Source: Phycisphaerae bacterium (GTDB lineage Bacteria; Planctomycetota; Phycisphaerae; Sedimentisphaerales; Anaerobacaceae). From it: a stretch of 38,234 bases of DNA. This document shows, piece after piece, positions 1-38,234 of the stretch. Numbering within the stretch: the first letter of the stretch is position 1; each line of letters starts with the position of its first letter. The position numbers and the translations under genes were made by a program. The stretch lies in the NCBI GenBank assembly GCA_018055905.1, contig JAGPGT010000002.1, forward strand, positions 1 through 38,234, read 5' to 3'. Below the pieces are notes generated by a model. It ran no database searches. It was not told where the DNA came from and worked only from the letters and a program-made list of their open reading frames with translations.

Positions 1-972
<972 letters not shown>

Positions 973-977
973 AAGAA

Positions 978-1003
978 AAATCCGAAATTCAGATTACGGA
1001 TTT
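978..1003. repeat. Short inverted repeat in the carB-carA spacer
   Basis: AAATCCG (978-984) and CGGATTT (997-1003) form a 7-bp stem around a 12-base loop in the only gap between carB and carA. On the minus strand it reads TTTCGGATTT, a string that recurs in the spacer at 6029-6038. It may be a dispersed intergenic repeat or a weak transcript-processing hairpin. No T-run follows, so it is not a classical terminator. Confidence 0.45.
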
Positions 1004-1023
1004 GCGATGGTGAGGAATCTCTC

Positions 1024-2139
1024 GTGAAAGCTGTTCTGCTTCTAGAAGATGGCACTTTCTTCGAAGGCAAAGCCTTCGGCGCCAAGGCCGAGAAGTGTGG
1101 CGAGGTCGTGTTCAACACGAGCATGGCCGGGTACCAGGAGATCCTGACGGACCCCTCGTATCACGAGCAGATCGTCACGATGACTTATCCGCTCATCGGC
1201 AACTACGGCACGAATCCCGAGGACTGGGAGTCGCGCAAGAGTTTCGTCAGCGGGTTCGTGGTCAAAGAGAACTGTCCTTATCCGAGCAACTGGCGCAGCG
1301 GGGCCACGCTCGACGAGTACCTGGCCAAGAACGGTATCGTGGGCATCGAGGGTATCGACACCCGCAAGCTCGTGCGCCACATCCGTACGAAAGGCGCGAT
1401 GCGGGGGATCCTCTCGGCCGTCGAGACGGATCCGAAGAAGCTTGCCGACAAGCTGCAACAGTATCCCGGCCTCGTCGGACGTGACATTGTCAAGGCTGTG
1501 ACCAGCGACAAGCCCTACGCGTGGAAGGAGGGCGTCGTCGACGTCCTGAATCCCGGTCTCAAGCCGCCCCAGGCCAAGTACAAGGTCGTCGCCATTGATT
1601 GCGGGATGAAACAGAACATCCTCCGTCTGCTGGTTTCACACGGGTGCGACGTGACCGCAGTGCCTGCGCAGACGACTGCGAAGGACATCCTGGCTCGTAA
1701 GCCGGACGGCGTCTTTCTGAGCAATGGGCCGGGCGATCCCGCCGCGGTCACCTATGCGATCGAGACGGTCCGGTCCCTCCTGGGCAAGGTCCCGATTTTC
1801 GGCATCTGCCTGGGCCACCAGATCCTCGGCTTGGCCCTCGGCGGCACGACCTACAAACTCAAATTCGGCCATCGCGGCGCGAATCACCCGGTCCAGAACC
1901 TCCGCACCGGCAAGATCGAGATCACCAGCCAGAACCACGGTTTCTGCGTGGATCTCGATTCGCTGGTGGGCAAGGACGTCGAGCTGACGCACATGAATCT
2001 CAACGACCACACGCTCGAAGGCCTGTGCTGCGAGAAGCTCAAGGCGTTTGCGGTCCAGTATCACCCCGAGGCCTCGCCGGGTCCACACGACTCCAATTAC
2101 CTTTTCAACGACTTTATCGAAATGATGGAGTCGCGATAG
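1024..2139 (+). CDS. carA: Carbamoyl-phosphate synthase small (glutaminase) subunit
   Basis: The 371-residue glutamine amidotransferase subunit hydrolyses glutamine and channels ammonia to CarB. The N-terminal CPSase small-chain domain (about 1-150; LLEDGTFFEGKAFG, TSMAGYQEILTDPSY, GIDTRKLVRHIR) is followed by a class I glutaminase domain (about 190-368). Its nucleophile is Cys262 in FGICLGHQ and its His347/Glu349 pair is in QYHPEASPG. Length is normal for the family. The start is GTG, in the sequence context ggtgaggaatctctcGTG, which has a modest purine-rich ribosome site. It probably shares a transcript with carB. All catalytic residues are present. Confidence 0.97.
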   Translation: MKAVLLLEDGTFFEGKAFGAKAEKCGEVVFNTSMAGYQEILTDPSYHEQIVTMTYPLIGNYGTNPEDWESRKSFVSGFVVKENCPYPSNWRSGATLDEYLAKNGIVGIEGIDTRKLVRHIRTKGAMRGILSAVETDPKKLADKLQQYPGLVGRDIVKAVTSDKPYAWKEGVVDVLNPGLKPPQAKYKVVAIDCGMKQNILRLLVSHGCDVTAVPAQTTAKDILARKPDGVFLSNGPGDPAAVTYAIETVRSLLGKVPIFGICLGHQILGLALGGTTYKLKFGHRGANHPVQNLRTGKIEITSQNHGFCVDLDSLVGKDVELTHMNLNDHTLEGLCCEKLKAFAVQYHPEASPGPHDSNYLFNDFIEMMESR

Positions 2140-2166
2140 AACGAAAGAATGGCGGTGTGCGAAGTA

Positions 2167-2196
2167 CCCCTTATCGCTGACACTCTACACAAGGGG
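2167..2196 (+). terminator. Weak candidate terminator hairpin after carA
   Basis: CCCCTT (2167-2172) pairs with AAGGGG (2191-2196) around an 18-base loop, 27 bases after the carA stop, followed by GCTTTCTG rather than a true T-run. It also lies in the space where the minus-strand TIM-barrel gene ends, so some terminator is expected here. The long loop makes the call uncertain. The remaining bases up to 2349 show no gene. Confidence 0.3.
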
Positions 2197-2349
2197 GCTT
2201 TCTGCGTCTGGAGAGGTTGGAACCTTGCGACGAGCAGGGGTCCAAGTCCATCGCAGGGCGATTGGAACTGCCGCTGTCGAGGCAAATACATTCTCGTTGC
2301 CCAGTGGTCCTCCTGGGGCTTCATCGCCAAGCCGTCTTTGAATTTGTTT

Positions 2350-3315
2350 TTATCCCAGAAACGCCTTCTGCATCTGCTCACGGACGGTGGTGAGCCGCTT
2401 GAGATCGCCGCCGCTGACTTCCGCGGTGGCCCAACCGGAGAAGTTGATTTCGTCGAGGGCTTTGCGGACATCCGCCCAAGGCAGATCATCCGGTTCGGCC
2501 GTGATGTCGGCCCATTTGTTCTGGGCCCGGCTGAAGCCTTTGGCGTCCATCTTGATACAGCGACGCCCGAACGCGCGGATCCAGTCGCCCGGTTGGCCGT
2601 ACTTCCAGTGGTTGCCGACGTCGTAGTACATCCCGACCCAGGGGCTGTTGAAACTGTCCACAAACCGGATGAATCGTTCCGGCGTCTGTTCCGGTCCCTT
2701 GTCGTGGTCGTACATCATCTGATTCCAGACGTTCTCAATCAGGATCATCTGTCCCAACGAAGCTGCCAACGGGAGCATCTTCTTGATTTCCTGGCGGGCT
2801 CGCTCTTCAATTTCTTCCGCAGGTCCATCACTACCCCGCCCAATTACGATCAGCACGCCGCTGCCGCCGGCCGCGTGCGAGAGGCGGAGGCAATGCTCGA
2901 TGTTTGTCCTGCCTTTGTTGCGTTCCTCTTCTTTGGCGCTTGTGAGTCGCTGGTTCCAGTGATCGTGATTGATCGCGTTGTGGACGAAAACGCCCGATTC
3001 GCGGACGGCCTCGCGGGCCTGCTCCGGGGTGAAGCCCCCCGCTTCGTCGAAATCTACGCCGTCGAAGCCGGCGTCGCCCGCCATTCGCAGCCGCTCCGCA
3101 ATCGTCAACTTCTTGCCATTGACTTCCTTGGCGATCATGCTGAGTTTGGTGGCCAGCAGAATTTTCTTACCCGCTGGCGGAGTGACGACAGGCGACGCGC
3201 CCCCCTGGGCAGCCCGACCCGTCCCGACCGTCGCGGCCACAGCCGCAGCCCCCAGGCCCAGAAAACTACGGCGACCCAGAGAAACACCCTGACTTGGCAT
3301 GGATTCGTTTGTCAT
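2350..3315 (-). CDS. Tat-exported sugar phosphate isomerase/epimerase-like TIM-barrel protein
   Basis: A 321-residue protein of the xylose-isomerase-like TIM-barrel (AP endonuclease family 2) superfamily. It has a twin-arginine signal (R15-R16-S-F-L-G, then an Ala-rich hydrophobic stretch to about residue 37), so it should be folded in the cytoplasm and exported. Likely metal ligands sit in IENVWNQ, MYYDVGN, IKMDAKG and ATAEVSGGD, the usual strand-end acidic positions. Such exported isomerase-like proteins are abundant in planctomycetes. The substrate is unknown and may be a sugar, an inositol or a hydroxypyruvate-type compound. The start at 3315 could instead be the Met six codons downstream; both keep the RR motif. 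It is monocistronic, convergent with carA and divergent from the efflux operon. Confidence 0.85.
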   Translation of the reverse strand: MTNESMPSQGVSLGRRSFLGLGAAAVAATVGTGRAAQGGASPVVTPPAGKKILLATKLSMIAKEVNGKKLTIAERLRMAGDAGFDGVDFDEAGGFTPEQAREAVRESGVFVHNAINHDHWNQRLTSAKEEERNKGRTNIEHCLRLSHAAGGSGVLIVIGRGSDGPAEEIEERARQEIKKMLPLAASLGQMILIENVWNQMMYDHDKGPEQTPERFIRFVDSFNSPWVGMYYDVGNHWKYGQPGDWIRAFGRRCIKMDAKGFSRAQNKWADITAEPDDLPWADVRKALDEINFSGWATAEVSGGDLKRLTTVREQMQKAFLG

Positions 3316-3461
3316 CGCAAATCCCCTATCCTAACGTGTCATTCACTTTTTTCACGTCCAGTGTCCAGGAGTAGTCTAACGCAAGTCAGAATCCATCTCA
3401 AGGGTCTCGTTGCGAAAACGCGATCGCTCCCAGCTTTCCGATCATCAAGAAAAGACAAGCT

Positions 3462-3480
3462 GGTAACAAAGCGGTAACAA
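3462..3480. repeat. Direct repeat GGTAACAA x2, 11-base period
   Basis: GGTAACAA occurs at 3462-3469 and 3473-3480. The 11-base period is about one helical turn, so both copies face the same side of the DNA, as in direct-repeat operators. It lies between divergent genes, about 280 bases before the efflux operon and 147 bases before the TIM-barrel gene. The binding protein is unknown. Confidence 0.4.
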
Positions 3481-3709
3481 TTCGATGAGATACTGACCGA
3501 CACAGTCGTTTGGCGTGGATGACACGCTTCACGCGTACCGGTCCGGCTGTTAGAGTGTATGCATTGCGACGGAGGGGGTGTAGAAAGCATGTGGCGGTTT
3601 CGACTGGTCTGAAGGCGGATCGGCGGAACGGGCGGGTCGGGAGAAAACGGTTTTTTCCTGGTCTGCGATGGCAATGAATATCGGTCTGCCGCGTCTATAA
3701 AATTGTGAC

Positions 3710-3726
3710 GGACGGGGCCCCCGTCC
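3710..3726. promoter_or_regulatory. Perfect 17-base palindrome before the efflux operon
   Basis: GGACGGGG, a central C at 3718, and CCCCGTCC form a perfect dyad 33 bases before the chosen GTG start of the adaptor gene and nine bases after a TATAAA. This is where a repressor operator would block transcription, or an RNA hairpin would sit in the leader. No regulator gene is adjacent. Confidence 0.4.
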
Positions 3727-3759
3727 TCCATTCGTTGGTTGGTTGAGAAAGGCGTAGGT

Positions 3760-5160
3760 GTGGGAAAGCTTCGCATCTTGATTGTCATTGTCGTTGCTCT
3801 CACAGTGGTCGTTCTGGCGGGAGGTTTTGTCGTCATGCGACGCCGATCCGGAGGCGAAAAGCCCACGATCGTTCGGGTCGAGCCTGTCCAGCGGGCCGAA
3901 CTGATCGAGTTTGTCACCGCCCCGGGCGAGATCAAACCCAAGCGGAAAGTCGAAATCAGCGCCAAAGTCTCGGCTCGCGTCGTGGCTCTACCCCATCCGG
4001 CCGGGGCCTTGGTGACCAAGGGCGATCCGAACGCCAATCCTCCGATTCCTCCATCGATTCTGGTGCAGCTGGATTCCAGAGACCTCGAGAGTTCTTTGCG
4101 ATCGGCCAAAGCCAGCCGAGATGCCGAGGCGGCCCGGATCGAGGTCGAGAAGGCCCGAATCGCCAGTCAAAAGGCCAGCCTGTTGGGGATCCTTGCCTCG
4201 CTCGAACAGGCCAAGACCACCCTCCAACGACAGGGGCGCTTGGTGGCCTCGAACGATATCAGCCAGGCGGAGTTCGACCAGGTCAAACTCAAGGTCGATG
4301 AGTTGACGTCGCAGTACGAGTCGGCTTTGCACACGCTTCAATCCAGCGAATTGAATCTCAAGGTGCTGGAACACAACCTGGAGGCGGCGGACGCCCGGAT
4401 CGCGCAGGCCCAAGAGGCGCTGAGTTATACGACGATCACCTCGCCCATCGACGGCACGATCACTCGGATCGAGGCCGAGGTAGGCGAAATGGCCATCGTC
4501 GGTACAATGAACAACCCCGGCACGGTGATTATGGAGGTCGGCGATCTCTCGGAGATGCTCGTCGTGGCCCAGGTCGACGAAGCGGACGTCGGCAAGCTCA
4601 AAGTCGGGCAGAAGGCCCGCGTCAATATCCAGGCTTGGCCGGACAAGGTCTTTGCCGGCGTCGTCCAGACGGTTGCTCTGAGCCGTAAGATCGGGACCGA
4701 CGGTTCGCGATACTATGAAACCGAGGTACTCCTGGTCGATCCGAACGAACGCGTCTTTACGGGAATGACCGCCGATGTGGACATCGAGGTCGCAACGCAT
4801 ACGAATGTGATGGTCCTGCCCAGCCAGGCGGTTCTGGGACGCAAAGTGGACGAACTGCCCGTCGAGCTTCGCGACAAGCTCAGCGAAGAGGACAAGAAGA
4901 AAGCGTACACTTCGGTGGTCTATCGCGTCAGAGACGGCAAGGCCGTCGCCACGTTGGTGAAAATCGGTGCCAGCAACACGACCCACACGGTGATCCAGTC
5001 GGGGCTTTCCGAGGGGGACAAAGTCATTGTGGGGCCGTACAAGGAGCTGGAGAAACTCAGACACGACCAGCTGGTCAAAGACGAGCGAGAGGCCAAGGCC
5101 GAAGAAGAGGCGAAGAAGAAGACCGTCGGGGACGTCAAAGATGCCAACCAACCGCGATGA
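3760..5160 (+). CDS. HlyD/MacA-type periplasmic adaptor of a tripartite efflux system
   Basis: A 466-residue membrane-fusion protein that would join an inner-membrane ABC pump to a TolC-type channel. One membrane anchor (residues 4-26) precedes a split lipoyl domain, a long coiled-coil hairpin (about 115-225, rich in A/E/Q/K), the second lipoyl half ([21 protein letters not shown]), a beta-barrel ([18 protein letters not shown]) and a membrane-proximal domain ([29 protein letters not shown]). It ends in a charged E/K tail. The GTG start at 3760 is preferred because GAGAAAGG (3745-3752) lies seven bases before it; an in-frame TTG at 3739 would add seven residues. The 3' end overlaps the ATPase gene by 20 bases, which implies translational coupling. 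The substrate cannot be predicted. Confidence 0.9.
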
Positions 5161-5875
5161 GGTCGTGATTCGGCTCACCGGCGTCACCCGCACGTACAAA
5201 GTCGGTGTGGAGAACATCCATGCTCTGGCGGGCGTGGACCTGGAGTTGCGGCGTAACGAGTATGTGGCGATCATGGGCCCTTCAGGCTCCGGAAAGAGCA
5301 CGCTGATGAACATTCTGGGCTGCCTGGACCGTTGTACCAGCGGCACCTATGAACTGGACGGGCGCGACACGACGCGTTTAAGTCCCGCGGGTCTGGCCCG
5401 CGTTCGCAACGCCCAAATCGGCTTCGTCTTCCAGTCGTTCGAGCTGTTGCCGCGATTGAACGCGATCAAGAACGTTGAACTGCCGTTGATCTACGCCGGC
5501 GGCGAGAGCTGGCTGAATCGCAAGAGCCGGGCGAGGGAGGCTTTGGCAAAGGTCGGCCTGAGCGAGCGGATGAAACATCGTCCCAACCAGCTCTCCGGCG
5601 GGGAAAAGCAGCGGGTGGCCATCGCCCGCGCCTTGGTCAACCGGCCCAGCATTCTGTTGGCCGACGAGCCGACCGGCAATCTGGACACCCGCACCAGTCT
5701 GGACATCATGGCCCTTTTCGAACAGTTGCATCAGGAGGGCCAGACGATCATCATGGTGACCCACGAGGACGATATCGCGCGCCATGCCAAGCGGATTGTG
5801 CGGATGCGCGACGGCCGGATCGTGGCGGACGAACTGACGGGGGCCAATCGTCTGGTCGCCGCAGGAACGTTCTGA
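5141..5875 (+). CDS. ABC transporter ATP-binding protein, MacB/LolD type
   Basis: A 244-residue ATPase that energises the neighbouring permease in the cytoplasm. It carries Walker A (GPSGSGKS), Q-loop ([10 protein letters not shown]), signature ([15 protein letters not shown]), Walker B ([12 protein letters not shown]) and the switch histidine (VTHE). The short insert after the Q-loop and the NLD after Walker B are typical of the MacB/LolD/FtsE branch. The ATG start at 5141 lies inside the end of the adaptor gene, with GGGGAC upstream. The frame is open further upstream, but that extension is only the shadow of the adaptor tail. It is a stand-alone ATPase, whereas E. coli MacB fuses ATPase and permease. 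Confidence 0.93.
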
Positions 5876-6015
5876 AGCAGATGAGAGAATTGGACATCCT
5901 AAACAGATGCGAATGATCGAATCCCAGAATCCAAAGCGAACATTCCGGTTGGCGCCAGCGTTTGGGCCGGTTGGGTTTCGTGCTTTGGAGGGGTTGAGGT
6001 TCCCGCCAAAGCGGA

Positions 6016-6043
6016 GTCGAAGTTCGAGTTTCGGATTTCGAGT
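6016..6043. repeat. Heptanucleotide tandem repeat (TTCGAGT-like) in the ATPase-permease gap
   Basis: Four seven-base units follow one another: GTCGAAG, TTCGAGT, TTCGGAT, TTCGAGT. The pattern decays into TTTCCGT and TCGGAGA up to 6057. It sits in a 225-base gap (5876-6100) inside an otherwise tightly packed operon. The string TTTCGGATTT also appears, inverted, in the carB-carA spacer. The rest of the gap has no reading frame; a strong ribosome site for the permease begins at 6085. Confidence 0.5.
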
Positions 6044-6100
6044 TTTCCGTTCGGAGAGATTCAGACGCTCGGGCCTGACTTGCCTGAGAAGGAGATTTGA

Positions 6101-7366
6101 ATGCTTCGTCTTCTGACCGCGCCCTTGGTCCTGGCCGTTCTGTTGATACAGAGCGTCCGGCTCGCCTTGGGGCAGATCTGGGCGAACAAGACCCGTTCGG
6201 CTTTGACGACCATCGGCATCGTCATCGGCGTGGCCTCCGTTACCGCTGTGATCGCGTCGCTGACGGGTCTGAAGGCCAAGGTGCTCAAGGACTTCGAGAC
6301 GTTGGGCACGAACAAGATCTTTGTGAATCCGGACTGGCCGCGACAGGGCCGGTTCCGGAATTTCAACTGGCGTGCGATTCGGTTTCGCCCGGAGCAGTTC
6401 GACGGACTCCTCGAACGTTGTCCCTCGATCAGCAATTTCACTATGGTGACCAACCGCTCGAAGAAGGTCAGCTACGGCATTCACAGCATCGACAACGCCA
6501 GGATCATCGGCATCAATCCCTCCTGGCATGAGATCGAGAATCGATCGGTGATCCTGGGGCGGCCCTTCACCCTGATGGACGAGGAAAATGGATGGCAGGT
6601 GTGTCTGATCACGCCTGCGGTACGCGACGAACTGCGACTGGATCTCGACTGCATCGGCAAGCGGATCATCATCGACCGACGGAGCTATCGCATCGTTGGT
6701 GTGGTGGAGACCCGTGTGGAGTCGGGCATGTTCGGCCAAATGGGGGATTCGAAAGAAGTATTCATTCCGTTCCCTACCGCCTGGCGGTTGTGGGACCCCT
6801 GGATGTACATCATCGCCGCCTGTCGCAAGCCGGAATTGTCCCAGGAAGCCCAGGCGGAGCTGAGGTTTTTCCTCCGCCAGACTCGTCGATTGCAGCCGGA
6901 TGATCCCGATACGTTCCGCATGGACGTCATTGAGGAGTACCTCAAGCACTTCAACACAATGGCTGCGACCATCACCGCGATTGCCGGGGGGGTGGTGGGC
7001 ATCTCTCTGCTGGTCGGCGGCGTCGGGATCATGAACATCATGTTGGTTTCGGTGTCCGAACGGACCCGCGAGATCGGTCTACGCAAGGCCGTGGGGGCCC
7101 GCCCTTCCGCGATCCTGCTGCAGTTCCTGGTCGAGTCGGTGGTGTTGTGCCTGTTTGGAGGACTGATGGGCATCGGGATCGGGCAATGCCTCACGAGCCT
7201 GATCGCGCAGATTCCCAATGCCAGTTTCCTGAGCATGGCTTATATCCCGCTTTGGGCGATTGGCTTGTCGTTCGGTTTCGCCGGTTCGGTCGGCGTATTT
7301 TTCGGTATGTTTCCGGCTATCAAGGCCGCACGGTTGGATCCCATTGAGGCGCTCAGGCATGAATAG
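6101..7366 (+). CDS. ABC transporter permease, FtsX/MacB family
   Basis: A 421-residue inner-membrane permease. The N-terminal segment LALGQIWANKTRSALTTIGIVIGVASV is the family hallmark (first membrane helix). It is followed by a large periplasmic MacB_PCD-type domain (about 60-280) and three C-terminal helices (about 285-325, 340-365 and 380-405) with the conserved MNIMLVSVSERTREIGLRKAVGA and a final KAARLDPIEALRHE. GAGAAGGAG (6085-6093) precedes the ATG. It works with the upstream ATPase and adaptor and the downstream TolC-like protein as a mechanotransmission-type efflux or secretion machine. The last eight bases overlap the next gene. Confidence 0.92.
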   Translation: MLRLLTAPLVLAVLLIQSVRLALGQIWANKTRSALTTIGIVIGVASVTAVIASLTGLKAKVLKDFETLGTNKIFVNPDWPRQGRFRNFNWRAIRFRPEQFDGLLERCPSISNFTMVTNRSKKVSYGIHSIDNARIIGINPSWHEIENRSVILGRPFTLMDEENGWQVCLITPAVRDELRLDLDCIGKRIIIDRRSYRIVGVVETRVESGMFGQMGDSKEVFIPFPTAWRLWDPWMYIIAACRKPELSQEAQAELRFFLRQTRRLQPDDPDTFRMDVIEEYLKHFNTMAATITAIAGGVVGISLLVGGVGIMNIMLVSVSERTREIGLRKAVGARPSAILLQFLVESVVLCLFGGLMGIGIGQCLTSLIAQIPNASFLSMAYIPLWAIGLSFGFAGSVGVFFGMFPAIKAARLDPIEALRHE

Positions 7367-9074
7367 AAAAGGTAAGAAGGAAAGACGTAAAGATAGAAAA
7401 GCCGGGGGGGAGCCTGTCCTGTCGCTTTGTTGTCGTTGTTGCCTTTTTCTGTTTCCCTGTCTCTGGATCGCGTCCGGTTGTCATCGGCCTGCGGTATCGT
7501 ACGATCCGGCTCTGGAGGCTTGCATTCGCGAGAAGATCGGCCAGATCAAGCCGTTGGAGCTTCATCCGACCGATCCCAATCAGCTCCCGCCTACACCGAT
7601 TGCGCCGCCGGAGAAGCTGGAGCTGTCGTTGGAACAGTGCCGAGCGCTGGCTCTGGAGAATAACCTGCAACTGAAGGCCAACCTGATCAATCCGAGCATC
7701 GCCGCGGCTCGCCTCAGCGAAGAAGAGGCGGCCTTCGAATGGTCGTTCTTCGCGAACGCCCATTTGTCCAAATCAGACCAGCCCCAGGGAAGAGCGGTTC
7801 AGGTGGATGGGCTTCTCCTTCCAGCGGTCGGCACTTCCCAGATCGAGTACACCCAGGTGGACACGGGGGTCCGAGTGCCGTTACGCACCGGCGGCACCGT
7901 GACGTTTGACCTGACCGACTCGCGGACCAAGGACCTGAACGCCGAATCAGATAGACCCTTTGATCCCTCTTACCAGAATTCGCTGGCGGTCTCCATCAGC
8001 CAACCTTTGCTACGGAACGCGGGCCAGTGGGTCAACACATATGCCATTCGTCTGGCCGCGTACAATCGAGATATTGTCAGTGCGCGCACGAAACTGGACA
8101 TCATTACAGTGTTGGCCGCGATCGATCGCGTTTATTGGCGACTGTACGCCGCCAGGCGGGAGCTCGAAGTGCGCCAGCAGCAATATGAACTTTCGCTGGC
8201 CCAGCTCGAACGAGCGCGTCGTTTGGTCGAGGCCGGCCAGCGGCCCCAGGTCGAGGTGATTCGGGCCGAGTCCGGCGTGGCGCAACAGTTGGAAGCCATC
8301 ATCGTCGCCGAGAACACCCTGCGCGACCGCGAGCGGGAACTCAAGCGAGTTATCAACAAGCCTGGTGTGGATGTGCAGACACCGACGGTCGTCGTTCCGA
8401 CCACCTCGCCGGATCCGGTCCATTACGATCTGGAGCAGACACGATTGCTCCGCCAGGCGATGGATTCCCGCATGGAACTGCTCGAGCTGCAATTGCAACT
8501 TCTCCAGGAGACAGATTCGGTTCGGCTGGCTCGTAACCGGACGCTTCCGCTGGCCAGTCTTGATTACACCTACAACATCAACGGGGTCGGCGAAACCCGA
8601 AGCGAATCGTTCGACATGCTCTCCAACAGCGATTTCGTGAATCATCGTTTGGGCCTGCAATTGGTCGTTCCCCTCGGCAACGAAGCCGCCAAAAGCCGGT
8701 TGCGACAAGCGATCTATCAGAAACGCCAGACGCTTGCCAGCCGTGCCAACCGCGAAGAGATTATCAAGGTGGAGGTCCTGAACGCCATCGACCAGGTCGA
8801 GGCCAACTGGCAACGGATTCTGGCCGCTCGCCAGAACACGATCGTCAACGCACGTTTGTACGAGGCGGAGAAACGGGAGTTTGAAGTCGGGATGAGCACG
8901 AGCACCGACGTGCTCGACGCCCAGTTCAACTTCGCCAACGCCCAGACGTCCGAGATCCGCGCCTTGGCCGACTACCAGATTTCGCTCGTGGATATGGCGT
9001 ACGCCACCGGGACGATCCTCGGCGCGGCCCGAATCCAATGGGAACCCATCGTGCCGGCGACCGACATCGAGTGA
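7359..9074 (+). CDS. TolC-type outer-membrane efflux lipoprotein
   Basis: A 571-residue outer-membrane efflux protein. The ATG at 7359 overlaps the permease stop (ATGAATAG). The N-terminus has many positive charges, then a hydrophobic stretch and a lipobox IASGC near residue 40, so it is probably lipid-anchored. The body shows the two OEP repeats: LSLEQCRALALENNLQLKAN and a long helix to about residue 340, then a second repeat with AIDQVEANWQRILAARQNTI and the signature VGMSTSTDVLDAQFNFANAQ near the end. It is the exit duct for the preceding adaptor, ATPase and permease. It is longer than E. coli TolC (about 490 residues), partly from the N-terminal extension. Confidence 0.9.
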   Translation: MNRKGKKERRKDRKAGGEPVLSLCCRCCLFLFPCLWIASGCHRPAVSYDPALEACIREKIGQIKPLELHPTDPNQLPPTPIAPPEKLELSLEQCRALALENNLQLKANLINPSIAAARLSEEEAAFEWSFFANAHLSKSDQPQGRAVQVDGLLLPAVGTSQIEYTQVDTGVRVPLRTGGTVTFDLTDSRTKDLNAESDRPFDPSYQNSLAVSISQPLLRNAGQWVNTYAIRLAAYNRDIVSARTKLDIITVLAAIDRVYWRLYAARRELEVRQQQYELSLAQLERARRLVEAGQRPQVEVIRAESGVAQQLEAIIVAENTLRDRERELKRVINKPGVDVQTPTVVVPTTSPDPVHYDLEQTRLLRQAMDSRMELLELQLQLLQETDSVRLARNRTLPLASLDYTYNINGVGETRSESFDMLSNSDFVNHRLGLQLVVPLGNEAAKSRLRQAIYQKRQTLASRANREEIIKVEVLNAIDQVEANWQRILAARQNTIVNARLYEAEKREFEVGMSTSTDVLDAQFNFANAQTSEIRALADYQISLVDMAYATGTILGAARIQWEPIVPATDIE

Positions 9075-9111
9075 ACCGGTGCGGATTGTCCTTCAGGTCC
9101 GAGAACTTGTC

Positions 9112-9139
9112 TAAATCCCTGTCATGCGTCTGCCGATAA
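9112..9139 (+). promoter_or_regulatory. Sigma-28 (FliA)-like promoter
   Basis: TAAA at 9112-9115, a 16-base spacer, then GCCGATAA at 9132-9139. The -10 matches the enterobacterial flagellar sigma-28 consensus at all eight positions. The TAAA-to-GCC spacing is 15 in E. coli, and a spacing of 14-16 is tolerated in the wider family. The -35 matches only its TAAA core. Transcription would start near 9146 and run into a hairpin and the coiled-coil gene at 9205. A fliA gene lies in this window. Confidence 0.55.
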
Positions 9140-9147
9140 TACCGTCA

Positions 9148-9183
9148 GGGCGTGTCTTCGGCGGCTCCGCCACAGACACACCC
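9148..9183 (+). other. Long hairpin at the predicted 5' end of the 9205 transcript
   Basis: GGG (9148-9150) and GTGTCT (9152-9157) pair with AGACAC (9174-9179) and CCC (9181-9183), with single mismatches between. Inside, GGCG (9160-9163) pairs with CGCC (9168-9171) around a GCTC loop. It begins just after the predicted sigma-28 start point and ends 10 bases before the ribosome site AGAGG. It could stabilise the mRNA or modulate translation. No T-run follows, so it is not a terminator. Confidence 0.5.
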
Positions 9184-9204
9184 GGGAAAGGCAGAGGTGT
9201 TCAG

Positions 9205-9648
9205 ATGGCACAAGATCGTGAAACCTATCGTATCGGTGCGGCGATTGTCGCCGGCGTGATCGTTCTGAGTCTGTCGAGTTCGACCGGCCGGGAGCGCAAG
9301 GGTTATGAAATCGAGGCGCAGGTTTACAGCGTGCCGGCCACCCAGTCGGACGCGGCCCGCGCGATCGGCGCGTATGAACGGCTCATGGAGCGACACATGG
9401 ATCTCATGGAGCAAAGTTTCGCAGGTCTCGCGGCCGATCTGAAGATGCTTGCCACCAAGGTCGATACCTATGATGCCAAGGCCACCGCGTTGGACGCCAA
9501 ACTGATACAGATCGACCAACGTCTGGCTCGCATCGAGAAGCACCTGGGCATCGTGCCCGTGGTCATTCCCAAGCCGGCGAAAGCGGATCCGAACGCCCCG
9601 GTTGAACCGCAAAACCCTCCGCTCCATTCCGCCTGGCCGTTGAAGTAA
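9205..9648 (+). CDS. Small membrane-anchored coiled-coil protein, function unknown
   Basis: A 147-residue protein not recognised as any family. One hydrophobic segment (about 10-26, IGAAIVAGVIVLSLSSS) is followed by a long Ala/Leu/Asp/Lys helix-forming region (about 55-125) with heptad spacing (RLMERHMDLMEQ, LKMLATKVDTYDAK, KLIQIDQRLARIEKHLG) and a Pro/Lys tail. The topology suggests an N-terminal anchor with a periplasmic coiled coil. The ATG at 9205 is chosen because AGAGG lies seven bases upstream; the frame opens earlier at 9124, but that region holds the promoter-like and hairpin structure. It follows the TolC gene by 130 bases but probably has its own promoter. The stop nearly touches the convergent deaminase stop. 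Confidence 0.7.
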   Translation: MAQDRETYRIGAAIVAGVIVLSLSSSTGRERKGYEIEAQVYSVPATQSDAARAIGAYERLMERHMDLMEQSFAGLAADLKMLATKVDTYDAKATALDAKLIQIDQRLARIEKHLGIVPVVIPKPAKADPNAPVEPQNPPLHSAWPLK

Positions 9649-9649
9649 A

Positions 9650-10261
9650 CTATGCGCCGAGGCTGGCGTTGTAAATCCTGCCGCCGCTTTCGGCATAGCG
9701 TCGAAGCACAGTCTTTGCCTCGTCGCGGAGCACATCCTGTACGACCTCGATCCCTCGCTTGCGCAGTTCGCCCACCCAGTCGGCGGGCTTAGCCCCCTCG
9801 TCGAATCCAATTTGGCAAGCGTCCTCGCCTCTGGCGCCGCAGAGGACTCGTCGAACGCCCGACCAGGGAATCGCACCGAGGCACATCGTACAGGGTTCCA
9901 CGCTCGTCGCCAGTTCGCGGCAAGCTCCGTTTGCGCTCAGATCATAGTTTCCGATCGTCTGTTGCGCAATCGCAATGGCGACCATCTCCGCATGGGCCAT
10001 CGAACAGTGGGAGACCTCCACGAGATTCATTCCAACGCTGAGGAGTCGCCCACTGGGGATCTCGAAAATCGCCGCGCCGAAGGGGCCACCTGTGCGGTGC
10101 TGAACGTTCCGATCGGCCAGCTCGATCGCCAGACGCATCCGTGCTTGGGCGGAATCGAACACGTCACCGAGTCGGGTCAGGAATGGGTCCGCCCACCCGG
10201 GTAACTCCAACTCGATTTTCCTAGGTCTCAAAGCTGTTCCTTTCAGTTCCATCGAGTCCAT
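9650..10261 (-). CDS. Nucleoside/guanine deaminase-type enzyme (CDA superfamily)
   Basis: A 203-residue zinc-dependent deaminase. It shows H90-A-E92 and P123-C-T-M-C127, the zinc ligands and catalytic glutamate of the cytidine/guanine/tRNA-adenosine deaminase fold, and GGPFGAAIFE near residue 58, as in guanine deaminase-like proteins. The substrate is probably a free purine or nucleoside; tRNA-adenosine deaminase (TadA) is less likely given the C-terminal part. ATGs at 10261 and 10252 lack a ribosome site. A TTG at 10231 has AAAGGA six bases upstream and would remove only 10 residues outside the domain, so the true start may be there. It is convergent with the preceding gene. Confidence 0.85.
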   Translation of the reverse strand: MDSMELKGTALRPRKIELELPGWADPFLTRLGDVFDSAQARMRLAIELADRNVQHRTGGPFGAAIFEIPSGRLLSVGMNLVEVSHCSMAHAEMVAIAIAQQTIGNYDLSANGACRELATSVEPCTMCLGAIPWSGVRRVLCGARGEDACQIGFDEGAKPADWVGELRKRGIEVVQDVLRDEAKTVLRRYAESGGRIYNASLGA

Positions 10262-10907
10262 CGCAAGGTGGTGCTCGGTTGCAGATAAACGCGAACGCCG
10301 TTCGGTTCGGGGAATTCGTCCTGACCCCTCCAGTTGCCATATCGTTCGGCTGATACTGTCGGCGGTCTTGATCGAACCACAAGCCCTGTTCGTACGACCC
10401 GATCGTCAGGCTCAGATCCCCAACGGTTCCACCCCGGCAACCTGCGACAGAAAGAAACAACCGAAGCATAGAGAACCGTTTCACGGCGGTCGAGTATTGT
10501 ACGTTCTCTTGGGTGTGTCAACCTGAGATCGCACGCCGAACGTGTTTTTCCGTTTGCCTGCCTGGGGTGGGCTCGTTCCGATTCCCCAAGCACGTCTGCG
10601 AGAGTTGCAAGTCGGATTTCTTCGGGGATCGTTATTTATGGAACGCATGCCACGGGGGAGCCAGAGGGTTCGTTGGTTTGCGGAGGCACGGAACCTCCGT
10701 CGAGGGTGGTCATTCCGTGAAGCGGCAGGTCGAGGAGGGAGGCAATCCGATCATCGGTCTGACCGACTGGTGGGTCCTGGCGCCGGCGGAGAAACCGAGA
10801 AAGAGCGTGAGGGGTCGGATGAGGAGCCGTCGGACGAGGGTATATGACAATCGGGGGATTCTCCGGGGGAGGTATCCAACGGGAGATCGGCTGATGTCGC
10901 CAGGGGA
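10262..10907. other. Gene-poor stretch with hairpins and possible minus-strand gene remnant
   Basis: No convincing gene is seen in these 646 bases. On the minus strand two overlapping frames end just before the deaminase. One (10221-10484) opens with a short signal-like start (MKRFSMLRLFLSVAGC); the other (ending at 10243) finishes with GVRVYLQPSTTLRWTRWN. They could be the broken halves of one small gene, but I recognise neither. Hairpins: CGGAGG/CCTCCG (10681-10699) and CGGCTGAT/ATCAGCCG (10888-10914, at the stop of the zinc-ribbon gene, no T-run). Plus-strand open frames here have unusual composition and no ribosome sites. Confidence 0.4.
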
Positions 10908-11108
10908 TCAGCCGTAGGTTCGTCCGTTGTCGTCCACGTAGACTTTGTTTCGGGCGTCCTTCAGGATGTTCGTGGCCTTAGGCAGTTCATCGAGTCGGGG
11001 TACCTTTACCAGCAACCCGCATTTGCGACAGCGTAGACGACGATCCGCCGCCTCGGCATCGAGCCACCAGCGGCAACTGCACCGCGGACAGTGAAGAATG
11101 ATATGCAT
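10908..11108 (-). CDS. Zinc-ribbon small protein
   Basis: A 66-residue protein with two CxxC knuckles, C7-P-R-C10 and C27-R-K-C30, separated by 16 residues. This is the layout of the short zinc-ribbon (MJ0042-like) domains found at the start of many planctomycete and proteobacterial proteins. Here the domain is nearly the whole protein, followed by a basic linker (LLVKVPRLDELPK) and a YVDDNGRTYG end. It may bind a protein or nucleic acid; the function is unknown. No strong ribosome site precedes the ATG. An 8-bp hairpin overlaps the stop. It stands alone between two gene-poor stretches. Confidence 0.6.
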   Translation of the reverse strand: MHIILHCPRCSCRWWLDAEAADRRLRCRKCGLLVKVPRLDELPKATNILKDARNKVYVDDNGRTYG

Positions 11109-11613
11109 GGGTGTTGCTTGTTGCGTTTGTTGTCTGTACGTTCTCCATTTTCTTCATCGGCTCCGAGGGCAAGGGAGATTAAAGGGCGTTGCTTTTTTTT
11201 TCGGAGCAAGGGATTGCGAGTCTGATAATACGGGTTTTATAAACGCAGAAACGACGGAACCCCGTTTGACGACAGCGCAGAGGTTGTGCCCCGCTTGAAC
11301 TCGTCGGTGGGATCTGATAGGATAATAACAGGTGGAACAGAACGATGTTGAGTCGGATGAGTTGCCAACCTGTTGAGTGTGGTCTGTTGCCTCTGGGTGG
11401 GGGGATACGCAGGGTGGGTTCGGAACGATCTCCTGTTGTCGATTCGTACGAACCAATTCGCGTTTGCGTTCGTGTTCGCGGGTATGGCGATGCCACCTCG
11501 GGCCTTTCACATGGTTCCTCCCGGCCCGACTTGGGGCGTATGCCCGTCGGCACATTCCTCGATTGTTACGTCTGATTTTGAGAGACTTTTGGTTCCTGGG
11601 GGCTTCTCGGCGC
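11109..11613. other. Gene-poor stretch
   Basis: About 500 bases without a credible gene; the open frames are short, Arg/Ser/Pro-rich and lack ribosome sites. It holds a perfect palindrome TTCGTACGAA (11443-11452) and small hairpins (TGGC/GCCA near 11490, GGGC/GCCC near 11535). A weak plus-strand -35/-10 pair (TTGAAC, 17 bases, TAGGAT near 11295-11323) has no gene after it. No known riboswitch or small-RNA core was recognised. Confidence 0.4.
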
Positions 11614-11655
11614 AAAAAAGAACGGGGCCTTCTTCGCCATCCTTGGCGGGCCCCG
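11614..11655 (-). terminator. Intrinsic terminator of the leftward flagellar operon
   Basis: Read on the minus strand, CGGGGCC (11655-11649) pairs with GGCCCCG (11629-11623). Inside it CGCCA (11648-11644) pairs with TGGCG (11639-11635) around a four-base loop. The stem is followed directly by TTCTTTTTT. This is a textbook Rho-independent terminator 25 bases after the stop of the FlgM-sized gene, and it marks the end of the 13-kb leftward operon. Confidence 0.85.
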
Positions 11656-11680
11656 CGGCGCAATTCCTGGTTTCTGGGGA

Positions 11681-11953
11681 TCAGATACCGAACGTCAGGA
11701 TTTCTTCTGCAGCGGATCGGATGTTCTCGGGCGTTATAAGGCGTCCGGATTGCAGCAGTTCTTTGGCTGTCTCCACCGCATTCGGGGCGGTCTCCACAGC
11801 CTGCATCGCCCGGTTGACCATGTGAGCGAAGTCGACCTGAAGCGTGGCGTCCAACGAGTTGTTGCCCGACGATGGGCCTGCGGCGTCGTTGCGAGGGGGG
11901 GTATTGAGCCCCAGCATCTGTGTGACGTGGTTGTTCTTGATGTTCTCAATCAT
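11681..11953 (-). CDS. FlgM-sized small protein, candidate anti-sigma-28 or flagellar accessory
   Basis: A 90-residue protein, last gene before the terminator. The first half is low-complexity (RNDAAGPSSGNN); the second half is helical: FAHMVNRAMQAVETAPNAVETAKELLQSG, then RLITPENIRSAAEEIL. The ending 'ELL.SG.l...NI..AAE.IL' resembles the C-terminal helices of FlgM, which bind sigma-28. Size, disordered start and co-occurrence with fliA fit, but the identity is too weak to name it. AAGGGATC lies seven bases before the ATG. The 130-base gap to the upstream lipoprotein gene leaves room for its own promoter, but none was convincing. Confidence 0.65.
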   Translation of the reverse strand: MIENIKNNHVTQMLGLNTPPRNDAAGPSSGNNSLDATLQVDFAHMVNRAMQAVETAPNAVETAKELLQSGRLITPENIRSAAEEILTFGI

Positions 11954-12083
11954 ATTTTGATCCCTTCATGGCCCTACTAAGATAGTTTTCGCATCATTCC
12001 TGGGAATCTTGAGGCCATCGTCGGGAAAAATATGCTACCAACACTGACAAGTGCCATAATTCCTCTGTTCGGACGCACGTCTG

Positions 12084-12815
12084 CTACCGTTTGGGGGGAG
12101 GTTGAAGCGTGGCGGCCACTTCATACGCCACAAACTTACAGAAATTGAGGGAACTGACGACCACCAATTCCTCCTTCAGCGGCGCGGTGCTGAATTTCAA
12201 CTGTCCGCTGTAATATTTCCTGATTCGTTTCTGGATGCCCCTGTCCGTGCTGTCCCAAACCTGCTCCGTCGCCCAGATGAGCTGTCCGTCGGTCAGGTCC
12301 AGCAGTTTGAGGCGAAGACCGATCACCATGTGCGGATAGGGCTGATATTGCGTGATCGTGCCCAGGAGCAAGCCGTTGCTGCGAAGAGTTTCTCGCAGAA
12401 CGACCAGTTGCCGCATGGCTTGGAGAGTATCGAGATTCTCCTGGAGGCTGCGCCACGCCGGATCGTTCTGGCGGACGACCGTTAATCCGAAGAGTTGTTG
12501 TTTCTGGATCTCCAGGTACAGGGCCTCGGTAATCTCCTCGGAGATCGGGGGGTAAGCCGACCTGTTGTCCAATTCCACCAGGGCCACCCGCCCAAGGGCC
12601 CGGAGATCTTTGCTCGGGTCCAGGAAATAGGCGCCCGCCATTCCGTCGTCATTGACGGATTCGCATCCGCAGATGGGGCCCAGCGTTGCCGCCAGAAATA
12701 ACAGGCAGGATGGCACGAAAGCGGGCAGACGCGACAACTGCACCGCGACTGGTCCGCTCTTGTCGTCTCTCTGTTCTGGAGTTTCCCGGGGCCGACAGCG
12801 GCTGTTACAATCCAT
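12084..12815 (-). CDS. Lipoprotein with CsgG/LpoB-like fold, possible flagellar outer-membrane accessory
   Basis: A 243-residue probable lipoprotein. An unusually long polar N-terminus (about 28 residues) precedes a hydrophobic stretch and Cys51 in GPICGC, an imperfect lipobox. The mature part has alternating strands and helices: GRVALVELDNRSAYPPISEEITEALYLEIQ, a VLRET..NGLLLGTITQY block and IGLRLKLLDLTDGQLIWATE. This resembles the CsgG/LpoB/FlgT-middle-domain type of lipoprotein fold; no specific family was recognised. The start at 12815 has AAAGGAG upstream; it lies inside the end of the preceding lipoprotein gene (11-base overlap), so the two are translationally coupled. In the context of fliA and flhA, an outer-membrane ring or stator-side role like FlgO/FlgT is possible but unproven. 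Confidence 0.7.
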   Translation of the reverse strand: MDCNSRCRPRETPEQRDDKSGPVAVQLSRLPAFVPSCLLFLAATLGPICGCESVNDDGMAGAYFLDPSKDLRALGRVALVELDNRSAYPPISEEITEALYLEIQKQQLFGLTVVRQNDPAWRSLQENLDTLQAMRQLVVLRETLRSNGLLLGTITQYQPYPHMVIGLRLKLLDLTDGQLIWATEQVWDSTDRGIQKRIRKYYSGQLKFSTAPLKEELVVVSSLNFCKFVAYEVAATLQPPPKR

Positions 12816-13392
12816 TGGGTTCACTCCTTTGCAACATTGCGGCCGCGTCGGATCTCCCCGCGGCGCCTGCATCGGGATCGAGTGTCCCGCTGTGCTGCTG
12901 CTGAAGGACGCCGGCCTCAGCTTCACCTCCGAGGATCTCCAGGACCTTCAACAACGCTTCCAACTGTGCCTTGGCGGCGTCCCGCATCTCGCCGCGGAAC
13001 CCCAGGATATTGCTCTTCCAGTGATTGAGCTCATTGAGCATTTCGATCAACAGATTGTTGGCTTCGCTGAGTTCTTTCTGGGTCTGTTTGAGCTTGGAGT
13101 CCAGGTTGGCGACCTGCTGCCGGAGGTTCTCGTTTTCGTTGGCCAGACGCTGGTTCTCCTGCTTGAGAGTGACGGTTTGGTCGGAGAGCTTGGCGTACTT
13201 CTCCGACAGTTCGAGGGCAGATTCGACCGCTGTGCGCCCTTCCAGCGGGCTGTCGCGGAACCGCTTGGCCGCCCCTTCGGTTTCAGCGGGGGTCCTCGGC
13301 CTGGCGGCCGGGCTCGGCGTCGTCGTGCAACCGGCGATCGCCAGGGCAAAGGCTGCAAGCAACACGGTGATTGATTTGGCGGTTCGGGTCAT
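12805..13392 (-). CDS. Coiled-coil lipoprotein in the flagellar operon
   Basis: A 195-residue lipoprotein: signal peptide 1-21 with lipobox AIAGC (Cys22), a Pro/Ala-rich linker, then a continuous coiled coil (about 55-125; KLSDQTVTLKQENQRLANENENLRQQVANLD) and a helical segment, ending in a Gln/Ala-rich tail. The protein would sit in a membrane leaflet facing the periplasm. Start ATG 13392 overlaps the preceding stop as ATGA, with GGAGAA upstream. It overlaps the next lipoprotein gene by 11 bases. The function is unknown; the pairing with that second lipoprotein suggests one complex. Confidence 0.75.
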   Translation of the reverse strand: MTRTAKSITVLLAAFALAIAGCTTTPSPAARPRTPAETEGAAKRFRDSPLEGRTAVESALELSEKYAKLSDQTVTLKQENQRLANENENLRQQVANLDSKLKQTQKELSEANNLLIEMLNELNHWKSNILGFRGEMRDAAKAQLEALLKVLEILGGEAEAGVLQQQHSGTLDPDAGAAGRSDAAAMLQRSEPNGL

Positions 13393-13652
13393 ATCTGTTT
13401 CTCCAGTACAGCGGTTGGCGGATTCGCGGCCGCGTAGTCACATCGCACCTGGGTTGATCTTCCGCACGGGCAGGTGATTTCGATCACAGCGTATTCCGGA
13501 TGGTTTTCCACCAGCCGCACCGTCGCGCCCTCTCCTACGGTGCGAGATCGCCCGCATGAGACCGTGGCGGCGGAGGAATCGATGCTCAGCCGAAGCGGGT
13601 CGGTGACCACCACCTCGGCGGCCTTGAGGACATGTCGTGTGCTCTTGGGCAT
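13389..13652 (-). CDS. Small CPCG-motif protein in the flagellar operon
   Basis: An 87-residue protein with four cysteines (C33, C61, C63, C71), including CPCG at 61-64 in the strand-rich EYAVIEITCPCGRSTQVRCDY. A single zinc site is plausible. Two short beta-like halves (AAEVVVTDPLRLSID, ATVRLVENHPEYAVIEI) precede it. I recognise no family. AGGAAAG lies before the ATG, and the stop overlaps the next gene as ATGA. Its tight coupling to fliA and the lipoproteins argues that it is a real gene with a flagellar or regulatory role. Confidence 0.7.
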   Translation of the reverse strand: MPKSTRHVLKAAEVVVTDPLRLSIDSSAATVSCGRSRTVGEGATVRLVENHPEYAVIEITCPCGRSTQVRCDYAAANPPTAVLEKQI

Positions 13653-13696
13653 TCCGTTGTCTTTCCTGTCTTGATGTCCTGCGGTTCCGGGAGCCG

Positions 13697-13909
13697 TCAG
13701 GCACAGTAATCGATCTGATGCCGACCGTTCCGGTCGTCGGAGGCTGGATCCTGGATCGTTTGTTTTCGCGGTTCCCCCCCGGTTTCCGGCGAGCCCTGAG
13801 GTCGTTTTTGACGTCGTTTGCGTTCTTCCTGCTGTTGAGTCGGCGTCAGGGCCTGGATGTTGTGGACGGTCTCCATCGGTTTGATGAGGGTGAAATCGTT
13901 ATCCGTCAT
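13697..13909 (-). CDS. Small basic protein coupled to fliA
   Basis: A 70-residue hydrophilic protein: short N-terminal segment, a conserved-looking VHNIQALTPTQQQEERKRRQKR stretch split by charge, a disordered Pro/Gly middle and the C-terminal end HQIDYCA. Its start overlaps the fliA stop by 11 bases, so it is probably translated by coupling. I know no domain. The basic Gln/Arg/Lys segment might bind RNA, DNA or an acidic partner; that is speculation. It is supported by position rather than by homology. Confidence 0.6.
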   Translation of the reverse strand: MTDNDFTLIKPMETVHNIQALTPTQQQEERKRRQKRPQGSPETGGEPRKQTIQDPASDDRNGRHQIDYCA

Positions 13910-14759
13910 CTTTCCACTGCTCCAATCGGGTTGACAGGCTGAACAGCGCGCTGGCGTGTAATTGACTGACGCGCGATTCGGTGATTTCGAGAACCTCCGC
14001 GATTTGTTTCATGGTTAGATGTTGCTGATAATACAGAATGATGATTTGCAGTCGTCGCTCATCGAGTTCCTGCATCGCTTTGGTGAGTTGCTCCATCAAT
14101 TCGCCTCTCTCCAACTGGCTGTCGGGGGCGGGCGTGTCGGCGCAGGCCAGGAGATTTCCCAAAGCCGGTTGTTCCTGATCGATTGTGTCGATGGAGACGA
14201 AGTGTTGGGCACGGGCGCTTTCGTAAAGCCCTTCGATTTCTTCGACGGAGATGCCCATCTTCTGGGCCAATTCGTCGTCGGACGGGGCGCTGCCGGTCTG
14301 TTCGCTGATCTGGCGGCATAGCTCTCGAACGGTCTTGATCTGGCGATTTACCCCGGAAGGCAACAGGGAAGCCCGCCGCAACTCGTCCAGCACCGCTCCT
14401 TTGATTCGGATATACGCGTAGGTCTTGAACTCGACCTGATGGGAGGAGTCGAAATCCCTTGCGGCTTTAAGCAATCCGACGGTTCCGGCCGAGACCAAGT
14501 CTTCGAACGACAAAGGCGGTTTGATATAGCTGACCGCCCGGCGGGCGATCTTGCGGACCATCGGTAGCAGTTGGACGATCTCCTCGTCACTGATGCCGCG
14601 ATGTTTGTTCCCGTTGTAGGCGCGCACGGCTGCGGCGCGCAGGTGGTCGCCGCCGTCGGGGGCCTCGAACGCCCGACTTCGGGCGGTCAAGCCTTCCGCC
14701 AACCTGGAAGCGGCATTCGGTTCGCAGGTTTCGGGCATGTTTTCAGTTCTGACGGTCAC
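13899..14759 (-). CDS. fliA: Flagellar sigma factor FliA (sigma-28/WhiG type)
   Basis: A 286-residue sigma-70-family group 3 factor that directs RNA polymerase to late flagellar genes. Region 2 (about 62-135) has LSFEDLVSAGTVGLLKAARDFD and FKTYAYIRIKGAVLDELRR. Region 3 follows (SAPSDDELAQKMGISVEEI). Region 4 (about 228-280) has ELDERRLQIIILYYQQHLTMKQIAEVL and the ITESRVSQLHASA helix-turn-helix. The GTG start at 14759 is supported by AAGGA eight bases upstream and overlaps the preceding membrane gene; an ATG seven codons later is the alternative. The first 50 residues are a poorly conserved extension. A good target-like promoter lies at 9112. Confidence 0.93.
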   Translation of the reverse strand: MTVRTENMPETCEPNAASRLAEGLTARSRAFEAPDGGDHLRAAAVRAYNGNKHRGISDEEIVQLLPMVRKIARRAVSYIKPPLSFEDLVSAGTVGLLKAARDFDSSHQVEFKTYAYIRIKGAVLDELRRASLLPSGVNRQIKTVRELCRQISEQTGSAPSDDELAQKMGISVEEIEGLYESARAQHFVSIDTIDQEQPALGNLLACADTPAPDSQLERGELMEQLTKAMQELDERRLQIIILYYQQHLTMKQIAEVLEITESRVSQLHASALFSLSTRLEQWKDDG

Positions 14760-14991
14760 CCGGTTGTTCCTTCTTCTTTTGATTGACCTGACCGGCGATC
14801 ATGGCCTGTACCAGGATCGCATTGACGGCCTTGCCGGCGGTTCCCGCCGTGAGATACCCCACTACCGCGCCGAGGAGCGCCCGCTTGCAGCAGGTGAAAG
14901 GCGAAAGACCGCCGACGGAGCCGATAATCCCTATGGCAAAGAAACAGAAAACGGCCGTGCTGACTGCAATGGTTCGGTTGGGCAGCAGCAT
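14743..14991 (-). CDS. Small two-helix membrane protein between flhA and fliA
   Basis: An 82-residue protein with hydrophobic segments at about 8-28 (IAVSTAVFCFFAIGIIGSVGG) and 38-66 (LLGAVVGYLTAGTAGKAVNAIL) and a Lys/Gln-rich tail. The cysteine pair C34-C35 lies between them. AAGGAG precedes the ATG, which is three bases after the flhA stop; its end overlaps fliA by 17 bases. I do not recognise the family. Its place, where many bacteria carry flhF and flhG, is notable. A helper of the export gate is a possible role but only an inference. Confidence 0.7.
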   Translation of the reverse strand: MLLPNRTIAVSTAVFCFFAIGIIGSVGGLSPFTCCKRALLGAVVGYLTAGTAGKAVNAILVQAMIAGQVNQKKKEQPGDRQN

Positions 14992-14993
14992 CC

Positions 14994-17120
14994 TTATTCA
15001 CTCCTTATCGTCATTTCATCCGCGGCCACTGAAATCGTCGCCACGGGCGTTACCTCCGTTCCCATCACGATCTCGTCGTACGCCACCACTGGGAGCATCG
15101 GCAGGCTGCGCGCCAGCATCTGGGCCAAGGGGGCCCGCAGGCGGGCGTCACACAACAGGACCACCTTATCCCGCCCCTGGTCCATGGCCGATTTCCACGC
15201 GTCGGCCGCTTTGCGGTTCAGGTCGATGGCTGTTTCGGCCGAGATGCCCAGAACCAGTTCACCCCCTTCCTGGCGAAGCGAAGAGGTCAACTGGTGTTCG
15301 AAGACCGGATCGAATGCGATGGCGGCGACCTTTCCCTTGGCGTCCTTGTATTGTTCGGTGATCGTCCGCGCCAGGGACTTTCGTACCATCTCGGTGAGCA
15401 CGTTCACATTCTTGGTCTTGGAGGCGTTCTCGGCCAAGGCTTCCAGGATGGCGGTCAATTCCCGGATCGGAATCCCGCTGCGTAACAGATTCCGGAGCAC
15501 CCGCTGAAGGATCCCGGAAGAGATTTCGCCCTCGGTGCCGACGACCTCGCCGACCAGCGAGGGCTGATTCTTACGGAGTCGGTCGATCAGAACCTGCACG
15601 TCCTCACGGGTGAGCAACTCATCGGCATGTCGCCTGAGGGTCTCGGACAGATGGGTGATGAAAACTGATTCCGGGTCGATCACTGTGTATCCGGCCAGTT
15701 CCGCCGCTTCCTTTTTGGCGGCGGTGATCCACAAAGCGGGCAGGCCGTACACCGGCTCGGTGGTCTTGATCCCATCGACCTTTTGCTGTACGGTACCGGA
15801 ATCCATCGCCAGGAACATATCGGGTTCCAGAAACCCTTTGGCCACCGGGATTTCACAAAGTCGGATTTCGTAGGCGTTTGGTTCGAGATTGAGATCGTCC
15901 CGCAGGCGGACCAGCGGGATCACGATCCCCATTTGCTGGGCAAATTGCCGACGCAGGGCCCCGATGCGGTCGAAGATCGTATTGCTCTTTCGTGGGTCGA
16001 CCATGCCGATCAGACGCACGCCGACGTGAACGGAGACGCGGTCCATGTCGAGCAGGTCTTCGACGGGTTCTTTATCCGTTTTTTTCTTGTTGGGGGAGAC
16101 GGGGACCGTCTTGGCCGGGGTTTTCTCCAGCTTGGAAGCGGCCTTGCCGATCGCCGCCGCGCCGGCGGCCAGGAGCAGGAACTGGATCTTGGGCATCCCC
16201 GGGACCAGGGCCATAGCCCCGATGATAAAAGCCGCGGTCGTCAGCGGTTGACCCGTCCGGAGGAATTGTCGCGAGACGTCCTGGCCCACACTGTGGCTCG
16301 AGGAGATCTTGGTCACCAGAAAGCCCGAACTGATCGAGATGATCAACGAGGGGATCTGGCTGATCAGGCCGTCGCCGATGGACAGGATCGAGTAGGTCTG
16401 GATGGCGTTCATGACGCCCATGCCGCGGGAGTAGCCCATGGCGATGCCGCCGAGAAGGTTGATCGCGGTGATGATCAAGCCGGCTTTGGCGTCGCCGCGG
16501 ATGAACTTGCTGGCGCCGTCCATGGCGCCGTAAAACTCACTTTCTTTGACGATCTTGGCCCGGCGCTCGTTGGCTTGGGCCTCGGTGATGATCCCGGCGT
16601 TGAGGTCCGCGTCGATGGCCATCTGTTTGCCGGGCATCGCGTCCAGGGTGAACCGGGCGGACACTTCGCTGATGCGTTCGGCGCCCTTGGTGATGACGAT
16701 GAACTGGATGATGACCAGGATCAGGAAAATGACCAGACCGACGACGAGGCTGCCGCCGGCGACGAATCCGCCGAAGGTCTGTATGATCTGGCCGGCGTCG
16801 CCCTGCAACAGAATCAGTCGCGTCGAGGCCACGTTCAACGACAGACGAAACAGCGTCGTGAACAGCAGCAACGAAGGGAAGGTGGACAACTCCAACGCTT
16901 CTTTCGAGGACAGGGTCACGATGAGGACCGCCAAAGCCAGGGAAATGCTGCACGCCAGCAGAAGGTCCAGCAGCATCGTAGGCAAGGGGACGATCAAAGT
17001 GGCCAGGATCGCTACCAGACCCAAGGCCAGAATCGTGTTGCTGTGCGAGGCGAATGGGACGTTCAGGAGACTGTCGTCGCCGCCGGGCAAGCCTGCTGCA
17101 ATGGAGGGGTCTGAAGCCAT
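14994..17120 (-). CDS. flhA: Flagellar type III export gate protein FlhA
   Basis: A 708-residue inner-membrane export gate subunit whose nonameric cytoplasmic ring accepts flagellar substrates and chaperones. The N-terminal half (about 25-330) holds the hydrophobic helices. The FHIPEP family core is at 148-176 (RISEVSARFTLDAMPGKQMAID), and Asp210 lies in FIRGDAKAG, the loop whose Asp is essential in Salmonella. The C-terminal part (about 375-708) is the soluble substrate-docking domain (VHVGVRLIGMVDP, LREGG.LVLGISAETAID pattern). Length and domains are normal. The start at 17120 lacks a strong ribosome site. It lies between fliN and the small membrane gene; flhB, flhF and flhG are not adjacent. 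Confidence 0.96.
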   Translation of the reverse strand: MASDPSIAAGLPGGDDSLLNVPFASHSNTILALGLVAILATLIVPLPTMLLDLLLACSISLALAVLIVTLSSKEALELSTFPSLLLFTTLFRLSLNVASTRLILLQGDAGQIIQTFGGFVAGGSLVVGLVIFLILVIIQFIVITKGAERISEVSARFTLDAMPGKQMAIDADLNAGIITEAQANERRAKIVKESEFYGAMDGASKFIRGDAKAGLIITAINLLGGIAMGYSRGMGVMNAIQTYSILSIGDGLISQIPSLIISISSGFLVTKISSSHSVGQDVSRQFLRTGQPLTTAAFIIGAMALVPGMPKIQFLLLAAGAAAIGKAASKLEKTPAKTVPVSPNKKKTDKEPVEDLLDMDRVSVHVGVRLIGMVDPRKSNTIFDRIGALRRQFAQQMGIVIPLVRLRDDLNLEPNAYEIRLCEIPVAKGFLEPDMFLAMDSGTVQQKVDGIKTTEPVYGLPALWITAAKKEAAELAGYTVIDPESVFITHLSETLRRHADELLTREDVQVLIDRLRKNQPSLVGEVVGTEGEISSGILQRVLRNLLRSGIPIRELTAILEALAENASKTKNVNVLTEMVRKSLARTITEQYKDAKGKVAAIAFDPVFEHQLTSSLRQEGGELVLGISAETAIDLNRKAADAWKSAMDQGRDKVVLLCDARLRAPLAQMLARSLPMLPVVAYDEIVMGTEVTPVATISVAADEMTIRSE

Positions 17121-17169
17121 AGATTCAATGATTATTGATTCCCTGGAATATGCAGGACACTATGTTTTC

Positions 17170-17562
17170 TCATCCTCGGGCCTCCGTCGCGGGCGCTGCG
17201 CCCACGATCTGGCGGATTCGCACCGCGAAACGATCTTCCACCACCACCACATCGGCTTCTGCAAACTTGGAATCCTTGAGGAACAGGTCTGCCGGCGCCT
17301 CAATGGGCTTTGCGAGCTGGAGAACCGACCCCGGACCGAGCTGCAAGAGCCGTCGAACCGGGATTTGAGTCGATCCGAGCACCACCGTGATCGGGATGTC
17401 CATGTCCAGCAGGATATCCAACTGGCCGGTGCCGGTTCCCATGGCCCCTTGCGGGGCTTCGGGGAATTCGGCGGTTTGGACCACCGTCTTGCCTTCAGCC
17501 TGCGGCGGCGTCCGGTTTTGATCCTGTTGGACCGGGTTTTCTGCAGTTGCAGTGTCGGGCAT
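17170..17562 (-). CDS. fliN: Flagellar motor switch protein FliN
   Basis: A 130-residue C-ring protein. The C-terminal SpoA domain (about 48-125) shows LDILLDMDIPITVVLGSTQIPVRRLL, LGPGSVLQL and FAVRIRQIVG, the standard FliN pattern. A disordered Ala/Pro/Gln N-terminus of about 45 residues precedes it. The start at 17562 is chosen for AAAGGA upstream; the frame is open further but runs back into fliM. It follows fliM after seven bases. With FliM and FliG (not in this window) it forms the switch that sets rotation direction. Confidence 0.93.
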   Translation of the reverse strand: MPDTATAENPVQQDQNRTPPQAEGKTVVQTAEFPEAPQGAMGTGTGQLDILLDMDIPITVVLGSTQIPVRRLLQLGPGSVLQLAKPIEAPADLFLKDSKFAEADVVVVEDRFAVRIRQIVGAAPATEARG

Positions 17563-17569
17563 GGCTGCT

Positions 17570-18580
17570 TTATCCTTTCTTGGGTTCGCCAGAGGTTTTC
17601 GGTCCGGAGGGTTCGGCTGTCTGTCCTGTCGGAGAGTCCTTGAGCACGATCGCATAGTGACCGTCCGACTGGGCGGGCCGGCCCTGGAAGACAGGCCGGC
17701 CTTCAATCGTCAACTCCACCAAATCATGAATCGATTTGTCCAGGAGCAGGATGTCGCCAGGGGCGAGGTCCAGGATCTCCTGGAATCCGATCTGAATCGT
17801 GGCCAGCCTGGCCGTCACGGTGACGGCCATCTGCTGGAGATGCTCCATCAAAGCCTGTGAGAGTTCCTTAGCGGTGGCCTGCTGGGGCGTGGGCGGTGTT
17901 TTGCCCACCAAGGCCGCCAGCCTGTCACACGCGAGCACAAAGGTGAGATTGGAGGGGTCGTTTTTTTCGTTCTCCCTGGCTTGGAACGTGATTCGGCAGA
18001 TCTCCTGCGTCGGTTCGAATTGGATCGCGGGGGCTCCCTTGCTCAGGCGACCGGTACTTGTAAGGATTTCCTGTGGTCTCAGCGAGGCGAGAAAGACTTC
18101 CACCACCGCCGCGACCAGATCCGACAGCAGGGACTCCTCGAGAGACGACAGTGACCGGTTGGGATTGCTTGCCGAGTCGGTGTCGCCCAGCAGTCTGGAG
18201 ACCCAGCCGAGGGTGGTCTGGGACGAAGCTGCGAAGAAACCGCAAGGCGGCTCTTTCTCCGGGCCGAATGCCTGGCAATAACTGTCGTTCACGTCGAAAC
18301 CACGGTGTAGGTCGGCTCCGAACAGTTGCGTAACCGCGGTCGGAGCAACGTCGAAATCCCGGCTGAAGAACCGTGTGAATACGTCTCCCAGTCGGGCGGC
18401 CACCTGGCTCATGATCGCAGCCAGCCGGTTCAGCTGATCAGAATTCAGATAGTGCGGATCCCGCCAATCATAGGGTTTCAGATCCCCTCTGGCGGGCGTC
18501 TCCTGGACGGGGACCGATCCCACGGCCGCCAGGAGCTGGCCAATCCGGGTTTTGCCGAGATGGTCGATCGACGGATGCAT
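17570..18580 (-). CDS. fliM: Flagellar motor switch protein FliM, divergent
   Basis: A 336-residue switch protein. The middle CheC-like domain runs about 45-235 (QLNRLAAIMSQVAARLGDVFTRFF, SLSSLEESLLSDLVAAVVEVFLASL). The C-terminal SpoA domain (about 255-318) has VTVTARLATIQIGFQEILDLAPGDILLLDK. The N-terminal peptide HLGKTRIGQLLAAVG sits where CheY-binding FliMs have LSQDEIDALL, and the acidic residues are missing. The GGxG-type loop was also not found. Stop and start meet as TGATG with fliL; a GTG one codon earlier (18583) is possible. Family membership is secure from the SpoA end and gene order, but response to CheY is doubtful. Confidence 0.88.
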   Translation of the reverse strand: MHPSIDHLGKTRIGQLLAAVGSVPVQETPARGDLKPYDWRDPHYLNSDQLNRLAAIMSQVAARLGDVFTRFFSRDFDVAPTAVTQLFGADLHRGFDVNDSYCQAFGPEKEPPCGFFAASSQTTLGWVSRLLGDTDSASNPNRSLSSLEESLLSDLVAAVVEVFLASLRPQEILTSTGRLSKGAPAIQFEPTQEICRITFQARENEKNDPSNLTFVLACDRLAALVGKTPPTPQQATAKELSQALMEHLQQMAVTVTARLATIQIGFQEILDLAPGDILLLDKSIHDLVELTIEGRPVFQGRPAQSDGHYAIVLKDSPTGQTAEPSGPKTSGEPKKG

Positions 18581-19152
18581 CACTGAATCGCGAATTCCTT
18601 GAACAGGATGTTCATGATGCGCGGCTGTGCATTTGGAAACAGGCCCTGATTGAAGATATCGCTGATGTTGGATTGCATGCGGAGCAGGTTCGTTTTACCT
18701 CGGGTGTCCTCGATCGTCTGATTGGACAGGTAAAGGGTCAACCAGTGCTTGAGAAGAGGTTTTTTCTGATCGAGGACGGGTTTGGCCTCCGGTTCGGCCC
18801 AGGCCCCGGTGATTTCCAGGGTCAGGGTGATGCGGACATATCGCGTGACGCCTGGATCGTTGAGGTTGGCCACAACCGGTTCAAGCTCATAGAACCAGTT
18901 GTCGGTTTTGGGGTCTTTTGATTTGCTGTTTTTGATCGTAGGTTCGGGCTCCCCCACGGGTGCGGCAGAGGCGGTCTGAACCCGCCCGCGGGTGCCGAAC
19001 AAGCGGCCCACGATGAAACCCGCAGTGGCGAAGACGACGACCGTGCCGCCCACGATCAACAACGGCATGACTTTGGCCGCCAAACCCTTCTTTTCGGAAA
19101 GCGGTCCCTCCGTTTTTTGTTGGGTTTTTTCAGCCTTCCCTGGTTCTGCCAT
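18580..19152 (-). CDS. fliL: Flagellar basal body-associated protein FliL
   Basis: A 190-residue single-pass membrane protein: cytoplasmic start rich in K/E/Q, membrane helix about 28-50, a flexible linker, then the periplasmic FliL domain (about 85-190). The domain shows FYELEPVVANLNDPGVTRYVRITLTLEI and ends with PNAQPRIMNILFKEFAIQ, close to the family's 'i.V.df.iQ' end. FliL rings the stator units and supports their activity. AAGGA lies eight bases before the ATG. It overlaps the fliM start (TGATG), so the two are coupled. Confidence 0.92.
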   Translation of the reverse strand: MAEPGKAEKTQQKTEGPLSEKKGLAAKVMPLLIVGGTVVVFATAGFIVGRLFGTRGRVQTASAAPVGEPEPTIKNSKSKDPKTDNWFYELEPVVANLNDPGVTRYVRITLTLEITGAWAEPEAKPVLDQKKPLLKHWLTLYLSNQTIEDTRGKTNLLRMQSNISDIFNQGLFPNAQPRIMNILFKEFAIQ

Positions 19153-19198
19153 CTCTGGAATCCTTCGTTTTCGATTGGTTTACTCTCACGGTTTCGCC

Positions 19199-20776
19199 TT
19201 ACGATACCGGCAGCAGGGGACGTCGGATGCGACCGACGACCTCCTGGCTCTCCATGGACTCCTGTTGACGGTATCGACGTATCTTTTCTCGCAAGGTGCG
19301 ATCGCTGATGCCAAGGACTTTGGCCGCCCGGGTCTGGTTACCGGAGGTTTGTCGCAACGTGTCGAGAATCGCCCGACGCTCAATCTCGTCCAGCGGGATA
19401 CCTCCCAACCCGGTCGACTCCTCGGCCGACGAAACGGGCCGTATGGCAGGCGAAACGAATTTGGATTTGGCTTCTTGCCCGATCGTCACATTTTGCGTGG
19501 AGGAGAGCTGCCGCGATTCCGTCAGCGGCTGCAACTCGTCGAACAGCCAGCTGACGTCTGCCAGAGACAGGACCGGACCGGAGCCCAGGATCAGCGAGGT
19601 CAGCACGACGTTGCGCAACTGCCTGACGTTGCCCGGCCAGTGATATCGGGAGAAGATTTCCATCATCGTCGGGTCGAGCGATTCGATTCTCCGCTCTGTC
19701 TCCTTGGCATAGAGATTGACGAAATGCCAGGTCAGTTCGGGCAGGTCCTCCAGCCGTTCCCGGAGCGGGGCCGCCACGATGCGTGCGGCGCTGAGACGAT
19801 AGTACAAGTCCGGACGAAACCGGCCCATCTGCACTTCGTGAAGCAGATCCCGGTTTGTCGTACTGATGATTCGCACGTTCACTTTGATGTTGTCGTTGCC
19901 GCCGACCCGTTCGAACTCCTGTTGTTCGATGATGCGGAGCAGCTTGGCCTGGAACGTGGGAGGAGTTTCCGTGATTTCGTCAAGCAACAGGGTACCGCCG
20001 TGGGCCATTTCGAATCGGCCCTTGCGCTGGGTGTAGGCGCCGGTGAACGCCCCTTTCTCGTGTCCGAACAGTTCGCTTTCCAGAAGGCTGTCGCTCAAGG
20101 CGGCGCAGTTGACCCGCACAAAAGGTCCCATCGCTCGTCGACTTCTGTGGTGGATCAGCAGAGAGATCAATTCCTTGCCTGTCCCACTTTCGCCGGTGAT
20201 CAGCGCCGGAACCGAGGTCGGAGCGATCCTCTCGGCCAAGGCGATAGTCTGAAGCATTCGAGGACTTTTACCGACGATTTGGTACAAGCAGTGGTCGCCT
20301 TCCTGGGCCGACGCCGCGGTCGCCACCCGCCGATTCGGCAGCAAGGTGTCGAGAATTTCTTCAAGGGCCTGAGGATTCAGGGGTTTGAGCAAGAAATTCC
20401 GACAACCGGCTTGGATGGCCCGGACGGCTGCCTGCGTCCCCCAGTACAGGTCGCGCGTTTGCGACGGTTCTGCCGAACGCCCGGACATCATGACCACGGG
20501 CATCTCGGGAGCGACCGATCGCATGGCGGCGAGCAATTCAAAGCCACCCGACGGGCCTTTGACACCGGTAATCTGTTCGCTCAAAAACGCCAGATCGCAC
20601 GGGGCGCGGTCCAAAGCGTCCATCGCCGCTTTGCGTCCGCCGGCCAGCTTGGCGCTGATACCTTTGCGCGCGAGGACCTCCAGCATGAGCCGGATGGTCT
20701 GTGGTTCGTCGTCCACGATCAGGACAGAGGCGCCGTAATGAGGAATTGAGGATGACTGTATAGCTCGTTGATTCAT
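19199..20776 (-). CDS. Sigma-54-dependent activator with degenerate receiver (NtrC/FleR-like)
   Basis: A 525-residue activator: receiver-like domain (about 15-145), AAA+ domain (about 168-400) and Fis-type helix-turn-helix (about 470-505, GNQTRAAKVLGISDRTLREKI). The AAA+ part is complete: GESGTGKE (195-202), GAFTGA (242-247) for sigma-54 contact, and TLLLDEI for Walker B. The receiver keeps the acidic pocket V-D-D-E (21-24), S98 and K131, but the phosphoacceptor Asp is replaced by Ser66 (DLAFLSEQ), and extra residues follow it. It probably works without classical phosphorylation. Its operon starts at a sigma-54 promoter, so autoregulation is possible. It lies between a TPR gene and fliL. Confidence 0.92.
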   Translation of the reverse strand: MNQRAIQSSSIPHYGASVLIVDDEPQTIRLMLEVLARKGISAKLAGGRKAAMDALDRAPCDLAFLSEQITGVKGPSGGFELLAAMRSVAPEMPVVMMSGRSAEPSQTRDLYWGTQAAVRAIQAGCRNFLLKPLNPQALEEILDTLLPNRRVATAASAQEGDHCLYQIVGKSPRMLQTIALAERIAPTSVPALITGESGTGKELISLLIHHRSRRAMGPFVRVNCAALSDSLLESELFGHEKGAFTGAYTQRKGRFEMAHGGTLLLDEITETPPTFQAKLLRIIEQQEFERVGGNDNIKVNVRIISTTNRDLLHEVQMGRFRPDLYYRLSAARIVAAPLRERLEDLPELTWHFVNLYAKETERRIESLDPTMMEIFSRYHWPGNVRQLRNVVLTSLILGSGPVLSLADVSWLFDELQPLTESRQLSSTQNVTIGQEAKSKFVSPAIRPVSSAEESTGLGGIPLDEIERRAILDTLRQTSGNQTRAAKVLGISDRTLREKIRRYRQQESMESQEVVGRIRRPLLPVS

Positions 20777-20794
20777 AGTCTGTTGTTCTCGGTC

Positions 20795-21772
20795 CTACAA
20801 CTGAGGCGTGGCGGCGACCGGTCCGGACCGGCTCTTCTGATACCAAGTAATCAATCGCCCATGGGCTTTCGCCAACTCGGTCCAAGGCGACTGGGGGTAC
20901 TCGGAGACAAGCTTCATGTACGTTTCTTGGGCCTTGTTTGCATCGGTTTCTCGGAGGCAGTTACCGAGCTGAAAGAGGATCCAGGCGCGGTCGGCATCGT
21001 AGGAAGGATCGATTCGATTGATCCGATCGAGCGCCTTGGCGTAGAACGGCGCCGCTTCCACAGGGCGTCCGCTCAGGAACAGCAACTCCGCCATCTCCAG
21101 CGGATCCCGAACTTGGTTGGGATTTTGCTGGAGCAGATCCAACGTCTTCTGAGTTTTGTTGGATGGGGATGCCGACGACCCGGCCGCCACCGTTGCGGAA
21201 GCGGTTGGTTTCGCTGGGACCGGGCTCGGGCCGATTTCCGGCGATGGTGGCTTGGACGGAGATTCGTCGGGGACCTTGAATGCCGGCCCCGCGTCTTTGC
21301 TGGCGAATTTTACGGATCGGACTTGGTGGATCAGACGCTTGAGAGCCAAACTCTCTTCGACGTCCTGAGTCGTCTCCGGCATGGCGATTCGACTCGACCA
21401 GAGTTCCTGGAAGAGCGAACTCTTCGAATCGGTGTTCTCGCGAGAGGTGATTTCCCCGCGGCGGATCGGTCCGGCGTTCTCCAAGGCCTTGGCCTGATTT
21501 CGCGTGCGGTCGAGCAGCTTGGCCAGAGGGATCGGCGTGTTCGATGTTTCGGAAGGCACAGTTCCTCCCGGCCCCCTTGGGCCGACGGCGCAGGGATCGG
21601 TGAGCCCGCCCTCCGCATAGGCGGGCGTCTGACTGCGGGCGGTTACGCGAGGTTGACCGGCGTTGGCGGCCGCGAGAGCCTTGACACAGAGGAGCGCAGA
21701 CAAGATCACGCATGTTCTTGCCGGGGGCGAATTCCAAAGGGTTGTTTTCATGGTTATTGAATCCTTTTTCAT
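20795..21772 (-). CDS. Exported TPR-repeat protein in the flagellar operon
   Basis: A 325-residue protein: signal peptide (RTCVILSALLCVKALAAANA, ending near residue 38), a long low-complexity Pro/Ser/Thr region (about 40-205) and a TPR block at the C-terminus (about 220-318; PLEMAELLFLSGRPVEAAPFYAKAL, AWILFQLGNCLRETDANKAQETYMKLV, SEYPQSPWTELAKAHGRLITWY). It is probably periplasmic. The start is uncertain: ATG 21772 or ATG 21751; both leave the signal intact. It follows the large TPR membrane protein by 15 bases and precedes the activator by 18. It may dock with that protein. Confidence 0.75.
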   Translation of the reverse strand: MKKDSITMKTTLWNSPPARTCVILSALLCVKALAAANAGQPRVTARSQTPAYAEGGLTDPCAVGPRGPGGTVPSETSNTPIPLAKLLDRTRNQAKALENAGPIRRGEITSRENTDSKSSLFQELWSSRIAMPETTQDVEESLALKRLIHQVRSVKFASKDAGPAFKVPDESPSKPPSPEIGPSPVPAKPTASATVAAGSSASPSNKTQKTLDLLQQNPNQVRDPLEMAELLFLSGRPVEAAPFYAKALDRINRIDPSYDADRAWILFQLGNCLRETDANKAQETYMKLVSEYPQSPWTELAKAHGRLITWYQKSRSGPVAATPQL

Positions 21773-21787
21773 TTTCCTGAGTTGTCC

Positions 21788-24433
21788 TCACGGGGCGAGA
21801 TTCACACCCGGTGATTTCTGTACGAAATTGGGGTCCGTCGCATTGTCGTACTGGTTCAGCATGACCGCCATCGCACGGTCGTACTGTCCTTGTTTGCGGT
21901 AAGCCTCCGCCAGCAGATCCAGAACAGGGGGCCTGTCTGCGACCGTTCCTCGCTCCAGCAGTTGCGAACACACGGAGATCGCCTGGCCGACCTGTCCCAG
22001 ACGCAGGCACGTGCGGGCCAATTCCCGACCGATCTGCTGGGCCTGCGGCCCTGGCTCGGCCATAGCGAACGCATCGCTGAGGGTCTTACGGGCCGATTCA
22101 AGGTCGCCATTGCTGATTTGGCATGCGGCCAGCTCCAATGCGACGCGGGCTTTGAGGTCCGGATTCGGAAGGAACTGTCCTTTTTCCTGCAGAAGGGAGG
22201 CCGCTTTATCCGTCAATCCGATCAAGCGAAGCACCTGGGACCGTAGCAGAAGCAACTCGATGCTTTCCTGCTGGGACAGTTGCCATCCATTGGTGGTTTC
22301 AAGCATGTGAAGGGCTTCCACGAGTTGGTTTTGCTCGATGTATGCTCGGACGAGCACGCCCACGGTTTCCACATATTGTTGACGGGACAAATCGCCCTTG
22401 AGTGCCAGCTTCAGTGCGACATGAGCCTGCTGCGGTTTGTGCAAGGCCAGATACGCTTTGCCCAGCAGAAGGCAAGCAGCATGGAATTCCGGCTGACTCT
22501 GGTCCCGCACGAGCGAGATATAACGATTGAGCCATTGAGCCGTCCGCTCGAAGTCCCCCACCTCGTATGCGCAGCGACCGGCGCCCAACGATGAAACGGT
22601 CTGGGATTCGATCGAGAGGCCGAGGTTGTACACTCTCTGATACAAGCCCCCCGCCTCCTCGAATTTCCCGGCCTTCATGGTCGCATCGGCCAGATGCAGA
22701 TACGCTGTGTCCGCCAAGTCTGTTCCCGGGTACACTTCCACGAGCTGTTTGAGGTCTGCGTGGGCCCCGACATAGTCGCGGAGCCGCACCTTCAGTTTGC
22801 CCGACTCCAGTAGAGATCGCGGGGCCAAGCCATGTTTGGGAAACCGGTTTGCGACCAGTTTGAACTCGCCGATGGCCTCGTCGAGCTGTCCCTGCAGGGT
22901 CTGGAGCAAGCCGAGGGCAAAGTGTCCGTTGGGGGCCCGCTGATCGGTTTCGGCAGTCAGGAGAAACCGCTGCCACAGGGAGATGGACTCCTCGGTCAAC
23001 AGTCGGGTGTGGTCGGAGAGAGAAGAGTAGGTCGTCGGGTCGATCACGTCGATGTTGTTGCTTTTGTCGTCGAACCGTGCGACCAGACCGACGCTGCCGG
23101 CGGCCACCGAGACCGCCTGTTGCGCCGTGGCCGCGGACAGATACAGATAGACGGGTCTTTTCCTCACATTCTCTTCGGCCGGACTGGCTTTGCCGTTGTC
23201 CATCCATCGCACGTTCAATCCGGCGTTGGAGGCAAACCGCGACAGCAGTTCTTCGATCGATGCCCCGTTGCAGACGACCACCCAGCGACCTGTCGCGCTG
23301 TTGCCGACAGCGGGGCGGATCTGCGGGCTCAGTGCTGCTTCGTCGAGTTTCTCGGACCCGGAAGCGAGAAAGACCCGCAACTGCGCCTCGTCCATGTCGA
23401 CGAAAGGATCGATGTCCGGATGGCGACCCCACAAATCCGACGGCAACCCCGTGTCGGCGTCGCTGAGCGACAGGAGATTACGGGACACCGCCTCGCAGAC
23501 CAGGAACCAACACTGCTGCTGGACGGCCTGCACCCATTTTTCGTCGATCTCCGCCACCCCGATCAGGCCGATCGTTTGATAGGCTCGACCGGCCGCTTCC
23601 AGATATCGTTTCCGCTCGATCAGCATCGTGCTCTGATAGTAGCGGGCCAGTGCTCGGAGGATCGGCAGGCGGCTCAGAGACACCGTTCGAAACAAGTTGT
23701 CAGCTTGGGCGATATCCCCGCTCTTGCTGCTGCACAAAGCCATGCGTAGAAGGAGAAAGTCGCGAAGCGGCTGGTTCTCATTCGTACTGGCGAGACGTCG
23801 GTGGAGTTTGTCGAAAGCAACGAACGCGTGTTCGTACTGGCGGTTCTGATAAAGCCTGGCGGCCAGTTGCAGCGACAACGGCTCAGGGCTGGGAATGCTC
23901 GATTCGATAAGGTCCGCCGGTTCGGATTGAGCGGGTGACAACGTTCCTAGCCGGGGCGTTTCGCGTCTGGAATCCCAGGTGCTCTGGGGGATTGATTGCG
24001 GCGCGCTCGTCGGAAGCGACGGCGCACCGAGGATCGCGGGCAGTTCTGCTCTCTGTTGTGACTGGGAGGTCCGGCCTGCATCGTCGTGGTGCGTAAGACG
24101 TGCCGCCAGTGCGTAAACCAGACCGGCTACCGTGACCAGAATGGCCAACCCCAGGAGCTTCTGAATATTTGAGAGTCGATTCAAATGCACAGAGGGGTGC
24201 GCCCTGCGAAAGGGGATAGGCCTGGGCGCCGCCGGAACGGGGGGGGCGGGTTCCGAGGCGAAGCCGACCGGCGACGAGAAGAGGTCGTCGTACGCCGGCT
24301 GTTCGGCCATCGGCACGCCAAAGAGGTCCCCATCGGGCGGCATGTGCGTTTGGCCCAGTTCTCCGCGGTTCGCTTGTTTCTTTCTTCGGAACATTATGTT
24401 TTGGCACAGGTTTTCCAGGTTTTCCTGGGACAT
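21788..24433 (-). CDS. Large single-pass TPR protein with secretin-N-like insert, first gene of the leftward flagellar operon
   Basis: An 881-residue protein of no named family. Order: cytoplasmic Pro-rich tail (1-90), one membrane helix (about 93-113), a Ser/Pro linker, TPR-like helices (about 185-315), an alpha/beta segment (about 382-467), then many TPRs to about residue 860 (for example HFALGLLQTLQGQLDEAIGEFKLV, YLHLADATMKAGKFEEAGGLYQRVY, LLGKAYLALHKPQQAHVALKLALKG). The inserted segment (GRWVVVCNGASIEELL, then SAATAQQAVSVAAGSVGL) looks like the STN/secretin N-domain fold that sits at the mouth of secretins and TonB receptors. As first gene after a sigma-54 promoter it is likely an early periplasmic scaffold. 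ATG 24433 was taken; ATG 24394 is the alternative. Confidence 0.75.
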   Translation of the reverse strand: MSQENLENLCQNIMFRRKKQANRGELGQTHMPPDGDLFGVPMAEQPAYDDLFSSPVGFASEPAPPVPAAPRPIPFRRAHPSVHLNRLSNIQKLLGLAILVTVAGLVYALAARLTHHDDAGRTSQSQQRAELPAILGAPSLPTSAPQSIPQSTWDSRRETPRLGTLSPAQSEPADLIESSIPSPEPLSLQLAARLYQNRQYEHAFVAFDKLHRRLASTNENQPLRDFLLLRMALCSSKSGDIAQADNLFRTVSLSRLPILRALARYYQSTMLIERKRYLEAAGRAYQTIGLIGVAEIDEKWVQAVQQQCWFLVCEAVSRNLLSLSDADTGLPSDLWGRHPDIDPFVDMDEAQLRVFLASGSEKLDEAALSPQIRPAVGNSATGRWVVVCNGASIEELLSRFASNAGLNVRWMDNGKASPAEENVRKRPVYLYLSAATAQQAVSVAAGSVGLVARFDDKSNNIDVIDPTTYSSLSDHTRLLTEESISLWQRFLLTAETDQRAPNGHFALGLLQTLQGQLDEAIGEFKLVANRFPKHGLAPRSLLESGKLKVRLRDYVGAHADLKQLVEVYPGTDLADTAYLHLADATMKAGKFEEAGGLYQRVYNLGLSIESQTVSSLGAGRCAYEVGDFERTAQWLNRYISLVRDQSQPEFHAACLLLGKAYLALHKPQQAHVALKLALKGDLSRQQYVETVGVLVRAYIEQNQLVEALHMLETTNGWQLSQQESIELLLLRSQVLRLIGLTDKAASLLQEKGQFLPNPDLKARVALELAACQISNGDLESARKTLSDAFAMAEPGPQAQQIGRELARTCLRLGQVGQAISVCSQLLERGTVADRPPVLDLLAEAYRKQGQYDRAMAVMLNQYDNATDPNFVQKSPGVNLAP

Positions 24434-24490
24434 CCTGACACAGGTCCGGATGCCGGCGGCGTACGATGCGCGCGAATGACATTCTTACGG

Positions 24491-24507
24491 AGCAACAACT
24501 GTGCCAA
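24491..24507 (-). promoter_or_regulatory. Consensus sigma-54 promoter of the leftward flagellar operon
   Basis: On the minus strand TTGGCAC (24507-24501), AGTTG, TTGCT (24495-24491). This matches TTGGCAC-N5-TTGCW at every defined position, with correct GG-GC spacing. Transcription should start near 24480, giving a leader of about 47 bases before the ATG at 24433. Nothing else between 24434 and 24490 looks like a gene. Confidence 0.88.
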
Positions 24508-24773
24508 ATCGGCCGGGGGTTCTGCGCTGCGTCGGCCACCGCGAGGTTTGTGGCTATGGAAGCTTCGGACGGGATGGGGGCTTTCGAGGGGGGGCGACGC
24601 GACGGTGTCAGGTTTCTATACGGACCGGCGGATTTTCTGACAAGGGGTGGTCTCGATTGGCGAATCTCAAATCCGCGCGGACAACCCCCAGTGGGATTCA
24701 TCGGCTGAAGAAAACAACAGGGTGCCCTCGGCCGTTTTGAGGTTTGCGGGTGATGGGGAACCCGGAAGTTTTT
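24508..24773. other. Upstream control region of the leftward sigma-54 promoter
   Basis: This non-coding space between the second activator gene and the promoter is where activator binding is expected. It holds the perfect palindromes GAAGCTTC (24559-24566) and TCCGCGCGGA (24672-24681). It also has two related, oppositely oriented strings: GGACCGGCGGATTTT (24622-24636) and AAATCCGCGCGGAC (24669-24682). Either could be an activator site; none is proven. Confidence 0.4.
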
Positions 24774-26216
24774 TCAGCATGGGGAAGAAGACAGAGTCTT
24801 GATCGGCTCGGAAGCGGCCAGAGAGAATTCCTCGATGCTGGGTTTGTCTTTCTGCAGGTTGTACTGTTTGACCTTGGCATATAAGGTGGCGCGTGTGATC
24901 CCCAGCAGGGCTGCAGCCTGCGTCTTCTGCCAACCGGTCTCGTGCAGCGCGCGGGCGATCAGTTCGCGTTCGGCCTTTTCGAGCGAGAAGTCTTTCATGC
25001 GTCCCTCTTCGCTCCGGCCGGGGCGAGGTTCCCCGTCAATGGGGTCGATGACAATACTGGAAAGGCCGATTTTGTCCGTGGTTTCGAACAGGATAGCTCG
25101 CTCGATGACATTTCGAAGCTCTCGCACGTTACCCGGCCAGTCGTGCCGGGACAAGGCCTCAAGGGCAAGTTTTGTGATGGAAGAGACCGGAGTCGGTCGA
25201 TGCGAGCAAATGATCGAGGTCTTCAGGAAGTGCCGAGCCAGTAGCGGAATGTCTTCTCGCCGTGCCGGCGACCGCAGGGGCGCCATCATGATCGGGCAGA
25301 TGTTCAAGCGGTAATAGAGATCCTCGCGGAACCGCTTCTCTCGTACTTCCTTTTTAAGGTCGCGGTTGCTGGATGCGATGATTGTAGCTTTACACTCGAT
25401 GTCCTTGACGCCCCCGACCTTGCGGAACGATCGTTCCTGCAGAATCCGCAGAAGTTTGGCCTGCAGCTCCAAGGGCATCTCACTGATTTCGTCGAGGAAG
25501 ATCGTCCCGGTGCCCGCGGTTTCGAGTAGCCCGGTCTTGTCGCGGTCGGCGCTGGTGAACGAGCCTTTGACGTGTCCGAACAGTTCGCTTTCCAGCAGGG
25601 TGGCGGTCAATGCTGCGCAATTGACCGCGACGAACGGCTCTTCCCGATGGCGAAGGGTGTGCACCGCGCGGGCGGCGACTTCTTTCCCCGTGCCGGTGTC
25701 GCCAACGATCAGGATGGGATTGCACCGGCTGGCGGCGACGAGTTTGATCATCCGGAGCGTCTGGGCGATGGCGGGGCTTCGGCCGGCCATCGCCACCGAG
25801 GCGGCCGTCTCGTCAAGAAAGAACTCCGAGTCGTTGGGTTCGCAGGACTGTTTTGCGGGGGACTCTTGTACGGTTGCTGTAATCTCCCGCAGTCTCGCCA
25901 ACTCGTTCTGCCCTCGATGGCAGACGAGCAAACCCGCTTGCCGATACTGTTCCTCGCTGAAGGGACTGTCGCTCGCAGGAATCACGATTGCGGTCGGAAC
26001 CGCACGAGGGTCCTGTAATGTTGCCGTCAGGCAGTTTTGTAAATGGACGGGCGCAAATGCGCCCTCGAACACCACCAGGTTTGCGGACACCGTCGCGAGG
26101 ATGTCGGCCGCCTCTGCCAAATCGTCGGCCGCGAACACCTCCTGGGCCAACTCCTGGGCGACGGCATGAATCTGAGAGTTCTTGCTGACGACGACGATTC
26201 TTTTCAGATGACTCAT
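24774..26216 (-). CDS. Second sigma-54-dependent activator with pseudo-receiver and variant GAFTGA loop
   Basis: A 480-residue activator: receiver-like domain (about 1-120), AAA+ domain (about 143-385) and Fis-type helix-turn-helix (about 425-460, WQKTQAAALLGITRATLYAKVKQYN). Walker A is GDTGTGKE (172-179) and Walker B IFLDEI (239-244). The sigma-54 contact loop reads GSFTSA (218-223) instead of GAFTGA; the key Thr remains. The receiver lacks the Asp pair (VVVSKNSQ) and the phosphoacceptor (LVVFEGAFAP), as in FleQ/FlrA-type master regulators. The start at 26216 is preferred because the 31 residues possible upstream do not look like protein. It sits between the two sigma-54 promoters and is the best candidate to control both. 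Confidence 0.9.
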   Translation of the reverse strand: MSHLKRIVVVSKNSQIHAVAQELAQEVFAADDLAEAADILATVSANLVVFEGAFAPVHLQNCLTATLQDPRAVPTAIVIPASDSPFSEEQYRQAGLLVCHRGQNELARLREITATVQESPAKQSCEPNDSEFFLDETAASVAMAGRSPAIAQTLRMIKLVAASRCNPILIVGDTGTGKEVAARAVHTLRHREEPFVAVNCAALTATLLESELFGHVKGSFTSADRDKTGLLETAGTGTIFLDEISEMPLELQAKLLRILQERSFRKVGGVKDIECKATIIASSNRDLKKEVREKRFREDLYYRLNICPIMMAPLRSPARREDIPLLARHFLKTSIICSHRPTPVSSITKLALEALSRHDWPGNVRELRNVIERAILFETTDKIGLSSIVIDPIDGEPRPGRSEEGRMKDFSLEKAERELIARALHETGWQKTQAAALLGITRATLYAKVKQYNLQKDKPSIEEFSLAASEPIKTLSSSPC

Positions 26217-26352
26217 ATCTACCCGAGGGTCTGACTTCTTTGGCTCACCGATGATTGTTTTGTCACCTTCATGGAGACACCCCCCTGATCGACTGGTGGT
26301 TCGTGACATCTTTAATTTTTATTGGACGCCATGTGCGTCACTCGCTGGTTTT

Positions 26353-26468
26353 GAAGCGGGTCAGTGACATCAGGAAGTTCTTTTATGGGACGGTCCGAAA
26401 AGACGGGTCGGACCGGGATGCGGTGCGGTTGATATGAACAGGAAGCGGGTCCGTCTTCTTATGGGACG
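26353..26468. repeat. Paired direct repeat: GAAGCGGGTC ... TTATGGGACG
   Basis: GAAGCGGGTC occurs at 26353-26362 and 26442-26451, each followed by a short pyrimidine-rich link and TTATGGGACG at 26383-26392 and 26459-26468. The two half-strings keep their order, but the inner distance differs (20 against 7 bases). It lies upstream of the minus-strand activator and about 210 bases or more before the flgD promoter. It could be a regulatory duplication or a remnant of a short repeat. Confidence 0.5.
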
Positions 26469-26540
26469 CACAATTGTCACGAGGCAGGCGTGAGTCGGAT
26501 GCCAACATTCTCGCGACGCGTGGCAAATTTTTCCAGAAGG

Positions 26541-26555
26541 AGGAAGAATCTTCCT
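26541..26555. promoter_or_regulatory. Perfect 15-base dyad, candidate activator binding site
   Basis: AGGAAGA, A (26548), TCTTCCT: a perfect palindrome whose centre is about 157 bases before the predicted flgD start point. This is the distance at which sigma-54 activators bind upstream. No identical dyad was found near the leftward promoter, so the link to an activator is an inference. Confidence 0.4.
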
Positions 26556-26677
26556 GACGCTTGCGCCGGCGGCTTTTTTTACGCCGCTCTTCGAAAATCG
26601 TCAGAAAGTCGTTCGATCAGGTTCGCCGGCTTGATCGGGGCGGATTCTGTCGGAACTTTCTCAAGGAAATCTCATGG

Positions 26678-26694
26678 CTGGCACACTCATTGCT
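26678..26694 (+). promoter_or_regulatory. Consensus sigma-54 promoter of the rightward flagellar operon
   Basis: CTGGCAC (26678-26684), ACTCA, TTGCT (26690-26694) fits the YTGGCAC-N5-TTGCW consensus with correct spacing. Predicted transcription start is near 26705, leaving a leader of about 69 bases to the flgD ATG. It is nearly the same as the promoter at 24491-24507, so both operons should fire together. Confidence 0.88.
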
Positions 26695-26773
26695 CTGGTT
26701 TTTCCGTCGGACGCCGCAGGTTTGATCCGGCGGCGCGCCCCAGTGTGCCTACTTCTAGAAGGAGCGTCAAACG

Positions 26774-27157
26774 ATGGTTGTGACAGGGACCGCGAGTACC
26801 GCCAGTGACATCCAGATGGATTATATGAAGCTGCTGGTGACCCAACTGCAGAATCAAAATCCCCTGGAACCGATGGACAATAAGGATATGACGGCGCAAC
26901 TGGCGCAGTTTTCCCAGCTTCAGCAGATGGAAAGCCTGAATCGTTCGTTCGGCAAGGTACTCGATTCCGTCCAACGCAGTTATGCCAGTTCGCTGGTCGG
27001 TCGGGAGATTTCGTTTGAGAGTTTCAACGAGGTCGGTCAGGCCGAAACCCGAACCGGAAAGGTGGAGGAGGTTGCCGTGGGCGATGCGGGGGAGATCGTC
27101 CTGACGGTCAACGGTGCGAACGTCAATTTGTCGGATGTCGTGTCGATTCGCGACTGA
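26774..27157 (+). CDS. flgD: Hook-capping (hook scaffolding) protein FlgD, short form
   Basis: A 127-residue FlgD, needed at the tip of the growing hook for FlgE assembly. The conserved N-terminal core is clear (about 14-56: DYMKLLVTQLQNQNPLEPMDN, then AQLAQFSQLQQME). After SLVGREISF only a small beta domain remains. The usual Ig-like/tudor C-terminal pair is missing, so it is about half the length of E. coli FlgD (231). AAGGAG lies 10 bases before the ATG, and the stop is complete, with flgE after 39 bases. This looks like a natural short variant rather than a break. Confidence 0.9.
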   Translation: MVVTGTASTASDIQMDYMKLLVTQLQNQNPLEPMDNKDMTAQLAQFSQLQQMESLNRSFGKVLDSVQRSYASSLVGREISFESFNEVGQAETRTGKVEEVAVGDAGEIVLTVNGANVNLSDVVSIRD

Positions 27158-27196
27158 TGGCACATCCGCATTTCCAAGAATTAGGAGAAGACCTAC

Positions 27197-28885
27197 ATGT
27201 CTTACGCGTTGTCCTCAGGCGTGACCGGGTTGCAGGCCCATCAACAGATGTTGGACGTCGCCGGCAACAACATTGCGAATGTGAATACGACCGCATTCAA
27301 GTCCAGTCGGATCGGATTCGCGGAACTGCTGAGCCAGACTCTTTCCCAGGCTTCTCAGCCGACCTCGCAGGTCGGCGGAACGAATCCGCAGCAGATGGGC
27401 AGCGGCGTCGGAATCGCCGCGATTACCCCGAATATGACCCAAGGCAGCATCGTCAACACAGGGAATCCGCTGGACGTGGCGATCGAAGGAGAGGGCTATT
27501 TCGTGGTCAGCAACGGCGATCAACAGCTCTACACGCGAGCCGGTGCTTTCGGGGTGGACGAAAACGGTCACCTGGTCGACCCGGCCACCGGCTATCGTGT
27601 GCAGCGGATCGGTTTGACCGGTGAACTCGAGGGGTTCCAGATCACAGGCGACAGCAGCATTCGGATTCCGTACGACGTCGCCTTGCCGGCCAAGGCCACC
27701 AGCGAGATCGCGTTCACCGGCAACCTTAGTGCCGACGCCGTGGGCGTCGCGAAGGCGCAGGTGCTTTCCTCCAGTCTTACCTACAAGACCGCCGACGGGA
27801 TCGAAGCTTTGGCGACTACGGAGATCGATCAGCTCGTTCAGTTCAGCGGAGGCTCGGGCGCCGGCGGCCAGTTGGGCGGCGGTCAGACAGGCACGCTGAC
27901 CTTCTCCGGCTATAACAAGGACGGAACCCCTCTGAGCACCGGTCTGACGTTCACGGTCACGGGAACCACGACTCTGGGGGACCTGATCGATCACCTCAAC
28001 AACAATGTATTGACCGACGCCACCGCGTCTTTAACCAACGGCAAGATCATAATCACCGATAACGAAGCGGGATACAGTAGAACCGATCTTTCGATGTCGT
28101 ATTCAGGCAGCGGTTCGTTGCAGACTCCCCCCTATTTCGAGATGACCACTGTTGGGGGCAATGAATCCAAGACCATGAACATCGCGATATACGACACGCA
28201 GGGTGCCAAGCATGTTTTGTCGGCAACCCTCGTGCGGACCGACACCATCAACACCTGGGACCTGATTCTGACTTCCATCACGGGCAATGTTCTGGAACTC
28301 AGTCCCGAGAATCGACGTGTTCATGGCTTGACGTTCGATCCCCAAAGCGGCGCGTTTATGGGGCTTCCGAGCACCGAAGTGCCTCAGTTCGTTATTTCTT
28401 TCACACACGATCCGTCACACACCCAGACCATCTCATTGAAACTGGGGACCCTCGGTTCGTTCGACGGGCTCACCCAGTTCGCGGGCAACTCCACCGCAGT
28501 GGCCAGAGAACAAAACGGGTACGAGGCGGGAAGTCTGTCGGCGGTCTCGGTCAGCGGCGACGGCGTGTTGATCGGAGCTTTCACCAATGGTGTCAAGAAG
28601 GACTTGGCGACCTTGGCGGTGGCCTTGTTCCGCAACCCTGCGGGTCTTCAGAGCGCCGGAAATGGGTACTTTGCCCCTTCGGCCAACAGCGGCGGGGCGG
28701 TGTTGACCCAGGCCGGCAGCAGCGGTGCCGGCTCCATCCATGGCAGTGCTCTGGAGAAGTCGAACGCCGATGTGGCCACGGAATTCGTCAGCTTGATCGA
28801 GGCCCAGAACGGCTTTCAGGCGAATGCTCGCACCATCCGCGTGGCCAATGACATCCTTCGCGAGTTGACAAGTCTGATTCGGTAA
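27197..28885 (+). CDS. flgE: Flagellar hook protein FlgE
   Basis: A 562-residue hook subunit exported by the flagellar type III system. The N-terminal rod/hook motif is ALSSGVTGLQAHQQMLDVAGNNIANVNTTAFKSS. A D1 strand region follows (GNPLDVAIEGEGYFVV, YTRAGAFGVDENGHLVD), then a long D2/D3 region (about 150-440), and the C-terminal coil LIEAQNGFQANARTIRVANDILRELTSLIR. It is larger than Salmonella FlgE (403) because of the outer domains. AGGAGAA precedes the ATG. It stands between flgD and the PilZ gene, the second gene of the operon. Confidence 0.95.
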   Translation: MSYALSSGVTGLQAHQQMLDVAGNNIANVNTTAFKSSRIGFAELLSQTLSQASQPTSQVGGTNPQQMGSGVGIAAITPNMTQGSIVNTGNPLDVAIEGEGYFVVSNGDQQLYTRAGAFGVDENGHLVDPATGYRVQRIGLTGELEGFQITGDSSIRIPYDVALPAKATSEIAFTGNLSADAVGVAKAQVLSSSLTYKTADGIEALATTEIDQLVQFSGGSGAGGQLGGGQTGTLTFSGYNKDGTPLSTGLTFTVTGTTTLGDLIDHLNNNVLTDATASLTNGKIIITDNEAGYSRTDLSMSYSGSGSLQTPPYFEMTTVGGNESKTMNIAIYDTQGAKHVLSATLVRTDTINTWDLILTSITGNVLELSPENRRVHGLTFDPQSGAFMGLPSTEVPQFVISFTHDPSHTQTISLKLGTLGSFDGLTQFAGNSTAVAREQNGYEAGSLSAVSVSGDGVLIGAFTNGVKKDLATLAVALFRNPAGLQSAGNGYFAPSANSGGAVLTQAGSSGAGSIHGSALEKSNADVATEFVSLIEAQNGFQANARTIRVANDILRELTSLIR

Positions 28886-28980
28886 GTCGGAAAGGGATTT
28901 CTGCGGATCACGAGAACCGAGGACCAGCGAATCTGAAGTCCCTGAAATCCAGGGGCTGCCGCGTGTGGTTGGGGGAACCT

Positions 28981-30234
28981 ATGCTGTGGATCGAGAACAT
29001 CATGTTGACGCTATCGCCCCTGGAGCGATGGGAAGCGGCGCGTCGGTTGAACACCGACCGCTCCTACAACGACAGCTTCACCGTTCTGGCGGGGATTCTG
29101 CTGGTGGTGCTCGTGGTGTTGCTGATCTGGGTCAGCTATACGCGGCGGGCGCAACGGCGCGCCCAGACCCGCGAGGTCTTCGCGGAGAACGCAATGCGAC
29201 GGGGGTTGGGAGCCCGCGATCGGCAGATTCTGCTGGCGATCGTGATGCGAAGCGGTCTGCGGCGGACGCAGGACGTGTTCACCGCGGTCGATGCGTTCGA
29301 TCGCGGCGCCTTGAAGCTGATTTCCGAATGCATGCGGACTCGTACGCCCGACGAGAACGAACACTTGCGGGCGGAAATTGGTCGTTTGAGAGAAAAACTG
29401 GGGTTCCAGATCGCCTCGCCCGTCGGTGGGATCGTAGGTTTGGGCCAGGCCAGCAGTCGGGACATCCCGATCGGCCGGTCCGTGGAACTGGTCCGCAACG
29501 GTTCGCCTGAAGAAGGGGTCGTCCGGGGCGACGTGATGAGAAACGATGAGATCGAATTCGCCATCATGTTGAAGGAACCTCTTGTCAGCAAACCCGGGGA
29601 CTCCTGGCGGGCGAGATATTACAGCGGCCTGTCCGCCTGGGAATTCGATACGTCGACGGTGCGATGCGACGGACGTAAACTGATTTTGAACCATAGCGAC
29701 ACCGTGCAGTCGACGAATCGCCGGCGCTTCCCTCGTGTGTCGGTTCGAGGTCACGCGTTGATCGCGTATTTGCCGTTTCGACAGGGACGCGTCTGCCGGG
29801 TGGACATGAGCTCCGATGGGATCAAGACGGTCTTGGGGGCGGCCGGCAACCGCCTGGAGAGCGAGACCCCGACCTTCACGGAAGGTCGCGTGACTGAATT
29901 GGCGGGTCCTGGATTGCTGCTCGACGCCCCGATTCAGGTGCATCCCGGAGATCGGGTTCTCGTGGTGTTTACGCTCGATCCCGGCATGGCACCCAGAGTG
30001 CCCGGTGGGTGGGGCACCATCGCGGCGATCGGCAAGGTCAGACACGGTCGCAGCACCGACAGCGGAATGTCGATCGCGGTGGAACTGACCGGGTTGACCG
30101 ACGCGGAGGTGGACGAACTTGCGTACATTACGGCCGAGATCTCCTCGCGGCAGGAGGAGACCGAAGGGCCCGGTGTGATTCCGGCGGCGGGTCTGTCTTC
30201 CCCCGTTTCGGCCGCAAACGGAGAATGGGCATAA
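28981..30234 (+). CDS. Membrane-anchored YcgR/PilZ-type flagellar brake protein
   Basis: A 417-residue protein with one membrane helix (34-53), a cytoplasmic helical linker (about 60-140), a YcgR-N/flagellar-brake-like barrel (about 160-240; IPIGRSVELVRNG, GDVMRNDEIEFAIMLKEP) and a PilZ domain (about 247-390). Both cyclic-di-GMP motifs are present: R248-R-F-P-R252 (RxxxR) and D275-M-S-S-D-G280 ([D/N]xSxxG). YcgR slows the motor when it binds cyclic-di-GMP, so this protein probably does likewise from a membrane-bound position. The ATG at 28981 has GGGGGA just upstream; a GTG at 28963 is possible. It sits between flgE and flgF, which is unusual. Confidence 0.85.
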   Translation: MLWIENIMLTLSPLERWEAARRLNTDRSYNDSFTVLAGILLVVLVVLLIWVSYTRRAQRRAQTREVFAENAMRRGLGARDRQILLAIVMRSGLRRTQDVFTAVDAFDRGALKLISECMRTRTPDENEHLRAEIGRLREKLGFQIASPVGGIVGLGQASSRDIPIGRSVELVRNGSPEEGVVRGDVMRNDEIEFAIMLKEPLVSKPGDSWRARYYSGLSAWEFDTSTVRCDGRKLILNHSDTVQSTNRRRFPRVSVRGHALIAYLPFRQGRVCRVDMSSDGIKTVLGAAGNRLESETPTFTEGRVTELAGPGLLLDAPIQVHPGDRVLVVFTLDPGMAPRVPGGWGTIAAIGKVRHGRSTDSGMSIAVELTGLTDAEVDELAYITAEISSRQEETEGPGVIPAAGLSSPVSAANGEWA

Positions 30235-30249
30235 CTTGGGGAATCTGAC

Positions 30250-30981
30250 GTGACGGACATCGGAGCCCAAATCAGCGCCAGCCTGAACGCCCTGACACGG
30301 GAGTTCGATATCGTTGCGCACAACATGGCCAACGTCAGCACCGTGGGCTTCAAACGCCGCTGCAACAGCTTCACAAAGGTGCTCGCGTCGCAGGAGAGTT
30401 CCCAAGACTCGGGCCCGGAGGAGTCCGAGCAAACCCAGGGCTTGTTCGATTTCTCACAAGGCAACCTACTGCCGACGGGGAGGACACTGGATCTGGCGTT
30501 GCACGGGCCGGGGTTCTTCGTGATCGAAACCCCGGAAGGCCCGGTCTATACGAGACATGGCGTTTTTCAGACGAATCAGAACGGCCAGATCGTGGACACA
30601 ACGGGGCGGATCGTGGCCGGGACCGCGGGACCGTTGATTGTGCCGCCGGAAACCGACGTGGGGGACGTGTACGTCACCGAAGACGGTCGTGTCCTTGCCG
30701 GCCAGGCGGAGATCGGCAAGCTTCGACTCGTCGAGTTCCTCAACAGCCAGAACCAGCTCGTGGCGGTGGGGCAGAATTGTTTTCAGGCCCCCCAAGACGT
30801 CACGCCGACGGAGGCTCTGAACGTGGTGGTCAAGCAAGGCTACCAGGAGGCGTCCAACGTGAGGCTCGTCGATGAGTTGGTGAATATGATCCTCGTGTCG
30901 AGGATGTACGAGGCGAATATGAAGTTGGTTTCCGTCAAGAAAGAGGCGTCAAGCGCCGCTCTCGGCGTCGCCATGGGATGA
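30250..30981 (+). CDS. flgF: Flagellar basal-body rod protein FlgF
   Basis: A 243-residue proximal-rod protein. The N-terminal motif is LNALTREFDIVAHNMANVSTVGFKRR. The central part has LDLALHGPGFFVIETPEGPVYTRHGVFQTNQNGQIVDT. The C-terminal rod coil is QGYQEASNVRLVDELVNMILVSRMYEANMKL. The GTG start has GGGGA seven bases upstream. It precedes flgG, its closest paralogue, which is the longer distal-rod form with FSLGEFHNT and LYAKMKEPG. The gap of 95 bases to flgG has no gene. Confidence 0.9.
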   Translation: MTDIGAQISASLNALTREFDIVAHNMANVSTVGFKRRCNSFTKVLASQESSQDSGPEESEQTQGLFDFSQGNLLPTGRTLDLALHGPGFFVIETPEGPVYTRHGVFQTNQNGQIVDTTGRIVAGTAGPLIVPPETDVGDVYVTEDGRVLAGQAEIGKLRLVEFLNSQNQLVAVGQNCFQAPQDVTPTEALNVVVKQGYQEASNVRLVDELVNMILVSRMYEANMKLVSVKKEASSAALGVAMG

Positions 30982-31076
30982 GAATGACCTCGCATAGATG
31001 ATTCACGGGAGATAACCAAGGGACGGTCTTGACGGCGGATCGCGGGTCGTCGGCCATAATCAATGGAGAAAAGCAT

Positions 31077-31862
31077 ATGCTGCGAGCGTTTTCCACCTCT
31101 GCCACGGGCATGATGGCCCAGGAGACCCTGGTGGATGTGATCGCCAACAACCTGGCGAACGTCAACACTACGGGTTTCAAACGCAGCCAGATCGAGTTTC
31201 AGGACTTGTTGTACGCCAAGATGAAAGAGCCCGGCACGGAAATCGCGCCGGGGGTCAACGCTCCGACCGGGATGGAAGTGGGCACCGGCGTTCGTGTGGC
31301 GTCCACGTTGCGCGTGTTCAGTCTCGGGGAATTCCACAACACCCAGCGCAGTATGGACATTGCCATCCGAGGGAACGGGTTTTTTCAGGTGCTCATGCCC
31401 AACGGCGATCTCCGGTACACACGGGACGGATCGCTGACAACCAACGCGAATGGACAACTCGTGACCCTGTCGGGATACCAGATCGAGCCGGCGATCACCA
31501 TTCCTCCCGACGCCGCGACGGTCGACATCGGCACCGACGGCGGCGTCAATGTCACGAATACCGAAGGCGTCCGCTCGGTCGTGGGGACGATTCAGATTGC
31601 CCGTTTCGTGAATCCTTCCGGCCTGATCAGTCAAGGCGACAATTTGTTCACCCCCAGCGACGCCAGCGGCCCCCCGGTGGTGGGGACGGCCGGACAGGAA
31701 GGTTTCGGAGAGATCCAATCCGGATTCCTTGAGAAGTCCAATGTCAACATGGTGACTGAGCTGGTGAATCTGATCACCGCTCAGCGGGCGTACGAGATCA
31801 ACTCCCGGGCGATTCGGGCCGGCGACGAGATGCTCCGCAATACGAGCAACCTCTTCCACTAG
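31077..31862 (+). CDS. flgG: Flagellar distal rod protein FlgG
   Basis: A 261-residue distal-rod subunit, the length typical of FlgG. It starts MLRAFSTSATGMMAQETLVDVIANNLANVNTTGFKRS at the ATG preceded by GGAGAA; the frame is open 16 codons further but that part looks non-protein. FlgG-specific features: FQDLLYAKMKEPG after the first helix, GVRVASTLRVFSLGEFHNT, then DIAIRGNGFFQVLMPNG. The C-terminal coil is EKSNVNMVTELVNLITAQRAYEINSRAIRAGDEML. It is followed after nine bases by flgA. Confidence 0.96.
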   Translation: MLRAFSTSATGMMAQETLVDVIANNLANVNTTGFKRSQIEFQDLLYAKMKEPGTEIAPGVNAPTGMEVGTGVRVASTLRVFSLGEFHNTQRSMDIAIRGNGFFQVLMPNGDLRYTRDGSLTTNANGQLVTLSGYQIEPAITIPPDAATVDIGTDGGVNVTNTEGVRSVVGTIQIARFVNPSGLISQGDNLFTPSDASGPPVVGTAGQEGFGEIQSGFLEKSNVNMVTELVNLITAQRAYEINSRAIRAGDEMLRNTSNLFH

Positions 31863-31871
31863 GGGATAGTC

Positions 31872-32861
31872 ATGGAACGTGAGCTCTTCTGCATCGTACT
31901 GGTGCTGTTAGTGGCGGGGGGGCCGGCGGTGTCTCCGCCCGCGGAAGGGGCGGAGTCCGCGGAGGCACTTCTGCAGGTTCATCTGCCTCGGGAAATCACG
32001 GTCCCCGGAAGTTTTCTGACGCTGGGCCAGATCGGCGTCCTTCGGGGCGATCCGTCACAGGTGGCTAAGGCCGGAGGAATCGGCCTGGGACAGCTCTCGA
32101 CTCCGGGACAACGCGTGGTGTTGGATCGCCCGACGATTCTCAGTCGGCTGGCCTCCTCGGGCATCCCGGCTGATCGGGTCCGGCTGACGGGCGCCGAGAC
32201 GGTGGCGGTTCGCCGTTTTCATCGGGTCATCAGCTCCGAGGAACTGATCGAGATCGGTCGCACGTTCCTGCGTCAGCATCCGCCGGCGCCGAGGATTCAT
32301 GATGCGGTTTGTCCGGTCAGGCCGAAGGAAGTGGTTCTGTCGTCGGACGTTGCGGATTTGCAGGTGTTGCCCCGGTTCATCCGGAGCCAGGCGCGCGGCC
32401 TGGTCGCTGTGCAGATCCTTGTGACCGCCGACGGAAACGAGGTGGGGGTTCGGGATCTTTCGTTCCGGCTCAAGTACCAAGTAAGGCGCGCGGTGACGAC
32501 CCGGGAGATCGCCGAAGGGACGGTTTTGACCCCGGAGGACATGAGGATCGAGACAATCGTGTCCGACCAGCCCGAGCCGGCAGGCTGGAGGGCGCCGTAC
32601 GGGTTCGTCGCGGTGCGCAAGCTGCCGGAAAACACTGAGCTTCGGTCGGATCTGGTCGTCGCCGCCCAGAGTCCGATCGTGGTTCAGCGCAACCGAGGCG
32701 TCGTCATTCGCATCGAACGCCCGGGCCTGACCATCACGGCCAACGGTACCGCTCTGCAAGAGGGGCGGGTCGGAGACCTTGTCAAAGTCAAGAACGCCGA
32801 CTCGAACCGGGTCATCGTGTGCAAAGTGAACGCCGACGGGACCGTCGAGCCGACGCTGTAA
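31872..32861 (+). CDS. flgA: P-ring assembly chaperone FlgA
   Basis: A 329-residue periplasmic protein with signal peptide (1-27, ending near AEGAES). The SAF/ChapFlgA domain starts near residue 200: REIAEGTVLTPEDMRIE, GFVAVRKLPENTELRSDLV, and the final VVIRIERPGLTITANGTALQEGRVGDLVKVKNADSNRVIVCKV, the FlgA hallmark. The extra N-terminal region (about 30-200) is longer than in the 219-residue E. coli protein. AGGGGAT precedes the ATG. The order flgA-flgH-flgI fits chaperone, L ring and P ring. Confidence 0.92.
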   Translation: MERELFCIVLVLLVAGGPAVSPPAEGAESAEALLQVHLPREITVPGSFLTLGQIGVLRGDPSQVAKAGGIGLGQLSTPGQRVVLDRPTILSRLASSGIPADRVRLTGAETVAVRRFHRVISSEELIEIGRTFLRQHPPAPRIHDAVCPVRPKEVVLSSDVADLQVLPRFIRSQARGLVAVQILVTADGNEVGVRDLSFRLKYQVRRAVTTREIAEGTVLTPEDMRIETIVSDQPEPAGWRAPYGFVAVRKLPENTELRSDLVVAAQSPIVVQRNRGVVIRIERPGLTITANGTALQEGRVGDLVKVKNADSNRVIVCKVNADGTVEPTL

Positions 32862-32884
32862 GAATCACAATCGAAAGGGAATCG

Positions 32885-33502
32885 ATGAAAACTCGAAAAG
32901 CATTCGTGTTCGCGACGCTCGTGGGGGTCCTTTCTTTGGGGGATCCGCTGTCCGCCGGGTCGATCTGGGGCAAACGCGACAAGAATGTCCCCACTGTCTA
33001 TGGCGACGACGTCGCAAGGAAGATCGGGGACATTCTCACGATCAAGATCGCCGAGGAAAGCACGGTGGACAACAAAGCCAAACGCGACCTCCAGAAGGAG
33101 ACGGAGAGATCCAGTGATTTCAACGGCCAGCTGAACATCGACCACATTCTTCCGAGCATCCCCGGCTTTCAGATGAACGCCGAGAGCAGCAACACGCTCA
33201 AGGGCAAGGCCGATTACAAGGATGAACGAAGCTTTGTGGATCGTGTCACCGTGGTGGTGCTGGACGTGTTGCCCAACGGGAACCTCGTCGTCATGGGTAC
33301 CCGCGACCGGAACATCGCAGGGGACATCCAGACCATCGAGGTCAGCGGTATCGTCCGTCCCAGCGATATCGCCTTCGACAATACGGTCAAGAGTGCCCAG
33401 GTCGCCAACTTTCACATCGTCATGAAGAACAGCGGCGTTGCGGCGGCCTACACCCGGCCGGGCTGGGCGGGACGGATCTTCGACATCCTCTGGCCCTGGT
33501 GA
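32885..33502 (+). CDS. flgH: L-ring protein FlgH, apparently non-lipidated
   Basis: A 205-residue L-ring subunit (VARKIGDILTIKIAEESTVDNKAKRD, FKGKG-like NTLKGKADYKDERSFVDRVTVVVLDVLPNGNLVVMGTRDRNIAGDIQTIEVSGIVRP split over about 107-165). It forms the outer-membrane bushing of the rod. AAAGGGA precedes the ATG at 32885; the frame is open upstream only because it overlaps the end of flgA. The signal peptide ends in LSAGS without any lipobox, and the whole protein has no cysteine, whereas E. coli FlgH is a lipoprotein. It is followed by flgI. Confidence 0.92.
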   Translation: MKTRKAFVFATLVGVLSLGDPLSAGSIWGKRDKNVPTVYGDDVARKIGDILTIKIAEESTVDNKAKRDLQKETERSSDFNGQLNIDHILPSIPGFQMNAESSNTLKGKADYKDERSFVDRVTVVVLDVLPNGNLVVMGTRDRNIAGDIQTIEVSGIVRPSDIAFDNTVKSAQVANFHIVMKNSGVAAAYTRPGWAGRIFDILWPW

Positions 33503-33540
33503 TCAGTTGTTAAACGGTTTTCCCGTGGAGTGCATCAGGA

Positions 33541-34662
33541 ATGACGCGTGGTTCCAGGATTTTGGCTTTCTTGGCGGTGGTGATGTCGTGGCTCTTCCTC
33601 CCCGGGGTGGGGCGGGGGGAACGCATCAAAGATATCGTCGAGATCCAGGGTATACGCAGCAACCCCTTGTCCGGCATCGGACTGGTGGTCGGGTTGGCGG
33701 GCACGGGGGACAAGACCTTGCTTTCTCGTCAGATGTTGACCAACGTGCTTCGCGACTCCGGACTGGTCTTGGCGCCGTCGGATCTGACGGGAGGAAATGT
33801 GGCGGTGGTTATGGTGACCGCGGAATTGGGGCCGTTCGACCGCGAGGGTATGAGGATCGACGTCGATGTCTCCTCGATCGGCGACGCGGAAACTCTGCAA
33901 GGGGCCATGTTGCTGCCGACTCCGTTGCGGGGGCTGGACGGCCAGGTGTACGCCGTGGCGCAGGGAGGCGTATCGCTCGGCGGCTGGTCCACCTCCGGCA
34001 ACCAGGCCACTTTGTCGAAGAACCATCAGACCGTCGGGCGGATTCCGGACGGTGCCATCGTCGAACGCTCCGAATTGGCCACCTTCATCGAACAAGCGGC
34101 CGGACTACGATATCTCACGTTGACTCTCCGTAACAGCGACTTCACAACCGCCCAGCGGATCAGCGACGCCATCAACAAGACGTATCCAGGGATCTCGATG
34201 GTACTCGATGCAGGCGCGGTCCGCGTCGGTGTGCCTGCCGAGATCCCCGCGGCGCGCATCGTTTCCTTTATCGACGAAATTACCCTCAAAGAGGTGACCG
34301 TCGACGTGCCGGCGACGGTTGTCATCAACGAACGCACCGGTACGATCGTCGTGGGCGAGAACGTCGGGATTTCCTCCGTGGCCATCGCGCAGGGCAGCCT
34401 GGTGGTCAAGGTGAAGGAATCGGCCGAGGTTTCCCAGCCGACCACGCCTTTTACGGAAGGCGCCACCACGGCCGTGATCCCGGACACCTCGTTGGATGTG
34501 CAGGAACAGAACGCGTATCTGATCCCCATGGCCAGAACGGTGACCGTGTCGGAACTGGCCAAGGCGCTCAACGCGATCGGAGCCTCGCCTCGGGATCTGA
34601 TCGCGATTTTCAACGCTCTGAAGAAGGCGGGAGCCTTGCAGGCGAAGCTGATCCTCATGTAG
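33541..34662 (+). CDS. flgI: P-ring protein FlgI
   Basis: A 373-residue periplasmic P-ring subunit. Signal peptide about 1-26, then ERIKDIVEIQGIRSNPLSGIGLVVGLAGTGDK, the family start. Further motifs: DVDVSSIGDAETLQGAMLLPTPLRG, QGGVSLGG, NERTGTIVVGENVGISSVAIAQGSL, and SELAKALNAIGASPRDLIAIFNALKKAGALQAKLILM at the end. Normal family length. The ATG has GGAGTG eight bases upstream. It needs FlgA for assembly; both are encoded together here. Confidence 0.97.
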   Translation: MTRGSRILAFLAVVMSWLFLPGVGRGERIKDIVEIQGIRSNPLSGIGLVVGLAGTGDKTLLSRQMLTNVLRDSGLVLAPSDLTGGNVAVVMVTAELGPFDREGMRIDVDVSSIGDAETLQGAMLLPTPLRGLDGQVYAVAQGGVSLGGWSTSGNQATLSKNHQTVGRIPDGAIVERSELATFIEQAAGLRYLTLTLRNSDFTTAQRISDAINKTYPGISMVLDAGAVRVGVPAEIPAARIVSFIDEITLKEVTVDVPATVVINERTGTIVVGENVGISSVAIAQGSLVVKVKESAEVSQPTTPFTEGATTAVIPDTSLDVQEQNAYLIPMARTVTVSELAKALNAIGASPRDLIAIFNALKKAGALQAKLILM

Positions 34663-34672
34663 GAGTGGTCCA

Positions 34673-35092
34673 ATGGATGGTGTCGAATCGATAGGAATGC
34701 CGGGATCTCTGCCTCTGACGCAAACGCCCGATCGGACTCCGTACAGCATTTCCCTCCGCTTGCGGAACAACGCTCAGGCAATCGAGGGAACGCAGAACGC
34801 CGAGCCGGTCGCGTCAGCCCCTCAGAACGACGAGAAACAAAAGCAGATCGGGAGGGACTTTGAATCGGTTCTTTTGACGAAGCTGTTCGAACAAGTGCAG
34901 AACTCGATCGAAGACAGCGGTTTCGACGACCAGGACAGTGGATCGCAGCAGGTGCGAGGCATGTTCTGGCTTTACCTCGCTCAGGACGTCGCCGACAAGG
35001 GCGGCTTCGGACTCTGGAAAGATGTCTACCGGTACATCAAGCAGATGCAGGGCCCTGTGGACCCCGCAGGATCGATTGACGAGGAATTATAA
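34673..35092 (+). CDS. flgJ: Rod-binding protein FlgJ, N-terminal (rod cap) domain only
   Basis: A 139-residue protein matching the FlgJ rod-binding domain: GRDFESVLLTKLFEQVQNSI, then RGMFWLYLAQDVADKGGFGLWKDVYRYI. The enterobacterial C-terminal muramidase domain is absent, as in many bacteria where a separate enzyme opens the peptidoglycan. The first 50 residues are disordered. AGGAGTGG lies before the ATG. It stands between flgI and flgN, with the flgN ribosome site inside its last codons. Confidence 0.88.
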   Translation: MDGVESIGMPGSLPLTQTPDRTPYSISLRLRNNAQAIEGTQNAEPVASAPQNDEKQKQIGRDFESVLLTKLFEQVQNSIEDSGFDDQDSGSQQVRGMFWLYLAQDVADKGGFGLWKDVYRYIKQMQGPVDPAGSIDEEL

Positions 35093-35094
35093 CG

Positions 35095-35649
35095 ATGGCA
35101 TTGGCGAAAGCAAAAGGAGATCTTCGACGGGGCAGGCCGGATCCGGAGATTCAAACGCGAGTGGCGGCGTTGTTGGAAGTGCTCGATGAGGACATTCGAC
35201 ATATCGAGGCCACCTTGTTGCGGCTTGACGCGCTTCGCGGTTTCCTGATCAAACGGGACGACGAATCGCTCCAGCAGCAGTTGCTGGAGATTCACGAACA
35301 GGCACAGGCCTACGCCGTCACCGAGCGTCGGCGGCAGGAGTTGCGCAGGGAATTGGCGACGATTTTGGGACTGCCTGAGACCGATTTGACGTTGTCGGGG
35401 TTGTTGTCGCGACTGGCGGAGTCGGAGCGATCGGCGCTGGCGGAGCGTCAGGCGAGACTGAAAGTCTTGATTGCCCGCTTGAGACGAGAGCATACTCTGA
35501 CGAGCCTATTGATCGCGGACTGCGCGAAATTCAATCGGTCGTTGTTGCGCGTTTTTCTCGGGCCGGACGGCAAGGCGGGTACGACCTACAGTCCCACGGG
35601 CACTGCCCGACACTCGACGGGAGTGGCGTTGTTGAACATGCAGTTTTGA
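35095..35649 (+). CDS. flgN: FlgN-family export chaperone
   Basis: A 184-residue, largely helical protein: RVAALLEVLDEDIRHIEATLLRLDALRGFLIKRDDESLQQQLLEIHEQAQ, then LRRELATILGLP, then a long helix and an NRSLLRVFLG segment before a Gly/Thr tail. This is the FlgN pattern; FlgN binds the C-terminal ends of FlgK and FlgL and brings them to FlhA. It directly precedes flgK and flgL, which supports the call. The ribosome site GAGGAATT overlaps the flgJ stop, so the two are coupled. Confidence 0.82.
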   Translation: MALAKAKGDLRRGRPDPEIQTRVAALLEVLDEDIRHIEATLLRLDALRGFLIKRDDESLQQQLLEIHEQAQAYAVTERRRQELRRELATILGLPETDLTLSGLLSRLAESERSALAERQARLKVLIARLRREHTLTSLLIADCAKFNRSLLRVFLGPDGKAGTTYSPTGTARHSTGVALLNMQF

Positions 35650-35682
35650 CGGTCCGGCGGATGCCGCGATCAGGATGGAACG

Positions 35683-37653
35683 ATGCAGAATTTTTCGATA
35701 GGACTCAGTGGTCTCAATGCCGCGTCCAGCGCGTTGGAGGTGATCGGAAACAACATCGCCAACGCCTCGACGGCGGGGTACCATCGTCAGAGAGTGGAGC
35801 TCACTCCGACGACTTACGGCAGGATGGCTCAGAATGCCGTCGGGGCCGGAGTGGACATCGCGGGCGTAACGCGGCTGATCGACAAGCTGCTGGAGGCCGA
35901 GATCATGCAGCAAGGCTCCAGTTACGAGCAGATCTCGCAGGAACTGTCCATTCTGACCGCGGTGGAGACGACGTTCGGTGAATTTGCCGAAGGCAGCGGT
36001 CTGAACGCGACGATCGACGCGTTTTTCGACTCTTTGCGAGGGTTGGCCGCCCATCCTTTGGAGCGAGTGTGGCGCAACGACGTGGTCAGTTGCGCCGAGG
36101 TCATGTGTAGCGAATTCCGACGCATGGGGGCTTCCCTGAGCAACCTTGAGGACCAGGTTGTGCTCGAGGCGAAAAACACCGGCGAATCGATCAACTCTCT
36201 GATCAAACAGATCGCCGAACTCAACGGCAAGATTCAAGTCATCGAGATCAGCCAGGGACAGGCCAACAACCTCCGCGATCACCGAGACCAATTGATCGTG
36301 GAGCTGGCAAAGCTGGCAAGCGTGGAGACAACGGATCGGGAACATGGCATCGTCGATGTCTCCATGGGGGGGCTGCCGATCGTCACGGGAGCGATCACCG
36401 TGGAGATCCAGGTCGGATTGCGGGACGACGGTTCCCTCGGAGTCTCGGCGGGCAACAGCAACGGTTACGGGATCACCGTGCAGGGCGGTCGGCTCGGCGG
36501 CCTGATGTCGTTGAAGAACGAGTTGCTCCAGGGGATCGCGACCGATCTGGACCATCTGGCCCAAGAGATCGTCGCCAGCGTCAATCAAATCCATGTGCAG
36601 GGATTGGGCGTCAGCGGCTCGTTCACAGAGCTCAGCGGGGGGACCCTCGATGCCACTTCCTTGGTCGGCAAGGACGCCAGGGTGAAGGACGGAACGTTCT
36701 ACATCCGCGTGACAAACACTGCCACGGGGGAAATCAACCGCTATGAGATCGACGTGAACGCTTCGGGCGCCTCGCCCGACACGTCGCAGACGATCGCCGC
36801 GAAGATCAACGCGATTCCGGGCCTGAATGCTTCGATTCTCTCGTCTCGTCTGCACATTGTGGCCGATTTAGGATACAAATTCGATTTTGTTCCGGCCGTC
36901 ATGTCGGAGCCTACAGCCGTTGCGTTCACCGGGAGTTCGCCTCCTACCGTTACTCTCTCGGGCATCTACAAGGGAGACCAGAACGACACGTTCACCTTCA
37001 CGGTAGTCGGTACCGGAACCGTCGGAAACGGCAACCTCCGGCTCGACGTGACCGACGGCAACGGAGATCTGGTCAGTACGGTCAACATCGGTGGGGGGTA
37101 TGCCGCCGGCGACGTCATCGAACTTTTCAACGGCATTCAGATCTCCATCAGCACCGGGAATCTGAACGCAGGGGATTTCTTCCAGACACTGGGGTTGGCC
37201 AGCTCCGACACCTCAGGGTTTCTGGCGGCCGCAGGCATGAATACGTTCTTTTCGGGCGACAGCGCCGGAAAGATGCAACTTGTGGACAGCATTGCCGGAA
37301 CGCCGGACCGGATCGCCACTGCGTATGGTGCGGATCTGACCGATAACATCGCGGCCCTGCGTCTGGCGGCGGTGCGGGATCAGGGATTAGACGGTCTTAC
37401 CGGCATGACCCCCAGCGAGTACTACCATCGCATCGTGGCCAACATCGGCCAACAGGTCGATCTGCGGGAATCCCGACAGTCCAATGTGGAAGCGATGATT
37501 CAAAACCTCGAAAACCGGCGGAGCGAAATCAGCGACGTCAACATCAACGATGAAGCGGCCCAGTTGATGATCTTCGAGAAGATGTTTCAGGCCGTGGCCA
37601 AGTATCTGACCACTCTTCAGTCGATTATGAACACATTGATGGGGATGGTTTGA
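35683..37653 (+). CDS. flgK: Hook-filament junction protein FlgK (HAP1)
   Basis: A 656-residue junction protein. The N-terminal coil is FSIGLSGLNAASSALEVIGNNIANASTAGYHRQRVEL, and the FlgK-specific helical region follows (SILTAVETTFGEFAEGSGLNATIDAFFDSLRGLAAHP, NLRDHRDQLIVELAKLASVE). A large variable region (about 270-540) precedes the C-terminal NVNDEAAQLMIFEKMFQAVAKYLTTLQSIMNTLM-like coil. It is longer than Salmonella FlgK (553). AGGATGG precedes the ATG. flgL follows after nine bases. Confidence 0.95.
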   Translation: MQNFSIGLSGLNAASSALEVIGNNIANASTAGYHRQRVELTPTTYGRMAQNAVGAGVDIAGVTRLIDKLLEAEIMQQGSSYEQISQELSILTAVETTFGEFAEGSGLNATIDAFFDSLRGLAAHPLERVWRNDVVSCAEVMCSEFRRMGASLSNLEDQVVLEAKNTGESINSLIKQIAELNGKIQVIEISQGQANNLRDHRDQLIVELAKLASVETTDREHGIVDVSMGGLPIVTGAITVEIQVGLRDDGSLGVSAGNSNGYGITVQGGRLGGLMSLKNELLQGIATDLDHLAQEIVASVNQIHVQGLGVSGSFTELSGGTLDATSLVGKDARVKDGTFYIRVTNTATGEINRYEIDVNASGASPDTSQTIAAKINAIPGLNASILSSRLHIVADLGYKFDFVPAVMSEPTAVAFTGSSPPTVTLSGIYKGDQNDTFTFTVVGTGTVGNGNLRLDVTDGNGDLVSTVNIGGGYAAGDVIELFNGIQISISTGNLNAGDFFQTLGLASSDTSGFLAAAGMNTFFSGDSAGKMQLVDSIAGTPDRIATAYGADLTDNIAALRLAAVRDQGLDGLTGMTPSEYYHRIVANIGQQVDLRESRQSNVEAMIQNLENRRSEISDVNINDEAAQLMIFEKMFQAVAKYLTTLQSIMNTLMGMV

Positions 37654-37662
37654 AAGGCGATC

Positions 37663-38234
37663 ATGAGCGGATCACTCACCAGTATCTATAGCAGCATTTC
37701 CTATGCTCTGAGCTTGCACGGAAAGTCGATTCTCCAGTTGCAGGAGCAAGCGGCCAGCGGTAATCGGGTCAACCGTGGCTCCGACAGTCCCTCGGATGCC
37801 TATAGGATCCTGGGGCTCAACTCGCAGGAAAGATCCCTCCAGAGCTACCAAGAGAACGTCAAGGAACTGATCGGGAATCTGGAGATTTCCTCGACCATCA
37901 TCGGCGACATGTCGACCGAGCTGGCTTCCAGTCTAACCCTGCTGACGCAGATCGTCGGAGGCGTTCACGATGACGCAGGGCAGAAACGCATCGCCGACAA
38001 GCTCAACAACAGTCTGGAACAGTTGGTGTCTTTGGCGAACACCAAGCACGCCAGCCAATATCTTTTCGGGGGTAACGACACCAGCATTGCCCCCTATGTC
38101 GTCCAGCGCGAGGGCGGGAAGATTGTCTCGGTCACGTATCAGGGGAGCTACGCATCTCGTTATGTGGACGTGGCGCCGGGGTTGCAGATCGAGAGCTACC
38201 ATGTCGGGGATGAGGTCTTCCGTGCCAATTATCG
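37663..38234 (+). CDS. flgL: Hook-filament junction protein FlgL (HAP3), 3' truncated by window
   Basis: The frame stays open to the last base and gives 190 residues of FlgL. It starts MSGSLTSIYSSISYALSLHG with the flagellin-like N-terminal coil (ILQLQEQAASGNRVNRGSDSPSDAYRILGL) and the FlgL/flagellin D1 region (SSTIIGDMSTELASSLTLLTQI, ANTKHASQYLFGGNDTSIAPY). GAAAGG lies before the ATG. The flagellin-like start plus 'YLFGG' and its place after flgK support FlgL rather than flagellin. The rest lies beyond the window. Confidence 0.9.
   Translation, partial: MSGSLTSIYSSISYALSLHGKSILQLQEQAASGNRVNRGSDSPSDAYRILGLNSQERSLQSYQENVKELIGNLEISSTIIGDMSTELASSLTLLTQIVGGVHDDAGQKRIADKLNNSLEQLVSLANTKHASQYLFGGNDTSIAPYVVQREGGKIVSVTYQGSYASRYVDVAPGLQIESYHVGDEVFRANY

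Follow-up and report, generated by a model that had tools for sequence, protein, structure and literature searches.

What role does a large membrane-anchored TPR protein play at the head of a flagellar operon? The question is raised by a locus of a Phycisphaerae bacterium (assembly GCA_018055905.1, contig JAGPGT010000002.1, positions 1-38,234, forward strand; this whole stretch of 38,234 nt is referred to here as the window), in which an open reading frame at 21788..24433 (-) encodes 881 amino acids. We refer to the protein as STN-TPR. Its likely start codon lies at 24394 (M14, MFRRKKQ), giving a protein of 868 aa; M14 is the likelier start because relatives start at or near this residue, and because in one relative (L034) no alternative start codon exists upstream of it. 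Two residue numberings are in use: that of the 881-aa ORF, adopted by an earlier first-pass annotation of this DNA, and that counted from M14.

Architecture of STN-TPR

The AlphaFold2 model of STN-TPR (36 sequences; mean pLDDT 79.8) predicts, in this order, a tail of ~75 residues, a transmembrane (TM) helix, a linker, a TPR array, a domain with the fold b-a-b-b-a-b-b, and a long second TPR array; tail and linker are disordered. In M14 numbering, the single TM helix spans residues 76-101 (24092..24169, -), the N-terminal helical repeats 175-310 (23465..23872, -), the strand/helix domain 370-451 (23042..23287, -), and the C-terminal TPR superhelix 459-845 (21860..23020, -). Across 35 relatives, the 15 residues before the helix contain on average 2.8 Lys and Arg, and the 15 residues after it 1.3; by the positive-inside rule, this excess places the N-terminus in the cytoplasm and the C-terminal part in the periplasm. 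Model and residue counts thus bear out the first-pass description of a large membrane TPR protein with a cytoplasmic tail and one membrane helix.

Foldseek searches with the full-length protein returned only generic TPR proteins; a Campylobacter scaffold (9hmf_K) appeared at rank 34 and was given no weight. Sequence searches against PDB gave generic TPR matches or nothing significant, PADLOC (searched for anti-phage defence TPR proteins) had no matching model, and a search of Rfam yielded no match.

The first-pass annotation had noticed a secretin-N-like segment at about residues 382-467, and had suggested that its predicted structure be compared with secretin N-domains. The model places the domain at residues 383-464 (881-aa numbering), and the comparison finds the N0/STN fold present. 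Folded alone (111 residues), the domain reached a pLDDT of 87.9 and a pTM of 0.81. Its matches in PDB were mostly of N0/STN type: DotD, PilQ N0, the PupA signalling domain, LspD, GspD N0, InvG, MxiD, EscC and XcpQ. Probabilities were mostly 0.9-1.0, and TM-scores against single-domain targets went up to 0.66-0.70. E-values were all at least 0.008; values this weak are to be expected with 111 residues, and the predicted N0/STN assignment rests on the consistency of the matches. Pfam searches across family members gave best E-values of 2.9e-6 for GspD-N0 and 5.2e-5 for STN, the full-length (Brocadiales) matches falling below the curated cut-offs; the window's own domain matched only TcpQ (E 0.0014). 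The domain was found at a collinear position in Brocadiales and Planctomycetia homologues using hhalign, with probabilities of 95.6 (Planctomycetia-Phycisphaerae), 92.8 (Planctomycetia-Brocadiales) and, more weakly, 71.1 (Phycisphaerae-Brocadiales). The predicted fold of residues 383-464 is thus that of the STN/secretin N0 domains of PilQ, GspD, DotD and PupA. Such domains are usually N-terminal in outer-membrane pores or receptors, whereas here the domain lies between the TPR arrays of an inner-membrane protein.

The tail carries a tandem motif, DLFGV...DLFSS, with a spacing of 14 (24272..24328, -; family form [DE]-[LVI]-F-[AGS]-[GS]). The looser pattern [DEQS]-x-F-[AGSTV]-x was found at least once in 34/35 Sedimentisphaerales tails and at least twice in 28/35 (shuffled tails gave 4.0 and 0.2, respectively); these counts are descriptive, since the pattern was defined after viewing the sequences. 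In 23 of 30 pairs the spacing is exactly 14. A tandem [D/E]-x-F-[A/G/S] motif, mostly at a spacing of 14, is thus present in most Sedimentisphaerales tails, which is a new feature of these proteins. The motif was recognised only in this order, while the periplasmic part is conserved across classes.

The flagellar operon in Sedimentisphaerales

A sigma-54 promoter, TGGCACAGTTGTTGC (24492..24506, -), matches TGGCAC-N5-TTGC exactly and lies 59 bases upstream of the annotated STN-TPR start. All 36 relatives with upstream sequence have a site with at most one mismatch, exact in 29 of them (expected number of exact sites, 0.02 per region). Tightly packed 3' of STN-TPR is a gene for a small TPR protein with a signal-peptide-like N-terminus (20795..21772, -; gap of 15 bases), a partner gene found in all three classes discussed below. 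It is followed by a FlgR/FlbD-like sigma-54 response regulator (REC-AAA-Fis; 19199..20776, -; gap of 18 bases), identified by domain matches and synteny, and by FliL (18580..19152, -; gap of 46 bases; PF03748, E 1.5e-14). Next come a divergent FliM (17570..18583, -; domain matches), FliN (17170..17706, -; PF01052) and FlhA (14994..17120, -), which FlhA trees assign to the clade that always accompanies STN-TPR. Directly upstream of STN-TPR, here and in nearly all relatives, is a second sigma-54 activator (24774..26309, -). The exact site and the flagellar neighbours agree with the initial proposal that STN-TPR comes first after a sigma-54 promoter and heads a flagellar operon.

The relatives carry the organism titles Phycisphaerae, Sedimentisphaerales or unclassified Planctomycetota. 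Nearly all wide loci keep the order second sigma-54 activator, STN-TPR, small TPR, sigma-54 regulator, FliL, FliM, FliN, FlhA and FliA. Both gene order and promoter are conserved across Sedimentisphaerales, which had not been noted in the first pass.

At 75.7 bits, the window's FliM stays below the FliM cut-off (219.6); the protein is highly divergent, with identity going down to 20-25% inside the order. Downstream of fliA, most relatives have a conserved gene pair (12084-12926, -, and 12805-13392, - in the window). Both products are lipoprotein-like, the first with a coiled coil and the second without Pfam match, and both are possible outer-membrane motor parts. On the other side, a second exact sigma-54 site (26679-26693, +) faces the divergent hook operon, with its FlgE-like gene at 27197. 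In several loci (L044, L047, L104, L117, L122, L125, L128 and L130) the FlgE-like hook gene has an extra ~0.35 kb mid-gene, and matches in two pieces. Between the flgE-like and flgF/G-like genes, nearly all relatives encode a conserved protein (28963-30234, + in the window) with a weak PilZ match (E 0.0013), possibly a c-di-GMP brake.

Distribution in Planctomycetota and two FlhA clades

Searches for homologues covered Planctomycetota. Confident STN-TPR homologues were found in 42 of the 61 relatives, all with FlhA, and in none of the 12 genomes lacking FlhA. The seven FlhA-bearing genomes without STN-TPR were the fragmented genome G002 and six from one family, in which the absence is accounted for by the FlhA tree (four of the six are on the tree). 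Phycisphaerae FlhA proteins form two clades: the STN-TPR-linked ones all fall in one (38/38) and the others in the second (27/27), with one change on the tree. When added, Brocadiales and Planctomycetia FlhA joined the STN-TPR-linked clade (support 100/100), and in a tree with 20 further Planctomycetia FlhA, STN-TPR systems were again separated from the rest by one change; in this last tree L248 forms one very long branch, is not firmly placed, and is to be ignored. We call the flagella of the STN-TPR-linked FlhA clade system I, and those of the other clade system II. Each of these deep clades contains both Phycisphaerae and Planctomycetia (FlhA loci L031-L062, L149-L162, L169-L197 and L247-L266).

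Among the genomes in the trees, six from Phycisphaerae and three from Planctomycetia have both FlhA types. In G423, G363, G390, G136 and G279, STN-TPR shares a contig with the first FlhA type, within about 10-20 kb; G395, G410 and G415, where the contigs of STN-TPR and FlhA differ, and G457, whose homologue is on a separate contig, stand outside this linkage count. No protein in seven loci around system-II FlhA matched STN-TPR family profiles at E 0.01. STN-TPR thus tracks one of two deep Planctomycetota FlhA clades and is absent from the other, even in two-type genomes, a pattern new to this analysis. The two clades are two ancient planctomycete flagellar systems with different gene orders; in the open-access literature we found no description of either the STN-TPR protein or the two systems.

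Weak TPR-only matches occur across the phylum (E 1e-4 to 1e-10); we counted them as noise from the repeats, except where a match ran the full length or lay in a flagellar context, and a match in G035 (E 6e-4) was rejected as spurious. Relatives widespread away from flagellar genes, which the first-pass annotation had named as evidence against itself, were looked for, and the confident homologues sit in the flagellar cluster of genomes with one FlhA type.

The layout of the protein differs among classes. In Phycisphaerae and Planctomycetia, TM helix, TPRs, STN and TPRs form a single chain. Brocadiales (families f49 and f78) encode a TM-TPR protein (about 250-300 aa) and then an adjacent STN-TPR protein (570-625 aa) with a signal peptide and an N-terminal STN; hydrazine synthase was present in 6 of 8 genomes tested from these families. 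Where the contig allows, the genes 3' of the Brocadiales STN-TPR are small TPR, histidine kinase, FlgR-like regulator, FlgB, FlgC, FliE-like, FliF and FliG, several of these names resting on sequence reading and partial matches.

Profile comparisons were used to pair the parts; the hhalign E-values given here are single comparisons, and it is the differences in score that carry weight. The C-terminal TPR superhelix is collinear with the repeats of the Brocadiales STN-TPR (E 1.9e-33), with a score of 244 against 76 for the TM-TPR control. The best Brocadiales counterpart of the N-terminal part is the separate TM-TPR gene (score 69), a pairing that is weakly specific given controls of 58 and 48. 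The small TPR proteins match each other with a score of 119 (controls 66 and 47; E 1.4e-16 for Phycisphaerae-Brocadiales and 2.4e-15 for Planctomycetia-Brocadiales). Planctomycetia thus share the fused layout and anammox Brocadiales encode two adjacent genes, again a new observation. The split and fused forms may be read as Rosetta-stone evidence for a scaffold, the role considered next.

A candidate scaffold of the flagellar motor

The window's own genome (G000:C78) encodes, between fliJ and motA (L218:4269-5003, -), a TM/coiled-coil protein ending in a FlgY/MotE-like domain, also present in relatives. MgtE_N was detected clearly in a Brocadiales member (E 1.8e-16), and weakly in G058 (0.0014) and in Planctomycetia (G287, 0.016). 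In the window genome's own copy it is below detection, and this copy is 38% identical to the G058 protein, which has weak FliG_M/MgtE_N matches. The Pfam MgtE_N model alone missed the Sedimentisphaerales copies, which were located by their position between fliJ and motA. In the system-I genomes tested, motA is followed by two MotB-type genes in tandem (L213, L209, L211, L217, L218 and L224), and the single system-II genome tested, G040, has one. In genomes with STN-TPR, a gene for a FlgY/MotE-like protein thus lies between fliJ and the series motA-motB-motB2, an association also seen here for the first time. The second Brocadiales MotB copy (L211:2215-2901) has SYASLATLL in place of the FSD/YGD of the others, a replacement that removes the channel Asp. 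Several MotB-type copies give weak OmpA-type matches or none.

TPR proteins in a comparable setting are known. In Campylobacter and Helicobacter, PflA spokes and the proximal-disk rim of PflB, with FliL and FlgY, form a stator scaffold (PMC12222027, PMC11870540); in alphaproteobacteria such as Cereibacter, MotK with MotE acts in stator scaffolding or recruitment (PMC10954123). PflB resembles STN-TPR in its cytoplasmic N-terminal region, single TM helix, long two-part periplasmic TPR array and flagellar linkage, together with FliL and a FlgY-like gene (PMC12222027, PMC11870540), and STN-TPR has every one of the first four features. We found no sequence relation between the two. The two parts of the PflB array are separated by short strands (a hook-and-loop beta pair), those of STN-TPR by the STN/N0 domain; the antiparallel beta pair of PflB (mid-chain/C-terminus) was not found in STN-TPR, and the AlphaFold2 model has no strand near the C-terminus. 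PflA, for its part, combines a TPR superhelix with a domain that contains beta strands and is similar to a portion of a secretin (PMC12222027, PMC11870540), an AMIN-type beta-sandwich like PilQ AMIN. The Brocadiales STN-TPR gene, with its signal peptide, N-terminal STN and TPRs, is laid out as in PflA but with a different domain. The window protein lacks the signal peptide and N-terminal AMIN-type sandwich of PflA and MotK, and has instead a TM anchor and an internal N0/STN domain. We classify STN-TPR outside PflA/PflB, as inspection of the model showed neither the beta pair of PflB nor the AMIN domain of PflA. PflA and PflB are separate proteins in Campylobacter, whereas STN-TPR has features of both in one chain.

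In the MotK/MotC system with MotE, rotation likewise requires a periplasmic TPR protein, which is accompanied by a MotE/FlgY protein and stators, with linkage of MotE-like and stator genes (PMC10954123, PMC13023049). MotK, however, has a signal peptide and an AMIN domain resembling that of the secretin PilQ, without TM anchor or STN (PMC10954123). The Borrelia FlcA-D/FlbB collar also places TPR scaffold proteins on a FlgY-like base, although the Flc proteins are separate and no STN domain is named for them (PMC7990780, PMC13023049). The FlgY/MotE-like gene beside fliJ and the stator genes is a feature that STN-TPR genomes share with FlgY-dependent spoke systems.

By analogy, we consider it probable that STN-TPR belongs to one of the two ancient flagellar motors of planctomycetes, as a periplasmic stator or spoke scaffold that is anchored in the inner membrane and works like PflA/PflB or MotK, with STN in place of AMIN. 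Held in the inner membrane by its TM helix, the protein would extend into the periplasm as an elongated structure made of both TPR arrays and the intervening STN/N0 domain. Its tail, with the repeated D/E-x-F-A/G/S, would bind a component of the motor or of the pole in the cytoplasm, as suspected for the PflB tail. The first-pass annotation had suggested a structural scaffold of an unusual motor; given the FlgY/MotE-like gene, FliL, the stator genes and the known TPR scaffolds, this is the best-supported reading, although we infer the periplasmic location, contacts and scaffold role from composition, genetic linkage, and the PflA/PflB/MotK parallels. In its favour are the strict flagellar association, the single FlhA clade, the invariant operon with FliL, and the FlgY/MotE-like gene by the stators. 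On the other hand, TPR arrays have many roles and STN domains also serve in signalling and docking; the two adjacent sigma-54 regulators, in Brocadiales joined by a histidine kinase, would equally fit a regulatory role; and the PflB beta pair and PflA sandwich missing from the model, like the undetected MgtE_N, may also speak against it. A more specific form of this proposal is doubtful: in system I, the N0 domains would surround the rotor as a ring or rim, in the manner of secretion pores, with the TPR arms and tail holding a stator that has two different MotB subunits.

Alternatively, STN-TPR could be an assembly checkpoint sensor, its STN domain and TPRs sensing from the periplasm when the MS-ring, export gate or rod is complete, and its tail signalling to the sigma-54 system (FlgR-like regulator, FlgS-like kinase) that controls late flagellar genes. 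STN domains of TonB-dependent receptors are signalling domains, the gene is flanked by two sigma-54 activator genes and followed in Brocadiales by small TPR, histidine kinase and FlgR-like regulator, and the cytoplasmic motif is conserved. Still, this is unlikely: the long TPR arrays and small TPR partner are more than a sensor needs, there is no cytoplasmic output domain, the kinase is not seen in the Sedimentisphaerales operon, and STN-TPR is co-expressed there with the motor parts FliL, FliM, FliN and FlhA.

We think it quite unlikely that STN-TPR is an envelope-coordination factor of CpoB/YbgF or PilF type, which would couple flagellar assembly to remodelling of peptidoglycan or outer membrane (e.g., at the P-ring), its STN domain binding an outer-membrane or rod part. 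The protein has YbgF/CpoB-like TPR matches, but the NCBIfam model tol_pal_ybgF scores 61.2 bits, far below its cut-off of 90.1. The Brocadiales small TPR partner (coiled coil and C-terminal TPR) does resemble CpoB, and N0 domains in secretion systems dock onto periplasmic partners; the inner-membrane anchor with cytoplasmic tail and the strict restriction to one FlhA clade speak against this reading.

A placement factor seems very improbable. Such a polar landmark would recruit placement or C-ring proteins through the conserved tandem cytoplasmic motif, the periplasmic part being merely a pole anchor. TPR landmarks such as FimV/HubP exist, but with the opposite topology (periplasmic LysM, cytoplasmic TPR), and cross-class conservation lies in the periplasmic part rather than in the motif of one order. 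Finally, a generic TPR protein lying by chance beside flagellar genes, as the weak TPR-only matches across the phylum might suggest, is contradicted by full-length homologues, synteny, promoter and FlhA-clade restriction, and we give it almost no credence.

It has been stated that sequence does not allow flagellar TPR scaffolds such as PflA/PflB, MotK and Flc to be recognised across taxa (PMC11870540). PflA has a PilQ-like AMIN domain, and PflD a PilQ-N1 domain (PMC11870540). The STN-TPR family can be traced through three classes of one phylum by its sequence and its synteny; it has a domain that serves as a marker, exists in fused and split forms, and cleanly marks one of two flagellar types. 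Should STN-TPR indeed form an N0-ring scaffold, this would be a type of flagellar scaffold for which we found no description in any phylum. We found no image of a planctomycete flagellar motor in the literature searched, and this motor is a directly testable case: the scaffold reading predicts extra periplasmic densities in system-I motors and none in system-II motors, as well as a TM-TPR/STN-TPR complex in anammox bacteria. More generally, our data suggest that borrowing of secretin periplasmic domains recurs in motor scaffolds, with AMIN in PflA and MotK, N1 in PflD, and now N0/STN.

Follow-up and report, generated by a model that had tools for sequence, protein, structure and literature searches.

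Does a PilZ-protein gene that separates hook from rod genes in a planctomycete flagellar operon encode a cyclic-di-GMP brake for the motor? PilZ genes are readily labelled as such brakes on motif strings alone, and the first-pass annotation of this locus proposed a membrane-tethered brake with both ligand motifs intact. We followed this up in the window, i.e., the whole 38,234-nt stretch of DNA analysed (contig JAGPGT010000002.1 of a Phycisphaerae bacterium), and in related genomes. The analysis established computationally the gene, its place, its membrane anchor, its fold class and a change in one ligand motif. Judging from the sequence, the protein is unlikely to be an ordinary cyclic-di-GMP brake, and its binding of cyclic-di-GMP is doubtful.

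The gene spans positions 28981–30234 (+ strand, stop codon included) and encodes a membrane-anchored YcgR-like (PilZN-PilZ) protein of 417 aa, as indicated by the open frame, homologues and a conserved Met. An alternative GTG start is found at 28963, 18 nt 5' of the ATG at 28981. The ATG aligns with a Met kept in close relatives and is therefore the better of the two, in agreement with the start assumed originally. Residue numbers refer to the 417-aa ATG-based protein unless GTG numbering is stated. Pfam also confirmed the described position between hook and rod genes: flgE (27197–28885, +) ends 95 nt upstream, and 15 nt separate the gene from flgF (30250–30981, +). Among the nine window proteins searched with Pfam, flgD was located at 26774–27157 on the + strand, and flgF is followed on the same strand by flgG, flgA, flgH and flgI. 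The window also contains flgK at 35683 and encodes FliL and a FliMN_C protein of 337 aa; FliG is present in the same genome. A scan of positions 26000–32000 for sigma-70-like and terminator-like sites, with sigma-54 and sigma-28 types outside its scope, revealed neither on the + strand of the flgE–flgF interval. Beside the flagellar genes, the opposite strand carries two sigma-54 activator genes (19202–20776 and 24774–26306, both −), of which one encodes a receiver domain. Two adjacent TPR-repeat proteins of 325 and 881 aa are encoded amid the flagellar genes at 20798–24433 (−) and are possible motor scaffold parts.

The protein comprises four parts, all encoded on the + strand. A membrane helix at about residues 33–57 (29077–29151) has a hydropathy peak of 3.14 and falls within a predicted helix at 27–73. 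It is followed by a helical region at about residues 58–143 (29152–29409), NpzN-like by position only, which is conserved in the alignment and whose predicted helices have mostly pLDDT <50, including those at residues 78–139 in the NpzN position. A PilZN-like (YcgR N-terminal) barrel at about residues 157–246 (29449–29718) was assigned from predicted strands and fold matches, and a PilZ barrel at about 247–396 (29719–30168) from fold matches and a Pfam PilZ match below cut-off. With a membrane segment called at a hydrophobic peak >1.6 within the first 120 or so residues, all 40 homologues having an N terminus carried one, and none had a segment beyond residue 120; in eight of the 40, a second hydrophobic stretch preceded the main one in the stop-to-stop frame. 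This confirms the membrane helix reported for the window protein. The C-terminal flank of the segment was the more positive in 34 of the 40 homologues, with four ties and two against. By the positive-inside rule, the PilZ end most likely faces the cytoplasm, the side that the proposal of a brake had presupposed.

AlphaFold2 was run on the window protein with three relatives. Mean pLDDT was 52.9 and pTM 0.33 for the full length, compared with 71.0 and 0.50 for residues 150–396, the four other models being at 50 or below. In a Foldseek search with the full model, the nine best solved matches were all chains of MotI, VCA0042, PP4397, YcgR and MrkH (E 5e-9 to 8e-6); TM-scores were low because the two domains are turned differently. 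The best solved matches of the trimmed model were VCA0042, MotI, MrkH and YcgR, with PP4397 not among the matches listed. VIA gave MotI at Z 13.9 over 191 residues (rmsd 15.1), the Alg44 PilZ domain at Z 13.3 over 108 residues (rmsd 2.9), the N domain of E. coli YcgR at Z 8.2 over 93 residues, and 2l1t at Z 10.4, the last two being matches of the PilZN-like barrel. Both Foldseek and VIA thus place models of low to middling confidence in the PilZN-then-PilZ fold, and the suggested YcgR-like N-terminal barrel was recovered, the models behind it being weak. Sequence searches of solved structures, with the single protein or a 41-sequence profile and E up to 10, returned nothing PilZ-like, so relatives among solved structures were found by fold comparison only. 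Pfam PilZ (PF07238) scored 19.4 bits on the window protein, below the gathering cut-off of 22.5, and matched 13 of 41 family members at E 0.1 or better (best 5.4e-7). The family profile aligned with E. coli YcgR over 16 columns at a probability of 3.1; this comparison was used for the Arg motif alone.

The two ligand motifs fared differently from each other. Motif counts were made over 43 order members, namely the window protein, 40 relatives, L057 and L122. RxxxR is intact, as annotated: it reads RRFPR at residues 248–252 (29722–29736, +), with R248 and R252 present, and is kept in 40 of the 43. The string DMSSDG at residues 275–280 (29803–29820, +), on which the claim of an intact DxSxxG rested, was rejected as the ligand site. 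It sits in a variable, gap-rich loop with conservation percentiles of 0–20 in the 41-sequence alignment and pLDDT <50, and a [D/N]xSxxG string occupies these columns in only three of 41 members (window, L007 and L011). Such strings elsewhere in L009, L021, L033 and L042 are off the true motif column. Shuffling the window protein produced the string somewhere in 3911 of 20000 cases (19.6%).

The in-register position is instead ELAGPG at residues 306–311 (29896–29913, +), and it is altered in the whole order. Its register was obtained from the family alignment and from a profile comparison with four canonical-motif planctomycete proteins (probability 99.4, 283 columns), in which VTELAGPGLLL lies opposite LKDLSAGGLAL; the Pfam PilZ alignment pairs residues 307–387 (GTG numbering) with profile positions 24–97. 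A small MAFFT alignment was discarded in favour of the profile comparison, as it placed E. coli YcgR 12 columns out at the second motif. Structure prediction puts ELAGPG in a turn that links two PilZ strands, and the second motif of solved PilZ proteins forms the β2–β3 turn (PMC3131395). None of the 43 members has [D/N]xSxxG at this site. The first position is never D or N and is E in 39; Ser is found at the third position in seven, only in families f4 and f7; the fourth is Gly in all 43, the fifth Pro in 41 and the sixth Gly in 35. With Gly and Pro this constant in the place of the canonical motif, the site is conserved in a different form. The Ser of f4 and f7 would be consistent with stepwise departure from an ancestor that had the canonical motif. 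Retention of RRRFxR together with conservation of ExxGPG speaks for a site that is still in use, whether with a weak or different ligand or in a protein contact.

To our knowledge, E. coli YcgR, Pseudomonas FlgZ/PP4397, B. subtilis MotI and V. cholerae VCA0042, which share the PilZN-PilZ fold and RxxxR with the window protein, have been described without a membrane helix. MotI carries the full [D/N]xSxxG motif. The same is true of VCA0042, YcgR and PP4397 (PMC3131395, PMC6093933), and these proteins differ in this from the window family. Pseudomonas FlgZ is YcgR-like and co-transcribed with flagellar genes (PMC6093933), a flagellar-gene setting common to it and the window gene. The statement that known YcgR proteins are soluble proved too strong: a membrane-helix class, YcgR-NpzN, has been published from Spirochaetales, with a long membrane helix, an NpzN helical domain, PilZN and PilZ (PMC11800159). 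The same paper gives Galperin and Chou credit for the helical part and reports YcgR-like genes often near flagellar genes, in 3433 of 11980 neighbourhoods. The window protein runs likewise from membrane helix through a helical region, a candidate NpzN by its position, to PilZN and PilZ. It differs in the second motif, since YcgR as defined there carries RxxxR and [D/N]hSxxG (PMC11800159), whereas the window family has ExxGPG. A membrane-anchored YcgR-like protein is therefore not without precedent, and both the anchored plan and the proximity of YcgR-like genes to flagellar genes are already known. Among the titles and abstract openings listed in our search of open-licence literature, none described this gene, and the search turned up no account of the ExxGPG form or of PilZ genes flanked by flgE and flgF. 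XCC6012 and XAC1133 resemble the window family as PilZ folds with an incomplete ligand motif (PMC3131395). In that account XAC1133 acts via protein partners, and XCC6012 keeps SxxG and has no RxxxR, the reverse of the window family; no plan of membrane helix plus PilZN is apparent for either in its passages on these proteins.

The tie of the gene to flagella was also established computationally. A whole-genome search of the source genome and 60 relatives detected a homologue in 41 of the 61. Neighbours were counted at 41 other loci, comprising those of the 40 other genomes and of G350. The gene is followed by flgF in all 41 (the L013 match, at a contig end, is weak, 7e-4) and preceded by flgE in 40, the exception being L007, where the contig starts inside the gene. 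With full FlgI defined as >160 bits, a threshold chosen in this analysis, 45 of the 61 genomes encode it, and G002 has a partial FlgI at a contig end. The gene is present in 40 of these 46 genomes and absent from 14 of the 15 relatives without full FlgI. The fifteenth, G020, has flgE and flgF adjoining the gene, and its FlgI would fall past the contig end. Counted as flagellated on account of these neighbours, with no full FlgI found, it brings the totals to 41 of 47 flagellated genomes and 0 of 14 others. In nearly the whole order the gene remains linked to flagellar genes, with another conserved sequence standing in for the latter half of the ligand motif. Most of the 61 genomes (e.g., G000:C287:2245-2874), genomes without full FlgI included, also encode a FlgI-like paralogue of about 550 aa, which scores about 53–100 bits to PF02119.

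The six flagellated genomes without the gene are G021, whose contig ends inside flgF, and five of family f5. In the stretches fetched around the f5 loci, flgF, flgG, flgH and flgI were found and no homologue of the gene. The FlgI and FlgH of these genomes (G040, G045, G049, G057 and G060; loci L046–L050) are divergent. Family f5, which belongs to the same order as the window, perhaps has a different flagellar system.

A profile search of 391 phylum genomes, in which at most four candidates were scored per genome, gave strong matches (>350 bits) in at least seven genomes, all of the same order, and weak matches (25–45 bits) in at least 13 others. Two of the 13 weak-match genes lie between flgE and flgF, in G424 (f80) and G111 (f56). 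Searching with the G424 protein added G428 (f80), with a homologue between frames read as flgE and flgF, and in G221 (f68) a relative lies directly 3' of flgE, with flgF 5.5 kb off. Five planctomycete homologues, L073 and L131 (f80), L058, L063 and L068, have the plan of the window protein, from membrane helix and helical region to a PilZN-like part and PilZ. The two f80 loci are likewise between flgE and flgF, while the other three are not beside the flg genes searched. All five differ from the window family in having canonical second motifs (DLSAGG, DLSLGG, DISAGG, DLSGGG and NISIGG). Neither ligand motif can be recognised in the one relative from f56 or the one from f68, and Pfam gave no PilZ match for either. 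Both of these relatives, L097:926-2032 (G221) and L072:6806-7897 (G111), follow flgE, keep the membrane helix and have an N terminus that is similar by eye.

A wider sample took one FlgI locus per genome from 40 genomes. flgE was visible in 15, and a family member came next in two of them (L122 of the same order and L097 of G221); the other 13 gave no family match after flgE with E up to 10. The arrangement is therefore not a general feature of the phylum. The setting between flgE and flgF described for the window thus extends only partly within the phylum. It holds in the same order outside f5 always where visible, and in two f80 genomes; other families have more degenerate relatives, with one f56 gene in that place and one f68 gene just after flgE, and the 13 sampled loci lack the arrangement. 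At or near the same operon place, the motif is accordingly canonical in f80, altered in the order of the window and lost in f56 and f68. This series allows a direct test of whether the motor can be served by a YcgR-like protein that does without cyclic-di-GMP. Short proteins of other planctomycetes (L062, L064–L067, L069 and L070; frames of 155–200 aa) resemble the family in its membrane helix and helical region only. Together with L061 they were set aside, having the anchor and helical part only and not lying beside the flg genes searched.

On the best reading, to which we give about an even chance, the protein is a YcgR-like component of the motor, dedicated to flagella, anchored in the membrane and carrying a remodelled pocket. 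The N-terminal helix would anchor the protein in the inner membrane, with the helical region and the PilZN-PilZ pair on the cytoplasmic side, where stators and C ring act. The ligand site would have been remodelled order-wide, the Arg-rich RRRFxR entrance staying and [D/N]xSxxG giving way to ExxGPG. The protein may then modulate the motor or act as a docking part associated with it, and its motor contact would be independent of ordinary cyclic-di-GMP binding or reliant on a weakened or different ligand. Cytoplasmic side, motor contact and loss or change of ligand are all three what we infer. This reading is supported by the distribution among flagellated and other genomes and the fixed neighbours, by the constant membrane segment and the PilZN-PilZ fold, by the different conserved residues in place of a canonical second motif, and by a separate PilZ protein in the same genome with both motifs and no helix. 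YcgR itself offers a precedent, as its general C-ring contact is said to be independent of cyclic-di-GMP; FliG and FliM are its known partners (PMC8203827). The low to middling confidence of the structure models counts against a remodelled component, as do several points that favour a true brake.

A cyclic-di-GMP brake with its own anchor would still bind the ligand through RRRFxR and Glu and, once loaded, slow the motor at MotA, FliG or FliM. In the original proposal, co-expression with flgE and flgF would supply one brake for each motor being built, and the anchor might position it near the stators or the C ring. The retention of RxxxR in nearly all members fits this and would be odd for an idle pocket, and Glu for Asp is a mild change. 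Myxococcus PixB binds cyclic-di-GMP despite substitution of the second motif in both PilZ domains (PMC8316039), and the proteins matched by fold have the PilZN-PilZ pair, with cyclic-di-GMP present in the solved structures of several. In two f80 genomes, the relative that occupies this operon position has its second motif in canonical form. GGDEF matches occur on three contigs of the source genome, and cyclic-di-GMP is probably made there. Yet the protein was not classed as a canonical brake because the defining [D/N]xSxxG, looked for at its true site, was found in no order member, with even the third-position Ser restricted to seven. The f56 and f68 relatives without both motifs and the Pfam PilZ score under cut-off also speak against a brake, which we regard as somewhat unlikely. 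Less probable still is a ligand-free factor with an assembly or structural role in hook, rod or motor, in which the anchor and helical region would be the active part and PilZN-PilZ a protein-binding platform. The location between hook and rod genes would suit such a factor, and so would the f56 and f68 relatives, which keep the helix and a similar N terminus and have no ligand motifs or PilZ match. However, the 13 sampled loci without a family gene indicate that such a gene is not generally required for building hook and rod, and the best fold matches include the flagellar motor brakes MotI and YcgR (functions in PMC8203827).

Within the reading of a remodelled motor component, we tentatively suggest, as possible rather than probable, that in this order a YcgR-like brake became a permanent membrane-anchored motor part, its RRRFxR…ExxGPG pocket being without cyclic-di-GMP or holding a different ligand, and that a separate PilZ protein with intact motifs serves cyclic-di-GMP. 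A PilZ search of the source genome missed the window protein and found two others. One is a 109-aa stand-alone PilZ with NISKTG. The other, of 286 aa (G000:C51:12422-13279; L124:1138-1998), carries RRSYFR and DISAGG, scores 39.4 bits with Pfam PilZ and has no membrane helix (hydropathy peak 0.97). It gave no phmmer match to the window protein, and there is thus no sign of recent duplication between them. Matches to it occur in 45 of the 61 relatives, including seven of the 14 that lack both the gene and full FlgI, and it is therefore not tied to flagella as the flgE–flgF gene is.
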